Made by a program: the position numbers and the translations under genes. This document shows, in pieces, positions 1-64,000 of a DNA stretch of 64,000 nucleotides. Position 1 is the stretch's first letter. The number at the start of each line of letters is the position of its first letter. The notes below the pieces were generated by a model. That model searched no databases. It saw only the letters and a list, made by a program, of their open reading frames with translations, and had not been told where the DNA came from. Origin of the DNA: Liolophura sinensis (taxonomy: Eukaryota; Mollusca; Polyplacophora; Chitonida; Chitonidae); NCBI RefSeq assembly GCF_032854445.1, contig NC_088304.1, forward strand, positions 22,705,704 through 22,769,703, read 5' to 3'.

Positions 1-74
1 TGCTTGCCATCATGTAAGTGAAATATTTTTGAGTATGTTGTCAAACAACAATTAAAACAAATAAATAAATTATT
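1..74 (+). mobile_element. SINE-1, 3' fragment at the window edge
   Basis: Only the 3' part is present: TGTAAGTGAAATATT, a degraded tail hairpin and AAATAAATAAAT. Confidence 0.6.
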
Positions 75-540
75 GCCTGATGAATTTGGGACAACGTATG
101 TTTCCATTTAACATTATACACTTATTTACTGCAAGGTCAATTTTGGCATTGCAAAACGCCCTCAGTGGGACGCCCGTAATTAAACCAAGATAGACTTTGC
201 TTACCTGTAAAATGCTGAGATGAAATCACACCCAGTGAAGGTATGCAATCCTGGTAGTGCTTTTGATAGTTCTGATTTGCGTTCTTCAAACATGTTTCCG
301 ATATTAGCAATATTAATGTACATGTACCTTCTACTGTGTCTCACCCACAATCCATTAGTACGTTGTTACTGGAACGTAGTTCTGGCCGTTGCTTTCTAAG
401 GGCCCGATCAATATCCAAAAGACATCGGTATTAAGAATGTCTAGCGCTCTACTTCATGACTGTGTTTAATTCCGCTTAACTAGGGGGTGTGTATTCATCG
501 TGTTAAATCAGATCGCCACGTTGGATATATGAACAGTTGG
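75..540. other. No feature seen
   Basis: Non-coding on both strands. The last 60 bases resemble 21130-21180 (GATCGCCA-GTTGAATATGAACAG pattern), suggesting an unnamed repeat. Confidence 0.5.
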
Positions 541-3086
541 AATTATCTGGGATGAAACTGTGTTAGAAACTGTGTTAGACGAGAATGACCCATACAACAC
601 CTCATTAAAACTACTTGGTCTCTACGAGACAGTCCACAAGTATAAGAATTGTAGCCAATGGCAGGATGAATAGCATACAATTTGTTATGGACCTGCAAGT
701 TCCATTCACCCTGCCGAAGGCGACGAATATATTTAATTTAACTTCATTTCAGTATACGGGATTTTAACACCAGATACATATTTATATATAGTAGCTTTCC
801 CTTCCGTGTCTACGATTGTGTTTCCATGGTTACATATCTGATTTGGTATCCAGCTGAATATAATATCTATACCGCTTTAAATCAGTTTTCTATGTATGGC
901 TATTATTTTAAGCATTAGTGGGTTTTTTAAATTTATTATTCTCATTTGCCAAAAGGCAGGCGAAAGGGTCACTGCATATCATTGTCTTCTGGGGATGCTC
1001 AGAGGAAACATGTTATAAGGCCAGGAGTATAGACCTTGCCTCCGCAGAAAAGATAGAAGATGAAGATGCAGACGAAGGGAAGTGACCCGCTGTTCTAAGA
1101 CAGCCGCAGAAGCAATCCTGTTCCCATCCTTTGATGTGTCAGTGTATATAAATTTATAATCCGTACAATTAACCTTAATTTCAGCAAAACCTTGCTGAAT
1201 TATAAGAGGGTTTGTATTTAATGTATCATATTTACGCAGATCAAATATTAATTTAGGTTGTGGACGCCAGGGAGGAGACTCCGGAAACGATACTGGAGCT
1301 GTATCCTCTAGCTTGATGCCAGCTTCCACAATATGGTCCCAAACACGAAGACCAAACGAGAGATATTGTTACGACACTTATTATATTTATCTACATAAAA
1401 AGAATTGAAAACACAGTCGTAGGCAGGGTTGCGGGTTGAGGAAAACACAGTCGTAGGCAGGGTTTGTTGGATGAGCTTTAAGCTTTATAGCGTATCACAG
1501 ACGCCTGTTATACAAGGAAGTCTCGTTAGCCTCGACGTATAAACTTTCTACTGGTCATGTTCTAAAAGCACCAAGGCTGAGCCTTACACCTTGGTGATGG
1601 ACCGGATCCAACATTTTAAGATATGATTTCCTTGTGGAACTGTGAATGATGGACCCATTAGTCCAATTTAGACCTCACCAGGGATCCATATAAATTCAAT
1701 AAAACGGTTCGATCAGCGCCCCAAACGGTGCTAGACACGACCTTTATTATATCGCGAGCCTGTACGTTTAGCTATAAGCATTTCAATATGAGAAATAAAC
1801 GATAAATTGCGATCGAATATACCCCTAAAAATTTATATTCTCCAACGATTTTAACTGGTTCCAAACAAAATTTAAAATCTGGATCTAAATGAAGTCTCCG
1901 TTTATTACAAAAATGCATACCGACGGTCTTAGACGTAGAAAATCTAAAACCGTTGGCAAGTGCCCATTTCTCGATTTGATTTATACAAAGCTGCAGTTAC
2001 CACATGATGTTCATATTTTTAGTGCGGTAGATCATAAGGAAATAATCAACACACAAAGAACATTCCGTACCTGATTAAAAGTTTTAGTCAGACTGTTTAT
2101 TTAGATTCTAAACAGGGTAGGTGAAAGTATACTGTCCTGAGGTGAGAGTCAAACAGAGTGAGTACCTTAAAATTACGATCAGATAAAAAGTCTGATCTAA
2201 ACAGAGGTAAGCAACGTTTTAAACCCATATTAGAAAGGCCTTTCATAATACCATATTTCCATGTGGTGTCGTAGGCCTTTTCACGGTCAAAAAATACTGA
2301 CACGATATGTTCGTTGTTAAGACACGAATGAATGAAGGTTTCAAATTGAACAAGGTGATCTAAATTAGATCGATCTTCACAAAAACCACATTGAATATTA
2401 AATAAAAACTTGTTGGTTTCAGGAAACCAAACAAATCTATCATTTATCATTCGTTCCATAGTCTTACAGACGCAGTTGGTAAGACTACTACTACAAATAG
2501 AAAATACTAGCATATTCAGGTGCCATAATTCATGCCAGAGCAACCAAATACTTTCTGTTCTTGTCATCCTGAAAAGATAATTAGTAGTTATCAAATTTAG
2601 TGAGCAGTTAAATAATAACGATGATAACAGAGCCTATTTAGTTTGGTGGCGCCCTAAAGGTGGCTAATATAGATAGATTACAAGTGTGGTAACAGAATCT
2701 CTTACTTCTTGTGACAAAAAATACTACCAAATTAAATATTTGAGCTTTGTGGATTTAAAAGAGTTAGCATTGATGGTTGTTGCACAGCTAAAATCGAAAG
2801 CCGTCTTAATATGTCATTACGAATCTGTCCATAATATGGACACCAAAGTAAAAAATGATCGATAGTTTCTAAAATATTGCAGTGGGATGCTTTCCAGGTC
2901 TATGGGGAGATAAAAATTCAAGGGAACGTGACCAGACTGCAATCTCATCTAAAAACTTGTTGTAACCTCCCCTTCACTGACACTCAAGCATTTTTTACTG
3001 TAGGAAACAAACTGTAGTAAAATCTACTTTTGGCACTATTTTCCCATTCCTGCTGCCACATTTCATAAAACTGTTTTCGATAAACA

Positions 3087-3626
3087 CTAAACATTTCCGA
3101 GACAGACATCTATACCACTTTTCGTACACGCTGCTTTCGCCAACCGATCCGCCCTCTCGTTCCCTTCAATATTACTGTGGCCTGGAATCAACTCAAGGCG
3201 CACCTGAATGTTCTGATAGAAAAGATATGTAAAACAGTATAATATCTCAAGTACAACATTGTTAGCATTTCTCCCAGCATGGTTGATCAGAGCAAATAAC
3301 GTACTTAGAAAGTCAGTAAATATTACACATTTAAAGGGACGAAATTCTTCTACAAATTTTAACGCCACAAAGACAGCAACCAATTCGGAGGTGAAGAGGG
3401 TAACATCAGATAGACAGTAAGACTTTTTATACTTGATTTCCGGGACACAGAAGGCCGCGGATGTTCTTCCAGATTCTGGACATTTCGACCCATCTGTGTA
3501 AATGTGGAGATAATCATACAAGTTTGATCGAATATGATCTTTAGCACACAATTCTTTATTTTTGATAGGGTCAGATGTCCTTACTTTCGAATGGACTTCT
3601 GTAGATATAAAAGGAAGCCTCAGCAT
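3087..3626 (-). CDS. LINE F RNase H domain (intact catalytic residues)
   Basis: This 179-residue open frame has the RNase H tetrad in order: Asp45 in IYTDGS, Glu81 in TSELVA, Asp105 in FTDFLS and Asp160 in PGHSNIEGNERADRLA, with His150 in place. It would degrade the RNA strand of LINE cDNA hybrids. It survives as an open fragment of a 5'-truncated element and is not an independent host gene as far as can be seen. Confidence 0.75.
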   Translation of the reverse strand: MLRLPFISTEVHSKVRTSDPIKNKELCAKDHIRSNLYDYLHIYTDGSKCPESGRTSAAFCVPEIKYKKSYCLSDVTLFTSELVAVFVALKFVEEFRPFKCVIFTDFLSTLFALINHAGRNANNVVLEILYCFTYLFYQNIQVRLELIPGHSNIEGNERADRLAKAACTKSGIDVCLGNV

Positions 3627-3734
3627 TCATGGAGGGAATGGACATCTTAACTTTTTTTGGACAATTGACTCATCAAGCTGCAATTCATCTCCAGTGGATT
3701 GAGAGCGAACACTAAATGTTTCTCAGTCTTTGAG

Positions 3735-3959
3735 TTACAATTTTTCTAATAGCTCATAATGCCAAGTCACAGTTAAAACATCAGAGGCAGGATTATTATG
3801 ATTTGTTAACAGAGATAAATAATACTTAAAACTTGTCATTTTCCGTCTAATCCATGATGGGAGTTCACCTGTTGTTACCTGCAGTACCTGTAATGGGGTA
3901 GTCCTCATGGCCCCTGTACATATACGTAAAGCCTGTCCCTGTATAGAGTCAAGCCCCAT
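3735..3959 (-). pseudogene. LINE F RT thumb fragment
   Basis: The frame opens with MGLDSIQGQALRICTGAMRT, the conserved segment after the RT palm in I/Jockey-type LINEs; the same segment in LINE E reads LDPVHHHGLRFSTGAFRTS. It continues into the region preceding the RNase H. Confidence 0.6.
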
Positions 3960-4553
3960 ATTCAGTGCACGAGAGGCAGAGTTTTACAACTCTGCTCCAT
4001 AATCCATAAGAAGTGCTACACACACTTTTCATCAGATTAATTGCTGACTGGCATTTGGCCACCACTCCATCAATATGATTCTTCCACGTAAGCTTACCAT
4101 CAAAAAGCATACCAAGAAATTTGAAATACTGGGTGTAAGCTAGTAAGAGCTATTGTACGGTATATATTTGAATCAGCATGATCCTTACGCGGTTTGTTGA
4201 CCGGGATAATACACGCCTCCCTTTATGACGTGGGAAAGTCACCAGTTATCCAAATATCATTACGTAAGGCCGGGAAAGTATCAGGTGGCTTAGAAGGTAA
4301 ATAGGTTTAAAAGCTTATAATACATATTATCTGGGCTGCACGCAGTATCGTGTACCTTTTTAAATGAAGTTTTAAGCTCTTCGATCGAAAAATGACGATT
4401 ATAGTCTTCTAAAGTCTTAAAAGTAAAGGGCAATTTAGTTTTCTCTTCCTGTTTTTAATGTGCTGAAATTCGGAAGAAAACTTCTCAGAAGATGACTTCT
4501 GAGATACTGTTTCAGCCAGTTTATTTGAGATATTACGAGAAGAATTTAGAATA

Positions 4554-4928
4554 TTATAACCATATTTTAAAAGTCGGTGTTTTGTATAAGTGTTTTTTAT
4601 CCTTAAGTTTCTGAATCATGTTCCAGACCTTACCCATGGATGTTTCTGACGTAATGCCTGAAATAAAGGTACGCCAACAAGATGGTCTCTTGGACTTAGG
4701 TAATCGACGAGCCCTAGCTTTAAATATACGAACCTGGTTTAAATGATTATTATCAGAATAGTGATTAAGTCTGCGCCCCGCCTTTTTACGGTACTTCATG
4801 GGTTTACGACAGTCTTTATCGTACCAGGGTTTACTTATGGATTTTTGATGTGTCGAGGTCTTAGGTATGGTTCTGTCAGCTGCTGTTAATTTCAGCACTG
4901 AGATTCTCTGGAGTGATGTCATCCTCAA
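4554..4928 (-). pseudogene. LINE A ORF2 segment between endonuclease and RT
   Basis: This 124-residue open stretch contains KPWYDKDCRK, RRLPKSKRPSCWRTFISG and GKVWNMIQKLKDK, the basic linker that precedes RT in this LINE family. The homologous segment in LINE B (13600-14020) is more damaged. Confidence 0.65.
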
Positions 4929-6140
4929 ATTCCAACCAATCCGCTTGATCGAACTTTCACCTAGCTACACGTTCTGGAGAATTAGAAGTGAGATGCTCCA
5001 GAGCAATAGGAAAATGGTCACTACTACAAAGATCATCATGCACTTTCCATGAAAAATCCGGGAGAAGTGGTGGATCAGTGATAGTGAGATCGATAGCAGA
5101 ATAAACGCCGTTACGCGGATGTAAATATTAAAACCATCAATGAAATAATACAGTTCAGCCGAAGAAAAAAATTCTTCAGATTGTTTGCCCTTATCATTTA
5201 TAGTATTTCTGCCCCACTGGGGGTTATGGCAAGTAAAATTATAATAACAGATTTAGGTAATTGTTCTGTTAAATTATGAAACTGAAAAGCAAAAAAAAAA
5301 AAAGCATTCATAGAAATATACACTACACAGAATGTGATTGTTTCAGCCAGTGGAACACGAAGAGCCAAAGCCTGAAGCTCTGTATGTAGGGCAGCAGGGA
5401 AACACAGACAGAGCCCGAAGCTCTGTATGCAGAGCAGCAGGGCTGTGAATAACATTATTTATAAAGACCACCGCTGGCCAGCTCTTCTTCATTACAGTAT
5501 GTACTATTAACTGAAGAATTTTCTAAGAGCTATTTTATGTTTGTCAGATGTTTTTTTGAATTTCTTGAAGACAAAGGGCAATATGATTTAATGACTGCAC
5601 CAGCGGTATTATTTCAATAAAATTTACCTTAAGATCTCGACAATTCCATTGTATTATTTTCTCACATATATATACATTACGGGGGGAGGCCTTCCTCGGA
5701 GATCAGCTGGAAGATCTCACAGGTGTGGGTGATGTGTCCACCACATCCGCATCCGATGCTGAAGTATCAACGTCCTCCAACGATCTAAAGTTAATAAAGG
5801 TTTGGCCATGGCCCCTATTGGCCTTAGAGGGATGCTCTGCGGGCCATTGGGTTTTTAGAATTATTTATATTTTCAGGGTTACTTTCGGACTTAATGCTGA
5901 AAATATTATTGTTTTTTGAGAGATAACATGGAGGTTTTTTAGTTTCTGTATTATTTAATGCTTCTATCTGTTGACTCCACGTGGTCTGGGTTGAGCAGGA
6001 CATTAGCGCAGGTTAGAGAAGGTTCCACAAAAATAGTAGTAGGCTTGTTTCCAATGGGCAAAGAGTAGCAACAGATGTTATTCGTTTGACCACAATGGCA
6101 AAGAAAGTCTGAAATGAAGTATTAGAGGGTAAGAAAATTG

Positions 6141-6854
6141 TCATGTGGCCATGTGGTCTCCACCGCCACTGCAACATTTAACTTTGCTGCTACAGTCGAA
6201 ATCATCATGACCTTCACCGCCGCATCGGAAACAAAATAGACCATTTTCCGTTTGGCCCCTGTCGTGTTCAAATTTTTGGCAATTTAAACAACGGGTCGGG
6301 TTAGGGATGTATAAATCCACATTAACCCTACATGGACCAGTGTAGATATACGAAGGAAGAGATTTAATATTGAAGATCAAAAGATATGTATATAGTTTAA
6401 GGATGTTACCAGATTTCTAGGGGTCTCCGTGGTTCAGTTGGTTAGCGCGTTAGGGCATCGTAATGATCTAGAAGTCTCTCACCTTCTTCCTCTCCGGTTG
6501 TACGTGGGAAGGTCTGCCAGCAACATGCGGATAGTCGTGGGTTTCCACCCATCACAATGCTGGCCGCCGTCGTATAAATGAAATATTCTTGAGTACGGCG
6601 TAAAATACCAATCAGATAAATTAATAAATAAATAAATTACCAGATTTTTTCGTAGTGAAGCGTTTCACTCTGGGAATACCCTGTGATTTCTGAACATATT
6701 CCACTTGTGAGGGGTCCCTAATATCTTGATCCCTGTGACGAATTATAACCTGACAGCTGTTCAGGAAATTGTGACGGAATGTAAACACAGGTCTGTCCGC
6801 ATTTTTTTTTAATGGTAATAAATTTATTGATTGTTTTTTTTCGGAAACATTCAA
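6141..6854 (-). pseudogene. LINE A ORF1 (gag-like, zinc knuckles), broken by a SINE
   Basis: Two coding segments lie either side of the SINE at 6418-6636. The N-terminal part includes PVFTFRHNFLNSCQVIIR. The C-terminal part has a first knuckle, CLNCQKFEHDRGQ, whose last cysteine is lost, and a second knuckle, CFRCGGEGHDDFDC, which is intact. Gag proteins of this kind coat LINE RNA. The reading frame is otherwise degenerate. Confidence 0.7.
6418..6636 (+). mobile_element. SINE-1 copy in LINE A gag
   Basis: The tRNA-like head (GTGGTTCAGTTGGTTAGCGC) begins just after TTACCAGATTT at 6407-6417, which is repeated at 6637-6647 as an 11-bp target duplication. Confidence 0.85.
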
Positions 6855-7196
6855 TGCGAATGTCTCTGGATCTCACTTTTTAAAAGTTTGTTAAACTTCC
6901 TGCTGCATCCTGAATTCTCTGCTGTTTACTCTTTGTAGAGAGAACAGTGAAAGCCTTGTCGAGCGGGTCTGACAAAACCTCCGACTTCCTCTTTTTATCA
7001 GCGCCTGACGATGTCTGCTAAGAGGAAGACTTGGGCGATACATTTGAGAGATTTGTTGAATGATTAAAGGGAAGACATTACACCGGAGACCCCACGGGGG
7101 TGTCAGAATAATGTGACTGGGTGAGGTGTCATATCTGATGTCTAAGCATAATACTGCAGTGGAGGCAAAACACTTTGACGGCATGGTCTCGCCCTG

Positions 7197-7290
7197 CTAC
7201 AAGAAGGCACAGTACATGTGCACACACCTAATGACACGTCATATGACTGAAAAACTGTTAAGTACGACTTAAAACCCCAAGCATTCATTT
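7197..7290 (+). mobile_element. SINE-2 3' fragment
   Basis: It has the GTCATATGACTGAAAAACTG hairpin segment and AAACCCCAAGCATTCA, ending in a short ATTT tract. Confidence 0.6.
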
Positions 7291-8134
7291 ATTTATCCGT
7301 GAAGCCATACTCATTTATTCGTCATTTCATGGATTCAATAAAACATGCTCTGATTATCGGTTTAGACGTCGCCCACACTCTACAAAGCTTCTGCACGGCT
7401 GATTCAGTAACATTTGAATTGTTCGACAGCGTTGACGGGATGCTACCATTCAATAGCAACAGACCTATACATCATAAAATATAATTCAATGAACGATTAG
7501 CTATATTTAATGAAAAATTTCAACCTTTGTGTTATTTTAGCTGGTTTTAAAAATGTCCATATTTGTTTCGCTCTGGATGTTATCAGAACTATATCGAAAC
7601 CATAGACTATTTTTTTTGTTATGTCGTGACTGAAGTCCGTATTCGACATGTATTGTTAAAGCAATGCTTCTAGAATGCTTGGTCTTCCGGTGGGCATGCA
7701 GGCGAGTTAATTGAGGACAGCATTGGTAGCTGCCGAGTGGACTTTGCGAAAGATACAGAGTCACTGACTCTTCATGCCTAGAAATCAACCAAATTATTCC
7801 CAATCACTTGATGCCTATAAGTAATAACGATAATAATAATAATAACAACACCAACTTCTACCACTAACCATAATAATAATAACTCTTCAGAGGAATACAT
7901 TTTTCCCTTTTCGAAATTATTTTTTAGGAATTCTCTTCATTTTACATGCATGCTCTTTAAGATAAAATATTCTCATCGAGAAGTGGTAAGAGTGTGGGAT
8001 TCTGTCTTCTCATCGGCCAGGACGCCCTGTAGAATGGCGCTATTTTCCCACATTTTCCACATTCTGCCCTTCCGGGAAATTAGTGGAAACAAATGGTGTG
8101 GTTGTCTCGGGGCCCCCTGTAGAAAAAATACAAA
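7291..8134. other. No gene seen
   Basis: AT-rich; contains an interrupted AAT/AAC trinucleotide stretch at 7826-7885. Short open frames lack codon character or splice context. Confidence 0.5.
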
Positions 8135-8351
8135 TGTGATAAATATATACGCCGTACTCAAGACTATTTCCTTTATTACCACGGCGTCCAGCATTGTGCT
8201 GGGAGAAAACAATTGAGAGAGCCCAAGGGAAATCCACTGAAACTCGAAGGTTGCTGGCAGACTTTCCCACGTCCGATCAAAGAGCAAACCGGAGAACGCA
8301 TTGGTGGGACTCTTCCGAGTCATTGTGCTGCGCAAGCACGCTAATCACCCC
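8135..8351 (-). mobile_element. SINE-1 copy, old and diverged
   Basis: The full order of SINE-1 is recognisable in reverse (tail hairpin, GGCGTCCAGCATTGTG, head at 8300-8350), with many substitutions and no (AATA)n tail. Confidence 0.65.
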
Positions 8352-8384
8352 ACTACGTTTATTGTTTCAGTATTATTTGGACTC

Positions 8385-8452
8385 ATTTATTTATTTGAAT
8401 GTGGTTAGCATGCAACACACTCAAGAACATTTCACTTATACGGTGGCCGTTC
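8385..8452 (-). mobile_element. SINE-1 3' fragment
   Basis: It has an ATTTATTTATTTGA tail and ACTCAAGAACATTTCACTTA; it stops just after the hairpin. Confidence 0.6.
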
Positions 8453-8790
8453 TTCGGTAAGACCGTGGCAAATTTTTGGAAAGGTACAATTCAGACACAT
8501 CATTAAAATCTTTAAATCAGAAAGAAAATGTCAGTGTTTAGCTTAAAATAACCATAAAAGAAAAGTTTGCTTAGCATATACAATAGCCCCGGCAACGTTA
8601 CTATGTTGCAAAGGGAGTACCCTATACTAAAGGTGGACATGCTGTTGTCTTGTTATGTTTCCACAACATGTAACGGAACTGTAAATGAACACTTAGGGCG
8701 TGAGCTGTGTATGAAGTCAAAATGTGCTTTCGATACTGAAGTCGTTTTTTTCCAGGTTGCAAAAATTCGATCAGGGTATTAAGTATTAGG

Positions 8791-8917
8791 GACTACAACA
8801 TAAAGAGCGAAACCAGGGCAGCGACGACAGTATCATAGTTTGGAAATGGTAACACGTAACAGATGAAATGCGGTGTCTTGTCAGTTTACCGAAGTAAGTA
8901 TTTCAACATGTTGATAA

Positions 8918-8960
<43 letters not shown>

Positions 8961-9000
8961 CAGTCGGAATAAAACTCTGAAACTGACAAGTGACCATCTG
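8791..9000 (+). repeat. Dispersed repeat X, copy 1
   Basis: It starts GACTACAACATAAAGAGCG; a (TA)n tract at 8919-8956 interrupts it. Confidence 0.6.
8919..8956. repeat. (TA)n microsatellite
   Basis: Nineteen uninterrupted TA units. Confidence 0.95.
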
Positions 9001-9360
9001 TGAACTACTACACTGTCTTGTTTTACTCTGTCCTTTATTATGTTTTGTTATATTGCTGCACGATTTAAATGCTAATTTCATTTCTTCGCCTTGTGCCTTG
9101 CCAACGCCTGGAGTACTAAAGGCGGTCGACCCTTCACAAACAAAGTGGAATATCGGCATCCAACCTCCGCTCGTTTGCCTACAGCTATGTGTGAGGAATT
9201 TTTAGCAAACATCTTTGCGTGGCCTGACGGCACGAAGCTTAAAACAAAAATGTCTTGACTTAGTTGTTGAATGTATGACATCATGCTCGCTATAAAACCA
9301 TACCAATATCACAGAATGTTCAAGTATTTCTATAATTAAAGTGTACAGCATATAATAAAA

Positions 9361-9655
9361 GACGTACAGCATAGAGAGTAAAACCAGAGCAGTGACGACA
9401 GTGCGATAGCTGCCAAATGGTCGCACGTAATCGGTGAAATACGGCCTGTGGTGAATTTATTCCAGTTAGGGTTTTATTCTAACTGTTCAAGACAAATGCT
9501 TAAAAAGTAACAAATTATACGCTCCCTAGCACCATGGCTTAAGCAACATTAGGTAAAAAAATACATGCAATAATGTTAATTGCAATATTTTAGACGTCGT
9601 TGGTGACGTCAAGATGCTGTGTTGTCATCACATTCAACACACAGCCCTGGTGAGC
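9361..9655 (+). repeat. Dispersed repeat X, copy 2 (long)
   Basis: GACGTACAGCATAGAGAGTA through GTTTTATTCTAACTGTTCA to TGTTGTCATCACATT. With 18065 it defines the unit of about 250-290 bp. Confidence 0.7.
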
Positions 9656-10255
9656 CATCATTTCCGCATTGTGGATAGGAAACGTGCCGTTACGCTCCAC
9701 GACCAGTCTTGGGACATATGGTATTTACTGCGTGCTTACGTCTTACTCCCTCCTCATACTTGTCTGGTGAATAATTCTCCTAAATTTAACGCTTGCAGAT
9801 CTGTGAAACAAGAGTACTTATACATGTGTCATTCAGTGGGTGTTTCGTTGGTGTTCACGCCCTAATATAGACTGTTTCAACCATACGACGGCGGCATTGC
9901 TCTAAGATTCAGTGGGCCTGTATTTCTCAAAAGTTTGTACCTATCAAACACATCCACAAAGAAAATGCATTGACCTGAAAATTTTGCTCTCTGATATCTG
10001 AAGAACAATGAACTAAGCACAATTTGAGTTCTTTCCTGTTCTGAGTTTGGTTTTTTGAAGGACTTGCAGTTTATAACGTAAGTCTTAAGTTGCTTAACAC
10101 ACACTGGCGGTGGACAACCCTCCACGTGGATACATCCAACCCTTAACACCAACCATGGTTGTGTAAGTTACATATGATTTTCTGTGGCGTTAAGCATCAA
10201 CTCGACAAACTGATAATCCGCGAAAATTTGTGAACATTACAATGAAATACCTCAC
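9656..10255. other. Downstream side of the cysteine-rich protein gene
   Basis: Any second exon should lie here on the minus strand. The best acceptor, near 10145, gives a 22-residue ending in phase with one cysteine, but this is not convincing. Confidence 0.3.
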
Positions 10256-10487
10256 CTTTAGAGAAACACCGGCAGTAAAGGAACCGACATTTAACTGACA
10301 GATCCGATGGGTCGACGTCTTCAAACGTTTCCCCGTCTGGCAGACATTTCTTTACGAATCTCACGCAGACGTCTACTTTGGACGAGCCACAGCCAGGACG
10401 TATGTATTTCTTGATGTATTTATACCAACTTGCATTTACGCCTACCGTTAGCAAGGCAAAAATCAGTAGAAGAGCAAAAACCTTCAT
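10256..10487 (-). CDS. Small secreted cysteine-rich protein, first exon (77 residues plus one base)
   Basis: Reading down from 10487, the protein starts with a classical signal peptide: Met-Lys, a leucine/phenylalanine core, and a likely cut after VNA at residue 19. The mature part begins with the basic aromatic stretch WYKYIKKYIR and has six cysteines at residues 33, 41, 48, 67, 71 and 73, the last two in YCRC. An acidic GETFEDVDPSD segment separates the cysteine clusters. The frame reaches an AAAG/GTGAGG donor at 10255, where coding probably stops and splices; reading through would add 19 residues. The start has A at -3, and a TATATAAA box lies about 90 bases upstream. I do not recognise the family. 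Antimicrobial, protease-inhibitor or other secreted roles are all possible and none is shown. Confidence 0.55.
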
Positions 10488-10575
10488 CCTTGACCGGTTC
10501 CTCTTTAAGCGGCAGCAGTGTCCTGAACGTCTGTACAGTCCCAGAAGACCTTTATCTGGAAGCTCATATCTGGAG

Positions 10576-10583
10576 TTTATATA
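10576..10583 (-). promoter_or_regulatory. TATA box of the secreted cysteine-rich protein gene
   Basis: On the minus strand the sequence is TATATAAA, about 90 bases before the ATG at 10487. This leaves room for a transcription start about 30 bases downstream and a leader of roughly 60 bases. Confidence 0.45.
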
Positions 10584-11115
10584 TCACGACATGATCATAC
10601 ATAATCAATATAAGTGTCGAAAGAATGGGCATATTTACGAATAAAACAAAGAAAGTTGCCAAGCCTTATGTTTACTTACGATTTTAATGAACATCAATAA
10701 TCAAGGTAAGTGCTCTTGCAAACCACGAATACTTGTCATCCATAGTGGACAGCGGTAGCATACCATCATCTCACAAAGGACGAGTTCTAGATAAAAACCG
10801 AGCCATACAACATCCCAAAGGTCGATGATTTGAAGTATTTTTGGGTCTCTGAAAGATGGCATGCCATGTGGACTATGACACTGTTAACCAAATGTTGCCT
10901 TTCAGCAGTTTGCTTACATTTGTGTCCTCTTAAATTATCTTCGTTAATTGATCGGATATACACGTATACGGGTGCGGATACAAGGCATGCTACAGATTCT
11001 ACTCGAAAATTGGACGGATCTGGATGGGTCAATTATCGTTCAGTCGTTCCGGGATATGTGCCACGAATCATGGATATATAGCTTATATATGTAGGTCACA
11101 TGATATATAGTTAAA

Positions 11116-11200
11116 GACGTACATCATATAGAGTAAAACCAGAGCAGCGACGACCGGGTGATAGCTGACAAACTTACACGTCAACACATGCGATAAACGC
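11116..11200 (+). repeat. Dispersed repeat X, copy 3 (5' part)
   Basis: Only the first 85 bases, GACGTACATCATATAGAG onward. Confidence 0.6.
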
Positions 11201-12892
11201 CCTAGACTTACATATACACGTACCCTAAATCTTACACGCTGTAAAATGTATTACATATTTTGAGAATATTCAAATACCTATCAATGTATAGAATGAATGA
11301 GTGAACGATTATGGCTTAGCGCTACATTGGCAATTTTGCGACCATGTCGTGACAAGAAAAAGTTTAAACAGGAGCCAGTGAATGGTTTTCGATACAATGG
11401 AGAACACTTAACATAAAACCAAAATAGACAAACATGTTTAAAACCACTTTATAAACGAACCAAACCTTAGTTAAAATTTGAAAACCACAATATACTTAAT
11501 GTACCTAATACGACACCTCGTTAAAACTACTTGGACTCTGCAGAGCATACCATATGTACTACAATTATAGCCAATGACAGGGTGAATAGCGTGCAGTTTA
11601 TCATGTGCCTGTAAATCCCATTCATCCTGCCAAAGGAGACGAACACATTTAACAATATTAGACCTATAATCAGTATATGGGATCTTAATATTAGATGTTG
11701 ATTTATTAAAGGCAGCTTTAGCTTCCTTGTCTGCGACTGTGTTTTCAGTATGGCTTGGTATCAGACAGAATATAATATCTTTACCACTTTTAATTAGTTT
11801 TGTGTATATAAGGCTAAGATTTCAAGAAAAAAACGATTTTTAAATTTATTATGCTGTATTGCCAAAAGGCAGGTGAGTGAGTCACCACATATCACTGCCT
11901 TCCGGGCAAGCAAGAAATATATGATAAGGCCAGGAGCTTAGCTCTGGCCTCGGCTGAGAAGACTGAAGTAGAGGATGATGAAGACGAAGAGAAGAGACCC
12001 GCTCTTCCAAGACAGCCGCAGACGTTTCCATCATTTGACCCATCAGTCTAAGTAAATTTGTAATCCGGATAATTGGTCTTGATTTCAGCAAAACTTTGCA
12101 AAATTATAAGAGGATTTGTATCTGACTTTATATAGTTATATAAATATATATAGTTTACGTAGATCGAATAATAATTTGGGTTGTGGAAGTACCCATGGAG
12201 GAGACTCCCGAAAGACACAGTTATCTCCTCTGGCTTGGTGCAAACTTCCACAATTTGGTCCCCGATACGAAAACGAAACGACGGGATCTTATTGGGACTT
12301 TTATTAAATTTATCTCCATTTGATCCATTGAAAACACAGTCGTATGCAGGATTTGTTGGATGAGCTATAAGCTTTGTAGCATTCTGATGGCCGAGTGTGA
12401 TACGTCTGTTATATTAAAAAGGCTCGTTAGGCTCTACTTGAAAACTCTCTACTGGCTAGGTTCTAAAAGCACCAAGGCTGAGCCTCAAACCTTGGTGATG
12501 GACAGGATCCAACATTTTTACAAACGACTTCCTAGTGGAACCATAAATGATGTAACCATAGTCTAATTTAGTTTAATAAAATAGATCGAACAGTACCCCC
12601 AATCGGTGCTAGACACGACCTTAATTATATCGAGAGCCTTTATACATTTAGCTTTAAGCATTTTATACGAGATATAAAGAACAATTTACTATCAAAGAGT
12701 TACTTATAAAAATTTAGTTTGTTGAACAATCTTTACAGGTTCACCACAATATTTAAGCTCAGGGTCTGAAGGAAGTTCCGTTTATTACAAAAATGCATAC
12801 AGGCAGTTTTAGATGTTGAAAATTCAAAACCATTTCGGTTGCTCATTTCTCGATCCTTTTGAGACAAAGCAGCAGCTGACGGTCGATATTTT

Positions 12893-13126
12893 TCATAGTT
12901 TTAGCGCGGTAGCATATAAAGAAATCATCAACGTATAAAGAACCCTCTGTGCTTTGGCTCTGCTATTTATTTTAATGCTAAACAGAGTTGGTGATAGTAT
13001 ACTGTCCTGGGGTACACCCATTTCCTGCTCATGAGAATCAAAGAAAGCGGACGCCACCCGTACCTGAAACTGCCGATGAGATAAAAATTCAGATACAAAT
13101 ACTTGTAAACGACCTTTCAGACCCAT
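12893..13126 (-). pseudogene. LINE B RT palm fragment
   Basis: The frame contains EMGVPQDSILSPTLFSIKIN, the RT block before the catalytic aspartates. The invariant glycine of PQG is aspartate. The frame shifts just before the YVDD motif, which is preserved in another frame. Confidence 0.65.
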
Positions 13127-14040
13127 ATCTGAAAGAAATATCTTTCAAAATTCCATATTTCCATGTGGTGTCGTATGTTTTTTCAAGGTCAAAAAATATC
13201 GACACCACATGGTCATTATTAATAAAACCATCACGGATAAAAGTTTGGAATCGTACAAAGTGATCCAAAGTAGATCAACCTTAACGAAAACCACATTGTA
13301 TATTCGAAAGTAACTTTTTAGTTTGATGAATCCAAATAAGCCTACGATTTATCATCCGTTCCATAGTCTTACAGACACAGCTGGTAAGAGCTATGGGACG
13401 GTAATTAGACGGATCAGTATGACCCTTACCCGGTTTGGAAACCGGGATAATACACGCATCCCTCCACGGTGGGAAATATACCAGTTATCCAAATGTTATT
13501 GAGTAAGTCCAGGAGAGTCTCAAGTAGCCCAGGCGGTAAATTGTTCAGAAATTTATGATAAACGTTACCAGGCCCACATACAGTGTCATGAGGCTTTTTT
13601 TAATGGAGTTGACAGTTCATCAATACTAAACGGTTTATTGTACTCTTCCATATTTTTGGAAGAGAAGGGCAATTTAATCCTCTCTTTCTGATTTTTAATC
13701 TGCTGAAAATTTGAAGAATAATTCTCAGAAGAAGATTTCTGAGATATGTTGTTTCAGCGAGCTTATTAGTTACAGTGTACACTGCCCAGAGAAGTAAGAA
13801 CATTTTTTCTTCTAAATGTTGGACTTTTGCATTATTATTTTTGCTCTTAAGTTTCCGAACTATGTTCCAAACTTTACGCATGGTTGTTTTTGACGTAATA
13901 CCTGAAACAAAGTTCCGCCAGCAGGATCGTCTCTTGAACTTGAGTAATCGATGACCCTTAGCTCTCTAAAATAAGAACCTGGTTTAAATCAATTTCAGTA
14001 AGACATATATTTAAACGTTTTACGGTGCTTAATGGCTTTG

Positions 14041-14295
14041 ATTTATTTATTTGATTGGTGTTTACTCAAGAACATTTCACTTATACGACGGCGGCCAGCA
14101 TTATGGTGGGAGGAAACCGAGCAGAGCCTGGGGGAAACCCACGACCAGGTTGATGGAAGACCTTATCACGTACTGCCGAAGAGGAAGCCAGCCTGCGCTG
14201 GACTTCAACTCACAACGACCGCATTGGTGAGAGACTCCTGGGTCATTACGCTGCGCTAGTGCGCTAACCAACTGAGCCAAGGAGGCATCCACCCT
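14041..14295 (-). mobile_element. SINE-1, near full length, in LINE B
   Basis: It is flanked by perfect 15-bp duplications TGCTTAATGGCTTTG at 14026-14040 and 14296-14310. The head, central domain and tail are all present. Confidence 0.92.
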
Positions 14296-14555
14296 TGCTT
14301 AATGGCTTTGCGACAGTCCTTACCGTACCAGGGTTTGCTTTTAGATTTGTCGAGGTCTTAAGTATGATTCTATCCGCAGCTATCAGAACAAGTTCATTAA
14401 ACTTTAGTATGGCATCGTCTGCTGCATTGTGACTCTCTGGAGTGATGTCGGCCTCATAGAACATCTCAAACGCGACCCTATCGGCTTGATCAAACTTCCA
14501 CACAGCTACACGTTCTAACGAATTAAAAGTTGTAATTTCTTTTAAAGTATGTAAA

Positions 14556-15862
14556 TGTGAATGAATGAATGTTTATGGTTTTACGCCACACCGGCAATTT
14601 TTCAGCCATATCTAGGCGAGAACATGTTCTAACTAGGAATCAGTATATGGTTTTCTAGACAATGAGAATATACAAAGAGAAATACTTATGTACCTGTTTG
14701 AAACCAGGTTAAACAACCAAACCTTAATTAAAACTCGAAAATTACATTATTTATGAAATGTATGTACATATATAGTAGTATAATCTAGAACAATTTACAT
14801 ACTGGCGTAAAAATTACATCCTGTGATACAAAGGAATATACTTCAGTAAATTAATAACCACATCACCAAGGACGCTGTCAAATAATTCAGATATTGAGTC
14901 AACTGTTTAGAATCTTGACCGAATATGAGCTAAGTCAACCGGGATATGTTTGATGGCATATTGAGCATCACATCCAACACACTCGGGAGCACTGCTCCCA
15001 TCTAGGATGCAATTTTGTGTTAGACGAGAATGACCAACACGACACCTCGTTAAAACAACTTGGTCTCTACGAGACAGTCCACAAGTATAAGAATTGTAAC
15101 CAGTGGCAGGATGAATAGCATTCAGTTTATTATGGACCTGCAAGTTCCATTCATCCTGTCAAAGGCGACGAATATATTAAAAAATATTAGACCTCATGTG
15201 CGTATATGGGATTTCTACCATACATATAGGTTTATACAGGGCAGCTTTCTCTTGCCTGTACGACTGTGTTTCAATGGATACCAATATGACTTGGTATCCA
15301 ACAGAATATAATATCTTTACCTCTTTTAATCAGTTTTCTATGTATGGCTATTATTTCAGAGTTAATGGATTTTTAAATTTATCATTCTCAATTGCCAAAA
15401 GGCAGGAGAGAGTGTCACTGCATATCACTGCCCTCTGGGCACGCCCAGATGTAACACATGATAAGGCCAGGAGTATAGCCCTCGCCTCTGCAGAAAAGAT
15501 AGAAGATGAAGGTGAAGATGAAGAGAAGTGACCCGCTGCTCTAAGACAGCCGCAGTCGCAACCCTGCCCCCATCCTTTGACCCGTCAGTATATATAAACT
15601 TATAATCCATATAATCAGCCTTGATTTCAGCAAAACTTTGCTGAATTATAAGAGGATTTGTATTTAATTTATTATGTTTACGTAGATCAAATATTAATTT
15701 AGGTTGTGGAAGAAGCCAGGGAGAAGACTCCGGAAAAGACACGGGAGCTATATTCTCTAGATTGATGTTCGCTTCCACAATATGGTCCTATAAAGGAAGG
15801 CATCTTGTTAGGACACTTACTAAATTATCTACATATCATGGATTGAAAACACAGTCGGTTTG
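14556..15862 (-). mobile_element. LINE C: 5'-truncated copy (RNase H and 3' end)
   Basis: It begins at its 3' end with an ATGAATGAATG repeat at 14556 and runs to about 15862. It contains the start of RNase H with IYTDGSKDGGRVATAAV (15425-15778) and the C-terminal segment LTRCRVGHSRLTQ...CVGCDAQYAIKHI (14907-15143). It lies directly next to LINE B in the same orientation, so the two are tandem but independent insertions. Confidence 0.7.
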
Positions 15863-15864
15863 TT

Positions 15865-16125
15865 GTGAGTGAGTGAGTGCTTGGGATTTAACGTCGTACT
15901 CAACAATTTTTCAGTCATATGACGATAAAGGAATTCTTAAAGTGCATGTAATGTGCCTCCTTTGTTGCAGGACGGATTTCCACCGCTCTTTTATTCAGTG
16001 CTGCTTCACTTCAGAGACGCCTCACCGAAGGCAAGTAATCCGCCCCCGCCGGAGCCAATATACTGATACCGGCCAAGCAGTCGCTGCACTATCCCTTCAA
16101 TATACAATGCTGATCCTTACGGGGT
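15865..16125 (-). mobile_element. SINE-2 copy
   Basis: It runs from GTGAGTGAGTGAGTGCTTGG through the hairpin and body to CCAATATACTGATACC. The tRNA-like head is lost. It abuts the 5' end of LINE C. Confidence 0.75.
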
Positions 16126-16574
16126 TGTCAACGTCAAACGTGGTTGAGCAGATTACTTATGTCATATAACAAAGAAGAGTATGCCGAAAGCTTTGTTGAA
16201 TTGGCATGTCCAGTTTCTTATGCAGTTGCTTGGCGATTTTGAAAATCTCTTTTGTAATACTTGCTGTTCTCCTTACAGATGAAAGCGATAACATATCATC
16301 TCACAAAAGATAAGTATTTCACGTGATATCTAAACATTCTATATGTTGTGATCCCAAGTGGACCTTACGTTACGTGATTCAAGCAAAAATCCGCCCTTTC
16401 GCCCCAAGAACAGCAAGCTCTTCATATATCTATACACACATTTGAATTGTCTTTTCTTGTACAGTTGTGTCAGTATCACGTTTTTATTTAGGAAAAAAAA
16501 AGAAATGGAGTTGTCAAGGTCCGCACTCATACTATTCTGTAATCTGCCGGAATGTAATAAAGTCGCAATCTATG

Positions 16575-16790
16575 CGTCAAAACAGACATTCGCATACCGA
16601 CCGTCAATCAAAATGGACGTTCCAGATGAATGATTGAAAGGTCAATTCCCAAAATAATATTCAACACATTCCACCAACGATTTTCGAAAGGACATAAAGT
16701 ACGAAAGTTAGTCGGATTTAAGCTAAGAGAAGCACACAGCAATTCTCAATAATTTTCGTCTTGATATTGGTAAGAAGCAAGAATTTTTTT
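16575..16790 (+). repeat. Dispersed repeat Y, copy 1
   Basis: GTCAAAACAGACATTCGCAT, ATGGACGTTCC, AAGTACGAAAGTTAG and AGAGAAGCACACAGCAA align with the copy at 20625. Confidence 0.55.
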
Positions 16791-17509
16791 TGGCAAATGA
16801 GTGAAATTAACACCCAGAGCATGAATCAAGATACTTTGCTAGAAAGCAAATATTAAACTTTCTTCCAAAAATAACAGTTTCAGACATAGTTTATTTAACT
16901 TTCAGCTTTTATATTAAAACTTGAACAACTTTTTAGATGGCATCATTTGCATGTTGGTTGATAAGAACTTAAAATCTCTCACTAAAGAACTGAAGGATTA
17001 TGACAACGTTCCTATTTGTAATTTCCTTACTCTATGCAACTGTTGTTCGCACATATTTCAAAAAAGTTCATCCAGCTTTTAAAACTTGTACTCTACGAAA
17101 ACAATGTTTTCGTGTGACGTTGGGCTACTTACCGCTTTTACACTGATAATAATCCTTACATGGATAACAATATGTTAAAGTAATATGGCATGTACATATG
17201 TCGCCTTCTAAAATTTATCACAACACGTGTTTCGTGTGACAATTTCAATCCATGTCATCAGTTGTTACTTCAAAACAAATAGTGCCTCCATGTGGTTTCC
17301 GAGTTGAACAGAATACTACAACAGATTTCTAGGAAACCTTGGCATAAAAGGCATAAAACTAAGGTGCTCTCCGATCAGACAGCTGATCTTAATATATTCA
17401 AGATATTCGAGAATCAACCGTACAAACTGGATTTTTCAGCAAGGTTTGAAACCTTATTGTCTCGGTAAATTTTCCTGGCACATGTTTATCTTTCGTGAAA
17501 ACATTGATC
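16791..17509. other. No feature seen
   Basis: AT-rich non-coding DNA; 17580-17690 contains two copies of a TTCCAAACTTAAG-CCTTT pattern 60 bases apart. Confidence 0.5.
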
Positions 17510-17574
17510 ACTCGGGCTGTATATGTGAAATATCCTTGTGTACGGGGTAAAACACTAATCAAATAAATAAATAA
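17510..17574 (+). mobile_element. SINE-1 3' fragment
   Basis: TATATGTGAAATATCC, a degraded hairpin and AAATAAATAAATAAAT. Confidence 0.65.
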
Positions 17575-17814
17575 ATGGAAACATCAAGGGACCTTGCCAA
17601 ACGTGCTTCCAAACTTAAGACCTTTGTCTTGCGAAACGGTAACGTGTTTCCAAACTTAAGGCCTTTATCATGGGAAAGGAGTTAAAGAGCTATGCAGGTG
17701 AGGTGGGGTGAGCAAAATAAATTAAAATTTGGGGAAGTACTTATTAAATGTTGACGGAAATAGCAGGATATAAAACTGCTCTTGAAGGCTGAGTTGATGC
17801 TGAGTTTATACTTA

Positions 17815-18040
17815 AAGAATAACAAGCCTTTTATATATCACAGACGTATAAAACTCAGCATTTAATATGCTACAAAGCCTGAAACTCATCCACCAATCCC
17901 CCGCCTACGACTAGTTTGTCCAACAAGTTGGATTGGTTCACCACATAATTCAACCTCGGAGTGTAAGTGAAGTTTTTGCTTAAAACCCTCTAATCTGAAA
18001 TCACCTATTTGTCAATCTTTTTCAGACAGTTGTAGACGTC
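17815..18040. mobile_element. Rearranged LINE fragment
   Basis: Positions 17835-17915 match the plus-strand RT thumb region of LINE D (tables of ATAAAACTCAGC and CCGCCTACGACT). Positions 17930-18000 match RT in the opposite orientation. This is a head-to-head relic, too short to code. Confidence 0.5.
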
Positions 18041-18064
18041 ATTTTGTGAATATAATATAACTAA

Positions 18065-18312
18065 GACGTACAGTACAGAGAGAAAACCCAGAGCAGCGAC
18101 GACAGTGTGATAGCTGGCAAATGCTCACACGTAACTGGTGAAATACGGCCTCTTTTCAATTTAGCTCAGTTTGGGGTTTCTTCTAACTGTTCATGTAAAT
18201 GCATAAACAATAGAAAAGTACACGCCCCTAGCACAAAGGCTTAAGCAGAATTAGGTAAACGAAAATGAAGAATTTTCAAAATGCGGCGTTGTCATCACAT
18301 TTAACATATAAT
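18065..18312 (+). repeat. Dispersed repeat X, copy 4 (long)
   Basis: GACGTACAGTACAGAGAGAA through the whole unit to GTTGTCATCACATTTAAC. Confidence 0.7.
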
Positions 18313-18321
18313 ATCATTGTA

Positions 18322-18440
18322 TTATTTATTTATTTGTTTGTTTATTTATTTATTTATTTCGTTGGTGTTTTAGGCCGTACTCAGTTATATTTCTCTTATA
18401 CGACGGATTAAACCAAGCAGGGTCTGTGTGAAACCCACGC
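18322..18440 (-). mobile_element. SINE-1 fragment abutting SINE-2
   Basis: It has a long ATTT tail, a hairpin and part of the central domain, breaking at AAACCCACGC, where SINE-2 begins at once in the other orientation. Confidence 0.65.
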
Positions 18441-18556
18441 GGTGGAAATCCGTCCTGCAACAAGGAGGCACATTACACGCACTCTAAGGATTCCTTCGTC
18501 ATGATATGACTGAAAAATTGTTAAGCAGGACGTTAAACCCCAAGCACTCACTCACT
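18441..18556 (+). mobile_element. SINE-2 3' fragment joined to SINE-1
   Basis: From GGTGGAAATCCGTCCTGC to CACTCACTCACTC. Confidence 0.7.
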
Positions 18557-18967
18557 CTACATAAGGGAGGTTGGATTGCCCTGTCTACTAATTGGTTTGG
18601 TCAGGTCTTGCTTCTCGGCAGTCCTTAGCTTCTGAAATTGCGGGACTGGTTTGAGGCTCTGGCTTTTGGATCAGTCGGATATTGTGTGCCCGATGTGTGA
18701 CCTATTGTTGACACTTCGTGGTGGTTGGGGAATTTCTTAGAGCTTGTAATTTTGTGATAATAATTGACACTTTGAAAGATCTGGGCTAAAGGCATTTGTA
18801 TTGGGGAAGGCTAGTAAAGGAAGAGCAGATGTGAAACAGGTTGAAAAATTAAGTTCTGGCGAGCAAAAGGAAAACAGGACATAAACCTTGAAAAGATCAC
18901 CGATATCACGGATTTAGGAGGAGTTGTCTCCACAACTCGTAACAGTGGTCACGGAGTTACTCTAGAA

Positions 18968-19067
18968 TGAGATTATCGAGAAATTGCAATGTGCCTCCTC
19001 TGAGATTATCGAGAAATTGCAATTTGCCTCCTCTGAGATTATCGAGAAATTGCAATGTGCCTCATCT
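18968..19067 (+). repeat. 33-bp tandem repeat, three copies
   Basis: GAGATTATCGAGAAATTGCA starts at 18969, 19002 and 19035. The period is a multiple of three, which keeps short frames open in both strands. Confidence 0.9.
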
Positions 19068-19649
19068 GTTTCACCTTTGCAGCCATCATGCCTGACAAAG
19101 GAATTTTCCTTTAATTGGGATCGGACTTCTCTCCAGGCAGAGCTCAGGGGAAACCCCACTTATCCGTTTTCAGACCTTCACACATATGGTTTCCCTCCAT
19201 AATGTCTACCTTCGGCCTAATTATATGGAAGTCTTAATAGTTTAATTTTATTAGATAGTCCAACTGGCATTTTTCTCCAGGGAAGAAATCTACAAACAAA
19301 AGTCTGAGGAAGAAAGAGAGCTTGTAGTGGCCTGTTTATGTTCGCCCACCATAATATTATCTCCAGTCCTGTTTCTGTGGATTGACAGCTTCAGGCTGTG
19401 GCTGCCTTTGTTTCCTAATTTTATATAAAAACTTAATAAAATCTCTCTATCGAACGTTGTTACCTTCTCCTTCCACCCTTGTTTGCTAACCACTATTAGG
19501 GCTCTATCAAAACAACTGTTGGTTTGTCTGCAATTGTGTTTGGCTAAGAATGTTGGAAAAAAATGAAGGTGAGCAGGTCATTTACAACCTGTAAGTAGGC
19601 GATTAGAGCATCCAATTTACCGAAATATCTTCCGCGTATTGGTTTATCT

Positions 19650-19795
19650 TGGGTCTCAGTGGCTTAAGAACTTAACGTGCTAACGCGTCACGTTAACGTG
19701 GGTGCCTCACCCGGTTTCCTCCCACCATGATGATGGCTGCCGCCGTACATGTGAAATATTCTGAGTGCAAGAAATCAAATGAATAAATAATTTTT
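19650..19795 (+). mobile_element. SINE-1, internally deleted copy
   Basis: A degraded head (19650-19700) is followed directly by the GGTTTCCTCCCACCAT segment, GCCGCCGTACATGTGAAATATT and a short tail. Confidence 0.55.
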
Positions 19796-20340
19796 TTCAC
19801 ATACAAACGTTGTTGAAAGCTAGGCGTTGCCGAACGGCAAAGGTACTTTCCTTTCCATTTCTAAAGGACACCCTACGTGTTGGCTCAACACAGGACCTGT
19901 TTCCACAAAGAGCTTGTAGATACAATTGATTGTAGACCTACAACTGAATTTACAACTGATTGTAAAAATAAGTCACGTCGCATGCACAAAGGAATTTTAA
20001 GGCGATTGTGAATTTTTGAAGTTACAATCACAATTGAAAGCCAAATTTGACTTGTACATAAAGGTAGCCTGTGTAACTGGACAATGTTTCTATCAATAAC
20101 TTTTTTGTCTTCACTTTCAAAAGAGTTCTACATCATAATGATTCAGAAGTTAAAACAACGATATGTGAAAACATGCCCGTAACACTGTTTGGGGACAATT
20201 ACATTACACATCAAACCGAGTGGAAAAGTACTAATTAACAGTATATCCAAGTATTTGTACTTCATGTTAAATCTGGGGCCATTGTAAGCATTTACAACTC
20301 CAGTATGCGGTCAACCACCCCATTAACATAATATAAAAGG

Positions 20341-20600
20341 CTATACTATAAAGAGTAAAAACAGAGCAGCGACGACAGTGACAGCTGGCAAATTAATTGC
20401 CATCTGTAATCGATGAAATTCGGCCTCATGTCCGATTATCTCAAATTTCAAATTTCATTCCAAATGCTTACATAGTAGTAAGTTACACGTGGGTGTAGGA
20501 TCATGCCTTAAGCAGAGGTAGATAAAGAAAAAGGCAGTAATGTTAATGATAATCTATCAATAATCGAGAATTACTCAAGAATTATTTTGCTGACATCGCA
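20341..20600 (+). repeat. Dispersed repeat X, copy 5, joined to Y
   Basis: It begins CTATACTATAAAGAGTA; the end at about 20600 runs straight into a Y repeat. Confidence 0.65.
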
Positions 20601-20624
20601 TTTAAGAAACATTTACATTTCTGT

Positions 20625-20832
20625 GCGTCGAAACAAACATTGGTATACCAGCCGTCAACCAATGCGGACGTTCCAAGTCAATAATTGCAAGGCCAATTTC
20701 CCCAAACGACGTATAACACAAACCACCAAAGAATTAAGAAAGTATATAAAGTACGGCAATAGGACAAAATCATACAAAGAGAAGCAGTCAACAGTTTTTA
20801 GTGATGTCGGAAAGTCGCAAGGGATGCTCTAG
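20625..20832 (+). repeat. Dispersed repeat Y, copy 2
   Basis: GTCGAAACAAACATTGGTAT to GCAAGGGATGCTCTAG, directly after X copy 5. Confidence 0.6.
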
Positions 20833-21289
20833 ACGACTAGGAAAAGCGTGCACGGATCCCTCAGGTCGGAGCTCACTCGCCTTCCACCAATGGCTGTGTT
20901 CAAACTCACATTAGTTGTGTAACCAGAGGGCAGTGATCTCATGTTACATTTTTGTCATTTGAAACCTCGTTCTCGTGCAGAATCGACACGAGTGCAGCGA
21001 TTCGAATATTCCCAATGTGGTGAAAAAAATCAGTTCGCTTTGTACGTAGAAATATACGTGTCACATTGTTACAGACATCGATCTTGTAGCGGGGATCTCT
21101 TAAAACCCACGGCTAGTAAGTGTGTCCACAGTGCTGAATAGATCGCCATGTTTGATATTTGAACAGCTGCAACTAAAGCACAAACGAGATACATGTTTTG
21201 ATTACTGGCGACTTATCAGCTAGCATGGTTCTCGATTTGGATACCAATTTGATTCCTTTTCTTTGTCTTGGACCTTGAGTCTTTATTCC

Positions 21290-21430
21290 ATCTGTGGGCT
21301 GCTCCTTTTTACATGAATCCGTCCTAATTTCTTACTTTATATACTTTCTTAGTTCTTTGCTGGATTGCGTTTGACGTTATTTTGGAATTGATTATGTGAT
21401 TATTGACCTGAAATGTCCGATCATTGGGCC
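21290..21430 (-). repeat. Dispersed repeat Y, copy 3, inverted
   Basis: In reverse it reads AAGAAAGTATATAAAGTAAG, matching copy 2, about 460 bases away in the opposite orientation. Confidence 0.55.
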
Positions 21431-22019
21431 GGTTGCCGCAAGCTCTACACTTGATCCCGTTTGTCATTTTTTCATGTACTGGGTTTATCTTCAGATTCTC
21501 TTGCTTGGGATCAGTGTAGAAGGCGATGGCTAATAGATCAATCGAGTAGATTGAATTTAACCATTGGTATAACTCAATCTGTTCGAGTATACCTTGCGTG
21601 AATTCCCTGTTTCTATTCTCTGCCAGTCATCCGTAGAGGTAGATTCGCCCTTATTGGCACTCCGTGGCGGGTGGGGGACACGTAAGGTGAAATTATAACC
21701 TCCTCACAAATTTCAACAGTCGTTGTTAAGAAAAGGAGAAATGAAATACCGTTAGATATTGAAAAAGGAAACAATTATTTTCCTGATCTAAGCTATGCTG
21801 GAACTTCAAAACAAGTCAAGAAAATGAAGTGTGGTAATACTGTGTTGGAATGTTCCAGAAAACAACAATAAATTTACTAAAACTTTGGAGCAGCCAGTTT
21901 CTGTTTCTCCTCATAATACCTTAAACTGCTGTCAAGGCATTAACCGTGACAGAGACTAAGACCTTGCCGAAATGACCGAACAAAAATTTAATAAAAAATA
22001 AAAAATTAAAACGAACACC

Positions 22020-23700
22020 TAACATGCTACCATTCCTTCTGTCATCTATCCTTCTCGGGCCGTAGAGTATAAGGGTGGAGTTGTTTATACCTAACTTCAC
22101 CCGGTGTTTCTCCTGCCAGAGGTTTGGCCATGGCAGGAGTCAATGCGGCAATAACCTGGTCTGCTTTAGATGTGCGGAAGCAGGTCACGAGGGCTTCGAC
22201 TGCACAAAACCAATAAAATGTTTAAATTGTGGCCTCTTTCAAGGACTGCCCTCTCTTCAGAAAAGAAAAAGAAATCGTAACCCTAAAATGTAAAAATAAT
22301 ATATGATATCAGGGAGCGAAGCGTCTGGTCTGTGCAACGAATGGCCTTACTAAATCTACATATGCCAATATTGATATAAAATGTACGTTCCCCTACCCTG
22401 TTCAACATCAAAATAAATAGCCTGGCTAGAATTCTTACATATAGTACGGAGGGTTCTTTGTATGTTGATGAATTCCTTATATATTACCGCGCTAAAAATA
22501 TGAATAGCGTTGAGCCGCAACTGCAAATTTGTCTCAGTAAGATCGAGATATGGGCAATTGCCAACGGTTTTAGGTTTTCTACGTCGAAAACCGCCGGTAT
22601 GCATTTTTTTAATAAACGGAAACTTCATTTTGATCCGGATGTTGTGGGGAACCAGTTAAAATCGTTGGGGAAAATGAATTTGTAGGGGTTATATTTAATC
22701 GCAAATTATTGCTTATTTTTCATATTAAAATCTTTAAAGCTAAATGTACAAATACTCTCGATATAATTAAGGTCGTGTCAAGCACCGATTGGGGTACTGA
22801 CCGATCTGTTTTATTAAATCTATATCGCTCTCTGGTGAGGTCTAAATTGGACTATGGGTCCATCATTTACGCTTCCGCAAGGAAATCATATCTTAAGATG
22901 TTGGATCCGGTTCATCCTTGGTGCTTTTAGAACCTCACCAGTAGAAAGTTTATACGTTGAGGCGAATGAGCCTTCTTTATATAACCGACGTATAAAACTG
23001 AGCCTTCAATATGCTACAAAACTTAAAGCTCATCCAACAAACCCTGCTTACGTCTGCGTTTTCAATCCATCATATGTAGATAAATTTATGTAGTTAAAAT
23101 GTCCTAGCAAGATCACTCCGTTTTGTCTTCGTATAAGACACCATATTGTTGAAGCCAATATCAAGCAAGAGAAGTTAGCACCTGTGTCTTTTCCGGAGTC
23201 TCATCCATGGCTACTTCCACAAAAGGATATTTTAATCTACGTAAACATAAAAATGAGATACAAGTCTTCTTATAATTCTGCAAAGTTTTGTTGAAATCAA
23301 GGCTAATTATCCGGTTACAAATTTCTATATACTGATGGGTCAAAGGATGGGGACATAGTTCCGGCTTCGGCTGTCTTGGGAGAGCGGGTCTCTTCTCTTC
23401 GTCTTGCATCCTTCACTTCAATCTTTTTGTCTGCAAGCACACAGTCACTCACTCACTCAATCTTCATGAAATTTTAGCCTTACATAGAAAACTAATAAAA
23501 AGACGATGTTATATTCTGTTGGATACCGAGCCATATTCGTATCCATGGAAACACAGTCGTAGACAGGGAAGCTAAAGCTGCCCTTAATAGATCAACATCA
23601 AATATTAAGATCCCTTATACTGATTATAGGTCTAATATTCTTAAATATGTTTGTCGCCTTTGGTAGGATGAATGGGATTCACAGGTGCATAATGGTACCC
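22020..23700 (+). mobile_element. LINE D: plus-strand copy with an internal deletion
   Basis: The gag zinc knuckle CFSCQRFGHGRSQC, followed by CFRCAEAGHEGFDC (22075-22293), is joined almost directly to the RT palm (22458-22685), so about 2.5 kb of endonuclease and RT is missing. The catalytic motif reads YVDE in place of YVDD. RT thumb (22709-23093), RNase H (about 23320-23420) and a later piece (23480-23700) follow. Confidence 0.72.
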
Positions 23701-23850
23701 GCGTGGCCAGTTTCCAAAATAATGTTCAAAACAAACCTTCAGAGATCTAGGACAGCGTATAAAGTACGAAATTAAGACGAACTGGTATAGAGACTAGCAG
23801 TCAACAATTTGCAATGATGTTGGAAAGAAGCAAGGAATGCTAGAGGCGAA
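23690..23850 (+). repeat. Dispersed repeat Y, copy 4
   Basis: CCAGTTTCCAAAATAATG, AGCGTATAAAGTACGAAATT and GCAGTCAACAATTTGC align with copies 1 and 2. Confidence 0.55.
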
Positions 23851-24420
23851 TGAATTAAATCAATATCCAGATCGTGTAATGTTCTATGCTACTGGATAAG
23901 TAGTTGAAAATAAAGATATGTATTTCAGTTACGCTTTGATAGAAACCGAAACTGAACTCCAGTCTCGTGTAACGATTGAAACACATGCACTTCAAAACAA
24001 TTTAGCCCCCTTCAGCACGAAAGAAGTAATATCGATTTCTCCTAATAAAGTAGGAATTTATTGGAGTACGTGGTACAGCCGTTGTTAGATAGCCACTTGG
24101 GGCTTTGTACAGTTTGCGTTGTATTTCACTTTATATTGTACTTGAAACATTGAATACGTGAATGATATGATGTGGGGATTGTTCTAAATGCCGCCATATG
24201 TCCAGGACTCCATATTTCCAAGTGGTAAATACATGAATACATATTATGGTAGAGTGGTTTTCCTAAACAAAGTAAAACTACAAAGACTGCAATGCCCAAG
24301 TTTTCAGAAACTTTATCTGCGGGACAAAGAATATGGAATGTAGGTCTATTGTACATATCTTGTAGGCAAACATATCCCGAGTCTATAGATTAGAAAGATA
24401 AATAAATATAATTTAAATAA

Positions 24421-24730
24421 AGATGTACAGCGTAAGGAGTAAAATCAGAGCAACTGGTCACACTTAACGGGTGAAATATCGCCTTTTGCCAATTTACATC
24501 GGTTAGGATTTTATTCTAACAGTTCAAATATATCCGTCGCCACGGTATGGCTGAAATATTGCCGATGTGGCGTTAAACCATAATCATTCATTCAAATATA
24601 TCCTTAAATAGTAGCAAATTAGCAAAATGCAGTGATGTGAATTGCAGTTTATTAGACGTCACTGGAATCAGACGTCTAGAATTACTCAAAATGCTGTATT
24701 CTAGTCACATTTAATATACAATAACATTAA
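24421..24730 (+). repeat. Dispersed repeat X, copy 6
   Basis: The unit is interrupted at 24536-24590 by a LINE tail. After it, AAATAGTAGCAAATTAGC and the ATTACTCAAAATGCTG end follow. Confidence 0.65.
24536..24590 (+). mobile_element. 55-bp LINE 3' tail with target duplications
   Basis: The last 55 bases of the LINE family (CGCCAC...GTGGCG hairpin, then ATCATTCA) sit between two copies of TTCAAATATATCC (24523-24535 and 24591-24603). The host sequence is an X repeat. This is an extreme 5' truncation. Confidence 0.7.
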
Positions 24731-24898
24731 ACTGACTAAAGGGATAGAATACTTGGTTTCCCAGCTCACACTTGACACTATGTGAGTGAAGTCTGCTGAC
24801 GACATAGAAAGTTCATGATGAGCCTGAAATCGGAGTTATGGACGGAATTACATGTACCTACATAACGCGAGGCAAATTGAGTTCCCTTTTTTGTCGAA

Positions 24899-25165
24899 CT
24901 TGTATGTATGTATGTATGTATGTATGTATGTATGTATGTATGTATGCATGCATGTATGCTTTGGGTTTTACGTCATACTGAACAACTTTTGAAATATAAC
25001 GACGAGAAATCATTGGGTGTGTGCTTATATACTGTGTCTTCTTGTGAAAGGACGAGTTCATGCCGCCAAGGCCATTTAAGTATCATGCCGAAGACACCAG
25101 ACATGGCACCCCACCCAGTCGCATTATATACTGACACCGGGCCAGCCAGTTATGTTTGCTTGCTC
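24899..25165 (-). mobile_element. SINE-3: related element with a (CATA)n tail
   Basis: On the minus strand, body sequence (25160-24990, with GGTGCCATGTCTGGTGTC) leads to a CGTCGT...ATGACG hairpin and a tetranucleotide tail that forms the (TATG)n microsatellite at 24902-24955. It is another family with the same type of 3' end. Confidence 0.55.
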
Positions 25166-25295
25166 TAACCTCTCCGTGCTGAGCGCCGAGCAAGACAGCA
25201 TCAAGTACCATTTTTAAAGCCTTTGCTATGACCTTTCCCTGCTTTGATCCCAAGTCCCCCGACTTCGCAATCACAGTGTATTTTACGCGACTGTT

Positions 25296-25490
25296 AGAGA
25301 GTGAAATTAGGGTAGTGACGACAATGTGATAGTTGGCAAATGGTTAAACGTATTGCCTTTGAAATCAGACCAAGGTGTTGTGCTAACTGTTCGTGTATAT
25401 GGTAAAAAGTAGCAACGTACACACCTCCGAGCATCAGGGTAAAACAATAATTAGGTACACAAAAGCCCGGTGATGTTAGTGACCAGAATT
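25296..25490 (+). repeat. Dispersed repeat X, copy 7
   Basis: GAGAGTGAAATTAGGG, GTGACGACAATGTGATAG and CTAACTGTTCGTGTATAT align with copy 4, with an internal deletion. Confidence 0.6.
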
Positions 25491-25850
25491 GGGTGTGGGT
25501 CAATCACAAGGCCAATTCCTACAGTGAAATTCAAGAATATTCGAACTAACAAAATTACGCACGATGAGAAAATATTATTTCAGAAATATGAGTCTAGTCG
25601 ACCAGATTTAGTGTTATAGGTATCGGTGTCAAGGTATTTTTTTTTCATTTCTACAGACCGTGTTATACACTGACATTAACGTAGTGAGGAACACCTCGCA
25701 ACTGTGGATTCGTTAAAAATAATCTACCCACTGCGCCCTGCCGATTATTGTTCAAGAATGAACAGCTATTCCATGTTTCTGGACTACATAATACCCTGCA
25801 AGGTACTGACTTCATGCGTCACAGCGTATGTGCTATGGTCATGTGTACGG

Positions 25851-26102
25851 TACACTCAAAAATTAATTTTAACAGAAAGTCTCTGTTGTCTGAGTGATGC
25901 TAGAATGCATTCTGTTATTATAACACAACATTCTGTCATACTCATCGTAATATCGTGTTAGTCTAATAGAATCTTTATGCTGAATTAATTTTGTTTAACA
26001 CAACAATCTGATGTAATAACAGAATACATTCTAGCATCATTCGGACAACAGATTTTCTGTTAAAACTTTAAAAAAAATTATTTTTCTTAAGGTAAATGTG
26101 TA
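25851..26102. mobile_element. Palindromic MITE, copy 1
   Basis: The two ends are inverted repeats over about 60 bases; each arm has AACAGAAA, then GATGCTAGAATG and TTCTGTTATTA. The termini read TACACTCAAAAA and, in reverse, TACACATTT. No coding capacity. Confidence 0.7.
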
Positions 26103-26587
26103 CCGTATCAGCATGATGGATCATCGCAGGTTAATCATCCAATATACATAAGCCTATAGATATACGGACGAGTCGAAAACGTGCTTTTCCCCATGGCGAT
26201 TTTGCAATAAAACCTCTGAAAGGTAATACTTTTCACCTCATATATCGTACAGAACCGAACTAAAAAGAACGGTAAACAAGTCTTGAGTGTATATAATAAA
26301 ACTATACTCAGTTAAGAATACAAACGCACGAAGCAATATATTATATTATAGCAATTATATCGCTTTTTCATAAATAATTAAATAATTTGTTAACTCAACA
26401 ATTAGGGTATCAATTGTGGCTTCAATTTTCACCCGATTTTCACATTTTAGGGAAATAATCCACGAGCTGTGGCAGCGTGAAAACAGAGTGGTCGGTAATC
26501 ACAGTTTTTCACGCTCTTCGTGTTGCAAACGGTGGACACCCTCGGTACTGAGTGCTGTGAACTGTGATTGCCAACCAAGCACTCCAA

Positions 26588-27915
26588 TGTTTCCGGAAAC
26601 AACAATCTCAAAAAAAATTTTTATCATTAAAAACAAATTCCGATATATGTGTTTTAACATCCTCACAAGACCCTGAACAGCTGTCAGGGAAAAATACGTG
26701 ATAGGGATGGTGATATTATTGATATATCTGTAGAAGAAATATGTACAGAATTACAACCCCAGGGTATTGTCAGAGTGAAGGGCTTCACAACAAAGACAAG
26801 CTGGCAACATTCTCATATGAAATACATACCTTTTGACCTTCAATAGTACCGCTCTACCGTCGTATATTTACATTGGCCCGTATAGGATTTATATATTCCT
26901 AACCCGACTAAAATTTTCTGGTAAACAGGTTTCGATAATTGGTGAAAATAAATTTTGGGGTATAATAATTTACAATAAATTATCTTTTATACCCTATATA
27001 AAAATGCTTAAAGCTAAATGTACATAGGCCCTCGATATTATTAAGATCGTGTGTAGCACCGAAAGGGGTGCTGACCTATCTATTTTATTAAACCTATATC
27101 GTTCTCTGGTGAGGTCTAAATTTAACTATGGGTCCATCATTTACGGTTGCGATAGGAAATGGTACCTGAAAATGTTGGACCCTGTCCATCACCACGGCCT
27201 GAGGTTCAGCACAGGAGCTTTTAGAACCTCACAAGTAGAGAGCATACATAGAGGCAAATGGGCCTTCTTTATATTATCGACATGTAAAACTGAGCATTCA
27301 GCAGGCTACAAACTTTAAACCTCATCCAAACAACCTCTGCCTACGACTGTGTTTTCAACTATAAATTTACATATACTGATGGGTCAAAGGATAGGGGCAG
27401 GGTTGCGCCTGCGACTGTCTTAGATCAGCGAGTCCCCTCTCTTCGTCTTTCATCCTTTTGTTGGGCATTAATTTTATTATCGATGGGTGCTGTGCTCCCG
27501 AGTGTGTTGGATGCGGAGCTGAATACGACATCAAACATATCCTGGTTGACTGTGGAATTGTTCGGCAAAGATTCTACGCAGTCAACCGTATATACGATTT
27601 ATTTGACAACATCGCTGGTGATGCTGTCACAAAATACCTAAGGGCCATTGGCCTATATCATAAAGTGTAAATTTTAATTCTTATTAATACATAAATTAGG
27701 AGATATATACATATACAGCTTTCTAGGTAAACTGTTTTAAAAACGGCTGGCTGTTTTCAACTTTTGACTGTTTTCGTTCTTCTTAACTGGTTCTAAACAT
27801 GTCTGAACAGTTTTCTTCAAATTTTGATGTTCTCATCACCATATCCAAAAGTAATCCCCGCTTCCTGTTTTCAACTTGTTCTCGCCACGATATAGCTGAA
27901 ATATTCATTCATTCA
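26588..27915 (+). mobile_element. LINE E: plus-strand copy with an internal deletion and preserved 3' end
   Basis: Gag-type sequence (26588-26900), matching LINE A at 6650-6860, is fused to the RT thumb (26920-27320). Next come an RNase H stub (27360-27455), the C-terminal domain with CVGCGAEYDIKHILVDCG (27458-27670), a 3' UTR, and the family tail ending ATTCATTCATTCA at 27902-27915. Confidence 0.7.
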
Positions 27916-28207
27916 AGTTGTAGCTTGTAAATTCAAAATGCAATTAGTTTATCTATTCTCGTTTGAAGTTACAAGTTACGAGTTGCTTGCAACTTCTAAC
28001 TAAAGGCCTCTAATAAGCTTAAGACCGTATTTCAGATTTTGACTGAATCTCGGAAATGTCTTTGTGGAATCGATCCCAGAACACAACAGATTATTTTGTG
28101 GTAGTGTGCTACTCTACTGTCAGCTCACGGTATGGGCGTAGATCTAGTGTTGGGAGAGTCACAAGGGAAGGGTGGATCCGCATAATGAGTTAAATTCAGA
28201 ACCAGAT

Positions 28208-28263
28208 TCTCTCTGATCCTTTTGAGATCAGTTCTGATCCTGTTGAGATCAGTTCTGATCCTG
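28208..28263 (+). repeat. 21-bp tandem repeat split by SINE-2
   Basis: TCTGATCCTGTTGAGATCAG-type units occur before the SINE and once more at 28613-28634 after it. Confidence 0.8.
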
Positions 28264-28264
28264 T

Positions 28265-28612
28265 ACCGGCCCGGATAGCACAGTTGGTAGAGCGTCCGCT
28301 TCGGGACCGGTAGATCCAGGATCAATCCTTGATCGAGTCACACCTAAGACCTTAAAAGAGGAAGTTGTAACTTCCTCGCCTGGCGTTCAGCATGAAGGGG
28401 ATGGTGCAATGACTGGTTGACCCGTATCAGTATAATGGCTCGGGCGGGTCGGCTTACTTGCCTTCGGTAAGGCGTCTCAGTGAAGCAGCACTAAATAAAA
28501 GAGCGGTGGAACAAGGAGGCACATTACATGCACTCTTAGGACTCCTTCGTCGTCATATGACTGAAAAATTCTTGAGTACGACGTTAAATACCAAGCACTC
28601 ACTCACTCACTC
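28265..28612 (+). mobile_element. SINE-2, full length
   Basis: The head is tRNA-like: an A box in GCACAGTTGGTAGAGCG and a B box in GGATCAATCC. The body and hairpin tail end in (ACTC)n. TCTGATCCTGT at 28254-28264 recurs at 28613-28623 as the target duplication. The host is a local 21-bp tandem repeat. Confidence 0.9.
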
Positions 28613-28634
28613 TCTGATCCTGTTGAGATCAGTT

Positions 28635-29952
28635 AGGCGTGCTTCAGTCCCGCGGTCGTAAAGTTATAAGATTTTGATTTTGTATGCACCCGATGGGCCG
28701 GTCCAAAGTTCGTTACAGGTACAGGAGTGGGAGGTGCGTACACAAATTTCATCTAAGGTAGGTCACACCACCGGCGCTCGAAACCAGCCCGTAAACCCAA
28801 TATATGCTTTATACCAGCCACCTAAATATATATACTTCCAGCGCCTGTGAATCGGGCAAACCAATCTAACGTCTGCCATGTCTGGAATTTTTTTTTGTCC
28901 TTCCCAACATTAATTGGGCTAGTCTTTCAGAACGCCTGAACACCTGACCTAGTTTACACGCTATCCTAGTTTACATGCGGTATGGGTTATGGCACATTTT
29001 AAGTGTTAGAGCACAACTGGCATATGTACATGTAGCGGTATGCATAAAGATGGACATCAAACTGGGTTATCAATGAATTGAGATTTCTAAACCGGAAGGC
29101 GTCGGAGGGAGATAGGTGGCAACGGAGGAGGGGGGCGGGGTGGACTGGAGCCCGCCCCCTCTGAAAGTAAAGTGTGGGAGCTAAACTCCCTGCCCCACCG
29201 CCCGAAAAAAATGTTTTTTCTTTTCTATAGAACAAATGACATCGGCTGAGCGGTTTGAACAAAAATGCTTAAAAAATAAATGACAGCGTGCAGTTTATCC
29301 CTCTTATTTATCACAATTTTTAGCACCATAAATGGCCTATATTGCGTCTCTAGCGATATAAATGGGGAGAGCTTCCGGAGCTTATACGGCCCTTGGACGC
29401 CTTTTCGGGCACAGAAGGGAAGAACAATGGTAGAACTCAAATGATTGATCACAGTTAGACTTCATCAACATTGATCAGAACACCTGGAGTCACCCAATAT
29501 TTGGCAATTCTCATAATAAATATTCTTAGATCTTTACAATAAAACCAACTAGTAAGCATTTGTCAAACATTTTTATGAGTACTACGGCGTAATTTAACTC
29601 AATACTTTGTACTAGTGGTGTTAGGTCCTGTATAGAGGGGGCAAACATGTGATAATATAACCAAAATCCTGTCCAACTCAAAGTTTTGACGGAGAGAAGC
29701 AAGAGATTCTTTTCAGACCAACCAAAAATAAAAGCTAATATAAATAATATCTGTGCTGAGAAATCTGTTTCCATTTTTCTAAGTTTCCAAATACATTCAA
29801 TGTACAACAGTATTGTCTAACAGTATGAAGCGTGTAAACACTCAAGTGAGCATCAGCTCAGATCACAGGGTTTTTACAATGTCTAAAGCATTTATACATG
29901 AGGAAGAGAAGAGCCTAAATCATGTCGTGTTACACGAAGAATAAAGGATGAA
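28635..29952. other. No gene seen; short GC-rich patch
   Basis: Positions 29090-29210 are G-rich on the plus strand, then C-rich. The open frame at 29526-29807 on the minus strand has no recognisable motif. Confidence 0.45.
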
Positions 29953-30124
29953 ACATATCAGTTTTGTCTTTGTATGTGAACTTCGCTGCATACATTTACA
30001 GCATCCACTTCACAACAATTTATTTATTTATTTATATCACATATCAGCTTTGTCTTTGTATGTGAACTTCGCTGCATACATTTACAGCATCCACTTCACA
30101 ACAATTTATTTATTTATTTATTTG
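29953..30124 (+). repeat. 86-bp tandem duplication next to SINE-1
   Basis: ACATATCAG followed by TTTGTATGTGAACTTCGCTG starts at 29953 and again at 30039. Each copy ends in ATTTATTTATTTA. Confidence 0.9.
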
Positions 30125-30372
30125 ATTGGTGTTTTACGCCGTACTCAACAATATTTCACTTATACGACGGCGGCCAGCATTATGGTGGGTGGAAGCCGGG
30201 CAGAGCCCGGGGGAAACCCACGACCATCCGCAGGTTGCTGGCAGACCTTCCCACTTACGGCCGGAGAGGAAGCCAGCATGAGCTGGACTTGAACTCACAG
30301 CGACCGCATTGGTGAGAGGCTCCTGGGTCATTACGCTGCGCTAGCGCGCTAACCGACTGAGCCACGAAGGCC
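30106..30372 (-). mobile_element. SINE-1, full length
   Basis: It is flanked by CCACTTCACAACAAT at 30091-30105 and 30373-30387, a 15-bp target duplication. All domains are present with few changes. The left flank plus part of the tail is itself duplicated upstream. Confidence 0.9.
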
Positions 30373-31286
30373 CCACTTCACAACAATGTATCAGTAAACA
30401 AGTACATTTTCTATCCACCAAATTATCTGGCGGTGGTTATGTCAGTGACTGTTTAGGAAATTTCTAGATATATGCTCCTTAGCATAGAGTTTTGACAGGG
30501 AGACAAGGTAGCCCCACATCTGACTAAACTGTTTTAAAGTTTTGTGATCTCCCGAATGGTATTTTTCAATGACAACAGAAGGGGCTCATGCGGGGGCCTC
30601 TCACACATGTGAAAGTAGAATAACACAGTGGTGGATGCCAACATAAAAGGGGCTCTGTTGGGGATTGTTTGATAACGTAGGTTTAAAACAAAAATATTGC
30701 GTCTTGAACTTGGTACAGCAGATATTATGGTGTAAGGTCTCAATTTGTCACCGTGGTTGTACCAGTTCATGACTGAATTAATTTAATTCATAAAAAATAA
30801 ACTAGGGGATCCGCGTGAGTAGGCTACACGTAGACCTTCAGCTTGACCGACCTGCCCTTGGAGATACTGTGTATAGGCCTGTGTCCACGTTTCTTCAGTG
30901 TTTGTAAACATTTGCGCAGTTTATAATCATAGCCACACAATTCTCAGCAATTCGATTTCCCGCGATTTGGAGTGTTTTTAAGGGAGCAGTGTGGCGAAAA
31001 GAATTCAACATTTTGCTGTCGTTACACGTTGACAGCTGCGATATGTACAAATTTCCTTGCACACTTTACAATGGTTACCTCACAATATGAGCAATTCCCA
31101 GTGACTCCCAGTGGAAAAAAAGGGACACAGGTCATCAGTTCAGTAAAGTATACGACCTCCAAAAAACATGGCAACACCATTATACGGGTATCCAAATGGA
31201 TTGATCTATAATTTTCGGATACCGTATACCCATCGAAGCGCTATAAGGCCGACTTTGCTAAACAGCGGGAGAGGAAATTTTATGTC

Positions 31287-31290
31287 TAAA

Positions 31291-31358
<68 letters not shown>
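31287..31358. repeat. Long (TA)n tract about 230 bases upstream of the cupin gene
   Basis: About 35 uninterrupted TA units, able to form a cruciform. It lies between the last unrelated DNA and the cupin start at 31586. Confidence 0.95.
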
Positions 31359-31362
<4 letters not shown>

Positions 31363-31585
31363 AATAATTAATATATCATATTTATACTTAGAAACAGAGC
31401 GATGTTTAAAATGATCGGCGAAAAACCCAAGTCATTAAATGAAATAAAATAAAAAGATTTGTAACCTGTGAAAACACGAAAAAAATATCGGTCGAGGCCT
31501 TTTTCAAGTGTCGGACTCGTAACATCCAGCGTATAATATTTTAATTCCACTCAACAAAATCTTTGTTTCACAGTACTGCTACAAG

Positions 31586-34291
31586 ATGGCTGCCAAAGAC
31601 GAGATAGATCGGTTGAAGAATCTGTTAGGGTTACAGCCACATCCCGCAGGTTTTGGGAGCTTCGTGGAAAACTGGCGGGCAGAGAGACAAGTGACGTTTG
31701 TGCATCCTACCAGGTGCGTATAAGGGGAACAGTTCTCACCAGTCCAAATTGGATGGCAGGCGAAAGTTGCACATCCCAGTCTCTCGATGGTAATTTCGCC
31801 CCTAGTGGTTATTTTGCTCTTATATTGGTTACAACTTTATGTACAGCTATATTTATGCCTCCAGCTCTATGTACAGCCATATTTATGATTCCAGCTATAT
31901 GTACAGCTATATTTATGAGTCAGCTCTATGTACAGCCATATTTATGATTCCAGCTATATGAACAGCTATATTTATGACTCCAGCTAGGCCTATATCTACA
32001 CCTTTATTTACTAATACAGCTCTGTAGAGTTTTATTTACTACTCCGGCTCTGTATAGCTTTATTTACTATTACGGCTCTGTACAGCTTTATTTACGACTA
32101 CGGCTCTGTACAGCTTTATTTAATACTACGGCTCTGTACAGCTTTATTTAATACTACGGCTCTGTACAGCTTTATTTACGACTACAGTTCCAAGTAGAGA
32201 GTCATTCACGACTCTACCTCTGTGTACAACTGTACTTATGACCACGGCTCTATGTACAGCTTTATTTACGACTACAGTTCCATGTAGAGCGTCATTCACG
32301 ACTCTACCTCTGTGTACAACTGTATTTTTGACCACGGCTCTATGTACAGCTTTATTTACGACTTCACATCTATGTACAGTTTTAGATAGTAAGATAGTGC
32401 TATTTGACAACATTTTCTAAGCATTTGTGAAGTGCTAAATTCTTTCGGGAAAAGTTTTAATCATAAAACATAATTATATACATGCATTCCCACCTCCACC
32501 ACTGGCAAAATGTTGGATTTAACATTTTTAAAGCTATATGTGTCAGTTTAATGACAGGGCTTCTACCCGTTCAAGACTCGCGTATATATCCCACCAATCT
32601 AGTCAGACAGTTAAATCATTCTCCATCCTTTCTCCAGTCACGACGGCCCAAGATCTTCCTCTTCCAGCATATACTTCATGTTAGAAGGAACGAATTTCAT
32701 CAGCTTTCACCTGTTATTGTCGGATGAGTTCTTCTACTGGCACGCTGGGGGCAAAGTAAAGGTAAGGTTGTTGCTTGGGAATCCGTGCTAAGAGTGGATA
32801 GTTGTGAGTTCAAAAATGGATCTTTGCGATTTGTCATAATTTATTTTATATATTTATTTGATTGGTGTTTTACGCCGTACTCAAGAATATTTCACTTATA
32901 CGACGGCGGCCAGCATTATGGTGGGTGGAAACCGGGCAGAGCCCGGGGGAAACCCACGACCATCCGCAGGTTGCTGACAGACCTTCCCACGTATGGCCAG
33001 AGAGGAAGCCAGCATGAGCTGGACTTGAACTCACGGCCACCACATTGGTGAGAGACTCCTGGGTCATTACGCTGCGCTAGCGCGCTAACCAACTGAGCCA
33101 TGGGGGCCCCTACGATTTGTCATAATGACTAACGTCACTATGTGTGGGTCAACATATTTATTGCGTCCGAGCCTTTAGTCATTGGCTGTAGCGTCAGTAA
33201 GCAAGTTGAATAATGGCCTAGAGATTACGCCCAAGGACCATGAAGCTGTCTTAAGCAAGTCAGACTTAGTCTTAATATCCCAGTTTTCTTGAGTAAATTT
33301 TTATTTTAATGCGTTCAGATTTCGTAAACTTCCATAACAAAACTGAAAATTAGCTTCAAAAGTGATAAAACAAGTTAAGGACCTGTCTCACTAAGCTATG
33401 TTAGGAAAACGGTACAAAGGTCCCGAGACGACGATCAAACTCCGGCGTCAACACAACTGACCTTACGCGTCAACACCAATGACCGCCCTCATCCTCACAA
33501 CTGATCTTGGGGGCAAACACCACTGACCTTACGCGTCAACAACACTGACCTTTCGTGTCAACACCACTCACCTTTCGTGTCAACACAACGGACCTTCCGC
33601 GCCAACACCACTGACCTTTCCGCGTCAACACTACTGGCCTTTCTGCGTCAACACCACTGACCTTACCCGTGAACACCACTGAGCTTACCGGTCAACACCA
33701 CTGACCTTACCCGTCAATACGACTGACCTTGCCTGTCAACATCACTGACCGTGCGCATCAACACATCTGACCTTCTGCGTCTACACCACAGTGTCTGCTC
33801 CTGATAGAAATAAGAGTAAAAAAAAAAATCTTGAGTAGGGCGTTAACCGTCAATCAATTGATCAGTCAATCAGTGTATAATCTCAATCATGTCTGTTTGA
33901 TTCTTACCACTCAGATCCACCTGATCGATAAAGATGGCAACCATAGCTCGCATCTTTTGGGGGACACCCTGAAAAACCCTGAGTGTCGGTATTACGTGGC
34001 GGTCCCTCACGACACATGGTACGCAGCGGAGATAATCGAAAACGCCCCCTATGTGCTATACAGCGCTGTTGTTGCGCCAGGTGCGTCCAAGACATCTTCT
34101 GCTTTCACAACAAGACAATCGCTATACCAAATTTAAGTTATTTCTTAAAATCTTTGATCTAAATTTCTCTCATTTTGTCTGTGTTTTCACCAGGATGGGA
34201 GCTTCGTGACTGGACAGAAGGGAAAAAGGATGAACTTTCCAAACAATATCCGCAACACAAGGAGAAATTTGAGAAACTGTGTTATATTTAA
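31586..34291 (+). CDS. DUF985 / cupin_5 family protein (4 exons)
   Basis: Exons 31586-31713, 32638-32761, 33915-34080 and 34194-34291 join in phase to 171 codons, the usual size for the family, with GT-AG introns and a strong start context (A at -3, G at +4). Family signatures occur in order: LLGLQPHPAGFG (residues 13-24), SIYFML (53-58), FHLLLSDEFFYWHAGG (66-81, the cupin motif), VPHDTWYAAE (114-123) and VAPGW (137-141), then a charged C-terminal helix. These place it in the single-domain cupin superfamily, RmlC-like, common in bacteria, fungi and plants. The substrate is not known and no enzymatic role is assigned here. The usual HxGGY after LxxHP reads HPAGFG, a mild departure. Introns 1 and 2 each carry a minisatellite, and intron 2 a SINE. 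It lies 3.1 kb upstream of SLX1 on the same strand. Confidence 0.9.
31829..32386 (+). repeat. Minisatellite (27-29 bp unit) in cupin intron 1
   Basis: Each unit carries a variant of CTATGTACAGCTTTATTTA. About 20 units. An 88-90-bp higher-order unit, with GTAGAG-GTCATTCACGACTC, occurs twice at about 32177-32355. Confidence 0.9.
32841..33112 (-). mobile_element. SINE-1, full length, in cupin intron 2
   Basis: It is flanked by perfect 14-bp duplications CGATTTGTCATAAT at 32827-32840 and 33113-33126. Confidence 0.92.
33444..33790 (+). repeat. Minisatellite (22 bp unit) in cupin intron 2
   Basis: GTCAACACCACTGACCTTAC plus two bases, about 16 units, with changes such as TTTCGTG and TACCCG. It ends 125 bases before the exon 3 acceptor. 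Confidence 0.92.
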
Positions 34292-34571
34292 ACTTTATTC
34301 TGATCAATCTGCATTACGCCCGAAAGGCGGAATAATGAAAGTAAGCATTCCGTAACAGATGACACCTGGCCAAAATTGCAGTCAGAACCCACACTGTAAG
34401 GAGTATGGAAGTGTGTTCATACGTTTCAAATGTGGTTATTGAAAGCTGGGCATAACCTGTTTCTTCCAATTTTTGGACACCTGGCCTAATCTTTTGGGCG
34501 CTTTTGATTTAGCGCTTTTTACATGAAGTACCCTAAAACTGTTTTAATCCAACAGCTTAGCATTGTGGAGA

Positions 34572-34577
34572 AATAAA
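34572..34577 (+). promoter_or_regulatory. Candidate polyadenylation signal of the cupin gene
   Basis: AATAAA lies about 280 bases after the cupin stop codon on the same strand and is the first canonical signal seen downstream. It is supported only by motif and position. Confidence 0.4.
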
Positions 34578-34903
34578 CAGGCTTATTTACCATCTATGCC
34601 ATGGTGAAATGATCTACTGGCTAAGCTGTTAGTGGGAATGGTGACAGTTCTGAACTCCCCGGTGTGCCTGGCCCTAATGATTGGCCGGTGTCATTGTACT
34701 ATAATTGGCTTCTAAATGTGTCAAGTCTGGTGTCACTTTCGCCATGGTGTTGTTGTGCAGCAGCACTCCGTGAATTTGGCCGCACTATGTCCTACCTGCT
34801 AAATACCATGCATAAGGACACGTGTCTATCAGACGTGTCTGTCATTCAAACTGAAAAAGTGAAATTATGTTCAAAGCGGCGCTAGAAATCTCAAAGCAAA
34901 CAT

Positions 34904-35212
34904 TGGCCTCCCTGGCCGTCGGTGAGCGCGCCAGTGCGGCGCAGTGAACCTCTCACGAATGCTGTCAGCATAAGTTCATAAGTCAGCATAAGTTCATAAG
35001 TCAGCATAAGTTCATAAGTCCAGCTCATGCTGGCTTCCTCTCCAGCCGTACGTAGGAAGGTCTGTCAGTGACCTGCGGATGGTCGTGGTTTTCATGGTTT
35101 GTGTAAAACGTCCTTTTCTCCCACAATAATGCTGGTCGTCGCCGTATAAGTGAAGTATTCTTCTGTACAGGGTAAAACACCCATCAAATAAATAAATAAA
35201 ATAAATAAATCA
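34904..35212 (+). mobile_element. SINE-1 with an internal 18-bp triplication
   Basis: The head begins at about 34904. Inside it an 18-bp unit (GTCAGCATAAGTTCATAA) occurs three times at 34974-35027. The central domain, hairpin and (AATA)n tail follow. Confidence 0.8.
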
Positions 35213-35285
35213 AAATAAACACCTGACATTATAGAGTTGCACATTGTTCGTCAAGTGTGATGATCTGGTAGCTCCCACAGTGGTT

Positions 35286-35437
35286 GGCCTGTGCCCAGTT
35301 TCACAAAAAACTCGTACATGTACGATGATTGCACATACAGGAGAATGGCGAGGTAATAATGACGTACAAAATATCGTCCAACAAATGTACGATAAATAAA
35401 ATGTCGTACGCCGCTTTGTGAAACTAGGCCCTAGTAC
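35286..35437. mobile_element. Short MITE with AGTTTCACAAA inverted ends
   Basis: The left end GCCCAGTTTCACAAAAAACT and the right end, in reverse GGCCTAGTTTCACAAAGCGG, are inverted repeats. CGTACATGTACGA forms an inner palindrome. About 150 bp, non-coding. Confidence 0.55.
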
Positions 35438-35535
35438 CTGGGGGAAGTCGGTGGTTTACTGGCACTCCAGATCAAACCCGGGCCGGGTCATACCAAAGAC
35501 TTTAAAAATTTTCAATGTTGCTGCCTCGCTTGGAG
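35415..35535 (+). mobile_element. SINE-2-related 5' fragment
   Basis: GATCAAACCCGGGCC, then GGTCATACCAAAGAC and CTCGCTTGG, parallel the head-body junction of SINE-2. It runs directly into the microsatellite at 35538. Confidence 0.4.
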
Positions 35536-35537
35536 CG

Positions 35538-35650
35538 TATGTATGTATATATGTATGTATGGATGGATGGATGGATGGATGCATGCATGCATGCATGCAT
35601 GTATGCACACACACACACTCACATAACACACACACACACACACACACACA
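35538..35650 (+). repeat. Compound microsatellite
   Basis: (ATGT)n, (ATGG)n, (ATGC)n and then (CA)n follow one another without a gap. Confidence 0.95.
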
Positions 35651-35740
35651 GGGAGTCCAGCTCATGCCGGCTTCCTCTCCGACTACGTGGGAAGGTCTTC
35701 CAGAAACTTGCGGCTGATCGTGAGTTTCCCCCGGGTTGTA
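35651..35740 (+). mobile_element. SINE-1 central fragment
   Basis: It runs from GTCCAGCTCATGCCGG to GAGTTTCCCCCGGG, with no head or tail. It starts directly at the end of a (CA)n tract. Confidence 0.6.
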
Positions 35741-35887
35741 TATCCATCGTCCGTGTTGAATCACATCAAAGCACAACTCTGGTACATTTTGATTAACGAC
35801 AATTTACAGATCTTTATACTATGATAAACCATTCGAATACTGATTTAATTCCTTCACCTAGAACATTTCTTGTGTGTTTCCATCGTC

Positions 35888-36290
35888 ACTGAAAACTGTT
35901 GACTGCTTCTGTTTACATAAATCCATCCTAATTTCTTACTTTATATAAATTCAGTTGGTTAACGGGCTAGCGCAGCGTAATGACCCAAGAGCCTCTCACC
36001 AATGCGGTCGCTGTGAGTTCAAGCCCAGCTCATGCTGGCTTCCTCTATGTGGGAAGGTCTGCCAGCAACCTGCGGATGGTCGTGGCTCTCCCCCAGGCAC
36101 TGCCCGGTTTCCACCCACCATAATGCTGGCCGCCGTCGTATAAGTGAAATATTCTTGAGTACGGGTTAAAACACCAATGAAATAAATAAATAAATACTTT
36201 ACATACTTTCTTGGTAGCCTGTGTTTTACGTTGTTTTGGGAATTCATATTACGATTATTGACCTGAAACGTCCATTATGGTTGAGAAAAA
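35888..36290 (-). repeat. Dispersed repeat Y, copy 5, split by SINE-1
   Basis: The halves 35888-35947 and 36197-36290 together match copy 3; the SINE lies between them. Confidence 0.6.
35948..36196 (+). mobile_element. SINE-1 inserted in a Y repeat
   Basis: The head starts inside the tRNA-like A box (TTCAGTTGGTTAACGG) and the copy ends in (AATA)n. The flanks ACTTTATATA and ACTTTACATA suggest an imperfect target duplication, and Y sequence resumes on both sides. Confidence 0.8.
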
Positions 36291-36409
36291 AAACTAACGT
36301 TTTTCACGACACACAATCCCGAATTAAGGTGTTTCGATATGTGCAATTTTCTTTCTTCTGCTGGGATACTAACATTGCCGTGTCAGTTATTCTTGGTTTG
36401 GTTGAACAT

Positions 36410-36472
36410 TCAAGGGAGATAACACCGATGCAATACTTGTCAAATAAAAAACATGCGAAGTTATCTCCCCCG
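36410..36472. repeat. Hairpin with GGGAGATAAC arms
   Basis: CAAGGGAGATAACA at about 36411 faces AAGTTATCTCCCCC at about 36457. The motif occurs singly at about 43058. This short inverted repeat is frequent in molluscan DNA. Confidence 0.5.
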
Positions 36473-36885
36473 ATTCACTCGGAAGAAGCGCTAAAAAAGG
36501 AGTTGGGTTTATTTTTCCGTGAAAATCGCTTTCTGTCGAAGATTGAGTGACCAGCGTCATTGATACGTTGATGTAAAAGGCTTTTATCGATTAGGTGAGC
36601 CATAAAATTATATTTTTAAACTGTTTGACTTATTTTGCGTTCAACGACTTTAAATAAAGAAATGTCGATATTTGAACACTGTATAGCACGCCACTGACTG
36701 TAACAACAACAACTTCATACAAATTCATAAAGGTATGTTACATTAGACATTTGTCAGACTGCGTTGCTCGGTAAGAGTTAACCCACTCTGCAGCTAGAGT
36801 GAATTAAATCCTTAGTTCCTAGTTTTGTGAGACAACTGTCTTGTAAGACAATAGCAAGGACTAGAACATAGAGAGCGTTTGATTT

Positions 36886-37047
36886 TGTTTATTTATTTAT
36901 TTGATGGGTGTTTTACGGTGTATATTTCACTTACACAACGGCAGCCAGCATTATGGTGGAAGAAAACCGGGCAGAGCCTGGGGGAAAACCCATATACAGC
37001 CGGAGAGGAAACCAGGATGAGCTGGACTTAAACTCACTGCGACCGCT
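36886..37047 (-). mobile_element. SINE-1, shortened copy upstream of SLX1
   Basis: The tail, hairpin and central domain are present, with a deletion between AAAACCCATA and CAGCCGGAGAGG. The head is missing. Confidence 0.7.
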
Positions 37048-37400
37048 CAAGTCCAGTTCATGTTGGCTTACCGGTACTTTAAGTTACAAATAAATATACA
37101 GGTTTGGAGATTGATAAAGAAAAAAGTGAAAAAATACATGCAGGCCTATGTAGATAATGTTGCATTAATTAAATTTAGAAGTCAGACATCTCATCAAAAA
37201 GCAAGTGTTGGCCTGTCGATTTTGACACTGACATAAGTTTCAAAAACTGCATGTAGTTTCAATCTTCATGAGTACTCTGGAGTTCAGTTGTGGTTGTGCA
37301 GATTAAAGACTTAAGGTTTGGTTTGAAAACCTCCTTTCACCCTGGAGAAGCTAGGGGGAGCCAGGAGAAGGAGCCAGGAGGAGCCACTTGCCTTGACACT

Positions 37401-40400
37401 ATGGTCCATGAAGTGGAGAATTTCTACGGAGTCTACCTGCTGTACAACGTCAACCCAAAGTTCAAAGGTCGCACCTATATCGGGTTTACGGTTGACCCTA
37501 ATCGACGTGTCAAGCAGCACAACACAGGCAAGCATGCAGGGGGCGCATGGAGAACGAGTGGGAAGGGACCGTGGTGAGTACATGTAGTGACATGACAGTG
37601 TCACATGGTATCAGGATACAATTAGTTAGATGGTTACTCAGTGATAGGATATGCAAATCTTTTCACTTAGTAACCATGTGAGGATTATTGACACCATATA
37701 TTTGTGTATCCTATCACTTAGTAACAATGTGAGGATTATTGACACCATATATTTGCGGATCCTATAAATTGGTAACCATGTGAGGATTATTGACACCATA
37801 TATTTGCGTATCCTATAAATTGGTAACCATGTGGGGATTATTGACACCATATATTTGCGGATCCTATAAATTGGTAACCATGTGAGGATTATTGACACCA
37901 TATATTTGCGTATCGTATCACTTAGTAACCATGTGAGGATTATTGACACCATATATTTGCGTATCCTATAAATTGGTAACCATGTGGGGATTATTGACAC
38001 CATATATTTGCGTATCCTATCACTTAGTAACCATGTGAGGATTATTGACACCATATATTTGCGTATCCTATAAATTGGTAACCATGTGGGGATTATTGAC
38101 ACCATATATTTGCGTATCCTATCACTTAGTAACCATGTGAGGATTATTGACACCATATATTTGCGTATCCTATAAATTGGTAACCATGTGGGGATTATTG
38201 ACACCATATATTTGCGTATCCTATCACTTAGTAACCATGTGAGGATTATTGACACCATATATATTATTCACAACCCAGTGGAGATAAACTAGCGAGCAGA
38301 CATATTTGATGTTGTCGGAAGGATTCGAGAATATATCTGTACCCCACGTAACTGTTGTTGTCCAATGAAAAGCAGAATGTTTTGTCTGATGCAGGATAGA
38401 TGTACATGCTGTCCTGTGTTCACAGGGGACAGGGATTATCTTTTTTTAACACAATATCTATCCTTCCACAAGTCCATTTATTCATGACCCAGGAGCCTCC
38501 CACAAATGCATTCGCTGTGAGTTCAAGTCCAGCTCATTCTGACATCCTCTACAGCTGTATGGCCGTGGGTTTCCCCCTGGCTCTGCCTGGTTTCTCCCCA
38601 CCATAATGCTGTCTACCTTCTTATAAGTGAAATATTCTTAAACACCAATCTAATAAATAAATAAATAAATATAGGGATGTAGCACTAATACCAATCAGTT
38701 TACGCTGATTCATTTTCTGCTTTCTGAACCAACCGAATGAAAGTAGGAAGTTATAATTCCTGAACTTTCACACATACTAAGCTGTTCACTATAAAGCCCA
38801 AGGGGATTAATTGTGTCAGTCACTTTTTTGGGCTCAAGACATGGCCCGCCTTCATCAGTTACTTTACCACGGTTTCATAGTTTACCATGGGCATAAAACT
38901 GACTACCATCGTATTTAAGTGAATACTTCCTGATTATTAGTTAAACAACAATCAATGTAAATAGATAAATGTTGTGTAGGACGAGTGTTAATGAGTGGCG
39001 TTGTCATCCAAGATATATATATCTTAGATGCCAAATTATGGGTTAATAAAAGTAGGAGTGAAGAGTGTAACATACTGTGTCAGCAGTGAGCAGGACAATC
39101 AGCCAATCCACAATAACCCAGGAGCCTCTCACCAATGCTTACTCACCAGTCATACATGGGAAGGTCTGCCAGCAACCTGGATATGGTCTGGGTCATGGGT
39201 TTCCCCAGGGCTCTACTTGGTTTCCTTCCCCCAACCATAATACTGGCTGCTGTCGTATTAGTGATGTATTGTTTGGTAGGATATAAGGTTCCATTCAGAT
39301 CAATAAATAAATAAAAAAAGTCAACTAATCATCAGGTTTATGTGTGTTTCTCTGTTAAACAGGGAGATGGTGATCATCACTCACGGTTTTCCCAATGAGA
39401 TCTCTGCCTTAAGAGTAAGTACTACCTGAGTAGACAAAGGTGTTGTTGAATGTTGTATACCAGTGTTGTTGCCTTTTAATGATTCATTTATATAACCCCA
39501 TTGTGATGTCAGAGACGGGTTATAGCACTCTTCTCGTAAGTGGGAGAGCCAGGTTCAAGAACCAGACTCATCATGCTCGTTAAAAATTTCAAAATCAGAA
39601 ATTTACTTGCTCCCCCGAATTGGCTGAGCGTATTAAGGGGATAGCTTCCCTCAGGCTGTGTTTGGTTTTTCCCCCACTATAATGCTGGTCACGTTTGTAA
39701 AAGTGAAATGTTCTTGAGTACAGCCTAAAACACCAATCAGATAATAAACAAACATAAAGGGATAAATGTAGGTCAATTTCTGGTTGACTCGGTGTCATTA
39801 TAACATGTTACAGGTAACTCTACATACTGGGGCAACTGGGTCTGGTGGATAGCATGCCAGCACTGCACATTCACATAACGCAGTCGCTGTGAGTTCAAGT
39901 CCAGCTCATGCTGGCTTCCTCTCTGGCCCATACGTGGGAAGAACTGCAGCAATCTGCGGATGGTCATGGGTTCCCCCCAGGCTCTGCCTGGTTTCCTCCC
40001 ACCATAATACAGCTGCCGTTGTATAAGTGACATATTGTTGAGCATGGCGTAAAACATCAATCATATAAATAATCTGGGTCTGGTGACTTCAACATGATCT
40101 TTCAGTAAGGCAGCACTATGAAGTTAACAGCTCTGGGAACAGCCTGCTACAAATTAACACAACTGGCGTATGACAAAAGTAGTGTCCAAAGCAGCATGAA
40201 ACCTCAAGCAGACAAAAAATATGGTTTTGTTTGTGTTGTTCATATTACTGGCATTCTGAAAGCTGTACACATTTTCCGAATCCAGTCACTGTAGTTTGGT
40301 AGTTTTCTGTCAGATTCCCTTATTTTTCGCCATGTGATCACTTTTACAACCTCTGTTTAAAGGGAAAGAACACTCTAACAAGGAGTATATGTACGACGAA

Positions 40401-43400
40401 AGACCATTAAGTCCACAAAAATAGTTGGATTTATTGTTTTGGAATTTTTTTAAGGGAGTGAAATATATATAAAACTTTGGATTCTGTGGTAGCCTTTTCT
40501 GACCATATTGGGACCAATGATGTCACATGAAGTTTTTGACACTTGACATGCATAAACTGCCAGATAGAGCTACATACACATGACTGCATTCGCCAAATGT
40601 ACATTAAAATGAACTATTTTAAGTAAAAAGTATGCATTTGACGTCCGGGGCCTCTGTGGCTTAGTTGGTTAGCGCGCTAGCGCAGAGTAATGACCCAGGA
40701 GTCTCTCACTAATGCTGTCGCTGTGAGTTCAAGTCCAGCTCATGCTGGCTTCCTCTCCGGCTGTATGTGGAAAGGTCTTCCAGCAACCTGCAGATGGTCG
40801 TGGGTTTCCCCCAAGCTGTGGCCTGTTCCCACCATAATGCTGGCCGCCGTCGAATAAGTGAAATATTCTTGAGTACGGCATAAAACACCAATCAAATAAA
40901 TAAATAAATAAATGGATTTGACGTCACTGGTACCTTCTGGGTCACTATACAGATCACTCTAGAATCTGATTTTTTAAAACCATTTTTTTCAGTTGCGAAA
41001 ATTCTAAAGAAATAAATTAAATTGTTTTCCTGGACAGTGTTTAATAGCCTTTCATTTGATATATATTTCATTTTAGTGTTTTCCTTCCCTGTAATCAGAG
41101 AAATCTTCATAGTATAAAACATTTACCATTTTTTTCGTCCTCAGTTCGAATGGGCCTGGCAGAACCCTGGCAAATCTCGCAGACTATCTCATCTGCCGGG
41201 CAAAACCCGTAAGGAAACCGCCTACCAGTACCGATTCCGGATATTTTCCGAAATGTTACGTACGGGTCCCTGGAACCGGCTGGCGCTGACGGTGCGCTGG
41301 CTCAAACAGGAGTACCAGTTGGATTTCTCACCAGAATGCCCTCCCCCTCTTCACATGGCCATTGCGTACGGCCCAGTCAAGGCCGTCAGGCTCAAAGACG
41401 CACCGTCAAAGCGAAAGAAAAAACAGCCAGATTCCGAAGAGAGCAACACTGAAATGAGCGCAGGTGAAGATGTGACTTCAGTTAGCGGAGAGATGTGCTG
41501 CATTTGCCAGGGAGGCTTCATGGTAAGTAGAACATCGCCTTGTCATAAAACAGTAAACTCATATACTTATTGCATGGATTAGAATAGTGCACATTTAGTG
41601 CTCAGTTAGTTAAACTGTTGTCATAATTTGATTAGAATGGCGATGATATCCGCTATTGAATTACTTGTGAACTTGTTTGCAGCAAATACCACTTTCATTA
41701 ATGTAAATTTTGTCATGGCTTCTCTTCATCTCATAAATAATATTCAACTGGCAGTGTTTTTATCATTGAACCCTAAATGGCGTTCATTGAAAATACATGT
41801 ATTTTTACTACATGAATTTGTGCAGTTGTCATGGATGGTTTTTGTTTCGGCAAGGCTCAGGACAGGTTTGTTGATTTGGGGGGCCACCCAGTTGACGTCG
41901 ATTTACACTGGGGAATAATTTAATGCGCGTGTGAAGACGCCGTAAATGTGACTTACTGTCGATCCAACACATTGGAAGCAGTTATTCCCCCTAACTCTCC
42001 CAACACTTTGGTCGATACAGAGCTAAATTCCGCAATTAGAACAAAGTCATGAATGTCACAGGGATCGCAGTGTAGGAAGTGATATCAGAAACTCACAGGA
42101 AAATCACTTTCTCAACCTCTGTTTCAAGTATGAACAACTTGATTCAAGCCAAACTGTACATAATTTTATAACTGCAGACTGAAAGCAAATAATTCTGTGC
42201 GAGGACACCATTGGTACGGCTAAGCCTGAACATGCCTACGTGTTTGTCTAGTTGTGGCAGTGATGCGAGATGAGCATCAAGAAGAAGTATGACATCCCAC
42301 AGGTACCAAAGAAGCGGCACCTGCACTGAATAAAGAGGTACCATGTTATAAATAAACTGGTCATGTTGTTTTTGTTGTTATGCAGTGCAAGGCAGAAATT
42401 ATGCGCTGCTACAGGCCAGAGTGTCACATGACTGCCCACATGGTCTGCTTGTCTCGGCTGTTCCTCACGGGAGCAGGAGCCGCCACAGAGGACGGCTGTT
42501 GTCCACTACAGGTGATACCTGTGGGTGGGATGTGCCCATCCTGTGCCCAGGAGCTGTTATGGGGAGATCTCATCAGATACAAACAGGGCTGTTTCCAAGC
42601 CATTCAAGAGGTAGGAATAATGCCGCTGTCAGGTGTATGGTTATCTCTCTGTGTAGCTGTATTGTCATCAGTGAATGTTAAACATTGACATAAAATGTAT
42701 CTTGGAGATTTTGTTTGTATAATATACGATACGGTATCTAAATGCTGTTTCAAACTTTATGGTATTATTTTATGATTTTATTTATTTATTTAATGAGTGT
42801 TTTACACTGTGCTCAAGAATGTTTCATTTATACAATGGCAGTCAGCGTTGTGGTGGGAGGAAATTGGGCATATCCTTAGTGTAAGCCCATGACGATCTAC
42901 TGGCAGACCTTCACACGTACACAGGAAGGTAGGGAGCCAGTCTTAGCTGGACTTAAACTCACAGCCACCACATTAGTGAGAGACTCTTAAATCATGGTGC
43001 TGTGCTACCACACGGGGGCCCCTCATGGAAAGGGGGAACAGATTTCAAACTCACAAGGGAGATAACCATATATAATGAAATGTCAATTACAAATTGTACC
43101 TGTCCAGCCACAGAGTAGGCTAATGTCACTGCACATTACCATTTGGTTGCCACATGAATGTGTACATGTATTGTTAGTTATTTATTTGATTGGTGTTTTA
43201 CGCTGTACTCAAGAATATTGCATTTATACGACGGCTGCCAACATTATGGTGGGAGGAATCCATGTAGAGCCCTGAAGGAAACCCACAACCATCCACAGGA
43301 TGCTGCCAGACCTTCCCACTTAGGGCTGGAGAGAAAGCCAGGATGAGCTGGACTTGAACTCACAGCGACCGCCTTGGTGAGAGGCTCCTGCGTCATTATG

Positions 43401-44048
43401 CTGCGCTAGCACGCCAACTAACTGAGCCACAGAGGCTCTTGTATTATTAGTGGAAAGTATCATACATGTACACATTACTGTGGTAACGTTTTAAGATCCA
43501 CTGAAAATATCTGACAAGGTGCATTCGAAATCCACATCTTGACTGGCCTATTGCTTATTGAGGGAGCCTCCGTGGCTCAGTCGGTTAGCGTGCTAGCGCA
43601 GCATAATGACCCAGTAGCCTCTCACCAATGCCGTCGCTGTGAGTTCAAGTCCAGCTCATGCTGGCTTCCTCTCCGGCCTTCCTCTGTGGATGGTCGTGGG
43701 TTTCCCCCGGGCTCTGCCCAGTTTCCACCCACCATAATGCTGGCCGCCGTCGTATCAGTGAAACATTCTTGAGTACGGCGTAAAACACCAATCAAATAAA
43801 TGAATAAATAAATTAAAACAATTGCTTATTGAGTACAGGAAGTACAGACAACCACTTAAATTTCTCCTCTCACATCTTCATTCAGTAGGCATTGGCCTCT
43901 ACATAACAGCATGTGTAACATGTCATCCATCACCTGCAAACTCTACTGGGCTATCATAGGATGTAAATACTGTTTAATTTACTTGTAGGAAACGTCTTCA
44001 GATGGTCACTGGACAAATGATTTGCAGGCAAGTCAGGACAACATATGA
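37401..44048 (+). CDS. SLX1: SLX1, structure-specific endonuclease catalytic subunit (5 exons)
   Basis: Exons 37401-37573, 39363-39414, 41145-41522, 42386-42610 and 43989-44048 join in phase to 295 codons, close to the length of animal SLX1; every intron is GT-AG. Residues 9-15 (YGVYLLY) and 25-30 (TYIGFT) are the GIY-YIG core, Arg35/Arg36 in RRVKQHN the catalytic arginine region, and Glu77 in FEWAW the metal-binding glutamate. Residues about 193-254 form the C-terminal RING/PHD-like zinc module (CCIC, MRCY, HMVC, CPSC), followed by LLWGDLI. The end, GHWTNDLQ, matches the conserved SLX1 tail. Residues 144-153 include a basic KRKKK run, a possible nuclear signal. In the known family, SLX1 binds SLX4 through the zinc module and cuts Holliday junctions and flaps in the nucleus. 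The start at 37401 has A at -3 and G at +4; an in-frame ATG at 37290 exists but its extension is not conserved-looking. Introns hold SINEs and a 51-bp minisatellite. Confidence 0.93.
37664..38264 (+). repeat. Minisatellite (51 bp unit) in SLX1 intron 1
   Basis: About 11.8 units, each with ACCATGTG-GGATTATTGACACC. Two variants, with TCACTTAG or TAAATTGG at the join, alternate over the last 350 bases, giving a 102-bp dimer. Confidence 0.95.
38484..38671 (+). mobile_element. SINE-1 copy in SLX1 intron 1
   Basis: It starts within the head at CATGACCCAGGAGCC; part of the central domain and half of the hairpin are lost. It ends in (AATA)n. Confidence 0.75.
39110..39317 (+). mobile_element. SINE-1 copy in SLX1 intron 1, diverged
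   Basis: It begins at ATAACCCAGGAGCCTCTC; the hairpin is scrambled (TTGGTAGGATATAAGG). It ends 45 bases before the exon 2 acceptor at 39362. Confidence 0.7.
39540..39765 (+). mobile_element. SINE-1-derived relic in SLX1 intron 2
   Basis: The 3' half is clear (39640-39755, with GTGAAATGTTCTTGAG). The 5' half only vaguely matches the tRNA-like head. Confidence 0.5.
39826..40072 (+). mobile_element. SINE-1 copy in SLX1 intron 2
   Basis: Recognisable from GCTGTGAGTTCAAGTCCAGC onward; the head is diverged, and the tail hairpin and a short AATA tract are present. Confidence 0.75.
40646..40915 (+). mobile_element. SINE-1, full length, in SLX1 intron 2
   Basis: It is flanked by ATTTGACGTC at 40636-40645 and 40916-40925. 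The head shows both tRNA promoter-like boxes (GGCTTAGTTGG and GAGTTCAAGTCC). Confidence 0.9.
42774..43023 (-). mobile_element. SINE-1 copy in SLX1 intron 4, diverged
   Basis: The whole element is recognisable in reverse from ATTTATTTATTTAATGAG to GGGGGCCCC, with many substitutions. Confidence 0.75.
43179..43438 (-). mobile_element. SINE-1 copy in SLX1 intron 4
   Basis: Near full length; the flanks TGTATTGTTAG and TGTATTATTAG suggest a target duplication with one change. Confidence 0.82.
43563..43820 (+). mobile_element. SINE-1 copy in SLX1 intron 4, young
   Basis: It is flanked by perfect 13-bp duplications ATTGCTTATTGAG at 43550-43562 and 43821-43833. It ends 155 bases before the final SLX1 acceptor. 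Part of the central domain is deleted. Confidence 0.9.
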
Positions 44049-44061
44049 CCAGTGGATTCGT

Positions 44062-45820
44062 GAAGATTTTTTCTGCCATCAACTAGTGGACAGGCAAGTT
44101 ACAGTCTGGTGAGCTAGTGTGTCATACAAAAGGATTTTGTTGACAATCTTACAGGGCAGTGAGCTACATGAATATTTTGTCTGCCATCAACCAGTGGACA
44201 AAAAAGTTACAGGCCAGTAAGCTAGTGTGTCATACATGAGGATTTTGTCTGCCATCAACCAGTGGACAAACATCTTACAGGCCGGTGACCTAGTGTGTCA
44301 TACATGAGGAATTTGTCGGCCATCAGCCAGTGGACAAACATCTTACAGGCCGGTGAGCTAGTGTGTCATACATGAGGAGTTCATCGGCCATCAACCAGTG
44401 GACAAACATCTTACAGGCCAGTGAGCTAGTGTGTCATACATGAGGATTTTGTCGGCCATCAACCAGTGGACAAACAAGTTACAGGCCGGTAAGCTAGTGT
44501 GTCATACATGAGGATTTTGTCGGCCATCAACCAGTGGACAAAAAAGTTACTGGCCAGTGACCTAGTTTGTCATGCATGAGGATTTTGTCGGACATCAACC
44601 AGTGGACAAACAAGTTACAGGCCAGTGAGCTAGTGTGTCATACATGAGGATTTTGTCTGCCATCAACCAGTGGACAAACATCTTACAGGCCAGTGAGCTA
44701 GTGTGTCATACATGAGGAGTTCATCGGCCATCAACCAGTGGACAAGCAATTTACAGGCCAGTGAGCTAGTGTGTCATACATGAGGATTTTGTCTGCCATC
44801 AACCAGTGGACAAACAAGTTACAAGCCGGTAAGCTAGTGTGACATACATGAGGATTTTGTCGGCCATCAACCAGTGGACAAACATCTTACAGGCCAGTGA
44901 GCTAGTGTGTCATACATGAGGATTTTGTCGGCCATCAACCAGTGGACAAACATCTTACAGGCCGGTGAGCTAGTGTGTCATACATGAGGAGTTCATCGGC
45001 CATCAACCAGTGGACAAACATCTTACAGGCCAGTGAGCTAGTGTGTCATACATGAGGATTTTGTCGGCCATCAACCAGTGGACAAACAAGTTACAGGCCG
45101 GTAAGCTAGTGTGTCATACATGAGGATTTTGTCGGCCATCAACCAGTGGACAAAAAAGTTACTGGCCAGTGACCTAGTTTGTCATACATGAGGATTTTGT
45201 CGGACATCAACCAGTGGACAAACAAGTTACAGGCCAGTGAGCTAGTGTGTCATACATGAGGATTTTGTCTGCCATCAACCAGTGGACAAACATCTTACAG
45301 GCCAGTGAGCTAGTGTGTCATACATGAGGAGTTCATCGGCCATTAACCAGTGGACAAGCAAGTTACAGGCCAGTGAGCTAGTGTGTCATACATGAGGATT
45401 TTGTCTGCCATCAACCAGTGGACAAACAAGTTACAAGCCGGTAAGCTAGTGTGACATACATGAGGATTTTGTCGGCCATCAACCAGTGGACAAACATCTT
45501 ACAGGCCAGTGAGCTAGTGTGTCATACATGAGGATTTTGTCGGCCATCAACCAGTGGACAAACATCTTACAGGCCAGTGAGCTAGTGAGTCATACATGAA
45601 GATTTTGTCTGCCATCAACCAGTGGACAAACATCTTATAGGCCAGTGAGCTAGTGTGTTATACATGAGGATTTTGTCTGCCATCAACCAGTGGACAAACA
45701 TCTTACAGGCCAGTGAGCTAGTGTGTTATACATGAGGATTTTGTCTGCCATCAACCAGTGGACAAACGTCTGGCAGGCCGGTGAGCTAGTGTGTTATACA
45801 TGAGGAGTTTGTCTGTCATG
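44062..45820 (+). repeat. Minisatellite (68 bp unit) directly after the SLX1 stop codon
   Basis: About 26 units begin 14 bases after the stop at 44048. Each contains CAGTGGACAAACATCTTACA and then a GGCCAGTGAGCTAGTG core. A nine-unit block of 612 bp is duplicated (about 44283-44894 and 44895-45506): the variant GACCTAGTTTGTCAT occurs near 44560 and again 612 bases on. No AATAAA was seen between 44049 and 45820, so the array may lie inside the SLX1 3' UTR. Confidence 0.95.
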
Positions 45821-45834
45821 CCAACACATACCAA

Positions 45835-45877
45835 CAACTCTCACCAATGCTGTCGCTGTGAGTTCAAGTCCAGGAAA
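45835..45877 (+). mobile_element. SINE-1 5' fragment split by SINE-2
   Basis: ACTCTCACCAATGCTGTCGC through TTCAAGTCCAGG, interrupted at 45878 by SINE-2. Confidence 0.6.
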
Positions 45878-46242
45878 ACGGCCCGGAAAGCACAGTTGGT
45901 AGAGCGTCCGCTTCGGGAGCGGTAGATCCAGGATCAATCCTTGATCGAGTCACACCTAAGACTTTAAAAGAGGAAGTTGTAACTTCCTCGCTTGGCGTTC
46001 AGCATGAAGGGGATAGTGCAACGACTGGTTTACCCATATCAGTATAATGGCTCGGGCGGGTCAGCTTACTTGCCTTCGGTAAGTCGTCTCAGTGAAGCAG
46101 CACTAAATAAAAGATCGGTGGAAATCCGTCCTGCAACAAGTAGGCACATTACACGCACATGCACTCTAAGGATTCCTTTGTCGTCATATGACTGAAAAAT
46201 TGTTGAGTATGACGTTAAACCCCAAGCACTCACTCACTCACT
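45878..46242 (+). mobile_element. SINE-2, full length, inserted in SINE-1
   Basis: It is flanked by perfect 13-bp duplications CAAGTCCAGGAAA at 45865-45877 and 46243-46255. The head, body and (ACTC)n tail are complete. Confidence 0.92.
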
Positions 46243-46435
46243 CAAGTCCAGGAAATTTGGCCCGTCACATGGGGAATGTGTAATGTGAAAACCCTAATGA
46301 TTCATTCTGGAAGATGCTCCCTCTGTTATTTTTACAATTTCTCATTTTTAGGTATTTATTTGGGAAATTTAAAATTTTAAGAATTGTACATTTACACACG
46401 CATTTATTATACATAATTTAATGTGATCTCATTTA

Positions 46436-46968
46436 TTCAGTGGAGATCATTGTTGGTATGTGTACATGCACTGTGTATATTCAGTGGAGATCATTATTGG
46501 TATGTGTACATGCACTGTGTGTATTCAGTGGAGATCATTTTTGGTATGTGTGCAAGCATTGTGTATATTCAGCGGAGATCATTGTTGATATGTGTACATG
46601 CACTGTATATTCAGTGGAGATCGTTGTTGGTATGTGTGCAAGCACTGTGGATATTCAGTGGAGATCGTTGTTGGTATGTGTGCAAGCATTGTGTATATTC
46701 AGCGGAGATCATTGTTGGTATGTGTACATGCACTGTGTGTATTCAGTGGAGATCATTTTTGGTATGTGTGCAAGCATTGTGTATATTCAGCGGAGATCAT
46801 TGTTGATATGTGTACATGCACTGTGTATATTCAGTGGAGATCGTTGTTGGTATGTGTGCAAGCACTGTGGATATTCAGTGGAGATCGTTGTTGGTATGTG
46901 TGCATGCACTGTGTATATTCAGTGGAAATCATTGTTGGTGTGTGTACATTCACTGTGTATAGTCAGTA
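46436..46968 (+). repeat. Minisatellite (44 bp unit)
   Basis: TTCAGTGGAGATCATTGTTG begins each unit, followed by TATGTGTACATGCACTG. About 12 units, one shorter. All three frames stay open, giving apparent proteins up to 198 residues; these are not genes. Confidence 0.95.
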
Positions 46969-47324
46969 AATTTCTTGTAAGATTCAGAACAGCCGGCCAA
47001 CATAATACTCGCGTAAGATACCAATCTAATAAATAAATCAAATAAAACAGTCGGATTGTAGCTGCAATAACAGAAAACTTGTCTTCTGCTTGATATTAAA
47101 ATTAGCTGCATCATTATGTATTGTGGCTATCATGACACCATAAGCGAATAAAGTATTGCATTTCTGCATATTTTGAGTTTTCTTTTTGAAATGCTCAAGG
47201 TTATTCTTCTTATAAACTACAATTTTGTGGACAGGCTACCAAGAAAACCACTGGATAACATCTGCTGAAACTGTACATGGAGCAGTTAACCTGCTAGTGT
47301 AGTCTGAAGTAGTGCACATCCAAA

Positions 47325-48185
47325 ATGTGTTTACCAGTATTTACGGTAAATGACGCTCATCGGTTACTGTCGTTGAGAGAAAGAGCAAGAAAGAAAAGGG
47401 TGATTAGACCCTGTCCGTTTCATCACCCTGCATGACAGCTATGGTCTCTAATCCCTGTCACTTGGGGTCGAGCCTGTGACAGCAAGGCGTGAAGGGCTCC
47501 CAAAGTGCCATGTGCATTACTAATTATACCTATGAATTAGTACCAAGGCAGACAATGACTATCACAACCCTGTAAATTCCAGACAGTGTCTCGATTTGTG
47601 GCCATGCCAAATAAGCTATGTACCAGTTCTATAATGCACTGTGCAGATCTCGAAACGGCTTACGTATAATTGTTTGGGTATTCATGTGGAAGTCACGTCC
47701 CACCATTATTTTGTGAAAGGTTGTCTATTCAGAGCCTTCATTATGCAAGAAATATTTGTACATATGTATTTCAGAAACAAATGGGTTTCACTGAGAAATG
47801 TGTAAAGAACTCGGTGGTCACGATCAGTCTCCAGGGAGTTTTCTCCGAATTCCCATTCATCAGAAAATGGCGAGCATAAAACAAGCAAGCGCATCTGTTG
47901 TGAAGTACACAAATTATGATTAAAACTGAAGAAAACATGAACTGTTGGTGGTAGGAGCATAGACTGATAGTGGAGTGTGTTTATTACATTTGGGAACTGT
48001 CCACATCGTCATCTGATCACCCTAGATGATGTCCCGCGGTGCCCAATCAGTAAGAGTCACAACCAACTGCATGAATCATGGAATACACTTTCCAAGTCTT
48101 AGGGACGAAATTTACCGTATATGAAAAACTTTGACAACCATCATGACACAGGACTATAGTTGGTGTGTAAATTACAATGTAAATT
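47325..48185 (+). repeat. Dispersed repeat Z, copy 1
   Basis: Blocks such as CCGTTTCATCACCCTGCATG, CTTCATTATGCAAGAAAT, GGTAGGAGCATAGACTGA and CCATGGAATACACTT-like sequence (CATGGAATACACTTTCC) recur in the same order at 60235-61980. No open frame is shared. Confidence 0.6.
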
Positions 48186-48442
48186 AAGGTTTAGCGGACC
48201 AGTTGGATCGAAGAATACATGTCTGAGGCAACCTTGTCCTGAGGATTATGAATTTCAAAGAATTATTCCCATTCCAGCTGTGGTTTTCATGTAACAGCCT
48301 CCACCTTTTGAACAGACAGCTATCCTTTTAGGGAAGTATTGTTGAGAACAAAGTAATGTAGCACCAGATACACGAATCTATTGAATCACCGTGCTAAAAT
48401 CTTGTACACGATTACAATCATCTCAAACCTCTTGATGAAAAA

Positions 48443-49206
48443 GGGCGTCAGCTCGGACCACTACCTCCTGACCTGTGAGGACGGCAGCTCAGAGCTCTAG
48501 TTGTTGACCAGTGAGGGCTTCAGCTCGGACCACCGGCTGTTGACCAATGAGGGCTTCAGCTCAGACCACCGGCTATTAACCATTGAGGGCTTCAGCTCAA
48601 ACCACCGGATGTTGACCAATGAGGGACTTAGCTCAAATCACTAGATGTTGACCAGTGAGGGCTTCAGCCCAGACTACCGGCTGTTAACCATTGAAGGCTT
48701 CAGCTCAGGCCTCTAGATGTTGACCAATGAGAGCATCAACTCAGACCACCGGCTGTTGTCCATTGAGGGCGTCAGCTCAGACCACTATTCATTGACCCGT
48801 GAGGTCTTTAGCTCGGATCACCGGCTGTTAACCAATGAGGGCTTTAACCCACACCATTAGAACAATGTTGGACAATAAGGGCTTCAGCTCAGACCACTAG
48901 CCGCTGACCAGTGAGGGCGTCACCTCAGAGAACTAGCTATTGACCACTAAGGACTTCAGCCCAGGACTTCAGCTGGTTAACCAATGAGAGTCTCAGCTCA
49001 GACCACCGGCTGTTGACCAGTGAGGGCTTCAGCTCGGACCAGTAGCTGTTAACCAGTGGGGGTGTCACCTCAGACCACTAGCTGTTAACCAATGAGGGCC
49101 TTAGCTCAGACCACCATCTGTTGACCATTAGGGCTTTAGCTCAGACCACCGGCTGCTGACCAGTGAAGGCCTCAGCTCGGACCTCTAGCTACTAATCAGT
49201 GAGGGC
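48443..49206 (+). repeat. Minisatellite (36 bp unit)
   Basis: GGGCTTCAGCTCAGACCACC followed by GGCTGTTGACCAATGA, about 21 units, moderately diverged. Confidence 0.95.
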
Positions 49207-49808
49207 AATTGTTTTTGCTAAATTTAAAATATAATAACTTAAAATATTTTCTTTTTTCTTCTCTCTAATCTTTCTGTCAATGTTTATGGATATGGCGACC
49301 TAATTTCCGCTCATAGGGATGGTTTAAAAAAAATAAAATCCGAGAATAAAAATACTAGCAGTTATTTTAAAATTTATTTTAGTGACACTTGATCAAAGGG
49401 ATTGCGTGGTAAGTTCTACAACTTGTATAACTTTACAATATTTTATTCAAAAAATTGGCTGAGGATACAATTCTAATATAATAATATAACAGAAAGAAAA
49501 CAATGACGGGGAAAGGTAACGAGAAAGTATGGACAGGTAGGGAAAGCATAGGTGGAAAAAGTGTGAAAACAGAAAAAAATAGGAACATAAAAAAGAAACA
49601 GATAGTGCGACGAAGTTAGTGCGAGCGAAATGGAAAACGAAATGTACCATTAGTTCAGATATATTCAGTAAAGTATCTTATAGATTATTGAAACGGTTGT
49701 TATTTGTATGCACAGCATTGAAGATCTGTACACTTCTTGGGGAAGATGTGTTGTCATATAGAGGTTCTGCAATAGTGTGGTTTTGAATTTGTTCTATAAT
49801 GATGACCC

Positions 49809-50175
49809 GAGTGAGTGAGTGTGTGCTTGGGGTTTAACGTCGTATTTAACAATTTTTCAGTCATATGACAACGAAGGAATCCTTAGAGTGCATGTAATGT
49901 GCCTCCTTGTTGCAGAACGGGTTCCCACCGCTCTTTTATCTAGTGCTGTTTCACTGAGACGACTTACCGAAGGCAAGTAAGCCGACCCGCCCGAGCCATT
50001 ATACTGATACAGGTCAACCAGCTGTTGCACTATCCCCTTCATGCTGAACGCCAAGCGAAGAGGTTGCAGTTTCCTCTTTTAAGGTTTTAGGTGTGACTCG
50101 TCCCAGTATTGACCCTGGATCCATCACTCCCGAAGATGACGCGCACTACGAACCGTTCTATCGGGGCGTAATGAT
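49809..50175 (-). mobile_element. SINE-2, full length, minus strand
   Basis: The tail (GAGTGAGTGTG) is at 49811. The head is altered near 50130-50165. The flanks TAATGATGACCCGAG and TAATGATGGCTCGAG are an imperfect target duplication. Confidence 0.82.
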
Positions 50176-50928
50176 GGCTCGAGAGTGAGCGTACAAGGGG
50201 CAATGCAGTAAATAATGGGCATTTTCCACATGGTGGCCGCATCTACAGACACATGCATCAGTTAGAGTGACTGTAGATCATGCACTTATGTCTTATCTTT
50301 GTATACCAGTAGGTTTTAGCCATATCGCTCATATAGCCGCGCCGTTGTAGATACGCAGTAGTGTTTCTAAATGTAACCTTTACCTTCCTCCTTCAAGGAA
50401 GAGCTCTTCAGTCCCTAAAGCCACCACACCGAATCCAGTCAAGCGTGTTAAATGATGGTGCGGAATCGCATTAACAGAATTCTCAGTGATCTGATAAGAA
50501 CGCTATCTACAGCATCTTTGAAACACTGTTTTTGTGTCACTTGAGAGCCCAGTAGTCACGGCACAATTGTCAGGATCCGAGCACCGTATCATGAATATTG
50601 TCAATAACTGCAGATCGATAGCTGAATCGGAACTCGCCTTTTCACAGCGACGGACAGACTCGAGAAAAACTCTTTTCACCTGGTGTAGCAAGGGGTCATA
50701 AGTTTATCGACTGTGAAGACGCTGTCTGGATAGTTGGCGTCCTGGTCATATATCGTGTTAGTGATAACGGCATACGTACATAAAAATTATGTATGATCAT
50801 CAAACCTTGGGGCAGCTCTAGGCCTCACGTGACTTATGCTGTCAGTACCTTGATGTCAGGCGGTTGGCTGCCAACGCCTTAAAATAGCCACGCTAGGTTT
50901 GGCTCTCAGGTGAATGTTATGCAAAAAG

Positions 50929-51112
50929 ATTACAACATAGAGAGTAAAACCAGACCAACGACGACAGTGTGATATCTCACAAATGGTTAGGTCAACCGGT
51001 GAAATACGGCCTCCTGTCAGTTTACCTCTATAGTTCGGATTTTATTTTAACTGTTCATGCAGATGCTTAAATAGTAACAGCTTAAAGAAAATGGCATAAG
51101 CAGAATTAGGTC
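50929..51112 (+). repeat. Dispersed repeat X, copy 8
   Basis: GATTACAACATAGAGAGTAA to GCATAAGCAGAATTAGG; close to copy 4. Confidence 0.65.
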
Positions 51113-52783
51113 AAATAAACGGTATATTTTTGGAGTACAGTGTAAAACACCAGTCAGACGTGGAACGAAAGGTGGTACGAATTAACCAAAATAAGTCCTG
51201 AATTTATTAAAACTCCGTAACGGTTTTCGGCACACATATAGTCCATATATAGCCCTTTGCACTCAGCCATTTTAATCTTTATGTATTCAGCAGTAATCTG
51301 ACACGTGACCTCCACATATGGGGGAAATTGCACTTTTTCGAACTTCAGTCGCAAGATGCGACAAAACTATGCATCGCAGAAAAGAAATAAGAAGCAGATA
51401 CGTGGTCAGAACATCAAATTACGCCAGGTAACATATTTAAACTATTAAACTTAAAATACTTAGAAAATTTTGGTCACCCGACAACTTCGGTAATCAGTGC
51501 ATTTCCATAATTTGAAATATGTAACTGATATTTGCACGCTTCACTTGCCCCAAAGTGTTCTATCTGCAGTCTAAAGTAAAGCTCAATCAAATAAACCACT
51601 TCTCAAGAAAAAAAAACGTAAACGGTTTCTGTAAATTGCAACATGGCGGCAGGCGTAGGTCACGCTGAAAATTTGAACATTGGATATGAACCGGGAGAGA
51701 CTGGACTTGAACCGCAGACTGCTGGGACTGGTAGTCTAGTGGCTATTAGTTCAATGCAAATGGGGTAAAAAGAGAAAAAGATTGGCATGAATTGACTGAA
51801 CTTCATCCGCAGACGGCTAGATACGATGCCCACTGGGGCTTCTGTTAAGACCAGTGAAAATAAAATAGAAAACGTTGATCTCAGTGCTGGGCCACATGTA
51901 AAGAGATTGTGACTTTGGTTGCGAGAGTGTTCACGTGACCTACTACCGCTGGCGTCAGACATAATTTTTGAAGTTTTTGTTGTTTTTTGCGTCATAACGT
52001 GAAAACTATACAAAGTACAAAAATAATTCTTGTAGATCTTTAACCCTGGCGTCACTTAGTAACAGACAGTGTTTGTTAAATCATTTTAAGCTTTTTAGTA
52101 GACCTATTTTTAGCCTAATTTGCATACTCGTTTTGACTCTTAGTAGGGTGATCCACATGGAAACTGTGCACGAAAATTTTATATCGATAGTTTTCTTTTA
52201 TTTTAAACATCATTTATTGTGTTAAACAAGTACACATTAAGGCGAAGACTTATTCTGTGTACATATCTTGTGCAAATATCTTGTGCAATTACCCTAAACG
52301 CAAATTTTTGTTACATTAAATGATAAATACATGTACAATTACTAAATCCCTGTGTGGTCAGCGAATCCCCGTTATTATGTTGGTTGGTCTACCCGAGGGT
52401 ATAAGACAGGTGTATAACAGATAAAAAGAAAATAAAAAAAAAAATAAAAAAATATATATGTGTAGATGCTTCAATGCACCCGAACAGATTAATCGACGCA
52501 CGATAGTTACCAAGGCTATTACCCATGATTAAGGAAACAAAGATATCGATGGAATCGTGCGACAAACCCCTGCGGGAACAACCGGTCCTACAATACATTC
52601 GTATATCATCAAAGGAAAGAAACAGCAACGCGCCTAGTTTGAAATATTTACAAACAAAACAATAGTAATACTATATGTACAACCATACTAATCCGTCGAA
52701 GGAGTTATGTGGTGAGATTTTACGGTTCCATGAGAAAACGTGGAGAAAATATACATTACGCTTTACCTGTTCAGGTATGCAAT
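51113..52783. other. No feature seen
   Basis: Several minus-strand frames of 60-130 residues occur, but none shows a domain, a signal or family resemblance. Confidence 0.5.
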
Positions 52784-52928
52784 GTTTATTTATTTATTTA
52801 TTTATTTGATTGGTGCTTTCCACCGTACTTAAGAATATTTCACCTATACGACGGCCGCCAGCATTATGGTGGTTGAAAACCGGGCAGAGAAACCCAGCAT
52901 GAGCTGGACTTGAACTCACAGCGACCGC
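52784..52928 (-). mobile_element. SINE-1, shortened copy
   Basis: The tail, hairpin and part of the central domain are fused to GCATGAGCTGGACTTGAACT. The tRNA-like 5' part is missing. Confidence 0.75.
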
Positions 52929-55420
52929 AAAGCAATACGTACACTAGCTAAATATGTGGTATGCCCATGCATGATTTAATGTGATAGACATTGGAGTGAT
53001 ATGGCTTAATTTACAGGATGGGTGAGTGAGCTTCTATCTACGGAAACAGTCAGTCGTAAATGTATATGAGGCTTTTGACTGACTTTGTGGCATGTCATAG
53101 ATATTTGTACAACAAAAGCCAACGATAGTATGTGGCAATAATATTAGTAACAACACCCACAATTACCTACAACGTTGTGGAGAAGAAACTTTTTAAAGCT
53201 TATAAAAAAAAAATCGAAATGGCCGTTAAATCACTTTACTGTATAAACAACACAAAACGTTCAAAGTTGCTTTATATGTTCGTTATTTAAACTCCATAGT
53301 TTGTTTTTTCTACCTTTACTGGTTTTGGGGATATTACAGTTTTGGGAATTGACAAATAATAATAATAATGAAAGATGTTACGTTCCTTACAGCAATACAA
53401 GTGGCCAAGCATCGATACTCAACTGAATGTCAAATAACAAAATACCATGAAAGTAATGCACTGAACTAACCTGCCACCATCGGAAAAATTTAGCTTTTTT
53501 ATATTCTAACACACATAGCGACGAATAGCTTTATTTAACTGCTGTAGTACATAGACAATGGAAAATTCAACACTTTCAGCCAACATGTACAAATTGGAAC
53601 AGTATTTACAAAAAAAAAAACAGGCAACATGCAGAAAAAAACCTGACAAAAATGAAAAATAATCAACTGGGTTTGGTTACAATGCGTCTAGTGGTGAAAA
53701 GCACCTCAGCGTCTTGATCGAGTTAGGCCTTGGCGATCACCGTACCTGGTTAAGTATGTACATTTCAGGTTGCTCGACACATGGTGTGCAATGACCCCAC
53801 TCTAGTGTCCCATCTGGTTTGCCTGGGCTCATTTCAGTTTTGAAAACGGCCGAGGACAGAGTGCATGTAGGCGACAGGAAATGTTAAGAAACTATAAAGA
53901 TGTGAAATTTGGGTCTATATACATAGAAGGAGTGTGTTGTTTTCTTTAAAAAAAAGATCCTCAGTCCAAAGTCATGCTGTAGAGTTTCGTAGTTTGTGTT
54001 CTGTTCCACATCCAAGGGCCCGTCTTTTCCTTACGGGCAATTAAGGTCTAGACCCGAATAGAAACTGGAAACCGCGATATTTCTTTAACGGCTGAATTTG
54101 TTCTAATAAAAGTAACATGTTTTGGGCTCGTCATGACTCAAGGTACATATGTGGATAGACATTTTTCGTAGTTTTTCGGCATCGCTTTGGACTTATATTC
54201 CTGATAGCACAGGGGTATGGGGGAATGTCGTCGGGAATGCTGAGAATTACGGTGCTGGCTGTACGTGCAAAGATTGAAAATTGTCCTTTGATAGCTCTGG
54301 AGAGCAGGGAGAGTTGTTCATTTCTCGGTTTGAGTGACGGTAGGGTGGTGTCATCTAAATATTTCTAGCGAACAAACTATATATCGTAGCTCAAATATGT
54401 TGGCATGCATCAGAAACTACATGTCTCGGGTTACAATTAGACCCAAGTCTTAAGTTTTTAGCTTTGGTGGTTCTCGAGTTACAGGCCATTGATATTACGT
54501 GACTGAACACAGTTTTCGACCATTTCTCAAAATGTTACAAAGATAGGCAAAATCCGAAAGCAGATTCGGAATCAACCTTTCCAAATACACCAGAATAGAT
54601 AAAAACATTATCAAACTTAGACACTTTTTATGAGGTTATAAGTTCAGCCAATAGCGAGTTAGAGATTTTTTCAAACTTGTTGTAAATAGGATCACCCTAC
54701 AAGTATGCCAAATTTCAAAAGAATCCGTTCGTTGGTTCTTGAGAAGAAGATTTTTTAAAGGTTTTCAATAAATCAATAATAATCCGAACGATTTAAAGAG
54801 GTATTCGCTAGGATAGCTTGGACCCTAATAAATATTTAAGCGGAAGCGGGCCGTGGTTTAGGGTCAAAACGATAAATTTTTGTAGCCTATTTGAATCTTG
54901 TGATAATTATATTTGTCGTCAACGATAGGAATTTTTACGAGATAATGAACTGGGAATGCTTAGCGACACCCCATTTGTGCTCCCTTCTCAGAGTTGCTTT
55001 GGCAGCTTTGGCAGCCGTTAATGTCACCACTGAAGTCTGCTTAATTCCCGGAAACACCGTATGGCCTATAAGAAAACATGTTACGCCCAAAGAAGAAAGC
55101 TTCTCAGCTATTCTTGCACTTTTATATCTTAGGACACATCCTAACTTTAATATTGAGAAATGAAAACCAAATGCCTCCTGTATTCTTTAAAGGCCAATCT
55201 TTTCAATCGCTGCGACCTCGGTGCGGGATCAAAACGGGCCTTAGTCTGATAATGTTTTTTTTTTTATTGTCTATAAGTATGTATTTTGTAAAGTGAAAAA
55301 GTGTTTAAATACGACGCTGAGGCTCAATCAAATGAATTTATAACATCTTTTTTCAAAGTATCTTTGCTACAATTTTTGGTCCTAAGAGATGTAGATGTAA
55401 AGGAAACCTTGAGTTCCCTG
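52929..55420. other. No feature seen over 2.5 kb
   Basis: No repeat family defined in this window and no exon with recognisable coding content. Could be intronic or intergenic. Confidence 0.5.
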
Positions 55421-55636
55421 GGGTCGACTCCACAAAGTTAGATTTGATTGAAGTGAAATTTGAAATATGATTTTACAGCTTAATTTTGAGTCCTGTAAAT
55501 TAAAATTTTAACCACCTCATCAGTGTTGTGTTATGACAAACATGTCAAAATTTCATCACCCATTACCAAAAAATAAACATTGTGACAGCGTTTTAAATTT
55601 TCACTTAAGTCAGAAATGTCTTTCTGGAATCGGTCC
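55421..55636. mobile_element. Short MITE with TCCACAAAG-type inverted ends
   Basis: The left end GGGTCGACTCCACAAAGT and, in reverse, the right end GGGACCGATTCCAGAAAGAC are inverted. The same right-hand end occurs alone at about 28040-28080 (GGAAATGTCTTTGTGGAATC). Confidence 0.45.
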
Positions 55637-55724
55637 CAAGCTGATATTAGAATTGGGCTCGCCATATTTCTGGTCTGTGGCATGTTGTGTGCTGCGAACG
55701 TGACGTCTTAGATGACTTAACGTC

Positions 55725-56010
55725 TTAAGCAGGCCGTGGCCTAGTGATTAAAAGTGTTAGCCTTAATATAACTAGGTCAGAAGACGTGCGGTTCAAATCT
55801 GGCCTTGGGCAGGGAATTTTTAGATTCTACCGCACTCACATTTTGTGAGGCCTTGGCGGCAAAACGGGGTCAATGACGCTTGTGTACATGGACGTTTGCG
55901 CAGCATCATAACACTCGTCTTGTCTGCCTGGAATATGGTGTGCACATCTGTAGGCCTACGTCACGGCTGTGAAAGGCTCTGAGCACACCGCATAAAACAT
56001 GAGTCACCGT
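55725..56010 (+). mobile_element. Possible tRNA-derived SINE, single copy
   Basis: TGGCCTAGTGATTAAAAG and GGTTCAAATCT are spaced like A and B boxes, 48 bases apart. The sequence after them has no anticodon-arm pairing that I can confirm and runs on without a clear tail. Confidence 0.35.
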
Positions 56011-57126
56011 ATTAGTTCACTTGACGATGGACGTCAGTTTTATGGATGAAAGATGCCGGAATCCTCGGAATAAACCACGGACCTTCCGCAAGTTTGTTAC
56101 TAAATTTCCGTCATGGGGCGTATACATATGTAAACTATGTTAGTGGAAGAAATGTTATCTTGAACAAACGCTATAGACGTCCCTGCGTCCTAGCGATTGA
56201 AAAATGACCTCTTTCAGCCTCTAGACCACGACGCGCTTCCCCACTGTATAACTGAAATATTAGTATGCACTTTAGTCTATTTCATATAGCCTTTACATCG
56301 CATTTTTTTAGGTTGTAAAATCAGTCATTCTCGCTAACAAAATTGCCTTTCGTTAGTGACACGTAACAACACAAGCTCTACATACTGAAGTGTTGTACAG
56401 TTATATTATTGCAAGGAAAATGTAGTTAGAATACCTTTTCTAATTCATAATGATAATGACAGAATTTCCTAGCATCCAGCTCTAAAACCACACTGCCGTG
56501 TGATCATATAATACCAAAAATGAAATAAAATTCATTTATGAAGGTTATATTGCACAAAATCGCGCCAACAGTGTCACCTATGGCAGTGTCAGAAACATTA
56601 AGATCGGTCGATAGCAGTTTAGATAACTGGTGTCGCCCTTCGTCAAAACGTATTGAACTCCGCCCAGTATCCAGCATGCCACTTGTTTTTTAATAATTAT
56701 GACGTCACCCGAGGCAATGGGTTCTGGCCGTCAAAACCGAGCTTATGGACTATAACATTATGAATTAGAAAAGGTATTTTAACTCCATTTTACTTACAAT
56801 AATATGAACTTCCAATATATCCATGTTTAGAGCTTGTGTCGTTACTCGTCACTGATTAAATGCAATTTGGATAGCGAGTATGACTGATTTTATAGACAGA
56901 CTAAAAGCATTAGCTATGGCATCGTTATGCCATAATCCAAAAAAAAATAAACAGATTACCGATCAAACCAGCGAGCCTCAGAAGGAGGACGCTGACCTAT
57001 AGATAGGCTTTTTGTGTATGGCGTTACATTAGGCCTCCTCATTTGTCATTCGTGGCTATCACCTGTACCCTCTCACACAGTTTGTACGATCTTGAACGGA
57101 ATAGTCTTGGCATCACTAACAAGCTT

Positions 57127-57160
57127 TAATTGCTCCCTAATTAGTAAAGCACGCAATTAG
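57127..57160 (+). promoter_or_regulatory. Cluster of homeodomain core sites upstream of the opsin-like exon
   Basis: TAATTG (57127-57132), the palindrome CTAATTAG (57137-57144) and CAATTAG (57154-57160) fall within 34 bases, about 280 bases before the ATG. CAATTAG is the core of the photoreceptor conserved element, and TAAT-type palindromes bind paired-class homeodomains. In AT-rich DNA such cores also arise by chance. Confidence 0.25.
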
Positions 57161-57434
57161 AGCGAGTTTCCAATTCCATTGAAAGTGGGATCAATACCTG
57201 TTGCTCTGTAAATCACAGCCATGATTGGTCGGCCGAAAATCCGGCGTTCTCGTTTGGAAATCCGCAGAGCGGATCCCTCTTGCCAGCGGCTGTGTTAGAC
57301 GGATCTGTCCTAGCCACAGACTGCACCTGTCCATGAGTTGCTGGGGTTAGTTAGCCTGAATCTCCGTGGAGAGACGACCATCCGCATATGACGGGGAGAA
57401 GTGATCCTGGCGGCAAACGGTCAGGCTGGGAAGT

Positions 57435-57552
57435 ATGGAGACGAGCACTTCGCTAGCGTACCCGTCAGCGTACATCGACAACGCAACATCGGACGGCTAC
57501 CAACTGTCTCCGACAAGTCACATGCTTGTGGGCACATGTCTCTTATTCATAG
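57435..57552 (+). CDS. Probable first coding exon of an opsin-like GPCR (partial)
   Basis: The exon encodes 39 residues plus one base (phase 1) and ends at a perfect GTAAGT donor; the start has A at -3 and G at +4. The protein has an extracellular-type N-terminus with an N-glycosylation sequon (NAT, residues 16-18). A YQLSPTSHMLVG stretch then leads into the start of a hydrophobic helix, LVGTCLLFIG, as at the beginning of TM1 in ciliary-type opsins, xenopsins and related receptors. That resemblance is by eye and short. No exon for TM2-TM7 was recognised between here and the window end, so the rest would lie beyond. Intron 1 contains two young SINE fragments. Another rhodopsin-class GPCR, or a chance open exon, remains possible. 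Confidence 0.45.
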
Positions 57553-57762
57553 GTAAGTCAGCATAATGTAAAAAGTTGTATAATAACTGATAAGGGCATT
57601 CAAGTTTCCTTCACCCGGGACACCATCATATATAGGCCTACGAGGGGAATTCTTGAGTATATCGTTCAGCAACAATCAATAAAAAAAATTAATAAGTTTA
57701 GTGATTTTCTGTATTTGTCAGTATCAATGTGTATGTTATGTATCAAGGTTAAACTTTCAGTA

Positions 57763-57883
57763 TGGAAAGGTCTGTCAGAAACCTGCTGATGGCCGTGGGT
57801 TTTCCCCAACCATAATTCTGGCTGCGGTCGTATAAGTGAAATATTCTTGAAGAAGGCCTAAAACACCAATCAAACAAATAAAT
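57763..57883 (+). mobile_element. SINE-1, 5' truncated, in the opsin-like intron 1
   Basis: It is flanked by AAACTTTCAGTA at 57751-57762 and at about 57884-57895. It starts in the middle of the central domain, so truncation happened at insertion. Confidence 0.82.
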
Positions 57884-57960
57884 AAACTTTCAGTAGAAAC
57901 AGCTATAGCATTATAGAAAATAAGTTTTATTATAAAGAGAATACTAACGCATATCGTAAC

Positions 57961-58084
57961 ATGGTCGTGGGTTTTCCCCCGGGCTCTGCCCGGTTTCCAC
58001 CCACCATAATGCTGGCCGCCGTCGTATAAGTGAAATATTCTTGAGTACGGCGTAAAACACCAATCAAATAAATAAATAAATAAA
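57961..58084 (+). mobile_element. SINE-1, 5' truncated, in the opsin-like intron 1
   Basis: It is flanked by CATATCGTAAC at 57950-57960 and 58085-58095. The body is nearly consensus, so the insertion is recent. Confidence 0.87.
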
Positions 58085-58095
58085 CATATCGTAAC

Positions 58096-59350
58096 AGCCT
58101 AATGTGTATATGATCGGCATGCGGGTGTTAGTGGTGCTGGAGGAGGAGGAGAGGAGTTATCAAGCACGTCGGAATAAAATGGCTGTGGCCTTTTCTTTTA
58201 AGGCAAACTGTTGTTTGATTCGTAAATAGCCTATTTGTTAGCCTCCACTGAACGAGTGGCCCTACCATCTTAAAATGAGATCTGCCTGACTGTCTTCGTT
58301 AAGACAGCTATCCTTACATTTTGCACCACCATTTGTATACAACTTTTAATACAGCAAAAGATACAGCATTTTGATAAAATGTCTTTGTCTAATATATTGC
58401 AATAAATATCACTGCATATTTTATTGCCTAATTCAACATGATTCAACATGCAGTCAGTCCATCGCGACTTCCTTGTAGTGGACAAATTCAGAAAGCACCT
58501 TGTTCAGTACCCACGAAGGACTTTATTCTGCACTTGTCTCAAGAATATTTACCTATAATTTCTTATCCATTACTTCTCTATAATTATACCAGAGATCTTG
58601 AAAGTTATCTTGCGTGCATTCGTGGCTCAAAAATCCTAATTAGTACCGTGTCAAATTACCATTACCAACTCCAATTATCATGTCTACCTTTACACCATTG
58701 ACAGATAAATGACTTTACATTTACTTACCAGCGTACAATAATTCCAGTTTCCTGTTTTTTACGTGTATGTACCAGTTATCTAAATGACAATTTGTATCTA
58801 AAGTTTGTTTACTTACAGAACAGCAGCAGCATCATCATCACTCGCGGTTAAACGTGTACCGAATTATTTACTAGCAGTCAAAATAACGACTCGAAATACA
58901 TGCAACCAATAGACACAAAATTCACAACAATTCCGGGCTTATTCTGAAGGTCCACAACCCATCTCATTGAACTTTAGTCTCAAAGAAGTTTGCAGCATAC
59001 CCTGCCCTTTTCCAATACATCTAATACTCTAGTGTCGGTCCCACCAAGAAGAGGCCCAGGTAACATAAAAACCTGAACTAGCACCATCTGTCATAAAATA
59101 CGAACTATGAAGACCCTATCTCCTACATTCCTAGCGGCTAGGTCAGGTCTGGCTATATTAATCACGCCCGATTTACATCTTTGTATTTAGCACTACATGC
59201 GTGGTTTTCCACAGCCACCTTAATTAGAAAAAAAAAACAAAAAATCATTGGAAATCGTTCCTGGAGGTTTTTATTGTTTGCTGGTTTTATCTGCAGGGTG
59301 TTAAATGGAACATAACGCCGCGCGCTTGATGTCGAGCTGGAAATTACACC
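58096..59350. other. No feature seen
   Basis: This would be intron 1 of the opsin-like gene if that exon is real. No TM2-TM7 coding sequence was recognised. Confidence 0.45.
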
Positions 59351-59601
59351 TACACTCCAAAAAAATAACCTGTCGAATTGAACAGAAAGTCTGTTATATG
59401 AGAGATGCTAGAATGTATTCTGTTACTGCAGCAGGTTATTCTGTTCAATATAACACACATATTCTATTAATTCAACATAAAGATTTTTTTGGACTAACAG
59501 AATATCATGGTGAACCTGACACAATATTATTTTATAATAACAGAATACATTCTTGGATCACTCAGGCTTTTTCTCAAAATTAACAGATATTTTTTCGTGT
59601 A
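59351..59601. mobile_element. Palindromic MITE, copy 2
   Basis: Same family as the copy at 25851: AACAGAAAGTCTGTT, GATGCTAGAATGTATTCTG, and the right arm AATAACAGAATACATTC. The ends are TACACTCC and, in reverse, TACACGAA. Confidence 0.68.
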
Positions 59602-60234
59602 TTTAATGATAAATTCAAATGTAACGTCTGTGTAAATTGTATTAAATGAGAGAATGATAGTAAAACGATGCAAACTTCAAAGGTACGGGTATTTGGGACC
59701 ATCACTTGATACATATATATAGTTCCTGTGCGTAGCAATGCCTTTAATGAGGATGTAATGCACGGCTAATAAAACTTGAATGTCAATTTGTTGTTTATAA
59801 CAAAACTAATACTTTATAAATCTGAATTAGGATAATATTGAGGAATATATTAAAAATATAAATAAGCTTTAAACTTTTGGTTTAACACAATTGCCTGAAG
59901 ACTAGACCGACTTCGAGCATAATTAATTTAGTAGATATGCGTCACATCCTCATTTAGGACTGTCACTATTTTGCAAAGGAAATATATACTAAAAGTTAGT
60001 TAAATACAACAGTAGCACAACAGATTTTCCAGTCTTTAGTTTGGAAGCCTAACAATCTTAGCAGTACTAATAGGCTTCGACCTTTCAGCCTGTCAAATTA
60101 AGTCTAAAACAGTCTAAAGCTTTAATCAGCAGGCTTTTTGCTTGTGCTAAATGACGTCTAAAGAATTCGCTGGCATGTTGGCTGTATAGTGCTCTTCACT
60201 TCTTGGAAGCAGCCCTGCATGTGCCGCTCGTACA

Positions 60235-61980
60235 GCGCATGTACGGTAAATGACCTAATTTTGCACATGAATTACTGTCATTTAGTTTCGCACGATCTGT
60301 GTTAGCAGCAAGATGACAGAAGAGTGTGATAAGCACCCGCCCGTTTCATTATCCTGCATGGCACGTAGCACCTCTGGTTGCTAATCCACGCCATATGGGG
60401 TAGCAGGTGAGCAGGTCTCCCGACTAGTTGCACGCGCACATCTCTAAATATACGCATGAATAAAACTGAAGAAGGCATTAAGACAGGCGATGTCTAGTAC
60501 AAACCTTTAAATTCCAAACACTATCTGAAAGCATGACCACGCCAAACAAGAAATGTCTATGCAGAATGTACACTACAGACGAACTGATTATTCAGGTTAG
60601 GTCTATCTGGTAACGGTCGTCTGCTGAGAGCCCTCATTATGCAACAAATATGTGTACAAATGTATTTTGGCTAAATACGAATTTCACTGAGAAATATCTG
60701 TCATCAGCTTCCCGTGTCCATGTAATTCCAATTTAATATGTCATTCTATGCGCACATTTTGTTTCTTAATTTACAGTCGGAACTGACCTCCTATTGCAGA
60801 AGAGTTCCTTTTCCCGCTTTTTTGTATCGAGAACATCCATTAAACACAGAAAGCATATTCCACGCGAGGTTTCGAAAATTAACACGATTTATTTTTACTC
60901 CTTTTCGGTAGCACCGTTTATTTGAGTTGTCACGTTATGAACTCGCACAACACCGTCACTGGCTTTATAAACAAAATGTTTTATGATTTCCTATATACAG
61001 TTTTGCCCTGAGGTAATTTACGTTTCGCCAGCGACAGATAAGATTATTGCTTAGCCTTTCGCCATCAAAAATCACGTGATCGATGGGTAGACACGTGAAA
61101 ATGTCGAGTCCGGTGATTGTAACTCGCTTTTATCTACATGTAGATATAACGAACCTGCATGCGTAAATTTTCTTTTGAGGGGATTCAATTAAATATTAAG
61201 TGAATTAAGTATTCATGTTTCCGAAATATGTTTGGAAGTTGGCAGTCACTCAATTTACGCCAGAATGAGCTAGAAATCTTCAGCTGCAGCGGTGCAAGCG
61301 CACGTGTTTAGGAGTTGGCAAATATGGATTCACGGTTTTCTAAATTCTGCTACAGCTTTGTATACAGAGAGCCCTGCAGTATAAAAACGGATATTTCACA
61401 CGACACTCCACACGCATAAAGGCACTTGGTAGTCACGTTTAACCTCCACAGAGTTTTCCCCCAAATCCACATTTATCACAAAATAACGATAATAACATGT
61501 TGGGAAGTGCTTATACTAAAATTATTATGACGAAAACTGAGGAAAACATGAAGTGTTTTTGGTAGGAGCATAGACTAACTGGTCAGTGAAGTGTGGGTTT
61601 TTTTATTACATTTTTGAACTGTCAGTATAATCCCTCAACGCTCACCACTGATGCTCTCACGCGCATTAAGGTGCACTATTGACTTTTCTCAGCCGAATAG
61701 ACCACGTGACTCGCAAATTCCTGTTTACAGCAGTGCTCCAGTATTACAAATCTCGCGTGGTAATGCATGAAAAGCAGATAGTAAACCTAGCTCCTCCCGC
61801 GGCGCCCAGTCAGTAGGAACCATAATCAACGCAATGAATCCTGGAATACACTTTTCGAGTCCCAGGGTGAAACTTTATGTCATTTACGGCAATTCTGTAC
61901 ACAAATCTTGCACAGCGTCAAGGTCATTAGAACAACAGTGATGAGGAACTAAATGATGTGTGAAGACACAAAAACGTTGG
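60235..61980 (+). repeat. Dispersed repeat Z, copy 2 (long)
   Basis: CCGTTTCATTATCCTGCATG, CCTCATTATGCAACAAAT, GGTAGGAGCATAGACTAA and CCTGGAATACACTTTTCG align with copy 1. About 720 bases (60720-61440) are present here and absent from copy 1. Confidence 0.6.
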
Positions 61981-62862
61981 CTTATACAGCCTTCAGCATG
62001 ATTCTACCGGGTGCCTGGAGCAATTCATGAACGATGAATATAGTTCCAGGTTAGGTTATCAGAGGTGAAGCTAAATCTAAACAAGCCTACCTGCCCCTTC
62101 CAAGGCTTCAAAGGTCAAGCTTGTCTAGTGGTGGCAGTGATGTAAAGCAAGCCTGAGGAGCGGTACATGCGGTGCATGGAGTATGTAATTCAGTTGTCGG
62201 CGAATGATTTCTGATAAATCCGGAGACATAAAAGTGTCGAAAGTGCACATTATCAAAGACACACACTCATCCTCACTGTCTCCTTAATACATTTATTTTC
62301 CCTGTCAGGCGGTCGAGCTATAGACGCCATTCTTGTGTTTATCCTGTACATTACCTCGGTGTTATTCAAATAACGCTGATATGGCCTCTAGCAACCACCC
62401 CCTGCAGAGTTGTCTCGTGCGCGTGTATATCTACCTTAATGGGTATTCAGACGACTGATTCAGCCACCCAGGCATCAAATGAATGTACTCTTTGTCTCCA
62501 GATTAGAATGTTTACGCCTGATATCATTGTGGGCAGCCTGTACTGAGGACGAAAAATAAATCCATCAGCTCTCCGTGAAGTCGACAAGCATTTATAAGCA
62601 TTCACCTACTCGAGATGGCTCGTCACAATTACTGTGGTCATTTGCGTCTATTTTGGGGAGACAGTCCTGCTGTAAACCTTTCTGTCGGGACATGGCTCGA
62701 CAGAATCCATTCGTCTTTTTGAAATTAGCTAGTGTTTAAATTTACCTTGAGATGATAAAAGGAATTGAGAAGGACGATATCGATGTAATCAGGGAACATA
62801 TTATAGGAGAATACATGGTTCTTGATGGCGTGGCTGAACTCCCAACCCTACCTCTTCCAACG
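61981..62862. other. No gene seen
   Basis: CTTGTCTAGTGGTGGCAGTG near 62118 resembles SLX1 intron 3 at about 42247 (TTGTCTAGTTGTGGCAGTG), so a repeat related to Z may extend here. Confidence 0.45.
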
Positions 62863-62915
62863 CCAACTCCCCCCCACCCCCCACCCTTCCCTACAACCCC
62901 CCTCCACCCAAACAG
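62863..62915 (-). other. G-rich strand with quadruplex potential
   Basis: The minus strand carries more than four runs of three to seven G within about 50 bases (plus strand CCCCCCCACCCCCCACCC and flanking C runs). Confidence 0.55.
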
Positions 62916-63630
62916 ACAGAGTGTCACGCAAATGACGAGGTGCTTTTGCTTTCCTTCACACAATGTCTTGTGCCCTTCCTACATTGATCTGAAGTTCAGT
63001 GTCCATGTGAAAGTAAGACCCATCTCAGCTCAACTCGAGTTGCGTAGGGTCGTAAGCTCTCTTTTATGTAAGCTTGGCCAACACGAGAGTTTAACACGCG
63101 ACTCATGTCAGTTTACACCAGCGCATTGATTTTCCTTACTGCTAGTATTTATGTAGTAAATTTGTCAACTTCAACCTCAAAAATATATAACCCCTATCTT
63201 TCGCGTGGTACGATGTCATGCCATAACATGCAGCTTGTACTTTTCTCTCCAACATGTCAAAAAGCCCACCCAGGATTACCACCATTTTTTTTAAAACTGT
63301 GGTCGCTGGAAGGGAAGTCATAACATTTCGTTACCTTGGTAACCTCCAAGGGGGTGGGAAGTAACACTGGCAAAAAGATTTCAGTTCTATCCAAAACGGA
63401 CAAAATTCTGATATATTTTAACTATAGGTACAAACAAACAGTGTAGAAAGTTATAGTGCATCAACAACCCAAAATGTCTGTGTGGCAGCATTACCCACTC
63501 AGTGCCCTTCACTCTTCACTGCGGAGGCAAATCTTTGACTCAATTGCTCGAATTGTGCATATGTAACCTTCAAGTCGACAATTGAGTTGGATCCTAAACG
63601 CTCATTATGTTAAATAAGGCCGCGACCCAA

Positions 63631-64000
63631 CTTGCCGTTCCATTCCAAAGTCGTAACTTGTATGCCGGTCCAATCCAAAGTCGTAACGCGCTTGCCGGTC
63701 CAGTCCAAAGTCGTAACGTGTATGCCGGTCCAATCCAAAGTCGTAACGCGCTTGCCGGTCCAATCCAAAGTCGTAACGTGTATGCCGGTCCAGTCCAAAG
63801 TCGTAACGTGTTTGCCGGTCCAGTCCAAAGTCGTAACGTGTATGCCGGTCCAGTCCAAAGTCGTAACGTGTATGCCGGTCCAATCCAAAGTCGTAACGCG
63901 CTTGCTGGTCCAGTCCAAAGTCGTAATGTGTTTGCCGGTCCAGTCCAAAGTCGTAACGTGTATGCCGGTCCAGTCCAAAGTCGTAACGTGCATGGCGGTC
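63631..64000 (+). repeat. Minisatellite (30 bp unit), cut by the window end
   Basis: TATGCCGGTCCAGTCCAAAG plus TCGTAACGTG, about 12 units. Alternative forms TATGCC and CTTGCC occur in mixed order. The array continues beyond the window. Confidence 0.95.

Follow-up and report, generated by a model that had tools for sequence, protein, structure and literature searches.

Immediately 3′ of the SLX1 gene of Liolophura sinensis lies a minisatellite with a 68-bp unit, at about 44061-45823 on the + strand of the window, which is the 64,000-nt stretch analysed here (NC_088304.1, 22,705,704-22,769,703, in a 609-Mb assembly). We consider it fairly probable that SLX1 carries here, in what is probably its 3′ UTR, a minisatellite of ordinary kind, which was seeded by a duplication at the gene's 3′ end and then multiplied, and whose units are not exons. 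A short duplication covering about 30 bp of the last coding exon and the adjoining UTR would have produced the 68-bp unit, and we infer that slippage or unequal exchange multiplied it, with later growth through duplication of a nine-unit block. Exon 5 would have kept its coding role throughout, the repeats being passengers in the mRNA tail.

The SLX1 gene had been recognised in an earlier, sequence-only reading of this DNA, and correctly so. Its five coding exons all lie on the forward strand within the window, at 37401-37573 (coding part of exon 1), 39363-39414, 41145-41522, 42386-42610 and 43989-44048 (coding part of exon 5, through the stop codon), with exons 2 and 3 placed by a GT-AG model. 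Joined, they give a complete protein of 295 aa with 0 internal stops, and the phase at the end of exon 4 (42610) is 0, as had been read. The protein contains a GIY-YIG nuclease domain (PF01541, 6.7e-15, whole protein) and SLX1_C, the C-terminal RING-like zinc-binding domain (PF21202, 4.2e-13, residues 193-264); its best PDB match is 7wme_A, an SLX1 chain (1.2e-34). In both domains and in its complete five-exon model it is like the SLX1 structure-specific endonuclease subunit, and we saw nothing unusual in it; what differs is the tail after residue 264, which falls outside the Pfam match. This match ends ahead of exon 5, which encodes only the final 19 residues and gives a single protein match in its own genome (E 7.9e-4). 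The motif described for the tail of S. pombe Slx1 is a SUMO-interacting one, different from that in exon 5 (PMC4726241). Genome-wide searches, in which copies can be missed, found this SLX1 only: the four protein matches are exons at the window locus, and SLX1_C has 1 match. Searches for relatives with the SLX1 protein yielded 0 matches among phage records, 4 pattern stretches in viral contigs (0 confirmed) and 16 stretches in bacterial and archaeal genomes (0 confirmed).

TRF calls the array at 44165-45813, with a period of 68, 24.2 copies and 91% matches; the units, tens of bases long and highly similar, thus stand head to tail as in a minisatellite. The motif [CT]AGTGGACA has 25 occurrences in the array, and cuts made there produce 25 pieces. 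The last 24 are full units of 68 bp occupying 44192-45823, the final one being set to this length, and the first (44084-44191) is 108 bp long and resembles a pair of damaged units, of which the second lacks TGG. The earlier estimate of about 26 units is therefore fair. Unit sequence is recognisable from near 44061, 12 bases from the SLX1 stop codon, and 44061-44191 forms a degenerate left edge. Array units nine apart are 95.5% alike, compared with 90.0-92.1% for every other offset between 1 and 15. Hence, the array has a nine-unit, higher-order period, and a block of 612 bp was duplicated.

The reading frame that had been noticed in the unit, ending at a stop codon, is borne out by the consensus, which reads WTNILQASELVCHT-stop. 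The length from TGG to stop is 14 aa in 21 of the 25 pieces, 18 in unit 0, 11 in units 10 and 19, and 5 in unit 22. A CAG directly before TGG had been described as well; it is present in 24 pieces and replaced by TAG in one, and the presence of AG in 25/25 is partly a matter of construction because the cutting motif defines the pieces. Folded as RNA, one unit does no better than its shuffles (z -0.31; 78/200 fold at least as well), and Rfam gives 0 matches at the gathering threshold over 36000-50000.

The unit is nearly confined to this locus. When a two-unit query was compared with the assembly, in which DNA match counts are lower bounds, 14 of 14 matches fell at the window locus. A 25-base core of the unit, with up to 3 mismatches allowed, matches 24 times in forward orientation and 0 times in reverse, and all but one of these sites (23) are at the window locus; the sole outside match, on another contig, has 3 mismatches, and its letters resemble the SINE-like repeat described below. 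The reversed core, used as a control, has 0 matches in the assembly, and exon 5 with its flanks, used as a genome query, matches nothing besides itself. As expected of a minisatellite, the unit is therefore not dispersed in the manner of satellite or transposon DNA. A local source is then natural, for which the end of exon 5 is the best candidate.

The array probably belongs to a long SLX1 3′ UTR. A scan of 44001-48500 for 12 poly(A) hexamers found none from the SLX1 stop codon to 46101, and the first signal-like hexamers after the stop are at 46102-46111 (ACTAAA at 46102, AATAAA at 46106); it is the lack of a hexamer ahead of 46102 that suggests this placement.

A resemblance between the unit and the last exon, over about 30 bases, had been the starting point of the earlier reading, and it holds: exon 5 matches the unit at 44007-44036 without gaps, on the same strand, in 22 of 30 positions (73% identity, or 27% divergence). 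Scored against shuffled sequence, the alignment is above chance. In the cruder test, the consensus score is reached by 20/5,000 dinucleotide shuffles of the exon, while a profile built from all 24 full units scores 24.5 bits against exon 5, a value reached by 2/2,500 shuffles. Among overlapping tiles of the window on both strands, 7 of 12,386 attain the consensus score, at two places. For the profile, the corresponding counts are 2/2,042 forward and 0/2,042 reverse 60-bp tiles of the window and, for 14 other 10-kb stretches of the genome (140 kb, both strands), 2/9,296 tiles. If the upstream match is required to join the array edge, its score of 12.4 bits is reached by 1/2,500 shuffles, 4/1,532 places in the window and 8/4,620 places in the genome. 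Furthermore, of 34 60-bp tiles flanking nine chosen arrays of the window, only the exon 5 tile stands out, with 2/1,520 background tiles equally good. Judged from these scores, the chance rate of the match would be roughly 1 in 250 (consensus shuffles) to 1 in 4,600 (genome tiles), before the many possible array-exon comparisons in 64 kb are considered.

Given that the match is rare by chance and that the unit occurs almost only at this locus, its descent from exon 5 is likely, if unproven. We infer that descent ran from exon to array: human SLX1 ends in HWTDLLET, and since exon 5 encodes part of a conserved enzyme with this ending in the human protein, it should be the older copy. A text search of the literature for HWTDLLET found no paper. 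The earlier description of the array as an amplified copy of the terminal exon is thus right in part. A relation to the end of the exon is probable, the match being rare, on the same strand and adjacent to an array whose unit is nearly exclusive to the locus; "copy" is too strong a word, because at most 30 of the 60 bases match, without the acceptor or the first 18 bases. Within the shared stretch, we also observed CAG|GCAAGT at 44028 of exon 5, which has the form of the GC-type splice donor consensus.

Several observations count against descent from the exon and fit instead with a chance likeness, the source of the array then being single-copy DNA, UTR or intergenic, immediately past the stop codon. 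The match is short, at 22/30. From the exon 5 TGG to the next TGG there are 77 bases rather than 68, a spacing that is off by 9, and the 24 bases between the exon match and the array (44037-44060) align poorly with the unit. The edge unit nearest to the exon is, by eye, only 18/30 like it, compared with 22/30 for the interior consensus, and the first unit can be placed entirely downstream of exon 5. Background tiles as good or better also exist, namely at 32.2 bits near 39140 and 25.4 near 55709 in the window, and at 29.4 and 25.6 bits elsewhere in the genome, and the finding was picked among many possible array-exon comparisons. Nevertheless, a likeness by chance has to contend with the rates given above, with the similar rarity of the extension anchored in the register of the array, and with a match that is on the same strand and directly adjacent to the array. 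We therefore regard it as rather unlikely, while giving it real weight.

A repeat that is common in the genome and frequent in the SLX1 introns, and which we take to be SINE-like, was considered as another source for all or part of the unit. One copy of it lies at 43561-43815, and a 36-bp fragment (45838-45873, + strand; blastn 97% to that copy) adjoins the array just past its right end. Between the unit and the consensus of this repeat there is a 20-bp match, GTCTGCCA-CAACC-G-GGA, located in the non-exon half of the unit, which counts against descent from the exon as well; its score is reached by 113/5,000 shuffles for the unit consensus and by 37/5,000 for unit 1. Moreover, the best background tile of the window, near 39140, is in or beside a copy of the repeat. 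Such an origin is very unlikely in our estimation, since the match is shorter and statistically weaker than that with the exon, the left edge of the array matches the repeat no better (148/5,000 shuffles), and exon 5 itself is unlike it (2,640/5,000), so that the exon-like half of the unit would be left unexplained. The weak match serves rather as a warning that matches of such size occur. ARAGORN found 0 tRNA genes in the window.

To the right of the array, a different SINE-like element at 45876-46250 appears by eye to have been inserted into the repeat fragment, and AAGTCCAGGAAA, seen by eye on both of its sides, is a probable target-site duplication.

The sequence-only reading had also proposed that the units might be used as terminal exons. 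Here, exon 4 would be spliced from 42610 to CAG|TGG at any of a row of alternative terminal exons, giving SLX1 a tail of WTNILQASELVCHT. The phase 0 of exon 4 fits, as do the 14 aa to the stop codon in 21/25 pieces and, with the reservation on its construction, the AG before every TGG. To assess the acceptors, all forward AGs in the window were scored with an approximate 3′ splice matrix. Scores of the four real acceptors in SLX1 range from 5.39, for exon 5, up to 9.47, whereas the 25 CAG|TGG or TAG|TGG sites have a mean of 1.79 (range -0.63 to 2.83) and all fall below the real ones. Of the 3,731 AGs on the forward strand of the window, 25% reach 1.79, which puts CAG|TGG at about the 75th percentile, and on this approximate matrix no functional acceptor is apparent at each unit. 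Among the best 12 AGs within the array, some come close to the score of the exon 5 acceptor or exceed it (5.63 at 44155, 5.27 at 44327, and 4.93 at the TTACAG|GCC sites). An acceptor in the array is thus possible by score, yet these sites would not yield the proposed WTNILQAS product; splicing at TTACAG|GCC would drop WTNILQ.

The reading frame gives a similar picture. Among the 24 full units there are 12 distinct non-synonymous changes, 4 synonymous changes and 3 stops, out of 93, 27 and 7 possible, and of 8 further possible stop-losses 0 are seen. These numbers, though small, come close to the changes possible in the absence of selection, and the pattern of change in the frame looks neutral, with no sign of selection. 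An early stop is present in 3/25 units, and the first unit extends to 18 aa. None of the 12 poly(A) hexamers is found inside the array, so that the unit stops are not followed by a signal of their own, although the units could possibly share the one at 46102-46111. In addition, the product would lack the ETSSDGH of exon 5. With a weak CAG|TGG acceptor, neutral changes and early stops, the use of the units as terminal exons is unsupported, and we regard a row of alternative terminal exons as scarcely credible.

Hardly more plausible is a broader proposal, namely that the terminal exon was amplified to about 25 copies which are occasionally spliced in as alternative SLX1 tails, or which act as splice decoys tuning the level of full-length mRNA. 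The decoy version relies on acceptor-like TTACAG|GCC standing beside donor-like CCG|GTGAGC, CCG|GTAAGC or CTG|GTGAGC. These donor-like sites exceed 10 bits in 8 units, and among all GTs on the window's forward strand 0.9% attain a score of 9; we take the sites to have arisen by chance and to have been carried along by amplification. If the first version were true, a nuclease of DNA repair would draw several alternative tails from amplified exon copies.

Other tandem arrays and open frames are present in the window. At 37667-38262, within SLX1 intron 1 and 93 bases past exon 1, is a 51-bp minisatellite of 11.7 copies; as 51 is a multiple of three, its minus strand has an open frame of 209 aa. 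Its kinship with the 68-bp unit was considered and rejected: when nine chosen array units were compared with one another in both orientations (36 pairs), none came within 20/400 shuffles, and hence the likeness, which is visual only, is not significant. A 44-bp minisatellite of 12.2 copies occupies 46434-46967, and over most of its length all three forward frames are free of stops, for 126 to 204 aa. On the minus strand, a small ORF at 10197-10583 has a signal-peptide-like start and several cysteines, and by eye resembles a secreted cysteine-rich peptide; Pfam returned no family over its cut-off for it. Also on the minus strand, 2097-3626 holds retrotransposon-like ORFs, with RNase H at 1e-13 and reverse transcriptase at 3.7e-5, the latter under the curated cut-off.

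Minisatellites specific to one locus (VNTRs) are a known class in the 3′ UTRs of genes, and this array is ordinary in kind. It shares with them units of tens of bases standing head to tail at one locus, a block duplication and a degenerate edge; it differs in that the coding end of a gene probably makes up part of its seed. Tandem repeats grown from transposable elements, as outlined in PMC3389668 and PMC6947457, are alike in being seeded by an identifiable neighbouring sequence, while the seed here is more likely to be gene sequence than the SINE-like repeat. Judged by titles and abstracts, no precedent on point for an exon-seeded array was found in the literature, and we do not claim that none has been published.

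The array by itself leaves what is known of SLX1 unchanged. If its descent from exon 5 is true, it would be a concrete case of a gene's last exon seeding a minisatellite just beyond the stop codon, in which the coding copy, held by selection, would serve as a reference for the drift of the repeats.
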